64,000 nt of DNA, from assembly GCA_950295325.1 (NCBI GenBank), contig OX485806.1:2172001-2236000 (forward strand). The letters are read 5' to 3'. The notes beneath the pieces are model-generated. The model saw only the letters and a list, made by a program, of their open reading frames with translations, was not told where the DNA came from and did not search any database. Positions 1 to 64,000 of this stretch are shown here, piece after piece. Numbering within the stretch: position 1 is the stretch's first letter; the number at the start of each line of letters is the position of its first letter. Source of the DNA: Polytrichum commune (taxonomy: Eukaryota > Streptophyta > Polytrichopsida > Polytrichales > Polytrichaceae). The translations under genes and the position numbers were made by a program.

Positions 1-641
1 TCTAAGGAAACATTTTTCTTCAACGTCATCTCCTTCCTAACAACTGACCTTTCTCATTCCGCGTGGTTCACGAAAACCAATGAGCTCATGACTTCCTAAC
101 AAATTACAATTGACAACAATTGACACATGATAGAGCACAAAGTTCAGGATTACTAAGCCGCACAACGAACATATTGTCATCGAGAAGGTTTTTGCAAGCA
201 TATCCACGATGCCCATCACTAGAAGAAAACCCGTCCATTATAATCATCTATTGCAACTCGTGACAAGAACTGTACTTCAAAAGCAACGTTGGTTGTAAAC
301 CGGAGGGTTCAGGTTGCCACTAATGCAAGGTTTGATCATCTCCAAGGTTCTAAGGAAACATTTTTCTCCAACGTCATCTTTTTCTTGAACCTTTCTCATT
401 CTACGTGGTTCACGAAAACAAAAGAGCTCATGACTTCCTAACAAATCACAATTGACACATGATAGAGCACAAAGTTCAAGATTACAAAGCAACACAACAA
501 ACAGATTACCTACGAGAAGGTCATTGTAAGCGTATCCACGATGCCCATCACTGGAAGAAAACATGTTCATCAAAATCATCCGTTGCAACTCGTGACTAGA
601 AATGTACTTCAAACATAACGTCGGTTGTCAGCTGGAGAGTT
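1..641. repeat. Direct tandem duplication, about 348-bp unit
   Basis: Bases 1-348 are repeated from 349 to about 641 with scattered substitutions and small indels. Both copies begin TCTAAGGAAACATTTTTCT and share blocks such as GAGCTCATGACTTCCTAACA and ATCCACGATGCCCATCACT. The first copy may extend left of the window. A short inverted piece of the same sequence appears near 766-790. Minus-strand reading frames are partly conserved between the copies, but both are short and interrupted, so I do not call a gene. Confidence 0.8.
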
Positions 642-1013
642 CAAGTTGCCAATATGTCCAAAAATCGCAACAGAAACCCTCCGGTTGACGATCATACTGA
701 ATTATTTATGAAAATTTCTCATGCATGAGTTACAATGAACAAGTCGCAACAGATGGTTGTAATCGACGTGTTTTCTTCTAGTGAATACAGAGGATTCAAG
801 AGCAATGAATAATCATATAGAGCATGGGTAGGTGAGACCCAAAACATTGAAGGAAGAATTTCTAAGAAAGGAGGCGGTGATATTGGATCTTATACGTTTC
901 TCAAAAGTAATGACTGCAATGCTGGTGGAAGACACGAGACGGTAAGTGCTTGCTATATTTATCCATCCCTCAACCATCATCATTGTTCCAGTTGCTTCCT
1001 TGTTGCCTAATAA

Positions 1014-1476
1014 GGGCCACTTCACACACGAGCCAGGAGCCATGACCAAGAAATTGTGAGAGCCCAAAAGAAAGTGTCCAAAGGCCGTCCCAAGTCACCT
1101 TCAAAATCATGTCGTGTGGTCACAAACCGTCAAGTGTAGTGTGAAGTCGTATGTGATTGGGCCCTCAACCAAATGTTATTTCAACGAATAAACCAACGGT
1201 TGTGAGCGTTCGGAGTGCCATGGTCTCCCGGTTTTGTATTAGGCCTACCTCGAAGAGGTGGTTTTTGAAAATAGTCCAAGTGACCATGAAACACGATCTG
1301 TTCGATGCCATGTAGGAATCCCTGTAGACTTTACATGCATCTTGCATTCACATACTCTGTTGGTCCCTCAAGTGTAGTGTGAAGCAGCGAACTTGGACCT
1401 GCTCTGCCTTTTCCACCAATGAGAGTGCTGGAAGTGTAATGGTCACGGGCTCTCAGTCTCGTGTGTGAAGTGGCCC
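1014..1476. mobile_element. PIF/Harbinger-like MITE, copy 1
   Basis: A 463-bp element with terminal inverted repeats starting GGGCCACTTCACACACGAG, flanked by the 3-bp target duplication TAA (1011-1013 and 1477-1479). GGG-type TIRs with TWA duplications are typical of PIF/Harbinger elements. Two related copies lie at 40885-41390 and 42637-43134. No transposase is encoded, so it is non-autonomous. Confidence 0.8.
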
Positions 1477-1479
1477 TAA

Positions 1480-3068
1480 TTAGACTAAAGGCCCTGGCAC
1501 ATGGAGCCAGGGCCGGGTGAAGGAGGGTGCCACCACCCCGGTTGCTCCGGAGCATCAACCTGGGCACATGATGACACTCCAGGCTCTGTGTGGCAGGGTG
1601 GTTTTAACATTTTAGGGCAGGGTGCAATGTTTTGACGTAACGGCCATAGTCTAGGTTAGAGGTTTAGTCCAGCTAGACCTTAGTCATTTTAAATCCAACC
1701 GATTTTTTATTTATTTATTAGAGCTATATTACATAGATTTCTTTGAAATGTGTGGTCAATCTTCTATAGTCTCAAACTTCAATCAGTTATTTTTCAAACT
1801 CCGTTACTTCATTTCTAACGGTGCAAGAACAACCCTCTTCTTTCCCTTCGATTTTAAAGCTACGCTCGGTTGAAAAGAAACCGGTGGTGGGGTTCCAAAA
1901 ACGACCATTGGGAAGGACGTACCTCCAACGGAGGTGGGGCTCACATTTGCCAAATTATTACGCCCTTCATGTGACCCTAAACGCTCGAATGCTCTCTCAC
2001 ACATTGCCACCACCTCTGCTACGAACCCAACGCAATGTCATGCGCAAAAAACCAAGTACTACAGCCAACAATTCATAAAATTGCAAAAACCCTAAACCTT
2101 TGCACCGTACCGCTAACAGGCACTCAAGTGCGCTGGTTGTAGAACTTGTTGGCATATCTGTTTGTACACCGCAGTTAATAAAAATTCACTCTAGTTAAAG
2201 AAGTTGTTGTTTTCCCCGAAGATAGGGTGAAATGGGTGGCCAGGCCCCGCTAGAGCGGTAGCGGTCGCCTGGGCGGTTCAGGTTGTTGCCCCGTGCCTCG
2301 TAGCTGAGGGGTTGGCGGCAACCACGACCTGGGCAATCCCTACCACCGTGGCGGGGCCTTAAGTCCTCGTTTTAGGGTGCATGTGCTAGGGTCATAAGGG
2401 TTTAAAGAACATGGTTGTGGAACTCCAATGCCTTGAAAATTTGTTGTTGAGACCTAAACGTTGCTCGTTCCATAGGGATGTCTTTTGGACCCAAGGTGAG
2501 ATGGTAATTTCATCCCACGTCCGCTTGGTTCCCATGTTATCCTCTATCCACACGAATGGAAAATAACTATACATTCATATGTTATTCATCCAAAATGGAT
2601 GAGATCACTCTCTCTCTCCAAGTTAACTCCAAGACAAATGGTAGAGACTGATACTACAATGAGCTAATTTAGTCTTGATGTACATGAGAACAAGAAGGTA
2701 CCGAACTAAAATAGTCTTGAAGTGCCACGTAGCATTGTATTTTTGTCATGGTCTTTTTGCTATTAAGCTTACCTGATCATATTGTGTGTCCGATGCTCAC
2801 GAGACATTTTTTAATACAATCTTCTTCTTCTTCCTCTATTGTTTCATAACATGATGACTTAATTTGAGTTTGCTTGCACTAGGTTAGGGCATCTCATGGT
2901 TATATTCCCAAGGCTCACATGAACAAACATACACTGCTCAATAAAGTTATGTCCTTTCTATGCATACACTCAAGTTTGTCTTGTAAAAATTCTTGTTAAA
3001 TCAACCACACATTGGTTAAAACGGCCATAGTTAATATGCAAGGTGTCGACTAGGCTCCCACTTGTCAT
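1480..3068. other. Intergenic stretch without a supported gene
   Basis: No convincing coding signal. Open frames are short and overlap on both strands. Contents: an A/T-rich patch near 1700-1725, an alternating purine/pyrimidine-poor stretch, and the GC-rich fold-back at 2242-2359 listed separately. The right end (3069-3080) is the target-site duplication of the large retrotransposon. Confidence 0.6.
2242..2359. repeat. GC-rich fold-back sequence
   Basis: About 118 bp much richer in G+C than its surroundings. The ends are perfect inverted repeats (AGGCCCCGC at 2242-2250, GCGGGGCCT at 2351-2359), and inner segments (CAGGTTGTTGCC and GGCAACCACGACCTG) can also pair, so a long imperfect hairpin is possible. 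Weak resemblance to pol III A/B boxes suggests a SINE-like or structured-RNA origin, but this is unproven. Confidence 0.35.
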
Positions 3069-3080
3069 CCAAGTTGACCA
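3069..3080. repeat. Target-site duplication, left copy
   Basis: CCAAGTTGACCA, identical to 15981-15992. The pair brackets the complete non-LTR retrotransposon. A 12-bp duplication fits target-primed reverse transcription. Confidence 0.8.
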
Positions 3081-3298
3081 GAGAAGAGAAGAGAAACAAC
3101 TTCGGTCTCCGAAGGAGACCGACGTGAATTAAGTGTCTGTTCGATCTACCTTCAATCCCAAGCCCACAGGACAGAGGTATGAAGGAGAAGATCTACTCCC
3201 CCCTTTCGAGAGTAGACACTTTAGACACAAGAAACCAGTAATGTAACTACGCCTAATATAATACCCCTTGCCCCTTACCCTAACTTTAAAGTTTTGAG
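3081..3298 (-). other. 3'UTR and tail of the retrotransposon
   Basis: Between the ORF2 stop (3301-3299) and the target duplication. It contains a perfect 8-bp-stem hairpin at 3103-3121 (CGGTCTCC, loop GAA, GGAGACCG) and ends on the minus strand in a TTCTC-type pyrimidine-rich simple repeat instead of poly(A). Reverse transcriptases of several non-LTR clades recognise 3' RNA structures of this kind. Similar hairpin-plus-tail ends occur at about 18038-18076 and 54383-54427. Confidence 0.65.
3103..3121 (-). repeat. 3'-terminal hairpin of the retrotransposon
   Basis: Perfect inverted repeat: 8-bp arms CGGTCTCC (3103-3110) and GGAGACCG (3114-3121) with a 3-nt loop, 22 bp from the element's 3' end. 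It is a candidate reverse-transcriptase recognition structure. Related hairpins sit at 18052-18076 and 15504-15520. Confidence 0.6.
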
Positions 3299-4172
3299 TT
3301 ATGGGGGGTCTGGATTTTGGGGGAGTGGTTGGTGGTTTTCAATTCTCCTTTTATGGAGGAGAATAGACATAGCATATTGTATTGCAATGGTGTTAATGTT
3401 TTTGAAGGTATTTTTGATGGTGGCCATAGGTATTTTGAAGTTGGTCTCTAGTGCTTTCATAGATGGGGTGTGGGCAGTCGCTCTGGCACCAGCAGTGATG
3501 ACAATAAGTGGTTCGATTTTCCATCCTTTGGAAGCAATGCTGGCAATTAGTGGGCTGTATTTGTTATTTTTTGCTTCAATTGCTTATGGGGAGAATCTGT
3601 CATTGCAATATGTGAATGCAATGAATTGTATGGTAAGGTTAGGGTCGACATCGTTGGGGGGGGGCATTTTGATATGTTAGTCCTTTTACACATAGGATAT
3701 CAGGTCTAAATATTGCGTTACAGTGACATCTTTGTGTACTACATGTGCAGGGGAGTAGCCAATTGGGGACTGTGTTTTCTTGGGGATTGTTATTGAAGGT
3801 GCCAGCATTCATGAGAGTAAAGCATCGGGATTTTTCTGATGAAATTAGGAGCTTCCTAATTTCTCCGACTGCTTTGTTATGTCTTTTAACTCTAAGTGAG
3901 TGTATATGTTGGTGTTTACATGTAAGTAATACATGTATCCATGTATCTGGTTCATTTGAGTTGCATATGGGGCACGTGATAGTGGGAAATCTTTGGTGGC
4001 CAAAAAACATTTGTTTTCTCGCATTACCCATGTAGGTTCCTGTGCGGAATTTGATGAGGCATGATTTTTGTTTGTCGGTGATAGCGGGATTTGTCCAGAA
4101 TTCGTTTGACAGCTCATTGTCTATATCTACGTTTTCTGTCCATTTACGGGTGTTGGGGGTTTGTGTAGCCAT
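3299..4172 (-). pseudogene. ORF2 C-terminal part: CCHC zinc motif and RLE endonuclease
   Basis: The open segment 4172-3639 contains CPIC, then His nine residues after the second Cys, then Cys after four more (a CX2CX9HX4C motif), followed by KRHNKAV and RPDIL. After a frameshift in a run of nine C (3656-3664 on the plus strand) the neighbouring frame continues with IQFIAFTYCNDRF, a stop at 3586-3584, then KYSPLIASIASKGWKIEPL and on to 3299. A CCHC motif followed by RPD and a second acidic/FTYCNDRF block is the arrangement of restriction-like endonucleases in R2/R4/CRE/Dualen elements. The residue before FTYC is Ala, where I would expect an acidic residue, so the nuclease is probably dead even apart from the frameshift and stop. 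Another frameshift near a C5 run (4155-4159) separates it from the RNase H frame. Confidence 0.75.
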
Positions 4173-4330
4173 GATTGCTGGTTCGTTTCCCTATCATATT
4201 TTTTAATTTGTTTTTCTAGAAATCTAACTGGGCCTTTGTCCGGAACGTCTTCCATCGAGGCCCATACGTCTTTTTGGTAATAGTAAGGGGTGGCGTGGGC
4301 ATGTTCGTATGGGTGGGCGGCAATTCTGTG

Positions 4331-5221
4331 CTATAATTCTAATCCTTTTTTGGCTAGTTTGTCTGCTTTTTCATTGCCGTCAATGTTGACGTGTGCTCTA
4401 ACTTTGTATAGTGTAATTGGTTGTGTCCTTTTTTGAAGAATTTTTACCATGGAGGCTAGTGTGGTTTGGTCTGGGTGACTATTATGAAGTGTGGGGTGTT
4501 TAATTTTAGTGTTAAGTAGGTATAATACATTTAGACTGTCTGTGAATATGTATGCGGGTTCGTTGGGAAACTGTGCGTTGATAATGCTTAGTGCTTCGTG
4601 TATAGCAATCATTTCTGCTCGTAATATGTTTTGATGTCCATGTAATCTATTGGCGATGTTTAGCCCTTTGGGGCTGTAGATACCGTATCCAGCTCTTTCT
4701 CTTCTCCATTCCCCGGGGGCTATTTCTTTGGGTTTCATAAAGGAGCCATCAGTGTAGTAGCTGAATTTGGGGTGGAATTTTAGTGGTAGGTTTGTTTGGT
4801 AGTTTGGGAGTTGTGGGGTGGGGATGTTATTGTTTGGGGGTATATTTGGGTAGTTTGATTTAGACCATTTTTTACTAGAGTTCACTGTGATGTTTGAAGG
4901 GGTGGGTGGTGCAATTTGGGTGTGACTTTGTAGTATTTGGAGATTGTCTGCAATGTCTTTTAGTAGTTTCATTTGTTCATAGGTGCCTATGTTATTATTT
5001 TGGTGGTGGATACAAAATATTTGTAGGGTAGACGGTTCTTTTCTTGTAATATTGAGTTCGGGAGGTATTGTGGGTTTTTCATATGTAATCGTATCGGCTG
5101 CAAAGTGGGCAATGATGTATGTGTCCAGGAATGGACCTACGGGCGGGTTTGGGTTTTTGTACCAGTCGGTATCCGGAGATATAAGTATAGTGATTGTATG
5201 TGGATCATTTTGGGCCGCCAT
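4331..5221 (-). pseudogene. ORF2 segment: RNase H domain
   Basis: The minus-strand segment encodes a type I RNase H. Visible catalytic pattern: YTDGS (first Asp, near 4748), RAEMIAIHEAL (Glu), FTDS (second Asp), then VRAHVNIDGNEKADKLAKKG at the C-terminus with the last His/Asp set. It would remove RNA from the cDNA hybrid. It is in the same frame as the upstream reverse transcriptase, cut off by a stop at 5356-5354 upstream and ended by TAG at 4333-4331. RNase H is common in I, R1, Tad and Dualen-type elements. The first ~90 residues (with DTDWYKNPNPP) belong to the preceding unassigned domain. Confidence 0.85.
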
Positions 5222-6052
5222 TCGAGCCCAGTGAATGGCTTGTTGTAGGTCTGTTTCGTTGTGGGGGTGAGCGTATCCTATTCCTTGCCATTTATGGTCA
5301 AATGCTTTCCCTAAGGATCCAAATATTATGTCATGCGAGAATGGCGAGTAGAATTAGGTGAGTTGTGTGGGGCATGTCACTGGGGATGAGAAGTATGACT
5401 GGTTGATATTGAATGTGGTTATTAGGAGATCCAATATTGGGGTTGATATTGTATATTGGGCACGTTTGAGTGGGTCACTTTTCGGGATTCGGTATTTGTA
5501 TATTTGATATAACCAGACAATTTCGGTTTCGAACGATTGGGTGGGCGGTTCTAGCCCATGTGTGGTGTTTTTTGCCAATTGGTATTGTTTCCATAACCAC
5601 ATTAGTCTAGTTTTCGGGATGGTGATGAGGTGCCTACCATTATCCTCGTATATGTGAGCGACGTCAAATTGTATTTGGATTGTATTGGAGTTGGTTTCGA
5701 TGTCATTTTCTGGGTTGCATTCATTAATAGAGATATGTGCTAGTGGGATTATAGTGGTAGGTATGACATATCTCGTGTCTCTTTGTTGTTCTGTGGAGAA
5801 GTAGGCATTAATAATGTTTGAGAAGTGTTTGTGTTGTCTTTCCGTGTAGTAGTGGGTAAGTAGGGCGGTGTTGTGGTTGCAAGTGTTGGCATCGTAATAG
5901 AGGAATAGGTCCCTTGGGGTTTGCCATTTGTTGTATGTGTGATTATTTGTTGTAGTCCATTGACATAGGTATGACGTGACTGTTCTTTTTATTCCGTTAT
6001 GGTCGGTAGATTGTTTTTGTTTGTGATCTAGTATTTTGTATATGGGATATTG
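5040..6052 (-). pseudogene. ORF2 segment: unassigned domain between RT and RNase H
   Basis: The ORF2 frame continues for about 340 codons from the stop at 6055-6053, with one more stop at 5356-5354. Recognisable pieces: FDVAHIYEDNGRHLITIPK, YFSSP, then after the second stop FYSP, DIIFGSLGKAFDHKWQG, AHPHNETDLQQAIHWAR and ISPDTDWYKNP. The order of an FGS block, a G-x-N/H-P block and a Pro-Asp-x-Trp block vaguely recalls N6-adenine methyltransferase-like domains seen in some eukaryotic retroelements; if so, the usual NPP[YF] is degenerate here. That comparison is from memory and uncertain. The alternative is a lineage-specific spacer domain. Confidence 0.4.
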
Positions 6053-8314
6053 TCAAGGGTCCTTAAGTATGTTGTTGGGGGGAGGGGGTAGAGGGGGGAT
6101 GGGAGGGTTTGGGGGGTGTACGGGAGGAGTCGGTAGGTGAGGTAGAATGTTATGGTGTCTTAGTATATATTTGTCTTTGAGGGATCTGGGCAGATGGTGT
6201 CGTTGGCATGGTAGGGGGCATTCGTGGTTACAGGGAGGTTGGCAAAATAGTTGATTAGCAATGTTTAGTGCACTTTGGATGAGTTTGGAGGAGGTGGAGT
6301 GGTAGATTTTGAATTCATCTAGGTTCATTAGTGTGGAGCCATTAGGCATGGTAATTTGGTCTAGTGTTGTTATATTATGTATGAGCAATTTGTGTAATAG
6401 TTTAAGTGAGGTGTTGGGATTTAGACCCTGTAGCATTTGTGCTTCTTGCATCCATGCGTTTTCAAGTGGGGATGGATGTAGGAGGAAGTTGTTTATTGTA
6501 CTTTTAAGGTGGACTCCGGCTTTATGCTTGAGCAAAAATAGTGTTCTAGTGATAGGTGATCTAACACAGTGGTGGTATTTAATACGGGTAATTTCTTTAG
6601 AACCTCCGTATTTGGCAAGTATAAATTGCGTTAAGCCGGTATAAATTTTCCCAATACGGCCTTTGTCGTTAAGGGCATTTTGTAGTTGCTCTCCAATACA
6701 CCGTAGATAGGCATTTTGTAGTGAAAATGCTTCAATTCCAAATAGATTGTGGGGAAGTTGTGTAGCAATATTAGATGTGCATTTGGGTATTCCACATATT
6801 GTTTTATGGAGTACGATGATCTTTTTGTCAAGTTTTTTTATGGCTAGTATGGAATATGGTACTGCATAAAAGCTATATGCTATTCCAGCGCGTATGACTG
6901 TATCAGCCATGTTGATTTTTTGTTTCATAGTGGCTGGACATGCTACGAGGGCTTGACATTGTTTGGTTATTTTAGCTGTAGTGGTATTTATTTGTGTTTT
7001 CCACTTGAGTGATGGTGCAAGATTTATTCCTAGGTATGTATAGGGTTCGTGTTGGTTTAAGACTGGTATAGGTTGGTTTCTATAGTTTATGTTGGTGGAT
7101 TGGATTAGGGCCTTGAAGGTTGTGGGGTTAAGTTTAGATTTGTTTGGGCATCCAGTTACTGCGCATTTTGGTATTCCTAGATCCATTCCTGCCCATTTGC
7201 AGAATTTGTCTAGTTTATGTAATTGTGTTTGTAGTGTCTCTAGTTTGTTGGCTATTGCTGCAAGATCGTCTGCATATGCTGCTGATGAGATTTTGATTCT
7301 AGACGTACCGAAAGTATATCCATTGTTTCTTTTTTGTAGCCATCTGAGTAGGGGCTCTAGAAATATGATGAATAAGTATGGGCTAAGGGTATCGCCTTGT
7401 ATTGTACCTCTTTGGATGTGGATTGGTAGGATTTTTCCGAAGTGTTCGCCTGTAAATATGGTTGAAGATTGTGAGTATATGTTTCCTATGAGGTTTATTG
7501 AGTCATTAGGGTAACCCAAGTCTTTCATTATGGCTAAGAGTTTGGCGTGGTCAATGGAGCCAAAGGCGTTTTTGAAGTCAATATAAAGAATATATATATC
7601 TTGGTTTGTGAGTCTTGCGTCTTCAAGCGCTGCAATTAGTATTTGGATTTGTCTGGAGGTGCTTCTTTCTGCTCTGAACCCTTCTTGGCTATCGTGTAGT
7701 ATTTGGTATCTTTCTCCGTATGCTGATAGGATAGAGGTTAGTGTACTTGTATAAAGTTTATATATGGTGTTAGCTAGTGCAATAGGTCTGTGATTTGTTA
7801 GTTGTGATGGGTTGCCTTTTTTATATAATAAAACTGTTAGGCTAGTTTTCCATGATGCGGGAATTTGTTTTTGTTTATAGCAGTGCTTAAAGAATAGGAA
7901 AAATAATTTGTGAAAGCACGGAGGCATATTTTTGAGAATTGAGTTGGGAATTTTGTCTCGGCCTGGGGCTTTGTTATTACTTAGATTTTTAAGACAGAAG
8001 TCGTAGGTTTCTTGATCAAAGTATGTGTGTAAGGAAATTTGGGGTTCTCTTCGTTTGTCAATTGTGTACCCTTCTAGGTCGTGCCATGGGTATTGTCTGA
8101 CTCCACATGTACAGTATAGTGGGTGTGTATTTTGATGGTGGCACGTGGGGACTATTGGGCGGTTACTGATGGATTGTTGTGCGTAAATCTCTGATGCAAT
8201 GTCTTCAGGGCTGGTTAATATGTTATTTTGTCTATCAATGATGGAGTCAAGAGGTGAAGTTTCAGTGTTTTTTAAGACTTTACGGTTTATTTTCTTGGGG
8301 TTTTTTTCATACAT
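6053..8314 (-). pseudogene. ORF2 segment: reverse transcriptase
   Basis: A 753-residue open segment, part of a frame that continues upstream into the APE domain. RT blocks in order: PGRDKIPNSILKN, LLYKKGN plus NHRPIALANTIYKL, QEGFRAERS, YIDFKNAFGSIDH (motif A, catalytic Asp), QGDTLSPYLF (motif B), AYADDLAAIA (motif C, YADD at 7265-7276), then YTYLGINLAP. All three catalytic Asp residues are kept. Near the C-terminus is a Cys/His cluster (CNHECPLPCQRHH) and a Pro-rich tail (HLPTPPVHPPNPP). The domain copies the element RNA from a nicked target. The segment ends at TGA (6055-6053) with the same frame still open beyond it, so that stop is an acquired lesion. Confidence 0.92.
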
Positions 8315-8728
8315 TTGGCGGTATTTCGATACAGCTTTTAGAATGTAGTCTCTAGTATATTTTGTGGTGATTTTTCTGGCTTCTTTATTTGCAGTTTTTG
8401 TGAGGGCCGCTATTGTGTTAATCCATTCATCAGGGGATGCTGCTGTAGCAGGTGGGTGCGGGATGTTTACGTGTTGGTGGTTTTGGATATCGGTTAGGAT
8501 GGGGTGTACTAGCCAACTTGGGTCATGTTGTGCTATGTAAATGTCTTTTCTGATGAGATGATATGTGTTGAGGTGTCTTTTCCATTCTCTAGCTTGTTTG
8601 CGTGGTAGAAAACCGCCTTGTTGCGATGTTCTGGTTGTAATGTTAGGTAGTGGATCTGCTTTGCAGGTTTTTTCAATTGTTTCTGAGATTTTGTTTATAA
8701 TGTAGTCCAGTGATGCACAAGCATCTAG

Positions 8729-9958
8729 TCATTGATCAGGTATTAAGTGTTGGTGGTTTTCTAGTAGTGTGATAAGTTCTTTAAGTTGGGTGGAGTTTTC
8801 TTCAAAGAATGTTGTGTTAAATTTTTCTAGGTTTTCATGTGGTATCGGGTTCAATATTCTTGTTGGTGGGGTGTTTGTAAGGGGTGGGGGTCTGGCTATA
8901 AATGTGTTGTGTGGGATGTGTAATGTGACCGGATAGTGATCTGAATTTAGATTCATGTTAGTGTTTGTAGTGGAGGTGAATTTGCTGTTGTCTGGGGAGT
9001 GAATATAGAAACCATCTATTAGGCTTGTTGATGTGTAATTGTAGCCATCTTGTCTTGAGATACTAGTGTTGGTTTGAATATATTCTAAGTTGAGAGATGT
9101 GGTGAAGTTTTTCCATTGGAAGTCTTCTTCTTGTGGGGGGGTGTTAGTATTGTTATTTTGTCTACCCCTGAGTGCAATATCTCTGTTAAAGTCACCGCAT
9201 AGTGTATATATGTGATTGGGGTGTATAGTGATTTCGTTCTTAAGGTGTGGGATAAGACATGTGTCTTCTAAGTGCGTGGGCATATACATGTGTATGATTA
9301 GCCAAGGTATTAGTGGGTGATTATTTATTTTTATTATTTGGAGATATGGGGAGATGTTTGCTGGTGTGGGGATTTTGGTGACATTTCCCGGGAATGCATA
9401 TTTGTGATGGATAAGTGTAAGTAGGCCACCTCTTCCGGGAGTATAAGGCATCATTTGTTGGATGCACCTTGTGAGTGCGTGTGTGTTGTTGGAAATGAGT
9501 TTGAATTCCGGGAATAGGTTTTGTATATATTTCGTGGATTTGTTTGCAGTAAGTTTGGTTTCTTGGATATGTATGATTGCTGTGTTGTTTAGAGAGTTGT
9601 TTATTAAGCTTTGTAGGTTTGGTAATGATGTGTTGAGTGATGACGCATTCCAAGTTATTATGGTCGCTTCATGTTCGGTGTTGGTGTTTATTCTTGTGAT
9701 TGGTGTGGGAGCGGCTGGGAGTGGGGATGGGTGTGAGTATTCGCTGATGTTTTCTAAACATCTAAGTGTTTCGGTTATTAACTGGTTTGGGAGGAAAGGG
9801 AATTTTTTCTTGAGGGTGGTTGATGTAGGTGTGGTTACTTGGTTGTGGATGAATTTGTATATTTTTGCGTGTATTGAGTTTTGAGGGAGTATTATATGTT
9901 GATTGTTTTCTATGAACGTTGTGTAGGGGTGCGGTGTCAGTATGTGTCGCTCGGGGGG
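8729..9958 (-). pseudogene. ORF2 segment: APE-type endonuclease
   Basis: Open in one frame from the C6 run at 9953-9958 to a TGA at 8731-8729; beyond that stop the same frame runs into the RT segment. Motifs: ITWNASSL (N-terminal Asn block), HIQETKL (metal-binding Glu, codon 9562-9560), CGDFNRDI (Asp/Asn pair), then LNSDHYPVTLHI (catalytic SDH, near 8927-8944). These are the APE (exonuclease III-fold) signatures that nick target DNA in LINEs. All key residues seen are intact. A long Thr/Pro-rich linker precedes the domain. The upstream frame (through NYHFNNIWTNTL) joins only if one base is gained or lost in the C6 run. Confidence 0.88.
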
Positions 9959-10119
9959 TTGGTGAGGTTAGCTAGTCTAATGATTAATGTGTTGGTCCAT
10001 ATGTTATTAAAGTGGTAGTTTTGGGGTTGGGCTAGCATGTTATTGCATATGTTTATTGCGGGGAGGATGGTAATAATTAGGGCGTATATCATATGGGTTG
10101 GTGGCGACTGGTTTTGTGT

Positions 10120-12792
10120 TTAGGTATAATGGTGTAGATGTGGGTATGTGGTGATTGCTTGGAGGTGTAGTGGGTGTGTGTGTTTTAGGATAGGGGCGAA
10201 TGTATTTGCTAGGTGTTGGTATTCAGGTTGTAGTTTTATAGTATTTGGGATAAAATACGTGTTGGCTTTTTTTTTGTGTGTAATAAGGTGTGTTCGTAGA
10301 ATATCAGGCATTGGTCCCGGGTTAAGTTCGATGTCCCCGCATTTTAGTAGATCTAGTATGTCAATGAAGTAATATCCGTAGAATTGAAGTGTTTTTGGTT
10401 TTCTCGTATTTATTTTTAGATATTTCAAAAATGTGAATTTGGTTGTGGTAAAGAGGTTAGGCATAGCGGGTGTGGTTTTTTCTACTAGTTCTGGTGAGAA
10501 GTGTGACGTTGCATTGTTTGTAGGTAGTGGGTTTGTTACTGAGTTAGGTTTCCAATTTTTTATGAAGTGGTATGTGTTATTTATGTGGCGAGGCCGGTAG
10601 GCCGAGGCCATTTTGTTATTTGGGTAGGGATTGTATTTTGAATATGGGTGTTTATATTTTTGGTAGGGTTTGTATTTAGGGTGGAGGTGGTATTTGGAGT
10701 GGGGGTATGGTGTGGGTTTTAGGTACAAGTTGTATGTAGGGTGAGGCTTGTGAGATTTTGAGTTAGATTGGGTTTCTTGTTTTGGTTGGTACCTATACGC
10801 TTGTTGGTATTTGTGTTTTGGGTATATTTTGGTTTTTGGATGAAGTTTATGTTTTAGGTGGACTCTATGATTTGGATGAAGCTTGTCCCTTGGATGAAGA
10901 TTGTGCTTTAGGTGAGGGCTATATCTTGGATGAGAATAGTATTGTGGGTGGGACCGGGGTATTTTTTGTTTTAGGTGGGAATCTTGTTGTGGGGGGGATG
11001 TTATATTTCCTAATTGATTGGGTAAAGGGCGTGTTTTGTTTGTTTTTGGGTTTTTCATGTTTATGGTTTTAATTATGGTAATCGGGTTGGATGGGGTGTG
11101 TGTGATGTTACTAGGTTGTTTAGGTGTGAGGGGAGGTTTAGATTTTGGTTGTGTATTGTGGTTAGGATGTAAACTATGCTTTGGATGTGATTTGAGTTTA
11201 GGGTGGAATCTATTTCTTGATGAGTACTTGTATTGTGAGAGAGGCCATTGTACTTTTTGTTTTGGATGAGCGGTAAAATTTGGATGCGTAGTGTGTTGTG
11301 TTCGGGGGTTGTATTTTGTGTAGTTGTTAGTGTGATTTGGTACATTTATAAGTTTTATATTTGATGTACTTGAAATAATAGGGAAGTATCTATATAGGTT
11401 AGTTGTTTTTGGTTGTGTCTTACTTGGTTTTTGATTTTTGATGAGTGTTAGTTTTGTTGTGGAGGGGATGTGGTGTAGGGTGGGTATTATGTTTTCTTGT
11501 TGTTTAGGTAGGGGGCGTGAGTTCACATAGTATTTAGGTACTTGATTTGTCATTAAGGTAGGTTTCCAGTTGGTGAGGTGATTTTTTCGGTTAGTTTTGT
11601 GGCGAGGCCGGTAGGCCGAGGCCATTTTGTTTGTTGGGTGTTGTTTGTATTTTGAGTAGGGGTCGGGTTGTGAGTAGGGGTAGAGTACGGATTTCTGTCG
11701 GGGTTTATGTTTAGGATGTAGTCTATTTTGTTGGCATGCCTTTAGGTTAGGGTAGGTTCCTTGTTCATGATGTGGGTTATGTTTTGGATGAGATATGTGT
11801 GTTGAGTGGCTTATGTGTTTTGAATGGGATCCATGTCTTGGATGAAGGTAGTTCATTGGGTGTGGTATGTGTTTTGGGTACTTTCCGTAATTCAGGGTGT
11901 GTGTAATGTTACTTGATTGTTTAGATGTGATTGGGGGATTTAGTTGTGGGTGTGGCCTTTGTTTAGGGTGTAGCCTATATTTTAGATGCAGTTTGGATGT
12001 AGGATGAAGTTCGTTTCTTGTGAGGTGCCTACATTGTGAGTGGGGCTGTTGTATTTTGTGTTTTGGATGAGAAGTATAGTTTGGATGTGTGGTGTGTTTT
12101 GTTCGGAGAGTATGTTTTGGGTTGTTGTTGTGTGGGTGGTTAGTGTAATTTGGTTTGTTTATAGATATTTGATTTACATTTGTTGTACTTGAGGTAGAGG
12201 GGTAGTATTTATGTAGGTTAGTTGTTTTGATTTTTGGTATTTTAATGAGTGCACGGTTAATTGTAGGGGTAGTGTGATGTTGGGCGGGTATTATGTTTTC
12301 TTGTTGTTTGGTTAAAGGGTATGCGTTTGCATAGTGTTTAGATATTTGGTTTGTTATTGGGGTAGGTTTCCAATTAGTGAGGTGGAGTTTGCGGTTAGTA
12401 TTGTGGCGAAGCCGGTAGGCCAGGGCCATTTTGTTTGTTGAGTATTGTTTGTACTTTGGGTGTGAATGATGTTTAGGATGTAATTTATTTTGTTGGTGTG
12501 TTGTTAGGTTAGGATGGGTTTCTTGTTTATGGTGTGGGTTATGTTTTGGGAGAGGTATGTATTTTGAGTATAGTATGTGTATCGGATGGACTTTATGTCT
12601 TGAATAAAGGTAGTGTAATTGTTTTGGATACTTTCCGTACTCGGTATGAAGGTTGCTTGTTGGGTGGGGATAGTGCCTTAGGTGGTAATTATATTTTGGA
12701 CGAAGCTGGGGTACTTTGTAACTTGTATGTATTCTGTATTTTATACAGAGGTTGTATATTGTACAGAGGTTGTAGTACGGGATGTATATGTA
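10120..12792 (-). pseudogene. ORF2 N-terminal His/Pro/Lys-rich repeats plus 2A motif
   Basis: Open from 12792 to the TAA at 10122-10120; the first ATG in this frame is at 12429. The protein is extremely rich in His, Pro, Lys, Asn, Thr and Tyr, dominated by HPKH-type peptides. It is built of long tandem repeats whose starts are marked by NKMASAYRPRH or NKMALAYRLRH (near 12432, 11625, 10612), then TNWKP, KQQENIIP and TTHPN blocks. The third unit diverges and leads into a 2A-like motif at 10338-10312. After the TAA the same frame stays open for about 55 codons toward the endonuclease, so that stop is probably a mutation. The repeats match no domain I know; a basic nucleic-acid-binding or condensing role is only a guess. 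Confidence 0.75.
10312..10338 (-). other. 2A-like ribosome-skipping motif in ORF2
   Basis: The ORF2 frame encodes LLKCGDIELNPGP followed by Met. It fits the 2A consensus D-[VI]-E-x-N-P-G-P with the usual Leu-rich lead. In 2A peptides the ribosome skips the Gly-Pro bond, giving two proteins from one frame. Here the skip would release the repeat-rich N-terminal protein from the endonuclease/RT part. 2A-like motifs are known at the N-terminus of other non-LTR ORF2 proteins (trypanosomal L1Tc/ingi, several animal clades). Activity is inferred. Confidence 0.85.
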
Positions 12793-13038
12793 TTATGGTA
12801 TATGTATTGGGTGGGTGGTTTGTTGGGGCCTACCGTATTGGGGTATAGGTGAAGTATGATTGTATTTCGTATAAGTCTTTTGACACCGTAGGGTACTTTG
12901 TATGCAACTAGGGTATAGTATATTTATTCTAGTATGTATTTGTATTTTGCTATATATTTCTACGTATTTGGGGTAGTATTGTATTAAATACTTTTTTTTT
13001 GCTTGGCGGTTTGTGGTCACTCCACATTTGGTTGGTCT
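12793..13038 (-). pseudogene. ORF2 frame start overlapping the ORF1 stop
   Basis: The ORF2 frame opens at about 13038, inside the last codons of ORF1, and reads through the ORF1 stop as GTG ACC ACA, encoding TTNRQAKKKYLIQYY and more, to a TAA at 12795-12793. There is no ATG in this frame until 12429. The junction GTGA would be ATGA with a single transition, the stop/start overlap used for termination-reinitiation in SART1-type elements. Whether the segment is translated through reinitiation, frameshifting or not at all is open. Confidence 0.5.
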
Positions 13039-14825
13039 TTAAGCATGAGGTTAGGATTTACCGAGCCGGTAATTTGTTGCATCCCGGTAAGTGCTAGGGT
13101 TAGAGTATTTTGGATGTCTAGCATTTGTTTTTTCATTTTGTCATTTATTTCATCCGCATATATGTGTGCTTCTCTCACAATATCATTTTTTAATTCTCTC
13201 ATGTCTTTATGAAGCTCAAGTTTGAGTTTCTTGTTGCCTTCCTCAATAGCTTCTTTCATGACGGTAAAAACATCCCCTTTTGTAGCACTTTCCTCCCCTT
13301 GAGTTTGGTTTTGAATGGCTTCAATAGTGTTTACCAAACACGTATTGGTGTCTTCAAATCCAAATTTGATTAGTAATTCCTTGGAGGGTTTGTCTATGCC
13401 TTCAATACTCCGGCGGTGAGGGGTAATTTCAACATGGTAAGTTCCGATTTTTACCTCTTTCCCTACAAATTTCCTATACACATAGGGGTTGAGGCATTCC
13501 ACATTGGCACTTCCGTTATGTCTCAAACCGTCTTGCTTGTGGAACCATATAGAAACAACATTCTTGGTTCCTAGTATTTTGCAAATTTCTAATGAGGTGT
13601 CATCAATATTGATCAATATTGGGAGGTTGTAAAAGGTTAGAATAAGGGCCTCTTTTTTTGCCTTTTGCTCTAGTGTGAGAGAGGGGCCATTCTTTACTTG
13701 ACCTTCAAGGATTTGGTGGTGTGTAGCTACTTGAAGAGTTTGGATTTTTTTGGCTTGAAGGGGGGTAGGGGCAACAAGATAGGCATGATTGTTAGTAGTG
13801 CTCTTTTGAACTTCAACAACCTCAAAATTGTGACCTCTTCTAAAGCTATTTTCTAGGACATCAAGAGAGAGAGCATGAGGTGTCAATCCAATTAGTGCAT
13901 CATTTGAGATTTTGATAGAAAGATTGTTGCTCCTAGCAATGGAGTGGTATGACTTGCATACCTTGCCAAGGCTCCCAACATTGGAGTGAGGTTCAAGATG
14001 GAGGATGAAGGGTCTAAGACCCGTGAGTAGGGCTACTCCGTCGGTTTGAGGGTTAAGGAGGTGAAGTTTAACTATCCCAGCCCATACTCCTTTAACTCCT
14101 CCTCTCTTAATACTCATGCATAAGACTGAGATAGGTTCAATGAGGTTAGTACCAAGTGGAATGTGCATGTCAATTAGCCTTTCTTTAACAAGCTCCTTAA
14201 TGTGATTGTGGAATAAGGGGTTGTTAGGGAGCTGAAAATGAATGGCAATTTGAAAATCTAAAGACATGCATGAAATGGGGTCGATTTCAATTTCGGATGG
14301 GAGCTGGGTGAGGTTAAGGTGCTGCCCCGGGAGTCCATCACTTCTCACACTTGGATACAAAATTTGTGGCACTCTTGGGTAGGAGATGCTTACGCTTTCA
14401 AGCTCCTCGGCTTCCTTACGAGGGATGCCCCTTGTAACTCTATCAGCAATGGTTTCATCTGAAAATAATTCCTCAATCCCTTGCTCTATAGCTAGGTATT
14501 CCATGGTTTCAAAGCTGCCTAACCACAGTTTGAGTTTCTGGTTTAATGGAGTTTCGGTGGTGTGAATCCCGGTTCGGGGGGAGATTACCTTTTGGGTGTT
14601 TGAAGGCGGGGAAGCTCCTGCCCGGTCCCTGGACCTCTTCCCATTGGCTGCCGCTTTCGAGTTTGATTTAGCCTTCTCTGCCAGCAGTTTTTTCAGACTT
14701 AGCGACGGGGAGTCTATCTCCATGGTGTCATCCTCTTCCCCAAATACTTTGGCTAGAGCCTTTGGGATTAGCTCCCTTCCTGCCCCGTTGCCACTATCCC
14801 GGAGGGGGGCCCTTGTTGAGGCCAT
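13017..14825 (-). CDS. Retrotransposon ORF1 protein, RRM-like with coiled coil
   Basis: An intact 602-residue reading frame if started at the ATG at 14825, which has a good context (AAATGG); the frame stays open to an ATG at 14978 that would add 51 residues of low-complexity Ser/His/Arg-rich sequence, less likely to be real. N-terminus: acidic/Ser-rich then a basic cluster (KRSRDRAG). Around residues 410-510 the pattern ALILTFYNLP, VVSIWFHKQDG, GSANVECLN, GTYHVEITPHRR resembles an RNA-recognition fold found in LINE ORF1 proteins. The last ~80 residues (EEGNKKLKLELHKDMREL onward) are a predicted coiled coil for oligomerisation. Expected role: RNA-binding chaperone packaging the element RNA. 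Its TGA stop overlaps the start of the ORF2 frame as GTGA. It is the only major ORF of this element without lesions. Confidence 0.8.
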   Translation of the reverse strand: MASTRAPLRDSGNGAGRELIPKALAKVFGEEDDTMEIDSPSLSLKKLLAEKAKSNSKAAANGKRSRDRAGASPPSNTQKVISPRTGIHTTETPLNQKLKLWLGSFETMEYLAIEQGIEELFSDETIADRVTRGIPRKEAEELESVSISYPRVPQILYPSVRSDGLPGQHLNLTQLPSEIEIDPISCMSLDFQIAIHFQLPNNPLFHNHIKELVKERLIDMHIPLGTNLIEPISVLCMSIKRGGVKGVWAGIVKLHLLNPQTDGVALLTGLRPFILHLEPHSNVGSLGKVCKSYHSIARSNNLSIKISNDALIGLTPHALSLDVLENSFRRGHNFEVVEVQKSTTNNHAYLVAPTPLQAKKIQTLQVATHHQILEGQVKNGPSLTLEQKAKKEALILTFYNLPILINIDDTSLEICKILGTKNVVSIWFHKQDGLRHNGSANVECLNPYVYRKFVGKEVKIGTYHVEITPHRRSIEGIDKPSKELLIKFGFEDTNTCLVNTIEAIQNQTQGEESATKGDVFTVMKEAIEEGNKKLKLELHKDMRELKNDIVREAHIYADEINDKMKKQMLDIQNTLTLALTGMQQITGSVNPNLMLKDQPNVE

Positions 14826-15980
14826 TTCGGTCTGTGCTGTGTTGTGGGAGCGGCGGTGATTCGTTAGACACTGTGTTGCTATAGGGTGAGAATCGTGGCA
14901 GGTTTGAGGCGAACTCCTGCTGGATCGGCGATGAGAATGCGGCGATGAGAATGCGGCGATGAGTCTCGGGGGCGGCACTTGATCTGTAGACCTGCAGGGT
15001 TAGAATTAGGGTAGATCTGATGCGGGTTTTTGTTGGGTTGGCATTGAGAGTGTGATGATGCGCTACGGGGGCGGTGCTTGATCTGTAGACCTGCGAGGTT
15101 AGGATTGAAGTAGATCTGATGTTGGTCGCCTTTGGTTTCTACAATCTTCCTGCTACAGCTCTGGTGTGGGTTCGCACATGTTGTCGATCTTGATTTGTTG
15201 ATGTTGTGAGTAGTCTCTTTTCCAATGCTGTTGGTTCCTCGCGTTTCTGTAGGCCTCTGGTGTAGATCTGAGCAACTATGTTGCGCTGGATCCCCTCCTG
15301 TAACGCCGCCTCCCCTATCTTCCGCTTCGACCCCCTCCCTGCTCTGTTCGTTGGTGTTGTATGATTTTCCTCCGCGTAAGGCAGATGTCGCTACCTGCAG
15401 ATCTACTCTGTGCTGGGAGTGTGTTTCTAGACCTAGTTGATAAGCATCTATACTATGTGTAAGAAGCAGGTACAATGTAGTAGCAATGTGAATGAAAGAA
15501 AAAAGGAGCCTTTGGCTCCTCCTGTTCGACTCTCTGTCTATTTCTGAAGGTGTATTTCCCGGCTCAGTGTGGCGATCTAGAGTGTCAGTATGTTTGGGTC
15601 ATGGGTGCTTGTTTTTCCTTCCCCTAATGTGATACACACAGTTTTCAGATCTAATCGAATATCAGTGGAGCAATGCAGTTCTCCTAATCATAATTAAGCA
15701 GAGTCCCAGCTCTTCAGAGTGCTCTACTTCTTAAGATTCAACTGACATTTCCACATACCTAATTCACCAGATCTAAAACTTGAGCATACACAATACCCCT
15801 CAACACTGCCAAGCCCCTCTCCAAACACACTGGCCGTCTGTTTCCTAGTGAGCACGGGGTCACTGCAAGGCCAGCCTCCTAGCAGTACGCACATAAATCT
15901 ACAGCGGCTTCTCTACCGTCACACACCTCACCGGGAAGGCTAAGCTCTCAGCAGCTCTCTCTCATCTCAGTCTCTTCCCC
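14826..15980 (-). promoter_or_regulatory. 5'UTR / internal promoter region of the retrotransposon
   Basis: About 1.15 kb between the 5' target duplication and ORF1. It contains direct repeats of roughly 105 bp (about 14958-15020 and 15062-15125, sharing TTGATCTGTAGACCTGC and GTAGATCTGATG). It also contains a 7-bp-stem hairpin at 15504-15520 preceded by TCGAACAG and followed by a T/C-rich run, resembling the element's own 3' end. Non-LTR elements carry internal promoters in the 5'UTR, so promoter activity is expected but not shown. A 198-codon open frame here (15475-14879) is likely fortuitous. Confidence 0.5.
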
Positions 15981-15992
15981 CCAAGTTGACCA
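15981..15992. repeat. Target-site duplication, right copy
   Basis: CCAAGTTGACCA, identical to 3069-3080. It abuts the solo-LTR-like repeat that begins at 15997. Confidence 0.8.
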
Positions 15993-15996
15993 AGTT

Positions 15997-16137
15997 TATT
16001 GGCTCTGTCTGTAGGACAAAGACTATGCATCAACTTCTTCGTTTCAAGAGCAAATTTCCTAACCACTTTGTGTTCACACTTGGACGTTACTTGTTCTTGT
16101 TATTTTTGGTCCATTTTATTTAATGTAAATGTTAACT

Positions 16138-16171
<34 letters not shown>

Positions 16172-16440
16172 AGTGCTCCCTAAAATGCATTGAAAGAAAT
16201 CTAGTTAACTATAGTTATTTCGGCAGTTCCTGATTATTTATTTTTAAATTTTCGGGTGATAAATGAGTAGCTTCAATCCTTGACCCGTATTTGAGAAGAA
16301 GGTACACAAAATCCAAGAAAGCTTTGGTATAATGAATAGCCATGGATTGGCATGAGCAAAGTAATCAGCTACAATTGTAGTCTTTCATAGCAAAGGACAA
16401 AGCCTCATGGTTCTACCGTTTTCTTGTTAATTCTAACACA
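15997..16440 (+). mobile_element. Solo-LTR-like repeat, copy A
   Basis: About 444 bp flanked by a 5-bp duplication AAGTT (15992-15996, 16441-16445). It starts TATTGGCTCTGTCTG; the other copies have TGTTGG, the usual LTR start. It ends near TTCTAACACA. Inside are a TATA-like (TA)n run (16144-16171) and an A/T-rich poly(A)-signal-like zone near the end, the order expected in an LTR. Copies in inverse orientation lie at 20290-20716 and 25099-25519. No internal gag/pol is attached, so it would be a solo LTR; a long MITE is the alternative. Confidence 0.5.
16144..16171. repeat. (TA)n microsatellite
   Basis: An uninterrupted TA run inside LTR-like copy A; copies B and C have only short TA stretches at this place. 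Confidence 0.9.
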
Positions 16441-16527
16441 AAGTTAATATCTTGCTCGATGAAAATCAAATTTTGATGGATCGTGTGACTGCACGATTGC
16501 TCTCTATGGTTGATTTAACAACTTTGT

Positions 16528-16536
16528 CTATGTATG

Positions 16537-16566
<30 letters not shown>
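16528..16566. repeat. (TATG)n microsatellite
   Basis: About nine perfect tetranucleotide repeats. Confidence 0.9.
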
Positions 16567-16567
<1 letters not shown>

Positions 16568-19230
16568 TCATTGCTTGGTGGGCTGCCGATATACAATGAC
16601 CCTAACTTTGAATAGCAACACCTCTTACAAGATTGACTACCAATAGAGAGCATTCATTTCATCATTATTAGTTTCATAATGTAGCTTCCATGTAGAATTC
16701 AAGTGGCCCTTAGCTAATGTAGGATTGTTGTGTGGCATAATCTGAGAGGAATTTAATTATTATTGTCCGAAGAGAGAGTCCTCTATAGTAAGTGTATCAA
16801 CTACACCATTTCTTCTATCTAGTGTGGATTTTATTGTTTAAAAGCTTCGTCATTAGTTTAGTTATCTAGATTTAATGTGGTACACACTATAGTAGAACAC
16901 CACATTGTGCAAAATACAAAGATTGTAGTGTGCAAGACACTAGATTTTATAGTTTCTTGTGAACTAAAGCCCGCAAGCATACACCTAATCACTACAAAAA
17001 TTCAAACACGCTTTTTTCACGTCTGGCAATGACAATCTCGAGGTAGGACAAGCCATTTTAAGATTTCTAAAGATATTGTTCACTTTGAGACTAGTGGTGA
17101 CCATTTGCAAGGAGTGGTAGCCAAACAGTGTTGGCGGAAGCTCACGCAATGATTCAAGTAGAAAATAATTATTTTATTGAAGCACTTTACTTCCCCCAAA
17201 AAAGCCAATTGATGTGGACCACCCTAATGTGATGGCGTGTTACTTAGGAGCCCACACTTCATTGTTTATGGTAAATCTTATAGACATACTTATAATGTGA
17301 CTTGCCCTTGGATGCACTATAGTGTGGCCCACGTTATGCACCATCATGCAATAAAATAGTGTGGAATCTTATAATCGAGGGAATTGCTTTTGCATCAACC
17401 TCCATGCCTCCAACATTCACAAAGATTTTGTTTTAGACAATAACAATTCATATGGTCAAATTTGAGAAAATTATAAGTTTTGATTTGGTTGGAATCTAGT
17501 TTTTGACAATATTAAATATATTCAAACTTGTCTAGGTAGGTCATGTACGAATTGGATCTCAATTTGTAGAGAGTCTCTCAAATGCATGTTAATTTTCATC
17601 CAATTGAAATAATGTGATCTACAAATTAGGCCTCCCTTGTTATATAATGTGGGTTGGAATACAATGTGCACCCATAATATTATCTCCAATGTTTTTAGTG
17701 TTGGTTTCCTTGTATATAGTGTGGCCCAAAAAAATTAACATAAACAATGTAGATAGAAAGAAAAATGCAATTGTGAAGGAATCTCGTTGTAAGAAACACT
17801 AATCTTATTGAATACCATGCACATAAATTTTACACGTATGTTGGTATGCTTTTGCAACTCATAGAGGGATAAGGTATATGGCCATGTTGTGGGCATATCC
17901 AACTCCACATACAATTTGGGCTGATGTGTCAAATTGAGAAATGTCTCGTCCCTCTATGGTAGGTGTAGAAACCGTTTGTCAAGAAAGTTCTTTGTAAAAA
18001 ATACTCATTTCACTAAATAACATGCCACATACTACAGAAGAAGAAGAAGAACTCCGGTCTCCGGGGGAGGCCGGAGTGACTAGAGTGTATGTTCGTAGAA
18101 CATCCTTACCACGCCCCAACACACACTATAAATACAAGTGAATGAACAAATACACATGAAGCAGTGTCATATACCACTCAAATATAAGTAGGTGTCCAAT
18201 GAAGAAGAATGATCACATAAGAAGTACGTGAAGTAAGTAGTCATGCTTCATGAACATTTGTTTCACACCAAGAAGCTTTGTCAACCTTGCCGGTAAGGTG
18301 GACGTGTTTGGATTGAACACGACAATAATCTAGAGACATATGAGTCGTATGTTGTTAAGTGTAAATATACGAATTGGCATAAAACTATATGTGCTAAGAA
18401 AATATTGGACCACATGATTAAAATATGTTAACACGACCACTTAATGAGCATGAAAATCTACACTTTAATAATGAATGGGATGTTTATATGAGCTCTAAAA
18501 CCCCTATGAAAATCATGAGGCAAGTGGCTACATGATATTGGATCTGCTAACCATCTTGCACTCATTGCATGTTCATATCCAACAATAAGTGAACACAAAG
18601 AGAAAAACTATCCATTTAAAATACATATATGTTACAGTAACTTCCATTAAGACATACTTAGCTTCCATAATGTATTCTCTCCTTTAGAATAGTATGACAA
18701 CTTGAGAAAGACAGCTCAAACAATATGCACAAAATATATGGTTCAATTTGGCATCTTGATGTGCTATGTGAATTGAAGTGGTAATCGTGTATTGTTATGT
18801 AGCACCAAGTGCCATTGGACACCCTCTCTAATTCTCACCCAATGCTTGCAAGACAATTAATATGGCCCAATGATGAATAGTGTGAGCCACACTTTGTTGT
18901 ATGTTTAGTGTATCGATGTCTCATAAAGTTGTATTTAGGACAATGTAAAAGACTTGCCTACATTTAGCATTCTTTTTAGGGCAACTTTCCATTGTATATG
19001 ACCAAGGGCCATGTCATGAAATGTTGGGGAACCCTTACAACCTGTGCAAAATGAAGGCCATACAAATGGAATTGAGTTTTTGTGCTCACATGCCATCAAG
19101 TGTACTGTAAAGACATATGCAACATGACTCTCAACTAATATATTTTTTCATTACCAACCTATTTGTGTGGTCCTTCAACACTACAAGTTATGAATACTCA
19201 AGAGTAGTGATTTAAAAAAAAATGATGTAC
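16567..19230. other. Intergenic stretch, repeat remnants only
   Basis: AT-rich with stops in all frames. It contains fragments of dispersed repeats (near 16680-16800, related to 62620-62960) and the retroelement 3' end at about 18038-18076. No gene seen. Confidence 0.6.
18038..18076 (-). mobile_element. 3' end of a related retroelement (hairpin plus TTC tail)
   Basis: On the minus strand: an 11-bp-stem hairpin (arms 18052-18062 and 18066-18076, one G-T pair) followed by AGTTCTTCTTCTTCTTCT. The sequence before it, CGAACATACACTCTAGTCAC, aligns with the 3'UTR of the large element near 3122-3150. It marks the 3' end of a 5'-truncated or non-autonomous family member; its 5' limit and target duplication were not found. 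Confidence 0.45.
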
Positions 19231-19399
19231 TTATTTTTAAATTTATTTATTTGGAACATAGGAGGTGCTTTTTGACCACTTGGTTAGTTTTCCGTCAAGT
19301 AGAGAGACGATTTCACGACTGGGAATCAAGCCGCCAACCGCTCCATTCGGTTTGGATACCTCTCCACTATCATCCGGTAGTTTAGGGTCATCTCAGACC
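19231..19399 (-). mobile_element. tRNA-derived SINE, copy 1
   Basis: On the minus strand about 170 bp related to 44561-44752, ending in an AAATAAATAAAT-type tail. The B-box-like part is degenerate here. Shared blocks include CCGTCAAGTAGAGAG and CTCTCCACTATCATCCGG. No clear target duplication was found for this copy. Confidence 0.55.
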
Positions 19400-20289
19400 G
19401 AAGATTTGTGGGTTTTTTAGGAGTGTTGTAGTTTCCCACTTTTGGTGAAGCCCACCTTTTTGAGGTCAGCTTGACATAAAACTTGGCAAAGCATGACACA
19501 TTACCCATTGATGCCGTGTAGGACATCATGTAGGTTTTTCATCCACTCAAAACTCCCTTGGCCCCTTTGGCCCTCAAGCTCTAGGTGCCCCTTAGTGTGT
19601 CGGGCTTAGTTGTCTTATTTGTAAACTCTAGAAGTCATGATAGTCAAACTTGAGGTCCAAACATTTACAATTGCCTCTAAGTATTAAGGTAAGCGAATAT
19701 AATTTGGTTTCATATATTAACCAAACACTTGTATTTCATTGACGTGTAATTCAATGTAGATCCAAGAACAACAATCAAAAGGACACGTGCTTAGAGGAGG
19801 TTATACTAAGTGCTAAGAATTGCTTGACTATTATAGACCTGATAGTCAATTTTAGAGTCAACTTATAGTAGATCCAACTTGGTGTTTAAATGCTCTAGAC
19901 TCTTTCCATGATCACAAAGTTTCATGGAATCTGGTTTCAAGAAATTCATTCATATCAACCCAAAAAGAAGCGATAAAATTATAAACATCTGAACATCGAT
20001 TATAGGAAAAGAAAAAGAAAAAAGAAAAAGAAACAAATATTTATCTTTTTTCTTCTTCTACTATTTTCACTCTTCTGATTATACGGTACAGAGTTTCAAT
20101 TTCCCATAGTTTCAAACTAAACAAAAACATAATAGGATCACTTGCAACACTCAAGTAATTGCAAGGTTTGAAATAAAAGTTAAGCTCTCTCTCTCTCTCT
20201 TTCTCCATACGACTCTTATGTTTTCTTACCACATCAACTTGCAATTCAACATTGAAGTCAAGTTTTGCGACTTTGTATTTCAGTAAAGA
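19400..20289. other. Intergenic stretch
   Basis: AT-rich, with a purine-rich tract at about 20005-20035 and a CT-rich run at 20190-20205. Nothing coding is supported. Confidence 0.6.
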
Positions 20290-20716
20290 AAACAAGAAAA
20301 CGGTGGAACCGTGAGGCTCTGTCCTTTATTATGAAAGATTACAATTATAGCTGTCCATTTTGCTCATGCTAGTCCATGGCGATTTACTATACCCATAACC
20401 AAATCTTTCTTGGATTTTGTGCACATTCTTCTCAAATGTGGGTCAAGAAGCTACTTATTTATCACCCGAAAAATTTCAAATAAATAATTAACAATTGCCA
20501 AAATAATTATAGTTAAGTAGATTTTTTCAGTAGATTTTAGGGAGCAACTATAGTTAACTAGATATATATAACTATAGTTAACCTCCACATTAAATAAACT
20601 GAACCAAAAATAATAGGAACAAGTAACGTCCAAGTGTGAACGCAAAGTGGTTAGGAAATTTGCTTTTGAAACACAGAAGTTGATGCATAGTCTCTATCCT
20701 ACAGACAGAGCCAACA
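20290..20716 (-). mobile_element. Solo-LTR-like repeat, copy B
   Basis: Reverse-oriented copy of the 15997-16440 repeat, diverged by point changes and small deletions; its 5' end (TGTTGGCTCTGTCTG on the minus strand) is at 20716. It lies only 17 bp before the ATG of the zinc-finger gene. No target duplication is recognisable. Confidence 0.5.
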
Positions 20717-20733
20717 AAGGCTAGATCGGGGCG

Positions 20734-21660
20734 ATGGAGACCGGAGACGATAAGAAGCGAGGCTCACCATGCCCCGAGTGTGGTGGGAAGGATTACAAGC
20801 CCAAGTATAACAACAACCATAACCCGGAGCAATTGCGTGTCGAGTGTACCAATTGCCGCCACATGTTCCAACTCCACCCAAAACGCAAGCCGCATCGAGG
20901 GGGCTACAAGAAGGCGAAGGTCGAGGAACCCGCACAATACCGAGTGCTCGTCAAGCAATGCAACCGTTGCGGAGAGATGAACACCAAGTTCTATGGCTTG
21001 AATAATAACGACCCCTTGCAACCCCGATACAAGTGCTTGAACACGACGTGCAAGAGAGTCTTCACCCCTTTCAAGAAGTCTCGCCTCAAATCCCAACTTG
21101 GAGACGGCAAAAGGGGAGCGAGTTTGAGCCGTGATGATCTTCACGGCGGCACGCTCCGCTCCGCTCAAATTGCAAGTACTTCGTCGACCGATTCGCTTGA
21201 CAATCACGCGTCTGGATTCGTCATGGGCACTCCCGTCCTGGACATGAACGGCGGAGAAGTGAGTTCGAGTCGATATGCAGCCCATATTGCACATATGACG
21301 CTGGAGAATACCATACACGTTTCTTATGATCATGATCCAATTGCAACGTACATGAGCATCACCCCGATGCATTCAAATGTGGATCTTCTCATGTGCGCAC
21401 CACCGGCTCCACATATCCATAAACATATGCTGATGGATTCAGGAAGAGTCGCATGGATTCACAAGGACTACAACAGATTGCGTCGCCCTCCTACTAACAT
21501 GTTAAGCGGATCCATGTACCAAGATTGGCAAGAAACTGTGATCATGGGAGGTCATATGAACAATATAGTAATTCAATCGAACAACCCACGACAATTGGGT
21601 AATGGTGGACCTATGTGGACATGTGGATCACAACATCATACTCACACACACACCTTATAA
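20734..21660 (+). CDS. Intronless protein with two Dof-like zinc fingers
   Basis: Predicted 308 residues. Finger 1: Cys13, Cys16, Cys38, Cys41 (CX2CX21CX2C) with CPEC, YNNN and a following RGG. Finger 2: Cys76, Cys79, Cys101, Cys106 (CX2CX21CX4C) with NTKF, LNNN, LQPRYKC. The spacing and the NTKF...NN...QPR pattern match the plant Dof DNA-binding domain (CX2CX21CX2C), normally present once per protein. The rest is low-complexity, rich in His, Met and Ser. A transcription-factor role in the nucleus is inferred. The coding part is richer in GC than its flanks. It starts 17 bp from an LTR-like repeat. The alternative is a transposase-type zinc ribbon, since those share the CX2C pairs; lack of a transposase core argues against it. 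A retrocopy or degenerating gene is possible. Confidence 0.65.
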   Translation: METGDDKKRGSPCPECGGKDYKPKYNNNHNPEQLRVECTNCRHMFQLHPKRKPHRGGYKKAKVEEPAQYRVLVKQCNRCGEMNTKFYGLNNNDPLQPRYKCLNTTCKRVFTPFKKSRLKSQLGDGKRGASLSRDDLHGGTLRSAQIASTSSTDSLDNHASGFVMGTPVLDMNGGEVSSSRYAAHIAHMTLENTIHVSYDHDPIATYMSITPMHSNVDLLMCAPPAPHIHKHMLMDSGRVAWIHKDYNRLRRPPTNMLSGSMYQDWQETVIMGGHMNNIVIQSNNPRQLGNGGPMWTCGSQHHTHTHTL

Positions 21661-22689
21661 GAGGCCAACACCTTATCATGTATAGGTTTGCAGAGGTTTT
21701 TTCTTACCAAAACAAAACTTACCAAGATTTATAAATGCGCCTACAAAGAAAGTTGGTTTTTGTTTGCTTCTTTGGTTTTGATGCACTACAATTGTCAATA
21801 TATAAAGTTTTATCATCCATTGTCAACCATCCACAAACCACGTGTTTTGACTTTATGTTCACAAATAATTGTTTGAAATGAATGATTAGCAACATTGATA
21901 AGGAATGACGTGTAGTGAAGGGCACAATGTGTTCAGTGACTCAATAATATATACTTACCATACAACCATCTACCAAGGAAATTAGTTGTAGATTCATCTA
22001 ATAAAGTTTAACCCCCTGAATCTCATACACCCCTTTGCGTAGCAAGCGGTGGAAAACATAAGGACTAGTTTGAAGAAAAAAGATTACCACTAAATCACGG
22101 ACTTGCATTCCAAATTCAACCGTATGGATTGAAGTTTCTTATGTGTGATTTATAATGTACAAAACATTGTTTGTCCATGTATTTACATTTGGGAGATATA
22201 TTCTGAAATTTCGTCATAGTGCTCCATATGGACAATGTGGACAAAAACATTTGTACACACTGTGGGATGGCAATCAATTGGGACAAGCATAATTTTTTGT
22301 TTGTTGAAAACAACATTGAATTATCTTTCATATAAGCACAGATACCAACCAGATGATGCCAATTTCTCAATACCAACTTATTGAGAAGATATGGAATGGA
22401 GCTACCCAAATGAACCCTTGTAGTCACCCACAAATTCATTCACTTACTTTGTGGATGAATAATTAAAAACCATTTGTGGCGAAATCATTACAATGATATA
22501 TGGAGCGTATTTTACTCTAATATTAAAAATCACTTAGATCTTTGATGCAAGTTTGCCACAAAAGCCCCCCCCCCTCACCCTCTTAAATTAAAAATCCCAT
22601 TAATTATAGTGTAATTGTGGAGGGCTTTCAATTGCATAATTTCCCACCGGTCGCATTGGGATTCAAGTATCATAATATAGGTGATGTAA
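21661..22689. other. Intergenic stretch / possible 3'UTR
   Basis: Directly follows the zinc-finger gene. AT-rich, only short frames, and a C10 run near 22567. No further feature seen. Confidence 0.55.
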
Positions 22690-23078
22690 GAGCATCACCA
22701 CCCATCCTACAAAATGCAGGGTGGATCATCCTCACAATAAGTTCAAGTCACCCGGTTTGCAAGCCGGGTAACCCAACCATGACTTGTATACAAGGTGATA
22801 AAACAAAGAAGAAACAAAAGCAAGATGAATCTCATTGGCACCTTGGAAACCGGAGAGGAATATGGAGTTTGTCCTTTGTTGTTTAGGGGGCTCCTTTTTT
22901 ATTTTGGGGGCGGAGCTCCGACTTGCAAAATGACCCCAATTTGCAAGCCAACCTCAACTTCCAAGCCGGCCCTACCAACAAATCATCCGTTTTGCAGGAT
23001 GGGTGGGGCACTTTTGCAAGCCGCCTCTCACAATATAAGTTCAAGTCATTTGTTTTTCAGGATGGGTGGTGATGCTCT
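22690..23078. mobile_element. MITE with GAGCATC terminal repeats
   Basis: A 389-bp element with near-perfect inverted ends GAGCATCACCACCCATCCT, flanked by TAA (22687-22689, 23079-23081). TIR plus TAA duplication suggests PIF/Harbinger. Internal sequence includes direct repeats of a TTTGCAAGCC-like motif. Non-coding. Confidence 0.7.
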
Positions 23079-23081
23079 AAG

Positions 23082-25098
23082 GGTATATAGATTGCCCACA
23101 TTTCTATCATGGTGATGAATAGGCTTGTTCACAAAATGACAAGTTTTTCCAGTTTTGTACAGTATTTCTTTAATCGTTGCCTTTAAATAGTACAAGATAA
23201 GTGTTAGAAAATGGTCTTAAAAGGTGACAAGGAGGTTCCGCATTTTGGTGCTAAAATAAAGATTTTTAAGGTGACACATATGATTTTGTTGAGGTTCCAA
23301 TTAATATAAAAGTGACACTTGGTACTTTGCTCAAGTTTTGAGCTAGTTTGTGTCAAACCATTGCTTCCAGGCAACAAGATATGTGCCCAATAAATTTGGG
23401 GTATTTGGTCCAAGTCGTGGGATTGATATTTAAGTAAGGACGAGACTTTCCATGGAGATAAATAGACATAGGGTTTTGTTCTCGAGTTTTCACACTCGTA
23501 TAAAACTTCGATAAGCATTTCTTCAAGCAAAATTGACATTTGTGCAAAGTCCAAAAATCGATCATAACAACACTTAAGCTATATCTGGTTCGTGCAAAAA
23601 TAATTCCTCAAAAACACCGTAAAAAATCGGAAATTATGAGCCCAGTCAAACGAATAAGCAAAAAATCATATTAGGGGAAAAATAATTATTGGATACTTAG
23701 GTTTAGGGTCAAGAAGCCACCGTGAATGAATGAAAAAAGTAACAACCTACTTGCACTATTGCTGGACCTTACCGAAATAAAATACGGTCAACTTGTTTTT
23801 AATACTAGGGCAAACGAAATTTCAATTTTTACATTTTAGCTAACAAACCTTATTTTTTTCAAAAGATATATATTTGTTTCGAGGGGCAGGAACGTACCAT
23901 GGTGCTACGGTAACTACAATAGTTCCATTGATTATAGGGGTAAGCCCAAGCAAACAAAACAAGTTTCATAAATCAATCATCAACCACACATTGTAAAAAA
24001 ATTGTTCAATGTGTTCAAATTGTTGGGCACAAGGGAACGAAGAACAACTCATTATATAGAGCTCAAGGAGTTATACTAGAACGACTCACCACCGGCTTCG
24101 TTTGAGTAAAATTCGAGTAGTTTGTGAACATCAAAACATTTGATACTTCAAGACTTGGGGGGTTCACTGGTGAAAATCGTAGAACAACGTGCGATAAAAA
24201 ATAGGGTCCAATATATTAATTGTATATAAAATTTGTAAAAAATGTACATGTAAAATAGGGGATTTTAAAATAATGAAACATGTTTACATGTAAAATATCA
24301 TCACCTTATAATCTTTTCTGCAAGGTAAATACCCCCCCCCCCAATAAATAGGTCCCGAACGCACGTGTATGCAAAATATAAGAGGGAGTGAACCCCCGAG
24401 CTTCAAGAGGTTTGATGCGTTTAGATAATTGAGTGGAACTTGATAGATGAAGCTCGTTGGAATGCCATTAGAATGGGGATGAGAGACTTTTGCTCCTTTT
24501 GAGCAAGTTAAGCTAAGTTAGATTCAAATTCACAACCTTGTTCTAAAAAGTGGCCCTTGGCCATGGTGGTTTCTTAGGATGCGGTCATGTATACCGTAGT
24601 AAGCACGCCTTCTAAGATCTAAAAGTCCTTGAGGGAAGGGTTTTCTTATTACATTACTTTTTGGCATCACCTCAAAATTTAGCCATGGTCTTTCATGTGG
24701 ATCTCGTATTCCTAGCACAGGCATAAACAAAATGTTCTTTTGCAGGTTAATCTTTGAGAATTCCACACCATTTTGTTTGTACATCGCATGCACGATTTTG
24801 CATGACTTGGTTGATCGTCGTGCTTACCATTGCAAAGTCATAGTAATAATAAATCGAGAGAAAAAACCATGCCCATAAACTACAACATTATTCTACCATT
24901 TTAGTCCATTTTCATGTTTGACACAAAAAATTACAATAGCGGATCAAATCGAGGTGATAGAGAAGGACCAATCAAAGTCTTAAAGTTGCAATACGCTGGA
25001 AATATGTTTAATCCAAGTTGGTTTACACTTAAGCCAAGGCCCATGCCGTTCTCGTTGGATGAAAAATCCACATGCACTGGAATCCCACATGGCCAAAG
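23082..25098. other. Intergenic stretch
   Basis: AT-rich, with a C11 run at 24332-24342 and no gene-like frame. Only weak repeat similarity noticed. Confidence 0.6.
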
Positions 25099-25519
25099 TG
25101 TTAATTTAACAAGAAAACGGTAGAACTGTGAGGCTTTGTTCTTTATTATGAAAGACTACAATCGTAGTTGTCCACTTTGCTCATGCCAATTCATGGCTAT
25201 TCACTGTATCAAACCTTTCTTGGATTTTGTGCACCTTCTTCTCAAATACGGGTCAAGGATTGAAGCTACTCATTTATCACCCGAAAATTTTAAAATAAAT
25301 AATCAAGAACTACCGAAATAACTATAGTTAACTAGATTTCTTTCAATGCATTTTAGGGAGCACTTATATATAAACTATAGTTAACATCCACATTAAATAA
25401 AGTGGACCAAAAATAACAAGAACTAGTAACGTCCAAGTGTGAACACAAAGTGGTGAGGAAATTTGCTCTTGAAACGAAGAAGTTGATGCATAGTCTCTGT
25501 CCTACAGACAGAGCCAACA
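25099..25519 (-). mobile_element. Solo-LTR-like repeat, copy C
   Basis: A 421-bp reverse-oriented copy, clearly closer to copy A than B is. On the minus strand it begins TGTTGGCTCTGTCTG at 25519 and has an AATAAAG poly(A)-signal-like motif near its end. No convincing target duplication. Copies B and C are 4.4 kb apart in the same orientation, but no retroelement genes lie between them. Confidence 0.5.
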
Positions 25520-26769
25520 AAGCATTTTCCTTGACCACCTCATTGAGGTAGGCCCCACAACATAGCCATTTTCCTCATAATTTATGCAACTCATATACAC
25601 ATGTTATCAATGATAAGGATGAGGATGATATTTCTACTTAAAAAATGTTGTGCATGTGTTCGGACATGTTTTAAACTCGTGTCTTTTAAATGTCAATTCT
25701 TAGAGCCACACCTAGACACACAATGCTCAAATACACCTAGGTGTCCGATTAAGATAAGTGTCGAACCCACTACTAATCTTAGGAGGGTTGGTTCCCATGG
25801 GTTCCCATGCGTTCCCAAGTCCCACTCATGTTAGCAAGTCTCAACATGGAGGCAAACTCCCATCTTTTGAGCCTCAAGAAACCCTTTAACATGGTTAAAT
25901 GATCAATAAGTCAAATATTGATTATTAATGTAAAATAATTGCGGGACTCATGGATAACATTGCTTAGCCGATGAGCTATGTTCAGCTACCTTGACATTAG
26001 ATTTAGTTTGAAACACAAGGATTCCGACATCCGGAGGACTTTATTCTCGAATCTACTGCGGGGCCTGTGAACCCAACACATCACCTGAGGAATGTTATGT
26101 GTTGAGAGTTGGGTCTAGCTTTTTTGCTCGACCCAACTCTCAACACAAGTCCCAAGCCTCACCTCCAATTAATGTGGCCATGTAGGCATCCATGTCATAC
26201 TTGGGACTTGGGACTTGGGACCCGTGTGAAGTGGTAAGACCCCAATTACATGTTCTCAACGGCTGAGATTGCACGGATTGACCTCAAGTGACTTGGGATC
26301 CATGTGAACGGGCCCTTAGGGTCATGTTGAAGTATAGATTGTCACATAGGTTTTTTGAATGAGTTGGATCTTGGCATTCTTTTTAGTTCAAAATTTGACA
26401 TGTTGTTTATTTGATAATTAAGGGGTAGGACACAATAGTAGGCTTGTACCCACCCTTTACTGCGCCATCAGTGTTTGGAACGGCCCCCTTCCCTCGCGGC
26501 CCCTCAAGCGAGGTCTCCGACGACGTCCCAAGGGTCGGTTGATGTCCCGTCATAGGCCTTGGCCAATGACAGCGGCTCAGGCTCGCAGACGAGGTCCTAC
26601 GATTCGAGAGATTCGACCCCATTCGAGGTCCCAAAGGACTCGCAGTCCGGGTTCGGCCAATTGCAGCCCGACGGACTCCTCCATGCGTTTTGTTGTTGTT
26701 CCCTATCCCGTTCATCTGCCGCCTCCGATTCGCCGTCGGGCTCCGCAACCGAGGTAATGCATCGATCCT
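25520..26769. other. Intergenic stretch with a strong hairpin
   Basis: Contains the inverted repeat at 26100-26145 (listed separately) and, from about 26460, a change to GC- and CpG-rich sequence that leads into the tandem array. Several overlapping frames are open on both strands at 26407-26841 because of base composition; none is supported as a gene. Confidence 0.5.
26100..26145. repeat. Short perfect-stem hairpin
   Basis: Arms 26100-26119 and 26126-26145 (TGTTGAGAGTTGGGTC and complement) pair over 20 bp with one mismatch and a 6-bp loop. Could be a MITE core or a small-RNA precursor; unknown. Confidence 0.6.
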
Positions 26770-28520
26770 GCGTACTCCAGAAGTTGTCGCGCTCATTTTG
26801 AGCCTGATTTGAGGAAGTTGGGTGTACAAACGAGTCCACAAGGGTTGATCACTTCCCCTTGCCCTTTCTTAGAGATTAAAGATGCGCATTTGTCGTTTGC
26901 GGCCGCGGGGGGACGCTTCGTAGGGAAATTTTTGAGATTTAGGAATGTCATGCTTTAATTTGAGCCCGATTTGAGGTAATTTGGCGCATTTACGGGTCCG
27001 AAAGGCTACTAATCAGCTCCCCCCCTGCTCTTTCTTGAGGATTGGAGATGCGCATTTGTCTTTTGCGGTCGCGGGAAACACTTCCTCAGGGTGTTGTGGT
27101 GATTAGGGAATGTCACGCTCAGTTCGAGCTTGATTTGAGGTAATTTGGTGCATAGGAGTCCGCAGGAGCTAATCACCTCCCCTTGCGGTTTCTTACGGAT
27201 TAAAGATGCGCATCTGTCTTTTGAGGTCGCGGGAGACGCGCTTCGTAGGGAGGTTGTTGAGGTTTAAGAATGTAGCGATTCAATTTGAGCGTGATTTGAG
27301 ATAATTTGGCGGCCATATGAGTCCGTAAGGGCCGAGTACTACTTAGTTGCTTTCATAAGGTTTGGAGCTGCGCATTTATCATTTGCGGCTGAGGGAGAGC
27401 CTTTCTTTGGGAATTTGTTGAGATTTAAGAACGTCGTGCTCAATTTGAGCCTGATTTGAGGTAATTTGGTGCACATATGTATCCGCAGGGGTCGATCAGT
27501 AATAAGGCGTAGAGAGCACCTCCTGCGCTTTCTTAAGGATTGGAGATGCGCATTTTGTCGCTTGCGGGTGCGGTATAGGCTTTCTGAGGGAGTTGCTGAG
27601 ATTTAGGAATGTCGCGCTTTTATTCAAGCCTGATTTAAGGTAATTTGGTGCACGAGTTTGCAAGGGCCAATAAGTTACTACTTAGCCGCAGGGAGCTCCT
27701 CCTACGCTTACTCCAAGGATCGGAGAAGCGCATTTTGTCGTTTGCGGCTGCGGGAGAGGCTTCGTAGGGAGTGGTTGAGGTTCAGGATTACAATTTGAGC
27801 CTCACTTGAGGTAATGTAGTGCAACTGCAATGGCCGGTTGGGGATGCGGAGTTCCCTATGCTCGTTTTGAAGAAGATTAGGAATGCGCATTTGCTTCCAT
27901 TTGGCTGTGCAGAATTCCTGGTATGGAAATCTCTCGTGATAGCAATGCAATTCGAGGTGATTTGGAGCACGTTCGCCTATTGGCAGCACGGAGGTCCACT
28001 GGTTGTTTTCACTGAACACGTGTTTTTTTAATTTTCTTTTTAGGGTGTTTTGTTACGAAGCCGGGTTTCTCGTATGGAATTGGCTTGCGTTTGGAGTCTA
28101 ACTCAAATAATTTGGTGCATTGTTCGACTTTGCGAGGCTGATTATTAATGAGCTTTCTCTGCTTTTTTCCTTTCAGAATTAGGGGTTGGCATATTCTCTT
28201 GCACGGCTCTTGAATATGCGTTTCATTTTGGGTGTTTTGTGATGAGCCGGATTCCTCATCTGGAATTCTTGTGATTGGAGCCTAATTCAAGTAAATTTAG
28301 TGCACAGGTCGACGTTGCGAGGCTGATTAGTGAACTTCCTCTGCTGTTTCCTCAGGGTTAGGGATTGACATATCGTCTTGTACGGCTCTTTCTATTGTGG
28401 CCTTTAGTGACGGAGCTGGATCGTCGTCTTGGAATTCTTGCAATTGGAGCTTAATTTTAGTTAAGCTGGTGCACTGTTCGACTTTGTGAGGCTGATTAGT
28501 GAGCTCTGCTTCTCGTTAGG
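26770..28520. repeat. Degenerate tandem array, about 165-bp units
   Basis: About 11 diverged head-to-tail units. The marker block resembling GCCTGATTTGAGGTAATTTGG recurs near 26801, 26962, 27126, 27290, 27447, 27626, 27797, 27950, 28096, 28276 and 28447. A second block resembling GGAGATGCGCATTTGTCGTT follows in many units. The first half is CpG-rich, the later units decay. It ends about 0.5 kb before the RBR gene ATG. Nucleosome-scale period suggests a satellite; a set of duplicated promoter/5'UTR units is also possible. Confidence 0.7.
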
Positions 28521-29075
28521 AATGTACCTTGAAAAGACTCTGCAGGATTCCTCGTAGGGAACTCTCTTGCGGTTTTCCTTGAGTTGTTGTGCATTAGAAT
28601 CTGGATGGCTGACTAGCACTTCGGAGTTTCCTCTGCCACCTTTCTTAGGAGTTAGTGATGCGCACACTGACTTGTTTGTGTCTTTGCAGTAATTTCGTGT
28701 GTGGAAGTCTTGCTGGGTGACGTATTGTGCTACCTCTTCAAGTTTGCAAGGTTGCTTAGCAGTGCACATCCCTAGTTATTAGGTATGCACCTCTTATTAG
28801 CGTGTAACTAAGCGAGATTCTTCTTATTTGAATTCTTGTGGTTTTGAATTGCAATTGTTGGAGTGATGCTGCATCTTGTTCTTGCTTGGGTGCCTTTGAT
28901 CACATTGGGTGCCTCAAATTTCAGGTTTCTGGAAGCGGATTCTTCACTTTTTGCAGACATGAGGAAGTAAGTATCTCTGATGTTGATGAGCTTGTCCCTG
29001 ATCTTTGCAGGATATGGATAAATAGGGATTGGAGATTCGTAGTGGATTCAACCTTTTGGTCCTGGACGGCTGCAG
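28521..29075 (+). promoter_or_regulatory. Probable 5' leader/promoter of the RBR gene
   Basis: Non-coding sequence upstream of the ATG at 29076. A good donor site (GAA/gtaagtatc at about 28967) preceded by TTTTTGCAG suggests a non-coding 5' exon; joining it to the acceptor-like GGCTGCAG before the ATG does not extend the reading frame. An in-frame stop lies 36 bp upstream of the ATG. Confidence 0.35.
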
Positions 29076-32000
29076 ATGGATCATCTGGAGGAGAATGTGC
29101 CTCCAGAGATACTAGAGGAAAATCATGCATGGGCTCTGTATACGTTGATGATGGAATTCCCGCGTTTTCCACTTGCCGATTTGAAGCGTATTTTGGTGGA
29201 GAATAAGAGTAGGTTTCCTCCAAGCCACAGAATTATCAGTGCTGAATACCAGGTGGCTCTCGCTGAGGAACAGGAAAAAGCTCCAACGAGGGGTACGATT
29301 TTTCATGTTGTAGCTGGATTACTTGAGGATGTACATTCCTTTTTGGGGCTCTGATTTGGCTATCTTAATATTAAATATCTGAAGAATAGAGGGTGTAGAA
29401 AGTTGTAAAAGTCGCAGTTACATCTGTCTAGTTAAGTATTGCATTTGGAAGGCAGTTGCCCTGCAAGGTCCTACAAGCCCCTAGGCTTAGAACGTTCTTG
29501 TTGCAATTTTTTATTCATTGGCCTTCAGAGTTGACTTATGCACACTGGACGAGGTTAGTCAGGCATTTGTATCTTCCATCGTGCATGACACCATGATAAT
29601 CTGGTTCAACCTATGCTTGTAGGGGGTACCAAAAGAGCTCGACATCGCCACTCTAAGCTGATCAAGGTTGCCCGAGATGCCTCACGTCACAAGCCAGCAA
29701 AACCTTGCTCTTACTTTGACAGAGTTTTGTTGGAATTTCTTACTGCTGGTGGGAATGGTTTACAACGAGGGGCAGGTTCATCGAAGGTGTCAGGATTGTC
29801 AAAAGAGGATCCAATTCTCCTGGATGATGGAGCATCAAAGGAGAATCCAATTCTCCTGAATGACGACTTCTGGCAGGATGATAGGAAGGACAACAGCTCG
29901 AATGAGGCTGGAGCTTCAGGAAATATTGAATGTGGTTGTTGCTGTTCAGATTTCAGATTCGAAGAGATGGTGCAAGTGAGGTCCCCTCTGCTTTTATATG
30001 CTTATATAGTGAACATTCATACCTGTTTTCTGAGAGTAATTGCTTGCTTCAATTGTGGTATATGGGGAGAGTTAAGAGCAATTGCAATGCTGGTTAAGTA
30101 TTGGAATATTTGTTGCCCTTGAGTACACTATCTGAAATGATTAGATGTAGAATTTCTCATTGTTATATTAGTACTCCAGCTTGAGGTATCTGGACATAGA
30201 TGTGAGATCCAACTGGTGTGAAAAAGTGACTCTGGTAAATGGTTTTATTCTCCTTGCATGCTTTACATGTGTACAGTGGTAAGAAATTCTCATGTCGCAT
30301 GAAGAGTTGAGACATAGGGCTCTCCCCTTCTACGTTCCCGTCATAAATTGTGCGGAGCTCTGGTCCTGTGACCAATTTTTGTTGGACTACAAGTTCTTTT
30401 TGAGCATCTAGACCCCTTCCCAAGGGAGACACAATTATCACTTGAAGATGCTGCTCTGATTTCATTTAATTCCTTCTAGAATACCATCACCACAGTTTTT
30501 GACACAAACAGCTATAAATACTTTGCAGCTTGGACAGTAATGCACCTTCTTTGTCACTCAAGTCCAGGAGAAGAATTAGAATATTTACATGCTCAAAAAG
30601 TACACGTGTTGGTCTCAAATCGCCATAACTGATGGGCCGTTTTCTTGTCAGGCATTCGTGAGTGAAGTTAGAGGTGTACAAATGGTTACTGAAAAGAAGA
30701 GTCATATATATATGAACACACATGTGTTGAATACCCAAGGACGTGCCTTGCTCACTTTAGCACATGTTGCAGTGTTCAGAAGGGCACCTCTTCTGCTTTG
30801 GTTGTTTACGGAGGCGAGTGGAGGAGTCTACATTTGGAGGATCAAAAGCCGCTAGTTCTCTACCTTGCATGGATACTGGCGGATGTGAGGAGTGTTTTCC
30901 CTGGTCTGAGGTGCCAATTCTTTTGACTCTACTTGTTGGATCCTACTTCCTGTTGAAGATTGTACCTCTCAAGTGGGGGAGCTTCAAAGAAGCTTTCGAG
31001 AAGATGTTCTAGTCCTTTAGCTCATGAGATTGAGTAGGGTCACATGGTAGCAATGTTATTCTACAGTTCCTACTGGCGCTCTTAATCAATGTTGTGAGCT
31101 GCACTTGACTTGTAGGTGAAACGTGCTTTGCCTGCCGAAGTGTTGCTCAAATACGAACAACGTCAAGCGGAGCATGCAGTTGTACAGGCGAAGCTTTCGG
31201 GATTGGTGAGGTTCTTCTCTGTGTACAATCTCTACAATATTTCTCACCATGTATCATCTTTGTATGTACTGCTCATATTCCCAACCTGTTTTAGAGGTAT
31301 TTGAAGATGCAGACTTACACAAAATTGCTTCTCAATGTTGTTTATGTAGGTGTATTGCCCATTTTGTAATATGCCTTGGGAGGTAGATCCGGACCTGCGA
31401 GTGCTGGAATGTGCAAATGTGGCATGTCGAAAGGTATATGCTAATGTTTTCCAAATGCCCATATTTTGATTGGCCCATGCTCCAATATGATGAATGTTGT
31501 TTTAAGTGTTGTTTATGTGAAAGGTTCATGGCATGGTATGTGTATTCTGGGCATGGGTATTTTGGGTCTATCAGATTTTGTTGAGATGTTTTGAACTTGA
31601 TATTTTGTCTTTCAGGCATCATGTCTTCTTTGCAAGGAACCCAGTCACATCCCATTAAGGTGTGAAGAAGTGGAGAAGGTGTGTCCCTATGCTTTACACT
31701 CTTTTTCTCTTGTCTATGTTTCTGTGTGTAACATTTTCAAAGACAAATGGTTACCATCATGGATGACAGGATCCCACATTCATATTACTAAGTTGTTAAT
31801 TAAAGGTAAGAAGGTTGATAAACTAAGTGTCTGTCACAAAGTACACAACTAAGAGAGAAGTTCATGGCCCTCTCGAGGTTTTTGTAGGTTCCCGATTAAA
31901 TTTGCTCACCATTTATATCTCCCTTGTTATGTGATCTTTATTACAGAGCAATGAGTGGTTCTTCAAGGGCATCAAGCAGTTAAACATAAACACCTGAGAT

Positions 32001-34967
32001 TAATCTCCAACGTGTCTGGATTTCTTTCGTATTTACTCAGTGAAAGGAGGATGTTAACAGAACTGTCGTGCACTTTAGAAATGAAGATGTGGCCATGTGA
32101 AGTGCCTCAAGCAGATCAACTGGGCTGCTCTTTCACCTATGCTCTCATAGAAGCACGTGTTTCAAAGTGTCAGAAAGAACAAGTATCATTGTGTTCTGTT
32201 TTCTGTGTGTGTTTCCAATGTGCAGAAATCGGAGACTTCGGCAAGGAGGAACATTGAAGAGGTACATACATGCACTCTTGTTGATGGCAGTAGTCATGTG
32301 TTGCTGGTAATCTGGTCGAGGGGAATACGATTCTCAGTTGTTTTGATGCAAACATACTCCTCTCTTCTCGTGTTTTTCAACTTCTTTATCCTGAAACAAA
32401 CGATACAAGAGTTCATAACCCTCAAAAGGCTTCTCAAACATGGTATCCAAAATTAGCAACCTTTTAACAAATATCGAAATCAGGATTTAAATACAGTAAT
32501 TCACTGCCAACATACATAGCCGGACAACTGTTGTGCAACATAATTGATAAACATGCCCAAAACCTATCATCCTATATCCATCAATGGTGGGGTGTCGCAT
32601 CTTCCTTGTTGAAGGGGATAATGTGTTTTGCTTTTTAGGAACATTATATTTAAATGTCAGCAGTAGAACATTATAAACTTGTATGACCAATGCGTAAAAA
32701 GGGGTAAACTTTGTGTGGTTTCGTGAGTCACCCACCTTCATTGGAGTATAAAGAGGTCTTCAATAATGAATCATGGAATCAAATTGGGCACCAGAGGATA
32801 TTAGCTCATGTGAGAGAGTGGTTGCACCAGCGGACACGAGATGTAGAGAAATTGGGGCTCCACATGAAACCAGCTTTAGATTAAGGCTCACGGTCTATTA
32901 AAAAATGAAGCTAGTTGTTAGGAATTAGGCTAATATTAGTTAATTAACATTATTAAGATGTTTAGACAATTAGACAGCACGACGTCAAGCGGAGGAAAAC
33001 AATCCCGCTATTAAGGAGACTCTCATCAATGACTTGATTAATAAAACTTTGATGAACTAAGTATCATTGAGAACACACACTCTCTCTCAAATACTTTGTG
33101 AGTTGTTGGATGTCATCATACTTTATTAGTTACCAATTGAGAAGAAAATAAATTCCTTTGAATAAACACACAAAACACTAGTGTGAACATTTAATTATTG
33201 TGGTCTAGAAATTCTCGGGCTTCACACCCGGACACTTCTAATCAAGAAAATTATTCTTTTGTAGTTGAAACCTTAAGATACTGTCCAAGAGATTCTGGAC
33301 TCAAACCGACTGTGATACAGACACAAATCTTACATTCTTTTGTTCAAGAGTATCACGCTCCCAAATGGGTTTCGCGTGTTGAGAGTTTTCTTAACACAAT
33401 CCAGTCTGACAATGCTTGAACCGATTGGTGGCTTTTGTTGTTGTTTCTCCCACAGCTTATGACGAAAGCTTTGATACGAGTGTGCACGGCTTGCAAAGCG
33501 GAGTTGGTGAAAAGTGATGGTTGTAACAAGGTACAAAGGTCCTAGTTGCATGCAGGCAAACATCTGATGAATTTTGTAGTGCATTATGCATGCACGTTGT
33601 GATCTATAATATGATGTATGTGTTAGTTTCTCCCATGTTTTGTGAATCTGATAGATCTACTACTGCTTTGTAGGTTACATGCAGGTGTGGCCAAACAATT
33701 TGCTATGTTTGTCGGCAGCCCATTCAAGCAAATTATCAGCATTTTTGTAATGTAAATGCTTCACCAAGAAACTGCAATGGTTTTTATTTCTTTATTTCTT
33801 TATATTTTTTATCATTTTGTTTTTCCTTGTGATATATGTAGTGGATTTCTAGAAACTTGCTAATTTATAGAGTCCTAGCATCTTGTCTATATACACACAC
33901 TTATATATATATGGTAAGGTATATGTAGTTACTTACCTCCATTTCTGCCACATGCCTTTGGAATGTCAAGCCTTAGGTCCACAGCCTTGAATCACGTTCA
34001 GACAGATTAGAAAGTCCATTCCAAATTCCAACAGATGAGTTAAATTTCCTATGTGTAGGTTTTTTGGTTGTGGAGTATCCTAAAAACTCCAGATTGTTGA
34101 CAAGAGGCTGTTGGCTTGATTGCAGCATGTTCGAGTTCCTGGAAAGGATTGCAAGGATTGCACAAAATGTCATCTTTGGCACGAGGTTAGTCCATTACCT
34201 CGTATTTCTTGCCGCTTCAATATACTCAATGGTTGCAGGAGGATGATTTGTTGTCCGTTTGCATACTCATGAATATTTGAGATTTTGTTCTCCACATAGG
34301 CTTGACGTAGACACTGTCTCTCTCTAGAGAAAAATGCTACGTTATTGGTACCCACATATATAACATAGGATTGATTCCCTTTTAGAGCAGAATACTACAT
34401 TATGGTCAATTGCATATCTACTATAGGGTTGTTTTGCTGTAGAAAAAAACACAAATTTATGGTTACTTACATATCTAGTATAGGATCAATTACCTCTAGA
34501 GAAAAACACTTTGTTATAATTTCTGACATATCTACTAAAGGATCGATTCCTCTAAGAGAAGTTTTTTTTGTTGTGATTACTTACATATCTAATATAGTAT
34601 AGATTTTCATCTGAAACAAAACATATTTAAGAAATCTGGTAATGATTAGGTGTTTGGGCTTTACCTTCAAGAGGGCATAGCTATTTGCTTCATACTCTGT
34701 CCCATTTGATATTCAAAACTGTTGTGTCCACAGGAAGCTGAAGATGAAGTAGTAAAAGCAGCCAGGGAAGCGGCATTGAGAGATCTTGCAAAGGATGATC
34801 CAAACCTACTAAAGAGGACAATTGGCCCAAAACTGGAGAAGCAGCCGAAGAAACGCCAAAAGTATCCAATACTGCCAGCAATTCCATTCCAACCCCCTCC
34901 GCCGGAGTATTACAACCGGCTTGTGCAAAATATGGTTGCTGTTGGTGTTGGCGATGATTTACTCTGA
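29076..34967 (+). CDS. RBR E3 ubiquitin ligase, RNF216/TRIAD3-like
   Basis: Eleven coding exons with consistent phases: 29076-29292, 29623-29975, 30773-30910, 31116-31205, 31350-31433, 31616-31678, 32226-32261, 33456-33530, 33674-33751, 34126-34185, 34734-34967; predicted 475 aa. RING1 begins ECGCCCSDF (residue 175) and continues CSEGHLFCFGCLRRRVEE. IBR: VYCPFCNMPWEVD...LECANVAC, CLLCKEPSHIPLRCEE. RING2: CTACKAELVKSDGCNK/VTCRCGQTICYVC, with Cys350 at the catalytic position of RBR ligases (thioester with ubiquitin). A final CKDCTKCHLW cluster and a charged tail ending RTIGPKLEKQPKKR fit the RNF216 subfamily. The N-terminus has two SUMO-interaction-like repeats (residues 135-154). Role: transfer of ubiquitin from E2 to substrates; targets unknown. 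Weakest join: donor gtgcca after exon 3. Confidence 0.88.
34300..34612 (+). repeat. Intronic minisatellite, about 55-bp units
   Basis: About five degenerate units in the last intron of the RBR gene, each with an ACATATCTA-TATAGGAT-like block followed by CTCTAGAGAAAAA-like sequence. Confidence 0.55.
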
Positions 34968-35367
34968 TGATTTATTTACAAGCAAAGTGCTATGGAGAAC
35001 GATTTGACGAATTCAAGTTATGTAGAGTGGCCAACAATTTGAACAAACGTTCCTTGATTGCATCGGCTAGTTTTCTTTTTTCTTTCGCCTTCCAAACAGA
35101 AAATTTAGACAGTCCATTATACCTGGTCCCTTCCACTTTCCTGATAGGGCTGAACTGGAGGGTCGACTGCATGTGCTAGACAGTGAGTGAGAAAGGCGGG
35201 ACCTCTCAAAAAATATATTTGTAAAGACATGCAATCTGTACAAAACATGCTACTGATTGAGGGATTAACCGTATCACTGTACAATTTTGTCTTCAATTCT
35301 CCAGAGACCATCTGTGAAAGGTTGCCCATTTGCTTTTGCACCTCCACATGTACCCAAATATTCTAAA

Positions 35368-35368
<1 letters not shown>

Positions 35369-35393
<25 letters not shown>
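35369..35393. repeat. Poly-C run of 25
   Basis: 25 consecutive C. Such runs are prone to length error in sequencing. Confidence 0.9.
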
Positions 35394-35399
<6 letters not shown>

Positions 35400-35639
35400 G
35401 AACTCCAAGTTTTGTTGCACTGTATGAAGCATTGTTTTCTTTTGGGTAAATTTTCTGCCAGCGTTGTTATCACAATGCACGCTCACCTTTATTGCCATTT
35501 TCCTAACCATCACTTTGTGTCCAAAAAGATCGCTTGTTAGAAGAATCAGAAATAGACAATCTGATGTATTTATGTAAATAGCCATCTGAGGCTTAGGGTG
35601 GAACAGCCACTTAAGACTTAGGGGAAAAGCCACATGAGG

Positions 35640-35830
35640 CTTAGGGTGGATACCCTTAATCCAGGGTATAAAGACTTAAGTAGAACCCTGGTCCTAAATC
35701 AGGTTATCAGAGTAGTTAAGCTTAAAGACTAGACTACCTGTACCGGATATCCCGAGGGTATCGAACCCAGACTTACACGAAGTACCTTAGGTACCGGATA
35801 TCCCGAGGGTATCAGTAGAAGTAACAACCT
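35640..35830 (+). repeat. Possible LTR/PBS remnant with 22-bp direct repeats
   Basis: TACCGGATATCCCGAGGGTATC occurs twice (35741 and 35791 regions). Upstream, AAATCA/GGTTATCAGAGTAG resembles an LTR end followed by an initiator-tRNA primer-binding site of Copia type. On the other strand GGGTTCGATACCC is a perfect pol III B-box-like string, so a SINE origin is equally possible. No retroelement genes follow. Confidence 0.3.
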
Positions 35831-36596
35831 GGTTAGGTATGGCCAGCACGTAGGTGTACACAGATCGCTGTATCTATTGTACGAAAACTGGGATACCATA
35901 GTTCACCTGCACGTGAAAACTTGTAACATTTTCATGACCACCTTGCAATAATATCACCAGACTTTAGGATCGTTGTTAAATTTTCAGGTGATGCAACACT
36001 AACGTCGAATTGCACATTGGCCTTGCAAGCAAACTGAGGTAATCCATACCTGGACGGTGAAGGCATGTCCATCTCGCTTTTTCAAAGTTCTCACGTTCTT
36101 ATCAACGTTATTCTTTCTGCTGTTCATCTTTTCAAGTTGCTCTAGTGATATTTCCATTATGTGTCCCATGAAGACAAATATCTCCTCTGTTCATCACCTT
36201 CCAAGGGCCACATCCCATATATTAGGAAAAAAATTCTTGAATCTGGGAATTACAAGTCGATCTCTTGGTTGCATGAGTACTGAACTCACTCGGGAATGCA
36301 TACTTCCTAGGCCTGACTCTGCCACAAGAATCTACTTGCGACTTCAATTGTACTTGCAAAAAAAATGGTTCTAATGTCCATTGTGCTTGTTGGATCACTT
36401 TCAACCACATTATGAGACATCTATAACAAAATGTAATCCAGAGACCACTTAAATCGGTAGGCCCATGCATAAGATGGATTACAAGGAAGCTGCTCTGCTA
36501 TACTTGTAGACAGCTCCATGAACACATTAGTTGGAGAAACACTGATCTTGTTGTGAACTTGGATATTGCGATAAAATTGTGATGCAATGAAGAATG

Positions 36597-38834
36597 CTAG
36601 CTTGAACTCATCTTCTCCCTTGCTTGCTGGCTGAAAGAAAGTACCCCAGTACTGCTTACCAATGCATCTATGTTCACATCAGTGGAGTCCACTGGAACGG
36701 CTTCATCCTGTATCTGGACACTGTATGACAATGCAACTGCAAACAAAAACCACATTAGGTCATTAGTAAGAGTATATACAGCAAGGAACTTCAACTTCAT
36801 AAGAAAATTGAGATGTGAACCAATGTGCACCCACCTAGTAGTGGGGGTCTCCATCCTTTATCTTTGGCTAGAAGCAGGTAATTCTCAAGAAATAGATCGT
36901 AGTACCTGCCAGATAAAAAAACATGATCCGATTACACACTGAGATCTCTGATGAAAATTTCTTTATATAATGAGACAAAATAAATTACATGATCACATTA
37001 CATGAGGCACCAGTTAATCTAGTCTATGCTACATGACAACAGCATTTGGATCAGGAACTTACCCTCCACCACGTCCAAGACGACCTCCTTTGCGGTCAAA
37101 TGCCAATCCTGCTTGAGTCCAGGACTATACATTACTCATCTGCTTATACAATAAATTTCGATGTCCAATGCGAAATCAGGTATATAAATTGTTCAATTCT
37201 GATTTCAAGCACTTAAATCAGAGCAGGAAAAGCAATCAGGCACCTGGAAGTAACAGCAAGTCCATTGGCTCACTTGTGTGCATCACTGTTAGCATGTACC
37301 AACCCCACGTTTTGGCAATGTCAGATTAAGTCATTCATGACATACATGAGCTGCTACTAACAATTGAGGTTCAAAATTGCCTTATATTTACTACTTTGCA
37401 CTGTGCCAAATTTGGGCTAACTGCAAAGCGAACATGTAGTGCAGAACTGTCTCTCTGGTTATGACTTTAGTACCCTTCAATTGCATGATAGAAAAGATTC
37501 CATCCACCGAGTTCACTACAAATGTGATAGGTGCTTATTCCTGCAGCGAAAAACAATTACTACGAGGATCTGAGTTTGAAGGAGTATAACACTGATATCT
37601 TCTAGTAGGGAATCCACATTTGAAGGATTGCACAAACGTGACAAATTGATACCAGCGGGGATACCAGCAGGTAGAGTATAGTTGATAAACATTTCTAAGT
37701 GGTCCACCCTGAACAACATACTATCAGCTGCAGTCAGATATTATAGACCTACCTTCCTCGCGAGGACTGCCTGAAGCATCCAGAGGCGTAGGCTCCAAGA
37801 TGTTCATATGATTGGCGATTAGATCATCACCAGTGTTGGTGATGTGCAACATGCGCATATGACTCTCTTTGTCCTCAATTCGTGGAACATACACTTTCAT
37901 TCCTGCTCAGCAAATTCCTATTATGCCATTAGATTACAACTCCCCGAATACTTCCCAAACATAGCTACCACCCCAGTTAGTATTCAAAAGTTGGCGATAG
38001 CCAAGGTTTGCTCTTGGCATGAGATTTCCAAGAGCTCTTACAGTAAGTTTTGATGCATTCCAAAAGAAAATTACATGAAATGCGAGAAAACGAAATAAAA
38101 CTGGGACGTGGTGTGAGTCAAGTAGTCACACCAATTCTACTCCCAGGAAAATGTGGTTATGTTAATAACTGGCTCCTGTAACTGCGTCCTAGTTACAAAA
38201 AAATTCCTGAGAATTTCTCTTATGTATTGCAATTCTGTGACATTTCACATCCCTGCCACAGAGCAATTGGTTCACCTTAGAATGTAAGAGATCCAGTTTC
38301 AGTGAGAGACATTCTCTCCTGTACAGAATCTTCAATTGCGGTAGCATTACAAACCTGAATCTTGTTGTTGCTTTCCCAGAAGGTCTGCCATGATATATGA
38401 GGTGTCTACTTCTCGTAGACTGCTACAGCTCACATAAGCACATATTCTTTTACTGTTTTGGTACCAATCTGCTGCTAGTATATGCTTCTGGATTTCTTCA
38501 TCTGCAGAATTTCCCCACATCTTGCTCAGTCCAATTTCAGACCAGCAGGATTGAACTGAAGGTCTGTGCAGAATGCAACTAATCCTTCAATACGATGGTC
38601 GACGCTGAAAATTGTCAATGGCCAAATCCACACCTGATGAGGCAGTAAAAAAAGTGCGATCAGGGATGGTGGTTTACCTTCTTGGTGCTTGACATCGGGT
38701 GACAGGTTGCGCAATTGGCGACGAACAATAGTCCGAAGTGCTTTTTTCTGCTGCCTTATCGCATCCAGTGCTGTGCTTGGAGTAATTCCACTTGTTGCCA
38801 TTGTCCTAACTAGCCTCCAGCCCAGCCCTTGCAT
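36597..38834 (-). CDS. 5-formyltetrahydrofolate cyclo-ligase (5-FCL)
   Basis: Seven exons on the minus strand with consistent GT-AG borders: 38834-38678, 38501-38355, 37902-37753, 37727-37665, 37108-37063, 36905-36835, 36736-36597; predicted 257 aa. It converts 5-formyl-THF to 5,10-methenyl-THF using ATP, the only enzyme recycling 5-formyl-THF. Motifs: KKALRTIVRRQLRNLSP near the N-terminus, SKRICAYVSCSSLREVDTS, MKVYVPRIEDK, NHMNILEPTP, LPAGLAFDRKGGRLGRGGG/YYD (residues 171-191, nucleotide/substrate loop) and ALSYSVQIQDEAVPVDSTD at the C-terminus. The first ~20 residues (MQGLGWRLVRTMATSG) could be a mitochondrial presequence, as in plant 5-FCL; a second Met at residue 12 could give a shorter form. 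Length agrees with the plant family. Exon 4 is the least certain, as its DHLEMFINY part is not strongly conserved. Confidence 0.88.
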
Positions 38835-40789
38835 GCCCCGACCTGCACCCAGAACCCAATTCTCAGCATCTATCTTACTTTGCTTACAATATTACAATCT
38901 GCTTCCATTACATCCAAGTTTTCCACTGTCTAACTCTTACTCTGAAAGCAAAAAACCCTCACCAGCAATCTAAACAGATTTCAACCACACCGATACATTT
39001 CTGTTGGATATATATCAAGAACATATCAAACATTATCATTTTGAACGAGGCAAGTAACGGGCGTTCTTTCTAACTTCTCAAGCATGGTTCAAAGAAGCAC
39101 TTGCACTCCTCTGTCACTTGACACAAACTGTGTAGGACAAGCTTATAGGACCAAACTTCTAAAGGACAAAAATCAAATGCAAAGGGAGATAGTAACCTAA
39201 GCCACACGACTCACAAGACAACTTGTATGAAACTGAATCTCTGTTAACACTATCAGCTGAATACATTTTGCAAAAGACGATCAACCTTGTACAGTACCCC
39301 TCGATTTTACCACAGAAACATTCCCAAAAAAATTAAAAAATAACAAAGGCCGAACATTTTGGACCAGAATTACACTATGGACAGATAATAAATAGAAGTT
39401 TATTTTGAACTCCAGCCTAATATTCGACCTTACCGCAGAAACATAAAAGTACAAATACAATAGAAGAGCCGAACACTTGGTACCAAAATGCCAATTGCTT
39501 GTGAGTAACCTACAATCCAAAACCTACTGACGGCTTCCATGAGAGAACCAATGCAACTCCTAATGAAATCGTTGCACTTGTAAATTAATCCTATAGAAAC
39601 TAAATCCTTGCTATGGAACGATATAGAAACCAGAGGAAGAGAGCCGATCGCTTGAAGAACGCTGAAAGAGCTTCTACTGCAGATTTGCAACACTCAATTC
39701 AAAACTCAATCGCAACCATTGACAATAGAAACAAAATTCATCCTCTGAAATGAAAAGAAACGAAACGACAATGAGCCAATCGCGCGCAGACTGCTGGAAG
39801 ACTCCTACTGCAGATTCGTAGCACTCGATTCAGAACTCAATGGCGGACGTTGTCGCATTGTCGCGTTATACACAACAATTTAAAATTTGAAGTGAAACTT
39901 ATTACTGTCAACAACCTCAATTTCACGATCCACTCGACTAGAATAAAATATCGGCACAACAGTGTAACTCCGAGCAGAATCGCAGCAATTGCGATATACA
40001 AATCAGCCTAACCTAGAATCCAAAACCTACCGATGGCTTCCATAGCAGAACCAATGCAAACTCCTAACAGAATGGCAAGAGCACTTGTAATACTAATCCT
40101 GTAGAAACTAAATTCCACCTGTGAAACGAAAAAGAAACTAAAAGAAAAGAGCCTATCGTTCGCCGAGAATCTACTGCAGATTTGCAACATTCGACTATCG
40201 CAAATATTGACAGGGGGTGCACAGAATTTGAAATGTAAAATTCAGACTACTATTCGTAACCTCAAATGCACAATTCGACAAGACGAGTCCAATCCTCCTA
40301 ATAAACGGCACGACGATGAAACTCCGAGCAGAATCGCAGCACTTGCGGTCCACTTAATAACTTACAAACTAAAACATTACCTACAATCTTACTTTCCAGT
40401 AACAATGCATGAAAGACAAAGCGGATCGGTATAAAATCCACCGTAAGCTTACCAATCCTCTGCGGGGGAATGGAGTGGCAATGACCAAAGGCAGGTGTTG
40501 AAAAGCTCGATTCCAACCCCACTCGCAACATGGCCAGCTGGACGATGAAGAAACCAAAAGGAATCGAAGACTGGCGGGCTCAATTCCGGTTCCGCAAGCA
40601 CGACGGAGCTGTGCACATCATCCAACTTTATGGATGGATGTCATCCCAGTCATGATCTTGAGTATGAAAGCAAGGGTCCCTTTAGGAGTGTTATGGATCT
40701 CGACTTTCTAAGATTTGGATCCTAATGTAAAATTATCCTACTCATTATCTGGATCCCCATCCACCCAAAAAGATTTCAAGATTTGTTTA
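38835..40789 (-). promoter_or_regulatory. Upstream region of 5-FCL with diverged repeats
   Basis: Includes duplicated blocks: 39515-39715 against 40010-40210 (sharing CCAAAACCTAC, GGCTTCCAT, CTACTGCAGATTTGCAACA), and about 39950-39990 against 40308-40345 (ACTCCGAGCAGAATCGCAGCA). These sit upstream of the 5-FCL ATG and may be leader/promoter duplications. No coding frame seen. Confidence 0.5.
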
Positions 40790-41638
40790 CACTACGCTAA
40801 ATATGATATTTAGTGTTTGATTATATTTAGTGTTGTTACCACCCTAATGCTGCTCAACACTAGTTATCAATTCTTTGATAATTAGGGCCACTTCACACAT
40901 GAGCCAAGAGCCGTGACCTTGTAATGGTGAGGACCCTTGACTCTCATCCAAAAGCCGTACCATGGGTGTTGGGAAAGCCCTTTTATGTAGTCTTGGGCCC
41001 TCAAGCATAGTGTGAAGTGAGAATGAACCATGTTGCGGGACCATTGCATATTTTATTGGCGGAAAAGAGGGGAGGATTTGGTTTAATATAATATGTCTCC
41101 AAGTTTATCAATTTAAGATAATTACTTGGTGGTGTTTGTCTGTCTTGGAATATGTCTTGGAATTTGCCATGCAGTCTGTCCCGAAATTTGTCATGCTGGA
41201 AAAAATATTAAAAAAGTCATGGTCTCCCGGAATTTGTGTCAAGCCCACCTCTTGGAGATGGGTTTGTCGCAAATTCCGGTAGACCATGCACCCTTATCCA
41301 CAACCAACCATGTAGGACTCCATGTAGACTTTTCATCCACGAACTTTTCTTTGGGCCTTTAGGCCTTCACCTCCTAGTGTGAAGTGGCCCTTAGTGTTAG
41401 ACATAAATGCGCCACCACCTACCCTACCACCACCTCCCTTCTCCTTTTATCATTGTTAAAAAAATTTCATATCCTTACTAACACTAAATTCCTGCATTTA
41501 ACTTCCACATATTACCATAGTTGGTATTTAGTGTTTGGGTTTACATTTAATGCTACTTACTTTCATAGGGTTAGTGATATTTAGTGTATGCATTCATATT
41601 TAGTATATCAAACACTAAATATTATATTTAGTGTAGTG
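40790..41638. mobile_element. CACTA-like MITE, interrupted by another MITE
   Basis: Ends CACTACGCTAAATATGATATT and complement (AATATTATATTTAGTGTAGTG). Compared with the uninterrupted relative at 41971-42282, it is split by the PIF-like element 40885-41390. The target TTA is duplicated at the split, and the relative has a single TTA there. Confidence 0.7.
40885..41390. mobile_element. PIF/Harbinger-like MITE, copy 2 (nested)
   Basis: 506 bp, ends GGGCCACTTCACACATGAG and GTGAAGTGGCCC, flanked by TTA (40882-40884, 41391-41393). Nested in a CACTA-like MITE. Confidence 0.8.
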
Positions 41639-41970
41639 ACAAAGGGCCGGAGAAAAATGATTCATAATTTCTCATGGCCCTTGGTCTTGGTCCGGTCCAT
41701 GATGAAGAGAAATCCCGCATCACATTTTAAAAGCCTTCATCTTTGGACATAATGTAAAGCAAATGGTTTGTTGATACAATCTACTTGGGCAATCTAGGTG
41801 ATCACTAAACATTTCTCACTTCATGACATGTAAGATTCCGTGTCATTTTTTCATCCATTCTTTGACACGAACAATAAAAATCTGAATGACCTAATGTGAA
41901 TCGAAGTGGGACCACCACTCATTTATCAAACAATGAGAGAATTTAGAAATGGATGGTCAAGACCCTTGTT

Positions 41971-42282
41971 CACTACACTAAATAGGATATTTAGTGTTTG
42001 ATTATATTGAATGTTGTTACCACCCTACCTTGCTCAACACTAATTTTCAAATTTTTGACAATTAGTGTTAGAAGATATGTTGGAATCCTCCTTTTATCAT
42101 TGTTAATTTTTTCATATCCTTACTAAAATTGAATTCAAACATGTAACTTCCACATATTACCAGAGTTGATATTTAGTGTTTGAGTTTATATTTAATGTTA
42201 CTTACTTTCATAGGGTTATTGATATTTAGTGTATGCATTTGTCTTCAGTGTATCAAACACTAACATCCTATTTAGTGTAGTG
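41971..42282. mobile_element. CACTA-like MITE, intact copy
   Basis: 312 bp with inverted ends CACTACACTAAATAGGAT and ATCCTATTTAGTGTAGTG, about 28 bp of near-perfect TIR. It is the empty-site reference for the nested element in the neighbouring copy. A 3-bp target duplication was not evident, so the superfamily is tentative. Confidence 0.65.
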
Positions 42283-42636
42283 CAAATGTGCCCTTAGAAT
42301 GAACCACACTTTCCACACATCCACCTCATTTAAAAAATGTTAAATTGTCCGACATATTGTTTACGGGGTTTTTCAATCATGATGGGCACAATCTACTTTT
42401 GATATATTTCTTATTAGATAATGGACATTGGGCAAAGTGACCACTTGTTTAGTTGGGTCCACCTATTGGCCGTTATCTATACGTCATCCACCTCATGTGT
42501 ACCGTTGTTTGATTTTATTTGATTGTATTGCTAATGCCTTGGATGAGTGATCCATCCGTGTCATTGGATTCTTTTGAGGCACCACTTTCTATTTATCCCT
42601 GAGTGAGTGTGACCATACAAGTGAATGGGAGTCTAA

Positions 42637-43134
42637 AGGCCACTTCACACACGAGACTGAGAGCCCGTGACCGTTACACTTCAAGCACTCCCATTGGTGG
42701 AAAAGGCGGTGCCCATCCAAGTTCGCTTCACACTATGCTTGAGGTACCAACGGAGTATGTAAATGCAATGTGGATGTAAAGTCCACATGGATTTCTACAT
42801 GGTATCGAATGGATCATGTTTCATGGTCATTTGGATTATTTTCAAAACCCACCTCTTTGAGGTAGACCTAACACAAAATTAGGAGACCATGACACTCTGA
42901 ACGCTCACAACCGTTGATTTATTCTATTTTATCATGTGTGAGGACATGCATGAATATATATTCATTGAAATAGCATTTGGTTGAGGGCCCGGTCACACGT
43001 GACTTCACACTACACTTGAGGATCCGTGACCACACTACAAGATTTTGGAGGTGTCTTGGGACGGCCTTGGACACTTTCTTTTGAGCTCTCACAATTTCAT
43101 GGTCACAACTCTTGGCTCGTGTGTGAAGTGACCC
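42637..43134. mobile_element. PIF/Harbinger-like MITE, copy 3
   Basis: 498 bp, oriented opposite to copy 1, flanked by TAA (42634-42636, 43135-43137). TIR AGGCCACTTCACACACGAG, the first G changed to A. Confidence 0.75.
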
Positions 43135-43137
43135 TAA

Positions 43138-44549
43138 AGAGTGGATGGACATGTCTTCCACAAGTGACTGCAAAACTATAATATTGTCATATTCAAGTTC
43201 CATATTTCGATCCACTCTATGGGCGATCCGAACAGATAAGTGAAGAGAGTATAATGAAAAGTGTGGACACAATATCAATTTGATTACTAATGTGGTCCAA
43301 TCATCAATATCTACTCGAATGTATCTAAATCATAACCCAAATCGTGTGTTCATACTCAATAAAAACTCGTATCTATTCGAGAAGAAGTCTATGGGCGATG
43401 AAAGCAACTTCTAGCTTCTTGTGAGGCCACGTTGCATGTGCTTTCTCGACCGTCAGATTTGACCGATGTAACCCTCCTCCCCTGATCTCCTCCGTTCCTG
43501 CCACCACTCATCCACTGCTTGTGTTACCACTTCTCAAGAAATCTAAATGTGATTTGGAACTACGATCCTCAATTGAGGGCAACGCGAGCTTATAGCACGT
43601 ATCAAAAACCAATTTGTAAATTGCATGCAAATCATCCCATCTCCATTCTTTTTGATGGAATATATAGGACACCAAGTTCAATTCCAACCGACCATCACCC
43701 AATCCACAAAGCAAAGCTTTGCGTGAAGGGTTTTTACAACCTAATGTGGACAGTGACTATAAAAGCAAGGCCATCCCATCATGGATATTGGATGATGGGA
43801 ATGACCTTATTCATGTTCGAGTTCAAGACCAAATCCACCACCAATGCGAGACTTGGCCCAATTTCTATATGTAATTTCAACCCGGATAATCACAACAAGA
43901 AAGATGGGTGCATGATGAAAGCGGAAACATACCTTGTCCACCGCAAAGACCATACTCAATTTCTCCATGAACTTAACCTCCACCACACGCATTACATCCA
44001 AATCCAATGCTTAGTTTTCATCCTCATGCATTAAGTATGTGAGATAATTGATGAGAGTTGATGGATGAAGACTTGGATTGCTACCCACCTCCTATGCCGA
44101 AAAGATGCTTCGTATCACCTTAAAGTTAGAGTGGATACGTGTAATATTACAACGAGGGTATCTTTTTTCTATACTCATCCATATTTTGCACCAAAAACCC
44201 ATATTCTTTGTGGACTAATGTAAGTGAGCTTGATTACAAAAGGAGCACCTTCTCTCCTTCAAAATTCACATATGCTTCCACTGTAAGTAAAACTCTAGTG
44301 AGAAGTAAAAATTTCTTACTTTTCGGCAATTTTAAAAAATAATTAATTTCATATTCGGCAAAAAATGCCAATAGTATTCCAAAATTTTAGGCATCTATTT
44401 TTGGAATTATTTTGTGTCGAACCTGCTATTAAACTACGGTAATTGTCATCATTTCAACATTTTTGAAAAATTGAAAAAAAATTGGGTTGATTTCATCTAT
44501 CAAAGGAGGGGCGAGGGGAGTAGATGAGACCTTGTATCATGGGTTATTC
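43138..44549. other. Intergenic stretch with one unrecognised open frame
   Basis: The plus-strand frame 43519-44034 (171 codons, starting MCYHFSRNLN) is the longest here. It has no motif or domain I recognise, is rich in His and Met, and an overlapping minus frame is also open. I treat it as probably non-coding. Confidence 0.4.
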
Positions 44550-44560
44550 TCCTTGGGCTC

Positions 44561-44752
44561 GTTTTTTATTTATTTATTTTTAGGAGAAGGTCGACATGCC
44601 AATGCCAAAGCACAAGAGGCAGTTGACCACCTAGCAAGATTTCCGTCAAGTAAAGAGGAGAATTCATAGCCGGGAATCGAACTGCCAACATGTTCCTTGA
44701 GATTTGGGTATCTCTCCACCATCATCCGGCAATTTAGGGCCATCTTGGACCA
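44561..44752 (-). mobile_element. tRNA-derived SINE, copy 2, with target duplication
   Basis: 192 bp on the minus strand. It has a B-box-like AGTTCGATTCCCGG, an A-box-like region TGGTGGAGAGAT, and an A-rich tail AAATAAATAAATAAAAAAC. Flanking copies of TCCTTGGGYTC (44550-44560 and 44753-44763, one mismatch) are a target duplication. Mobilised by LINE enzymes in trans. Related copy at 19231-19399. Confidence 0.7.
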
Positions 44753-44763
44753 TCCTTGGGTTC

Positions 44764-46114
44764 ATTTAAGTGATAGCAAAAATCTAACTACACAGAAGTT
44801 CTCTGTAAATGATCCGTAATTTTCCTGAAGTCTTGAACTTCAACTGGTTATTTCTCAAAACTCGACCAATTCATTTGTAACTAGCAGTCGGTTCTCCCCG
44901 TTCGTTGCTATTTCCAAGTTCAAACATTTCAAAATTAACATGGGAGCTATAACCTGACGCTCCCAGCATTGAAGCTACATTGGTTGGATGTGGGGCATGG
45001 CTTCAATATGATATATCTTGGATGATATTCGGTGGCCAATGTCATGAAGGTTTGTTGTTCTAGTACATTAGTAGATCTCATGATGATTGCATATGAGCTT
45101 AATACAAATTAAACTTAATCTTGAGAGCTCTAATCACGAGGGAAGGCCTCCCATGGGTAACTTAAACCTCATGTAGACCAATTCCAACTATTTCATGTAT
45201 GTTGTCTTCAATGTGTGTTTGACCTTCCAATGTACTAGATATTATTTGTAAGGAGTCATGCTACAACCCGTAGCAGGGTGACACATGTATGATATCAAAA
45301 GTGGCTTTCATCACGTCATGAGGGTTGTTTGTTAGTGTCTGTATTTCTTGTGATCATGTCCAATGAAGACACAACACGTCGGTGAGACCTAAGATGACGA
45401 GTGCTACAATGTACGCAAAGATCTGGATGGTCATTGTATGCATAATTTGGATACATTAATCATCACATTCTCAATTAACGCGAGTTTTGACATACATGAG
45501 AACATTGTGTCCATTTTAATTCTTTAGTCCATATTCAAAAATTGCGATTTACAATCATGATTTGTGAATGAAAAAATACATGACTATCAATCATCCTATC
45601 TTTCGTTCTCAATATTGTCATGATCTGAGGGATTTGACTTTGACGGGCTCTTGCAACCTCATAGTACATGATTCAAATTGCCTTGAAAACCTTTTCAAAT
45701 TCTTATTAGGTGGGTCTTTAATTTGACTATACAAGTGTAATTTAATTTTGTGAATAAGCTATTCATGGACTAGAGAAAGTGGTTGACAAGTATTAACATG
45801 TAAGACATTATTGGATTTGGAGGCTCAAATACTCCATTGGGATTATAAAAAAAGTGCCCACGATCCTCAAAATTTCTCTGTCCTTTGTATTGGACCTTAA
45901 CCATTTAAACCTTTAGATAGATTGTCGGGCGCCGTATCGGTACACCCACCAACACTTGTCGGACTTAATCCGTGTCTTCCGTCATAGAGGGGAGGGGGGG
46001 GGGGGGAAGATGCTAAACAACCTTCGTAGAGTGAGGCCTAAAATAGAATCCGTGTCGGTGTGTGGAGATGTGCAAATTCCTTGGTAGGTACATAGCTCGG
46101 TCTTGATCGAGTTT

Positions 46115-46170
<56 letters not shown>

Positions 46171-48640
46171 AAGGATGGAAATGTTCTCCCGTTGCATTTA
46201 TTGGGCATTAACATGTGTACATTTATTCATGGAACCCTCATGCCATGCAATTAACTTCCTTCTTGTTGTTTTTTTTTCTTCCCTTTGTGCTTTATCATGT
46301 AATCCCCAAATGATGTTAGTTGCATGTGTCATAGTAATTGTGTGTTTTCTCTTTATATTGGACAATACAAAATTTTCATCAAAACTCTTTTCCTGTTACT
46401 TTGTGTGGGTCTCAAGAAAACTAATCTTGCAAGATGACAAGCTATCACTATCCAACATCAAAAAGTCACCTCAAATTTCTATTTGTGTTGTGTAATTACA
46501 TAAACTTATAAATATGAGAGGTCCAAATCAAGCTCTAAACACCGTTTAGGGGTTAAAGACAATGGTATATGTTCTATATATGGCCTATGCTACAGCTTTA
46601 TATGGTCCCCCAACAAGCATTAACATTAAAATCTATTGCGTATATAAATTGAAACTATATTTATCACAACCTACTTTCTCTAGATACAAATGACTAAGTG
46701 GTAGGTGCAAGCAAACAATGCAATATGTGTATTCTTACCATAGAGAATCTTCAATCGTGTGAAGAGAAACAACACCGTTGAGGACTCTCTATTCATACAA
46801 TACATAGTTATTTTCTCCTCATGTCGTGCCATGTGTCATTCCCACACTGGATGAGACTCTTTCCTCATGAGTGGAAACTACATTCCAACACTAGTAACAA
46901 TGAAAAAGAGCGCCCCTCTACAATAATCTTTCCCATGTCTATCTCCCATAAATCATATGTTTCACTTTAAAAATAAAATAAAAACAAAAATTAATGAACA
47001 CTGTAAAATGACACCAATTGTGAGATTTCACCCATAATGCATTTCCCTTACTTACCTTATGGATGGGATGAATTCTAAGTGGCTCATTGCGACCAAAGTT
47101 CGATGAGAAACATTAAGATCTATGCATTCGATTGCATATTGCTTCAATATTGATGTTTTTTTGTGCAACAAAGCGTTCGGTGTGTACTTGGGAAACTATG
47201 TGGGGTGGTGTGCACAAACTACAAGATGCAATTGACATTGAAGTACTTAATCCCCAAAAGTCCATCATGGACCATGTTATGATATGGCTTTAGTAAATAA
47301 GACCTAGCTAAGGCTACTCGTGTTGTTGTAAATAGACAACTTTCACAAATACTTGTCAAAATCCAAGTGACTTATCTAAGGTATGTGAGCTTAAAACCAA
47401 CGCTTTTCTTAAACGGTTACCAATGTACAAAGCTTCTAGATTTGTATTCTAGAATGAAGGGATGTGATACATCTTAGAGCAACAAGACCACTTTTCATTT
47501 GGTAAATGTGTTTATTCATGTATTTTAGTCTTATTTTGTTTGCCTTCATGTATGTTGTTTATTTTAAGAACCTTATTGGAACATATTAAAGAATACACAT
47601 AGTTAAAAATCATTGAACATTCGACCTATGGTAGTCGCATAATGTGCCCTACATACATACCACAAAGTGCTTCGTGCTTCGGTTAATATCGTTTGTAACA
47701 TTTTGGCACACTGTTGTCTTCGATTGTTGTTTGAGACCCACTCTTATATAATTCTATCAACAACATAAAACAATATATTGTCTTATATTGTTGCTTGAGA
47801 CCCACTTATATGATTCACTACCATCTTAGGGTTGTGAATCCCTATGATAATTTTCTTGATTCTTGAACAAAAGTTAGTCAATGAGAAGTCGATAATGCAC
47901 ACATGACACACTACGATCTATTGATATGATTGCCAAGCATCCTCTTCTTCAAGACTTTGACCTACATAGTATAGATATGGTTTTGTTCTTTTGAGTTGCC
48001 CCCCACCAATCTTACGGAGTAAATGGATATATATATAAAGTGCAATCAATGAGTTTTGTGGTCGATTCATCCGAATGAAATGCCACCAAACTAATGTGGG
48101 ATATCTTATGGTAATTCCAAATTCAAAACAACTAGGGAAAGCAAGTTCCATGTAATGATATATTTGACCGGCGACTCGATTGGTGGGCCATCTCATAGAG
48201 CAAGACTCACCTTTACCGAAAGCTTCTTATCAGTGGGAATAAGAAGAATACTTCTATACCTTATCGAACACCACCGAAAGCCCTAACTCACACAACTCTT
48301 TCTCAAACCATTAATAATATTATTGAGAAAAATCAGATTCAAGAAGAAGAAGAAGAAGAAGAAGCGAAGAAGGAATGAAAGCCTCGGCGTTGAATGGAGA
48401 CTCATCACAATGGTATTGGCCGCCGGCTAGGAGATTATCCACGTGGCACTATCCGACGGGCTCCATATAGCCACGTAGGACGTAGGCCCCTACCGCCCAC
48501 GTGTCCTGGGCCTCTTCTTCCGGGGGCCGAAGGTTGACGCGATTGAACAACTATCGGTCCCCGGAAGCTGCAAAGGCTCAAAGCATCTCAAGGCCCGGTA
48601 GGGTGTCCAGCCGCTACTTATTTAGGTTTAGATTTGGCGT
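44764..48640. other. Intergenic stretch
   Basis: AT-rich, no supported gene. Contains a (GA)n run at 46118-46166, G-rich tract at about 45992-46006, repeated pieces near 47690-47830 (GAGACCCACT blocks), and a (GAA)n run at 48340-48364 that leads into the gene-upstream region. Confidence 0.6.
46118..46166. repeat. (GA)n microsatellite
   Basis: About 24 uninterrupted GA units. Confidence 0.95.
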
Positions 48641-50137
48641 CCTCTTCAAGGAATCTCTCTCTCTCTCGGTGATCACGGCAGTGTAAACGAAGAGGCGCTT
48701 CGATTGAACGTCTTTTCGGCTTGTTCGACGGAGAATTTTGCTCGATTGAGCTTTTGAATTCCGATTCCTGCACGCCGGAGTTTTAGCCTTCGCTTGTGAG
48801 TGTAGGAATCGCTCTTTTTTCGGGGGAAATAGGACAGTGAAGGCGAAGTTTAATTTCATTTCATTTTAATTTTGGAGAACTTTGGCTTATTATAGAGAGG
48901 CTTTCAATTGGAGCTCCGTTCTTGCATCCTGAAGTTGTTGTGTCTGGGGAGGTGACAAGAGGCGTCTACTGACGAGGCTAATTAAAATTCTGGTAAGTGT
49001 CGGAGATGAATGTGTATTGAAGGTTCTGTACTGGAATTTTTGGTGACCTGATGTGTCGGCGTTATTGTCTACCGATTTCTGGATAATTTCGCTGTTCTAC
49101 GAGTGCGGGTGCTTGCGTGGTGTGAGAACGATTCTTAAAGTCGAGAAGTCGTGACGGTTGTGTTTTTCCTACCGTATTGTTGAAAATTTGTTGATTTTTC
49201 CGACCCTTTTGACTTACTCTTGACTGATTGGAGTTGAATTTGCGTCGGCTGTGTGAGAATTGTGTGCGTGTTGTGGATTGAGATAGATTGAGACTCAGCG
49301 GGTTCATCTTTCCTCGACAGCCTGTTTAATGTCCGTGTAGTCGTCGTAGGGTAAATGGGTTGCAAGTATAGATTGGTTTTGTGTTAACGTTGATAGTGAG
49401 TATGCAGTAGTAGGACTTCTCTTCAATATTTTTAGATTTCGTTCTGCATTGGTTAGGATTATGGATTACGTATTGCATTTTCCAAATTGATCACATCAGG
49501 AAGAATGGCTTTGGTGTCAAGAGGTCCACTGTCAATATAAGTCGAGATTTCGTCCCATTAGAGACAGGCGGAGTCGGAATTAGCACATTTCGATGACAAC
49601 ATTATCTGGTAGCTCCTGGTCCCGGGCATGCTGCCTGTGTGATTTCCACCACAGTTGCTCTTCCCGTGATTCTAACCATAATCTCATTTGCAGTTTACAT
49701 TACAGGTTAAATCAGTTTCTTCAGGTTTGTTCGTCCATAATGCTTATAAGTCCGCTTCTGTGCTTTTTATCAAGTCTCATCAGTTCTCAGAATATCACTA
49801 GTAGTGTGTCTGACTGCGTCAATATACGACTTTAGGTGACAATCTAAAGTCGCGACCTTAACATGGAATCAATCAAGGATTCGGGTTCGGGTCACGAATC
49901 GGGTTTGACACTAAAGCAACATGGCATCATCCACAGTGGAATGCGGATCACTTGATTTCGGTCTCTAGACAGAAACTTGTCATCCCTTGCATTTTATGAT
50001 CCGGGTTGCTTCATCAACAGTCATGGTGTTGTGTAATATCATGCGAATGGTGAGCACACTCATGATATTTCTATTGTTGCGAGTGCAGACAGACAGATTC
50101 CTGAAATCTTCATTGCCAACTGCATCATCGTTTTGCC
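48640..50137 (+). promoter_or_regulatory. Probable 5' leader of the disordered-protein gene, with intron
   Basis: Upstream of the 519-aa frame. CTCTCTCTCTCGGTGA at about 48655 is typical of plant 5' leaders. A strong donor (CTG/gtaagtgtc at 48992/48993) and an acceptor (gttgcgagtgcag/ACAG at 50088/50089) suggest a ~1.1-kb 5'UTR intron ending 49 bp before the ATG. Inferred by eye only. Confidence 0.4.
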
Positions 50138-51697
50138 ATGGGGAATAGATACGACGATGAGGACAAATTCGCACACTATGACCCGGAGTTAGACAGGATG
50201 AGGCAGAGTAAAGGCGCCAACGGGTATGGCTCCGGACGTCCATCCTACCCCCCTGCAAAGACATCCGGATATGCGAACTACGATCCGGAGCTTGACCGTG
50301 AGAGACCAAGGCAAGGTGGTGGATATGGGTCAGGACCTCCAGCTTCTTCTGGGAGACAACAACAATCGTCGGGACAATACTCTCCAACCACAGCTGGAGC
50401 ATTCAAGGCTCCACCTCCTCGCCAGGGAGGAGCATCTGCCTATGGGGTGGATGCTCGCTCTTCCGGAAGAGGAGCCCCTCCTCTTCCCTACATCGATCAG
50501 GAGACAGATTCCTTTTCATTCCATCCTCCAAGATCATCGTCGCAAGGACCATCATCCTATGGTCGAGGTGCACCAGAGCCGGCTGGGTATGGCAGGGGAG
50601 GCACGCCTCGCCCTTATGCTTCTCAGTTCAGCCAGGAAAATGGACTTCCTGGAAGAGGAGGATCAGGAGGCAGGGGGAGTTCATATGGACAGAGCTCATA
50701 TGGTCCTTTTGACGATGTTACAAAACCAAGACCTGGCTCCGTGGATGACAGTAGCTTGCCAGGACGTGGGGCTCCAGTAGGGTATGGAAGGTCGGAGAGG
50801 CCCAGTTATTACGATGACAGTGTTCTGTCAGGACGGGGAAGAACAGATTCCTATGGACCAGGGAGAGGTGGCTCCTTGCCGTCATCACCAACGCAAGGTT
50901 ATAACGTGAGACCTGAGAGAACTGGCTATGGAGATGACAATGGTAGGGGGAGAGATTCCTTTGCTACAGGGAGGGGTTCGGGGCCACCAAGCCGCCCTCC
51001 ACCCGTGGCTGGAGGTGGCTATGGAAGGTCTGAAAGGCCGGGGTACGATGATGCCAATGACCTCATGTCTGGAAGAGGATCAAGACCCTCGTATGGAGGA
51101 GTAGGGAGGGGAGCTTCGGGACAGCCATCTGGCGGTTATGGAAGATCTGAAAGACCGGGATATGATGATGATAACGATGACATGCCTGGAAGAGATCGAA
51201 GGCCAGGGAGGGGTTCGCAACAGGGAGGTTATCCGGGGACTGAAAGACCTGGATATGGTGATGATGATAATGGGAGAGGAAGGGCACCGTATGCAGGTGC
51301 AGGGAGAAGTTCTCAGCCGCCCCCGGGGTATCCTGGAACTGAGAGACCTATGTATGAAGATGAGAGCCGGATGTCTGGAAGGGGCAGAGGAGGCAATTCT
51401 TCGTATGGACCAGGAAGAGGGGGAGGTCCTCCACCATTGATGGGAGCAGGGCGGTATGCGTATGGTGGTCTGGAGCAACAAGGAGTTGGAGCATCCGAAT
51501 ACGACGACGAGTATTCGGTACCCCCTGCTCCCATTAGCTCCGAGGTTGCTCACCAAGTCTATGCCAGCGTCTTCTCCGACCCTGCTTACGGCGGTGCTGT
51601 GCAGTTCAACCAGCGAGGTTTGTATAGTGAGGAGCCGGAGCGGCTTCAACAACAACATCATAAGGAAGATGTTCTCCGGTACCCTGACCAATATTGA
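50138..51697 (+). CDS. Disordered Gly/Arg/Pro/Tyr-rich repeat protein
   Basis: A single 519-residue frame. The N-terminus MGNRYDDEDKFAHYDPELDR has the YDPELDR motif, repeated in NYDPELDRERP. The body is low-complexity, full of SGRG/GRGR (RG/RGG-like) and Gly-Tyr. There are about six imperfect repeats of the type YGRSERPGYDDDND (residues about 215-400), then YPGTERP variants. A less repetitive C-terminus (about 450-519, with SEVAHQVYASVFSDPAY) may be a conserved functional tail. No folded domain, signal peptide or membrane segment. RG-rich, Tyr-rich disorder suggests RNA binding or condensate formation, but this is inference. I do not recognise the family. Frame length and repeat structure make it convincing as coding. 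Confidence 0.7.
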   Translation: MGNRYDDEDKFAHYDPELDRMRQSKGANGYGSGRPSYPPAKTSGYANYDPELDRERPRQGGGYGSGPPASSGRQQQSSGQYSPTTAGAFKAPPPRQGGASAYGVDARSSGRGAPPLPYIDQETDSFSFHPPRSSSQGPSSYGRGAPEPAGYGRGGTPRPYASQFSQENGLPGRGGSGGRGSSYGQSSYGPFDDVTKPRPGSVDDSSLPGRGAPVGYGRSERPSYYDDSVLSGRGRTDSYGPGRGGSLPSSPTQGYNVRPERTGYGDDNGRGRDSFATGRGSGPPSRPPPVAGGGYGRSERPGYDDANDLMSGRGSRPSYGGVGRGASGQPSGGYGRSERPGYDDDNDDMPGRDRRPGRGSQQGGYPGTERPGYGDDDNGRGRAPYAGAGRSSQPPPGYPGTERPMYEDESRMSGRGRGGNSSYGPGRGGGPPPLMGAGRYAYGGLEQQGVGASEYDDEYSVPPAPISSEVAHQVYASVFSDPAYGGAVQFNQRGLYSEEPERLQQQHHKEDVLRYPDQY

Positions 51698-51714
51698 TAC
51701 ACCTTGGGGTTTTT

Positions 51715-52345
51715 CCACCATATACTGTGCAGGAATTAATCTTCTCTGGAATATCAATACATATCCGCAAGAGTCTTCTTGCTTGTTCATGTGTAACGGT
51801 AGGGGTACATCTCCACGATTCCCCCCTCCTTCTGTACAGGTTCTTTTGTACAGTATGTCCACAGAGAGGCATACAATCGGGATCGATTTTACTCGATGTA
51901 AAAGTATGGGGTGCCCGGACAGCACTGGTCTCATACCGATTGTCCAAAATTAGCAGTTACATGTATTTGCCTCAACAAATCTGCTAATGTGCAGGCAGAA
52001 TTGAAAGAGTTGAGAGTTTTGGGTTCTTAATCTATTGATGAATCATCTTCTCTGGATACTCAACACATGTCTGCGTTAGTTTTCTTTCTTCTTCTTGTGT
52101 ACCGATAGTGATACATCTGCATGATTCCCCTGTTCCCGGATCTGAACTATACAGGTCCTTTTGTAGAGTATGTGCACTATGAAGGATCATTCTATACATG
52201 TTGTGAAATGTGGGGTGTCTGGGCATCACTAGTCTTATTGCTGATTGTTCAAAACTGTAGCAGTTACATGTATTTGCTTCAGCATATTTTGATAATATAA
52301 TGTGCAGTTAAAATTGAAAAAGTTGAGTTTTGGGCTCTTCGTGTT
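51715..52345 (+). repeat. Diverged tandem duplication, about 310-bp unit
   Basis: About 51726-52030 and 52038-52345 align along most of their length (shared: TTCTCTGGA, GATTCCCC, CAGTTACATGTATTTGC, AATGTGCAG, TTGAGAGTTTTGGG). They follow the stop of the disordered-protein gene and may contain its 3'UTR or two poly(A) regions. Confidence 0.65.
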
Positions 52346-53606
52346 GATGAAATTACTGCTTTTGTCAACCAGAATGATTTAGAACCCCATAAATGCTACG
52401 TGCATGAATCTGCAAATGACATTGCACTCACATATTCTAAAATAACACATTGCAGATCGGAGAGTACTCTGATTTCCAGATCAGAGTATACTCATTCTAG
52501 AAATGACAAATTTTCGTTTTCAATTTCAACCTTAGTACCATTAAGTTGATGTTTGCAATCAGAAAGCCTGACAACAAAAAAAGCCCAAGTACAATCTGTT
52601 ACTGGTAGGACAGTGGATTCATGAATGGTAGACATAGAATTTCCTCCAACTGCCTGGAGCCAGAAAGACTCATATGCACATGACCAGCAAATCACATACT
52701 AATCAACTCATACAAATTTCAATACTTTGCAGCCAAGTAGAATTCCTCAGAACTACACACAAGGAACTCAGTACTTTGCAGCTAAGTGGAGTTCCTCTGA
52801 TCTATACCCAAGAAACTCTGAGCAATTTGCTACATTGGGGGGCATGTGGTAATGTAGACAAAAAAAGGTAAGTGGACCTCCATTCTCCATGGCTCGCACA
52901 ACACAACACATAACACATAACATGATGCACTCTCCAAGCCAAGGTTTACATACAAGCGCAAATCTAAGGTAGATGCACTCTCAATGGTTGCTTTTTCTGA
53001 CTAGCCCACTTCTTCTAGGATATCCACACACAATTAGTACAAGATGGTTCACAGATCCAAATCGAGGTTAAAGCCACTTTCCTCATAATTTTCAGAGCTC
53101 ATATGAATTTTTTTATTCATTATCAAAGCGAAAGGTCTTGTGCTCATTAAGTGGTCATATAGGTTCCTCCAATCATGTTGATTATTGAACTTAAAAATAG
53201 TTATTATATTTTGAACACATAATCCAATCTCTTTAAAAAACGTGTCTTTTTGGTATCCGTTTCTTGGAGTCACACTGAACCACATATCACTCAAATATAG
53301 GTGTTCAATCAAGATGAGTAACTGAATTAGGCACAATCACTTTATGCCCAATATTAAAGGAGTTTCTCATTCGCGTGAACCTTTGGTTGGTGTCGTATTT
53401 TTGGTAGGCTCATATCTCAAGTCCTTCTTCAAGTCTTTAATGCTAATTTGCCAATGGGTACAACCTGCACGTTGTTGTTGGAGGGTGAGCCAACTCCATG
53501 CCCAAAAGCATCATATTCTTGACCTCTAACTTAAAGCGATCATGTGCTTCTCCTTCGTCATGTCCTTGAAGGCCCATTGCCAAATGTAGGCGTCCTGGGG
53601 CCACAC
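52346..53606. other. Intergenic stretch
   Basis: No supported gene. A small hairpin (12-bp arms) lies at about 52464-52496 around ACTCTGATTTCCAGATCAGAGT. Confidence 0.55.
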
Positions 53607-54145
53607 GTACTAATACACCATTTATGGTATTTAGTGTCACATACATAATAGTGTCACTTACCTTATTTTGAGGCATATGTGAGGTTACACTAATGATCAA
53701 CAACTTCACCATTAGTGTCACTTCATGACACTTGGTGTTCAAGTGCGCTTACTAATTTTTTTGCATAAGTATGACTTCAAAAGTGTTATGAGGTGCATGC
53801 CTATGTTACATAGTGGTCTACAAGATGATTACAAATGTACAAAAATAACAAATGACATTAGTATGCTCTTGCATATTAAAATGTAAACCCATGACACTTG
53901 CCATGAGTGTGCTTAATAATATTTTCCCCTTGCATATGAAACACACAAAACTATCATCTCAAATATCCCAATGTCTTATGTTAAATGTCATGATGTAAAT
54001 ATTTTTTCACTAAAAAGTTACTTATGTTGACAAATAGTATCATGTTGACAATTAGTAGACATGACACTTTGAGATCTCTAGGCATTGAGTTTAGGCCTTC
54101 ACAAATAGTGTACGTGACACTTAAATACCATGAACGGTGTAGTAC
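53607..54145. mobile_element. MITE-like element with ~36-bp inverted ends
   Basis: Left arm 53607-53644 and right arm 54110-54145 are inverted copies (GTACTAATACACCATTTATG against the complement) with few mismatches. Internal AT-rich DNA has no coding signal. No clear target duplication. Confidence 0.5.
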
Positions 54146-54369
54146 AAGTCAAACAAGCTCTTATGGGGCTTGTACCACACAAGCACTACGTGTAGCATCA
54201 TGTAGAATGTCCTCCCAGAGTTCTAGTATGTGCCCCCCCCCCCCTTCTTGATGAACTTGTTGCTCATCTCATCCATCACATGTGATGTGTGAGGTTCAAA
54301 GAATGTAAATGGGAACAAGTTAATCAAATTGAAGTTGATAAAAATTCATGTAAGAAACTATGAAATAGT

Positions 54370-54440
54370 GCTATATATGTGGATAGATAGATAGATAGAT
54401 AGAAACTCCGGTCCCTTTTTAGCAAGGGCTATATATGTGG
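54370..54440 (-). mobile_element. 45-bp retroposed remnant with 13-bp target duplication
   Basis: GCTATATATGTGG occurs at 54370-54382 and 54428-54440, bracketing 45 bp. On the minus strand these read CCTTGCTAAAAAGGGACCGG, then AGTTTCTATC(TATC)n. A hairpin-forming piece plus a simple-repeat tail matches the 3'-end plan of the large retrotransposon family. Interpretation: an extremely 5'-truncated insertion. Confidence 0.55.
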
Positions 54441-57400
54441 AACCTGACCTAACTCCTAGATTTAAGAGCTAATGCAAAGAGGGCGCTATTGTTTCAGCTT
54501 TTGATAAGTAATTGTTTAACTATAGGGAAAATTTTATATTGCTTGAGGCACAATCAAATTCTGTGCAAGAATTATAATTTGGCATAAAATTAAAAGATGA
54601 TTCAGGAAACATTTGAAGTACAGTAGAGACAAGATGAGGTGAGGACTCAACACAAGATATATTATGATCTCCATATGAATCATGGAGGGGTGGTTAATTC
54701 ATGCATTATCTATCTATCTACATATATATATAGTTACTTTGGACTCTACATCCACTACTACATAGGAGGTGGGTTTTCAATATCATTAGCCTTGATATAT
54801 GCACTGAGTTGAATCTTGGCCATAGTAAATATTACTTATAAAATATCATTGATACTAAGGGCGTTGATACCGTAGAGGGCTCTCTATTTCATCTTTACAT
54901 GTACTGGAATGTAATTCCACACGGGATACAAGTGGGTCGTGATGAATATGAGCATGACATGTGACAAAATTTGAGGGCAAAATAATTATTTTGTCCTACG
55001 GTACTAATCAATGCTTGTGCATTTCTATGAATACAACAAAAATCACTACTGACATGCCCTACACATAGGTATTCTAGTCTCCTGCTTTTCAGTTACATAG
55101 TAATATCTTATAACATCACCAAAACAGACTGGTTACTATGGGTGACAACTTCTAACATTCTTCAGTTTTACTTGTACACGTAGATTGTACACTGTGTAGC
55201 TCAAGATGATTGTTGCCACGTATGCATTTTAAGTGTTGCTTGATAATCCAAGGTGGCAATGATGACTAGGATCATAAGTGGACTTTTGTGACCATGTAGT
55301 CTTGTGATGTGTGAATGCCACCTGGCTTTTATGGTGCTTGAGTATGTGATGTGCCCACTTCATACTGGATGAAAGCCTGACACTATTTCATTGCTGATTG
55401 GTTAAATTGTGCCTATTCTCTATAAAATATTATAGGCTACCCTATTTCTCATGTACACCATTTGTTTCATATGTTTTTATAAATGTAGGTACATTTTCTA
55501 GGTTTAGGGCACTTTGTAATATCTTCACACCTTTTCAATATTCACACACATTGCCTATAAATCTTCCATGTGAATGCCATCATTTCCATCCTGCTCTAAC
55601 AGTTCCATTCAACAATATACAACATTGTTGTCGTCATCAGAAACTACATTAGCTTATTCATTCACTTTTTTGTTTAGATGTGAAAATAGTGTCAAACTTT
55701 TTTCTCTTCCTGTATTTTTTGGGAATGTCCATAATATTATGTTGTTCCCAAGACAGTCCAACATCATTCTGAATTCTGAGCTATAATAGTGTCTAATACA
55801 ACAATTCATCTCCGAGCCACAACGACTGCAAAATAATATTGTGTTTGCTGATACATGGTACTCCGCTAACAAAAATTCCACAACATGGTCTTCTTTGGAG
55901 CTTCTACTATTATTAACGATATGTAGAATTAACATTTGGCTTTGCTGATTTTTGTTACTTTCTTTGGAACTTGAAATGCGATGACAGTATGTCATGTCTT
56001 CTTGTTTTTGTTACACCAACTCCTTCACTTTTTCGGAATCCCACAAACATTCCCTCTTCTCATCGTCATCATTGCGAACCGTGTGATCCTACCTTCATGT
56101 GACCATTATCAGTATGTACTCTATATTTCAAGACTCATAATTTCAAATCAACATAACACCCTCTATCATATTATCCAAGCACATGGAATTCCATTCATCT
56201 GCAAAGTATGCAGTTTTGATTTCACGACAGTGATTCAACATCTCCTCTCTACCGTTTATGCACACCTAACCACACATGTATGTATTCTACAAGCAAAATT
56301 TCGTCTACTGAATTTCACCTCATAAGGCCTCTGCATGCACCAACGTCAATTTTGGAAACTTTGATTGCGTACGATGTGAGGCATACGTTGTACTAATCTA
56401 GACTTATGACGACTTGCTTGATGATGAGCCAGTGCTTATATTCCAAAGTCGTTCCCATCGTTCAAAGTGTTGTTGTCATTGCTGTTGTGAGAGGGTTCAG
56501 ATTCATTGTAATGCCCATTTCCTCTATCGATCTTCTTCTTTGTTCAGAGATGATGTCTTGAATTGACTTTTGATTTTCTGTTTCTATAGGACTTTCCAGC
56601 CTTCATTGCATGCCACGGTTGATTCCGCATGAGTTGGAAGCCAGCCAAATTTCACCATCTGCAGCGGAAATTCCACTGACACAATCAATTTCATAGACAT
56701 CGCACCATACTTTGCCTCCGCCGATTCCACTGAAAGCAAACACAAACTTAGCAGGTAATCTCTTCTACCTCAATCTCTTTGTCTTCCGTGTATCCTTCAC
56801 CCATACACCCAGAAACTTAGATTTTAATCACATAATCACATATGAAACTTACAAACTTATTAATTGTGCCTTTTGCTCCTAGTTTTCTGGATTTGTGTAG
56901 TTGCTTTCTTCCCTACCTCGGAAGCCTTCTTGAAATATTCATTTCTCAAAATCTTTTGCTAGAAATTTTCATGATTCTAGAGAACATTCATAAGTTGGAG
57001 GAGATGCCACTCCATGCTCTCGAATTGCCCTCTTGGCAACGTTTCTTTTTACCTGCATGTTCGACACCACATTTCTTCAGAAAATTTTGGTCATCCGCCT
57101 GTAGCTAGCCAAATTCCTTCTGCAACTTCCCAACAAACTCCCATTCTTTTATTGGGCAATGGTCGGGCCAGTCCAAGTGCCAATCGAAAGTCCTTGCCGC
57201 TAATTGCCAACAATTTCCCTCTGGATCTCCAATTGAATGCTCTTGTCCCCTGTTGCACCCTGCCGCCTCTTCTGCATTGCCCTCATGAACAACCTTTTTG
57301 CTTCCTTGTTGATGTCAACCGCTAGTTTCATCTTTGTGGAAAAGATGTTTTCTTACCCCTATTGACACACCGTCAACTGCAAAAATTTCCTCAGATGACG

Positions 57401-58610
57401 AGTCAAATGGAGGCGTGAGGATTCACAAACTTAACAATAATTTAGTTACAGTTTGAAACCAACCATTTTTCACCTAAGGGAATGCATGTGGTGATTTGCT
57501 TATTTTGTTTGATAGTTTTACATGAACCAAAATATTCAAAAATTTCATTGTAATTAGATGTGAAGAGTTTAAGTTACAAAAAGACTGTTGGATATGGGTC
57601 AACAACAAATTTTAAAGTATTAGTCCATTTGTGTAGGCCAAACGTATTAATTTCCATGATAATTCAGACATGATCATTGAGGTATAGTTCTATAGTTAGT
57701 TAGTTACATGGTGTAAGACTAAGTAACTTTAACCCCTAAATGCTCAAGCATTCACATTCCTTTTTCAAGCATTTCTAGCATTGCTGATTTTTTTTTGTTA
57801 TGTAGCAAACTAGATTTTGTTTTCTTGAAATCTGTAGGGATGTGAACTAGACTACCATAGAGTCTTGCTACAAAAATCTTAAGTCAATCGGACCATATTT
57901 GTTAGGTTAGATTGACATATGAACATGGCTTTCATTTAGAAGGCAGTTGGATTAATTTTTAATTTTTTTTCATTTCATGACCATTTTGGTCATGCAATTT
58001 TTTTTAAAAAGTTGTCAACTTTGCCATAATATGTTATGTGGATCATAACAAATGAACTACTTCCAATTATTTGAGATTATGTGAAGAAATTTAGATGAAG
58101 TCCATCACCTTCAAATAGTAGATACCTTTCATCCATATAGATTGCCACCTAGTGGGTCGCAAACCCCATCAGAATATTAGATGGCAATTCATGTAGGATT
58201 GCATGAGCCACTGATGGGTTTTTGCCATATCAATGTCCTGTTTTGAGACATTTCCAAGATTAAGCGAGGTTTGTGCACTAGTAGGAAGGAGGGTCACTTT
58301 GATATAAGGCCACGAAATATAAAATTTTATGTCAAAGTTTTAAACTCCGTGTAGTTTTTTATACATGTGGGGGAGTTGTATTACTTCATTGTCATGCAAG
58401 AGGTCCGTGAAGAAATGTTTTATCTTTGTTTGGTTTTATAAATCTTCTAGATCTAGATCTAGGTGTGAGTCACATTTTTTTCACATTTGGTTTCTAAATA
58501 TTAAATAATAGTGGACCTATCAAATACATATCATTTTTAATAAGATATATATATAAATACAAAATTAAACTAAATTACCTCTAGAAGTTATTACCAAAAT
58601 TTACCCATAA
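54441..58610. other. Intergenic stretch
   Basis: No supported gene. Frames at 55.4-57.3 kb are short and lack recognisable motifs; one (57014-57325) is Leu/Pro/Ser-rich. A dispersed-repeat fragment occurs at 54860-54970 (related to 46770-46870). Confidence 0.5.
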
Positions 58611-58869
58611 TATCACTATATTCGTTAATTGGAGACTTTTTCATGATTTGGAGACTAATCAAGGACTTCAAATATGATATCATGTTTAGTGCATGTTTTG
58701 ATTATGATATAGAAACTTATTATATTTAGAAATACATATACTCCTCATGCATGAATATGTAGAAAGTTCAATACCAATGTTCCCCATGTTCACAATATTG
58801 CATCCCAAACTATGAGTAAAGTTTATTTTGAGACTTTCCAAAGTCTCCAATTAACGAATATAGTGATTA
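58611..58869. mobile_element. Fold-back element with ~29-bp inverted ends
   Basis: TATCACTATATTCGTTAATT and following GGAGACTTT (58611-58639) are matched by their complement at 58840-58869. About 259 bp in total; no coding signal. Probable MITE. Confidence 0.6.
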
Positions 58870-60050
58870 ATCAATATTTACCACCATGATAAAAATCTAC
58901 ACCTGCTAAAACTACGACATGATTCTAACATTCTGTCTGTTAGAAAATAAGACTGATTCAAGATGACACCATCTCCACAGTGACTGCAACCTCCACGACA
59001 TGTGTACTAGTCACATAAAAGTGTCATTTTATTGTTCTTTTGGTGTGAGAAAGGAGCGCGTTTCCAACTAGTGGTGGTACCCTTGCTGGGTTAAGTCAAT
59101 GTCTAGACAATTGATATTGAGATTAAAAATGTCCAAGATGAGACATTTCGGAAAAGTCAGGGGGACAAGCTGCCCCCAAGATAATGCAGTGTCAAAACTG
59201 ACATATTTGTTCGGCGATTTTTAAGAGGTACTGAAACTGGGCCAAGGTGGTTCACTTTCTGCTTAGATCACAGAATAGTTCCGTATCATAACTAACTTCC
59301 AGGAGTGAAAATCTACAAAGTTACAGGTGCTAAGGATGCTAGGGGCCACTTGCGTTTCACTCTCTCGCCCAAGGCCAAGACATTTGCCACTCATCCACAC
59401 ACAAATGAGCCAATATCAGTCATACATCTGCCCATATACATCGTGCAATCGTCGTGATTTGTGACAAAGAAGTGGTGCCAATTTCGGTGGCTCTGATTAA
59501 TGAACTTTATTTCTCAAACCCAACTCACAGAGTAGTACACAGTTTCTACTAAAGCCAAAGGCTCAATGTATGTCACCGACTTTAATTAACGAATACGTGG
59601 TCCTGGTAGGTGGAATGGTTCTCATATTCAACTCCGAGCAGGACTCTTTCGGGCTCCTGGATACACTTACACTTCAACTTCAACTCATTTCTTTGTCATT
59701 GTTAAAGTCAAAATTCTCCCATCCATGCGACGATGATCTGTAGAGCATGCACTGCATGCACTGCAGTCTTCCGTCAAGGCCTTCTTCGAGACTTCCGGCA
59801 GCGTTTCTCCCCACTCCCGCTTCCTTTCTGCAATGCACAATAATTCAGCTCTTTCAGATATCTACGCATAAATTAAAATACTACATGAACCGCAAGAAGT
59901 GATCAACTTCGAAGCCCAAATATGGTCTACCAAAGGTCTAGCACTAAGCATCTCCTACTGCAAATATAACCTCCAATGCTCGTCTGCAGAAACGATGCTG
60001 CAACTATCTGATCACTCACTGTGGACCACTCATACTGCTGGGGCTTAACC
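58870..60050. other. Intergenic stretch
   Basis: Mixed-composition DNA without a supported gene. The minus-strand frame at 60169-59927 overlaps the better candidate exon below in another frame and is not called. Confidence 0.5.
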
Positions 60051-60540
60051 TTAACGAAGGAGCACCAATGGTATAAATCTTGAGGACGCTTCGATATCCA
60101 CGCCCTCTGTATCTTCAGCGTTGGCATTGTCGGTTTTGTCGTCTGCAGACCCCGAAGCCTCGGCGTCATCGTTCACTGAATCCGCCTGTGCCCTCTTTCG
60201 CATATCTGCCACAAGGAAGTGATAACCTTCCCACTTCCCCAGCTCGGTTTCTTCTGCCGTTGGGTCTCTGCCGAGATCTGCACACTGACAATCCAAAATC
60301 GGATGTAAAGCTTCCGTATATATCATGACCACATACTAAATTTTACATGCTAACAACTTACCTCAACAGCCACAAACCCAATCCAAGCGAAGATAAGGAG
60401 ACAACAGTACGTATGTCTTCTGCCACTTCTGAGCAACATGAAGCACCTCACATCAATCTGTTCAATTTTGTTATTCTCATTGGCCTTTTCAACATATGCT
60501 TCAAACGCATAGAGATCCACGCGGCCAGTAGCACATAACC
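60051..60540 (-). CDS. Two possible exons of an unrecognised gene (partial)
   Basis: Minus strand. Exon from at least 60540 to 60361 encodes VDLYAFEAYVEKANENNK then HTYCCLLIFAWIGFVAVE (one hydrophobic stretch) and ends at a strong donor, GAG/gtaagttg. The next exon starts after ttggattgtcag at about 60289 with CADLGRDPTAEETELGKWEG, then an acidic Ala/Asp/Asn-rich part (DDAEASGSADDKTDNANAED) and a stop at 60051. The splice borders and composition look real, but no start or further exons could be placed upstream, where repeats take over. It may be the 3' end of a gene or a captured fragment. Function unknown. Confidence 0.35.
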
Positions 60541-63500
60541 AATGTTGTGAGTACAGTCTTGGTCATTGACAGCATAACCACATAACCTATGTAGTGGGTA
60601 TGGTCTTGGTCACTGACAGGATAGCTCACAAATTATCTGTGGAAAGCTGCAACGCCTCCCCTTCCAAACTTTAGTTGTCTCCTCCGGGCATGTGCTTAGG
60701 ATCTCTCTCTGCAACCACATGATTAGGACTAAACGGAGGCCGTAGGCACCGTCCTCAAAAGTATTGGAGCTCATATGAATACCTTATTCTTTATCAAAGT
60801 GAATACTCTTGTGTCATTCAATGGTCATATAGATCCTCCCAATCATGTTGACATATGACGTTAGAATGGTTATCAAATTTTGAGCACATTATCTAGACTC
60901 CATTCTCTTTTAGACACTTTGACTTTTTGGTATTTATTCTTGAAGCTTCATTCAACCATATACCACTTAAATACATGTATTCAATTAAGATCAATAAATA
61001 AATAGGCACGTCTACCTGAGTAAGGAGTCTTTCAATATTTTTACTCTCAAATAAAAAGCAAACCTACCGTCAAAATACCAACAATTTATGCAAAATGTGT
61101 ACCACCTATGGGTGCAAGCATGGTAAAGTGGACCAAAAGAGTGCTCCGGTATACTAAAACCATTTTTTTTTTTGGTCAAAGGCCTAAAAGTAATAGCAAC
61201 GCGTTGTTTAAATTGAATTTCTTTTTATGATGACCTTTATTGTTGTGTTGAATATTCAAATGTAGAAAATCAAGTTAAGATCTTCAATACCTATCATTAA
61301 AAGCGATGCTCAAAAGCAAATGGTTGAGTCTCGTTTTGGAAGTAGATTTCATGACTTTAACTATTTTGAAGTTGGAATTTCTTTCATGTTCCTTGGATTC
61401 ATTATGTACTTGAGGACATCATCACAAATCTTTGTGGTCAACGATCAATTTAATGTAATTTATTGTACTCCAAACAAATTTTAGGTTGTCACTTGTTCAA
61501 TATCCCCTACTTGCATACCACTTGCACTGTCTTCTAAAATACGTAGACTTTTCTTGGAATTTGTTTTACCATTGTAATTTGATTGACTTTGTAGATCCGT
61601 ATGTATTTTAAATGTCTATAATTGTTTTCCCCTACAATTCAAAGTTAGTGCATAGTATTGAATCACTTTCATTGAACACTACGCAGGGATCAAGAGTTGT
61701 CCAATTTACCATGCTTGCACCCCTAGCCAAAACATACATTATATTCAATTTATAGGTGTCTCCGATCTCTTAGCAGATAAATCATGTTGTCTTGGGAGTT
61801 GGACTTGTATTTGGAACCAATGGTAGACTAATATAGTCTTATCTGTTTGTGGATAATATTTGTTGTTTCTAGCCCATTCAAGCATACATAATATGTAAGA
61901 ACCTCCATATCTAGGTAAAATTGTCCTAGTATCAATGCAATTTAGAATGATAATGATCCAATTAATAACACAGGTATGCAAAGATTTTCTCACCTAATAT
62001 TTGAGTTGTATTACGGTTTTGATACCATGGGTAGGTTCTTTGATACCACTATTGAATTTGTTGATTATTGTTACCATGCATTGACTTGCCTACATATCAG
62101 TCCAATATTGGTCAAGACCTCACAACTCCAAACCAAGGCACCAATTCACGGACTACACAACCTAATATGTCATTTCACAGGCAATCATAAACTTAATTTA
62201 GGCATCCCCAAAAGAAATATGGGCAATGGCCTTGAAAACTTGGTCATAGGGGTGTATGGGGCCTTTAGGGCATCATCACAAAATTTTGTAGAAAACCATC
62301 AATTTAATGTAATTTTATTGTTTTGTGAAAAAAATTTAAACAATGACTTGTTCAATATCACCCACTTGCACACCACTTCCACCGTCTTTTAAAATATGTA
62401 GATTTTTCTTAGAATTATTTTTGCGTTAAAACGTTTCTTAGAAAATTGTATACATTTGCATCGATTCAAAAAGATATAGCATTGTGTAACTCCAAATAGT
62501 CAATGACACTAAATAAAACATTTAGTGTAATGTCAGGTCGATGCTCCCAGTTGATCAGATGTAAAGAAAGTGTGCATTCCACTTGCATTATGTAGCTCTC
62601 TTTCTGGGTGGAAGATTGGAATTTTGTAGGCGCCCTTCTGGTGTCCTTGCTGGAATAATGTAGTTGCCACGTAAGATTCAAGCAGTTTAAGCTAATGTAG
62701 GAATGACATGTGGTACAATGTGGATGGTTAAATTTTTGTAGGAATACCTAAGAGTCCTCTATGGTGTTGGTGGGACGGTTTGATATACTGGAATGGAGAA
62801 AGGGTCAGGCTCAAATATACTGGTGCTGGAATGTAGATTCCACTTGACATTCAATTGGGTCTCAGCCAATGTAAGACTGACATGTTGCAGAACGTAAGGG
62901 TAAAATTTATTAATCTTTTGTTGGAGTAGAGAGCCCTCCTTGGTTATTGGTGAGGTTCAAGACTGGAATAGAGTGAAATGGGTCAGGTTTGACATCGACA
63001 AGGTAGACTCACAGATGTGGCATGCATTCATGTTATGAGCAACGTAGCTAATTACTCCACTCAAGAGTCCAGATATATATGTTTGGGATCGTTACTATGC
63101 TAAACCTGAAATCCAGGCTTCGTGGTCGTGGGCAAGATGGGCAGCATGGCAATATATATTCCCGAATCTTGTCACCTAGTTTAAGTTCTCGCACACCCCT
63201 TCACTCCTATAGCCATTTCCAAGAAGTATTCAACGAATCACCTTTGAGAAGCACTTACCTTGAATATATGGACATTTGGAATTATGAAATTCAAAAATGT
63301 TTTGTTGTCTACAGGTCATAATCTTAGTAATCACAATCTCACATGCTTCGCTCCTTCGTTTTCAAGAGGATACAATCAGTTCATGAAAAGCACTTTGAGA
63401 ACCATTCAATGACTCATCTCCCCGAAGCCTTTTCAAACCCATACCTTGAATATGTGTACATCTGGAAAATGGAGTGCGAAGATATGTTATTATCAATAGG

Positions 63501-64000
63501 TCACAATCTTACACGCTTCATTCCTCCAATTTCGAGAAGCGTACATTCAGTTGAAAGCATTTTGGGTAGCATATCCAAACTTCTCCCTTGAAAACATCAA
63601 CATTTGGGAGATGGAGAATATGTTGAATTATCAAAAGGTCCCAACTTCAATAATTTTGGAGACCATCAAAAATTTGTGACATTTTTCAACTCATGTGTTG
63701 TGCATAGAAACCAGTGGCTTTGGATTCAAAGAGATTTGTAGGCAATGGGACAACACTACAATCAATGTTACCCACGTCTGGATCTGTGTCTGTAGAAATC
63801 TATTCGTGGTTTATTGTTACCTAGAACCAAACAAACTCACATATCATGCACATTTCATGTGACTAAACTCCTACTCACTTTCTTTATTGCAGAAGATCAC
63901 ATTTCACACAAGAGTCCTAACAAGAGTCCTCACAACAGTAACTTACTTCACAGAGCGACCAACCCTAAGTACCGTAAGAGAGATGCCTACTTCCTAAATG
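60541..64000. other. Intergenic stretch with diverged tandem repeats
   Basis: Contains a ~200-bp repeat pair at about 62620-62960 and a ~150-180-bp repeat at about 63230-63640 (sharing ACCTTGAATATATGG and GGTCATAATCTTA-like blocks). A short duplication at 60541-60625 (TGGTCTTGGTCACTGACAG variants) adjoins the possible exon. No gene supported to the window end. Confidence 0.5.

Follow-up and report, generated by a model that had tools for sequence, protein, structure and literature searches.

L1-type LINEs produce target duplications of variable length, and R2-type elements are not known to carry an APE endonuclease. To our knowledge, there is no settled answer to the question of why an element would keep both an APE and a restriction-like endonuclease (RLE). 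For LINEs that bear 2A/StopGo, the title of a 2013 paper by Odon names APE-type elements.

According to the portions of the literature available to us, to which all citations below are limited, the position of the dual-endonuclease elements has been taken as evidence that LINEs exchanged the RLE for an APE (PMC4640811). LINEs with an RLE carry a CX2-3CX7-8HX4C knuckle and a KX2KY motif in which the first lysine is catalytic (PMC5678591). StopGo (2A) peptides are functional in plants when supplied in constructs, and one survey reports no natural use of them in plant viruses (PMC12846837). Methyltransferases of types other than PCIF1 have been captured by retrotransposons (PMC5890265).

Here we analyse a window of 64,000 nucleotides from the moss Polytrichum commune, taken from a 408-Mb assembly (contig C4). 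The window probably holds an inactivated copy of a two-ORF non-LTR element in which ORF2 would encode a 2A peptide, an APE, a reverse transcriptase (RT), a PCIF1-like domain, an RNase H and a CCHC-RLE. This reading was made without data on expression, translation or cleavage.

Results

The assembly was searched with RT, 3'-end and 5'-end queries. Matches in the genome came to 40 of 774 first-look candidates for the RT, 40 of 1,306 for the 3' end and 42 of 1,320 for the 5' end, all of which are rough counts. We fetched 17 further copies via ORF2, 15 of them selected for also matching the 3'-end query (which contains part of the RLE); 5' parts or ends were fetched for some copies only. Fifteen copies had both ends fetched, a count that leaves out L037 (5' end only), and the 3' core was not readable in L026 and L027. 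The limits of the window copy are as follows.

3069..3080, no strand: target-site duplication on the 3' side, CCAAGTTGACCA, 12 bp, perfect
3081..3093, minus strand: CT-rich 3' tail of the window copy, after the shared 3' core ending at 3094
3094..15965, minus strand: element proper, 12.9 kb, bounded by the 5' end and the 3' core end that other genomic copies have in common with it
15966..15980, minus strand: filler between the duplication and the 5' end, 15 nt, not common to other copies
15981..15992, no strand: target-site duplication on the 5' side, CCAAGTTGACCA, 12 bp, perfect

An earlier sequence-only reading of this locus had described an element bracketed by an identical 12-bp duplication, and CCAAGTTGACCA is indeed found at 3069-3080 and 15981-15992. 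The ends that it proposed, 3081 and 15980, stand as insertion junctions but not as the ends of the element, since alignment of the copies places the shared ends at 3094 and about 15965; the proposed length of 12.9 kb holds for this shorter span. It had also named copies with differing ends as grounds for rejection, and none was found, the ends agreeing in 15/15 copies. Each of these 15 copies is flanked by a target duplication of 11-18 bp, and the flanks are different in all 15, so insertion is not site-specific. At the insertion sites, a G precedes the duplication in 9 of 15 copies, and the duplication opens with T in 14 of 15; this T may be common with the tail.

Filler of 8-50 nt was present at the 5' junction in all 15 copies. 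Its G content over the 15 copies was 32%, compared with 22% in the upstream flank, and its first base was G in 9/15. Two fillers share a terminal TGCAAAC, which may be element sequence. In copy C3:52, 19 nt of the filler match the window element in antisense orientation; in the other 14, matches reach at most 10 nt. At the opposite end, the 3' core is readable in 20 copies, of which 13 have (ATT)n tails and seven, including the window copy, have CT-rich tails.

Over its 5' part, the window copy shares 97-98% identity with four other copies, and we therefore infer recent movement of the family. Stops and frame changes split ORF2 of the window copy. The window holds one degenerate, inactivated member of a non-LTR family of high copy number. 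Positions 1-800 of the window, next to the element, contain repeats of 28-207 nt in direct and inverted orientation.

Plastid genes of the assembly point to a moss-like bryophyte as host and speak against an angiosperm. On plastid contig C8 (146,561 bp), rbcL is followed by trnR-CCG and a short accD of 315 codons, an order that is not known from angiosperms. The PsaB encoded there is closest to three PDB chains of the moss Physcomitrium (1700.6-1704.7 bits), ahead of 9lut (1667.2) and the Arabidopsis chain 7wfd (1630.3). RbcL gave a less clear result, with 9chz as its best match.

The coding features of the window copy are listed below in the direction of reading.

13017..14825, minus strand: ORF1, 602 codons in the window copy and 601 in L029, L030 and L032
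10336..13027, minus strand: low-complexity N-terminal part of ORF2, rich in P/K/H/T/N, with repeats, about 900 codons, start unsettled
12404..12424, minus strand: hairpin repeat, 3 mismatches
11600..11620, minus strand: hairpin repeat, exact
10586..10606, minus strand: hairpin repeat CTCGGCCTACCGGCCTCGCCA, exact
10312..10335, minus strand: 2A/StopGo core DIELNPGP, at the end of the low-complexity part of ORF2
8873..9685, minus strand: APE endonuclease with WNASSLN, QETK, GDFN and SDH, weak in Pfam
6548..8077, minus strand: reverse transcriptase, YADD at 7259-7282
6194..6247, minus strand: Cys-rich cluster FCQPPCNHECPLPCQRHH, with a comparable cluster in L048
5906..6052, minus strand: weak chromodomain-like segment, below the Pfam cut-off
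4847..5656, minus strand: PCIF1-methyltransferase-like domain, placed after RT and before RNase H, AHPH replacing NPPF at 5258-5284
4307..4813, minus strand: RNase H, Pfam PF00075, 2.4e-13 to 4.3e-15
3302..3974, minus strand: CCHC (3918-3974) and RLE, motif-based
3867-3893, 3690-3710, 3593-3628 and 3557-3583, minus strand: RLE motifs RHN, RPD, the E-to-A position and KNNKY, respectively

The motifs that the sequence-only reading had put in one order on the minus strand (HIQETKL, GDFNRDI, SDHYPV, YADD, RNase H, CCHC, RPD and FTYCNDRF) were all recovered in that order. The HMM search that it proposed for ORF2, run here with Pfam, returned RVT_1 (1.8e-30), RNase_H (4.3e-15) and, below cut-off, Exo_endo_phos_2 (3.7e-5). 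To that description we add the 2A/StopGo peptide, the PCIF1-methyltransferase-like domain and the weak chromodomain-like segment, and ORF2 thus runs from the low-complexity part through 2A, APE, RT, Cys-rich cluster, chromodomain-like segment, PCIF1-like domain, RNase H and CCHC to the RLE.

ORF1 matched no Pfam family above cut-off, and its dN/dS between subfamilies is about 0.065, with dS >1. ORF2 lies in the -1 frame relative to ORF1 and overlaps the end of ORF1 in L030. An ATG at window positions 13025-13027 overlaps the ORF1 stop and is in frame with ORF2 in only one of seven copies (L028). The run of A that follows this ATG is 8 long in L028, 9 in the window copy, L029, L030 and L031, and 6 in two copies. 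The N-terminal part of ORF2 is less constrained (pairwise dN/dS 0.40-0.54).

A conserved hairpin, TGGCctcGGCCtaccGGCCtcGCCA, is repeated within this N-terminal part and is also present in the further elements L061, L062 and L063. A 36-nt stretch containing it folds at -12.1 kcal/mol. L061 reads the hairpin in a different frame, and selection may therefore be on the DNA or RNA itself. When viral contigs were scanned for the protein P0003, no relative turned up.

None of the copies read has a fully open ORF2. Two keep a single frame, interrupted only by stops, from 2A to the end of the RLE: L014, with 2 stops over 2,367 codons, and L021, with 4 stops over 2,375 codons. L019 and L012 are fully open from 2A to RT. 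Among relatives, 5 of 150 scored PCIF1_WW matches lie within open frames of 2,625-2,924 aa, as given by the genome search.

Of the 16 copies spanning the 2A core, 14 read DIExNPGP; the exceptions are L012 (NLGP) and L025 (DIK). In the further elements it is canonical in two of three (L061 and L063), and L062 has DIK. Taken together, the core is altered in 3/19 sequences, one of which (L062) comes from an element with an open frame of 2,924 aa. These changes would suit the possibility that NPGP arose by chance in low-complexity sequence and has no StopGo activity. We consider this unlikely, though still to be reckoned with, because the window core fits the published (D/G/C/N)(V/I)ExNPGP motif (PMC12846837, PMC4981915) and because of the arrangement in L061. 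This element, whose family is about 56% identical over the chromodomain-like and PCIF1-like parts, keeps GDIETNPGP and the sequence downstream of it, whereas the upstream sequence, judged by eye, is apparently unrelated to that of the window family. Such a pattern is as expected of a functional boundary.

For the RT, the best PDB chain was an R2 (4e-29), and 8c8j, a human L1 chain, matched at 4.3e-13. When the RT alignment (A6) was compared with the PDB as a profile, 8gh6, 8ibw and 8c8j scored 63.4, 59.6 and 59.5 bits, the first two of which we take to be Bombyx R2 chains. On these profile scores, three of the five R2-type PDB chains place the RT closer to R2, and the other two approximately tie with 8c8j.

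Selection was estimated from stop-free copies only. Between subfamilies, dN/dS was 0.09 for the RT (5 sequences), 0.10 for RNase H (12) and 0.10 for the chromodomain-like and PCIF1-like parts together (5); ratios within subfamilies were higher, at 0.16-0.27. Support for the chromodomain-like segment itself is slight. Pfam Chromo was found in 5 of 14 members of alignment A4 at E<=10 (best 0.12) and in two of seven pieces (best 0.0023), all under the cut-off, and a PDB profile search for the segment gave no matches. A low-confidence model (53.9) placed CHD1 chromodomains at Z 4.1, level with unrelated rows.

Pfam PCIF1_WW matched above cut-off in 3/3 proteins spanning the PCIF1-like domain and was found in all 14 A4 members. 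The PDB profile matched PCIF1 weakly (E 0.099), in an alignment that sets AHPH over NPPF, the catalytic motif of PCIF1. AHP is invariant over the 14 A4 members, which read AHP[H/P] at the NPPF position. Because the Asn of NPPF is replaced by His, the domain has probably lost methyl transfer. A genome search with PF12237 (PCIF1_WW) gave 150 scored matches and 697 candidates, and those fetched include elements 54-57% identical over the chromodomain-like and PCIF1-like parts. The elements bearing PCIF1_WW are a diverse set within one genome.

An APE was found in 17/18 copies, with no match in the rearranged L022. Across the nine APE sequences of alignment A5, WN, GDFN and SDH are invariant and QETK is present in eight, L018 having QKTK. 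At E<=1, Pfam recognised Exo_endo_phos_2 in 8/9 (best 2.3e-6) and Exo_endo_phos in 7/9 (best 5.2e-6) of these sequences; the scores of A5 member 1 are under the Pfam cut-offs. A structure model built from the window sequence alone had a pLDDT of 32.7. The dN/dS of the APE was 0.13 between subfamilies (9 sequences) and 0.16 within them.

The C-terminal region extends about 200 residues beyond the CCHC knuckle. Over the 15 RLE sequences of alignment A3, which are as little as 66% identical, C-x2-C-x9-H-x4-C, RHN, PD, E and KxxK are invariant, and the Y of KxxKY is kept in 14. Outside A3, the RPD position reads RHD in L018 and RLD in L021. In the window copy the position of the catalytic Glu is Ala (QFIAFTYC); it is Glu in 17/17 other copies. 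The x9 spacing of the CCHC is one residue beyond the published CX2-3CX7-8HX4C range (PMC5678591). The dN/dS of the RLE was 0.08 between subfamilies (8 sequences) and 0.21 within them.

RLE sequence was found in 18/18 copies and in 14/14 further loci, which represent 13 further elements, as L048 and L050 belong to the same one. These 13 were located by PCIF1_WW and mostly chosen for long open frames, a selection that favours RLE presence. Copies without an RLE, which would have counted against the sequence-only reading, were thus absent from the 18 copies and 14 further loci, but the test is weak because the picks favoured the RLE. Pfam gave no endonuclease match for the RLE in any of the 15 A3 members, and the PDB profile gave none either. 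The identification of the C-terminal domain as a putative restriction-like endonuclease is motif-based: it rests on motifs and position, and the fold is unconfirmed.

Discussion

The central proposal of the sequence-only reading, a non-LTR element with two different endonucleases and an RNase H, is supported by the near-complete single frames of L014 and L021, by the RLE in 18/18 copies and 14/14 further loci and by the low dN/dS of APE and RLE alike.

The element may encode both endonucleases and use only one, the other being kept to bind DNA or for structure, which may also be the case for the PCIF1-like domain. Purifying selection is no proof of catalysis, and the PCIF1-like fold has been retained despite its replaced catalytic Asn, so this alternative keeps a modest chance. 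It has to contend with the retention of catalytic motifs in both nucleases: PD, E and K of the RLE over 15 A3 members, and WN, GDFN and SDH of the APE in nine A5 members, with QETK in 8/9.

The element could instead be an ordinary APE LINE with RNase H, its C-terminal CCHC a gag-like knuckle and its likeness to RPD/E/KxxKY fortuitous. The C-terminal domain is without a Pfam or PDB match, two R2-type chains are about level in score with the L1 chain 8c8j, and a CCHC knuckle also terminates APE LINEs (PMC5678591). We nevertheless find this quite improbable, since some 200 residues past the knuckle are difficult to explain in this way when PD, E and K-x-x-K are invariant in 15 sequences with identity down to 66%, dN/dS over the C-terminal part is 0.08 and KX2KY is the published signature of RLE LINEs (PMC5678591). 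A composite locus, in which the window copy alone would join an APE element to a separate RLE element by nesting or fusion, might account for the several frames of that broken copy, but it is ruled out by the single target duplication of each copy, by the APE in 17/18 copies (not the rearranged L022) and RLE in 18/18, and by the single frames that hold both nucleases in L014 and L021.

For a dual-endonuclease element, a life cycle can be proposed. Translation would pass from ORF1 to ORF2 through reinitiation or a frame change, a choice that is unsettled. Ribosomes would skip one peptide bond at GDIExNPG|P, freeing the low-complexity protein from an enzyme chain that starts P-M-P. Integration would be by target-primed reverse transcription, with a loose choice of site and with the first strand nicked by one endonuclease (which one is not known). 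Copying by the RT may begin at the 3' tail, be it (ATT)n or CT-rich, and RNase H would clear the template. The other endonuclease would cut the second strand at a distance of 11-18 bp, which would produce the duplication. The PCIF1-like domain may have been retained for its fold, perhaps binding RNA or the cap.

A broader and more speculative proposal, which we put forward as possible but rather doubtful as a whole, is that these elements are dual-endonuclease LINEs forming a lineage of their own in land plants. Here APE and RLE would split first- and second-strand cutting, a natural StopGo peptide would split the ORF2 product, and the captured PCIF1 methyltransferase would be a non-catalytic module that binds the cap or RNA and so ties the enzyme to its own mRNA.

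The family may show how dual-nuclease elements divide the work of cutting. Many similar copies are available in a plant, with intact target duplications, and the catalytic motifs of both nucleases are kept under low dN/dS, so the roles of the nucleases can be tested strand by strand. For a plant retrotransposon it would be unusual to have a natural StopGo peptide, and likewise to have captured a PCIF1-like domain, here apparently inactivated.

Among described elements, the Dualen/RandI group is similar in several respects. In the Polytrichum element an APE precedes the RT and a motif-based RLE follows it; RNase H has been reported for the group (PMC4640811), and PF00075 is present here; (ATT)n 3' repeats are given for the group (PMC3747384 Table 3) and occur in 13/20 Polytrichum copies. 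Judging by its architecture, its RNase H and the (ATT)n tails, and without an RT tree, we infer a Dualen-like element. Unlike the Polytrichum element, which is from a moss, the group had only green algae among its hosts in tables from 2013 and 2015 (PMC3747384 Table 3, PMC4438587 Table 3); it is possible that hosts outside the green algae have been reported since. The 2A peptide, the PCIF1-like domain and the long, repeat-rich N-terminal part of ORF2 are also differences, as they go unmentioned in the accessible parts of the cited literature. Among the open-licence literature listed, we noticed no land-plant Dualen/RandI element, no retrotransposon with PCIF1 and no LINE with a chromodomain.

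With R2 and other RLE LINEs the element shares its best solved RT match, an R2, as well as KX2KY and, with one residue more than the published spacing, a CCHC (PMC5678591). R2-type elements have a single ORF with an RLE and as a rule insert at specific sites (PMC5678591), whereas the Polytrichum element was found at 15 different sites. L1-type APE LINEs likewise have two ORFs and an APE ahead of the RT, but they are without an RLE, and the RT match to the L1 chain 8c8j is weaker than that to the best R2 chains. The likeness to the PCIF1 cap methyltransferase consists of PCIF1_WW above the Pfam cut-off and an FGSxG motif; the element differs in reading AHP[H/P] where PCIF1 has NPPF. Finally, 2A-bearing LINEs of trypanosomes and others also carry D(V/I)ExNPGP in a non-LTR retrotransposon (PMC4981915), but the Polytrichum element is a dual-endonuclease element, resides in a plant and has its 2A after about 900 codons.
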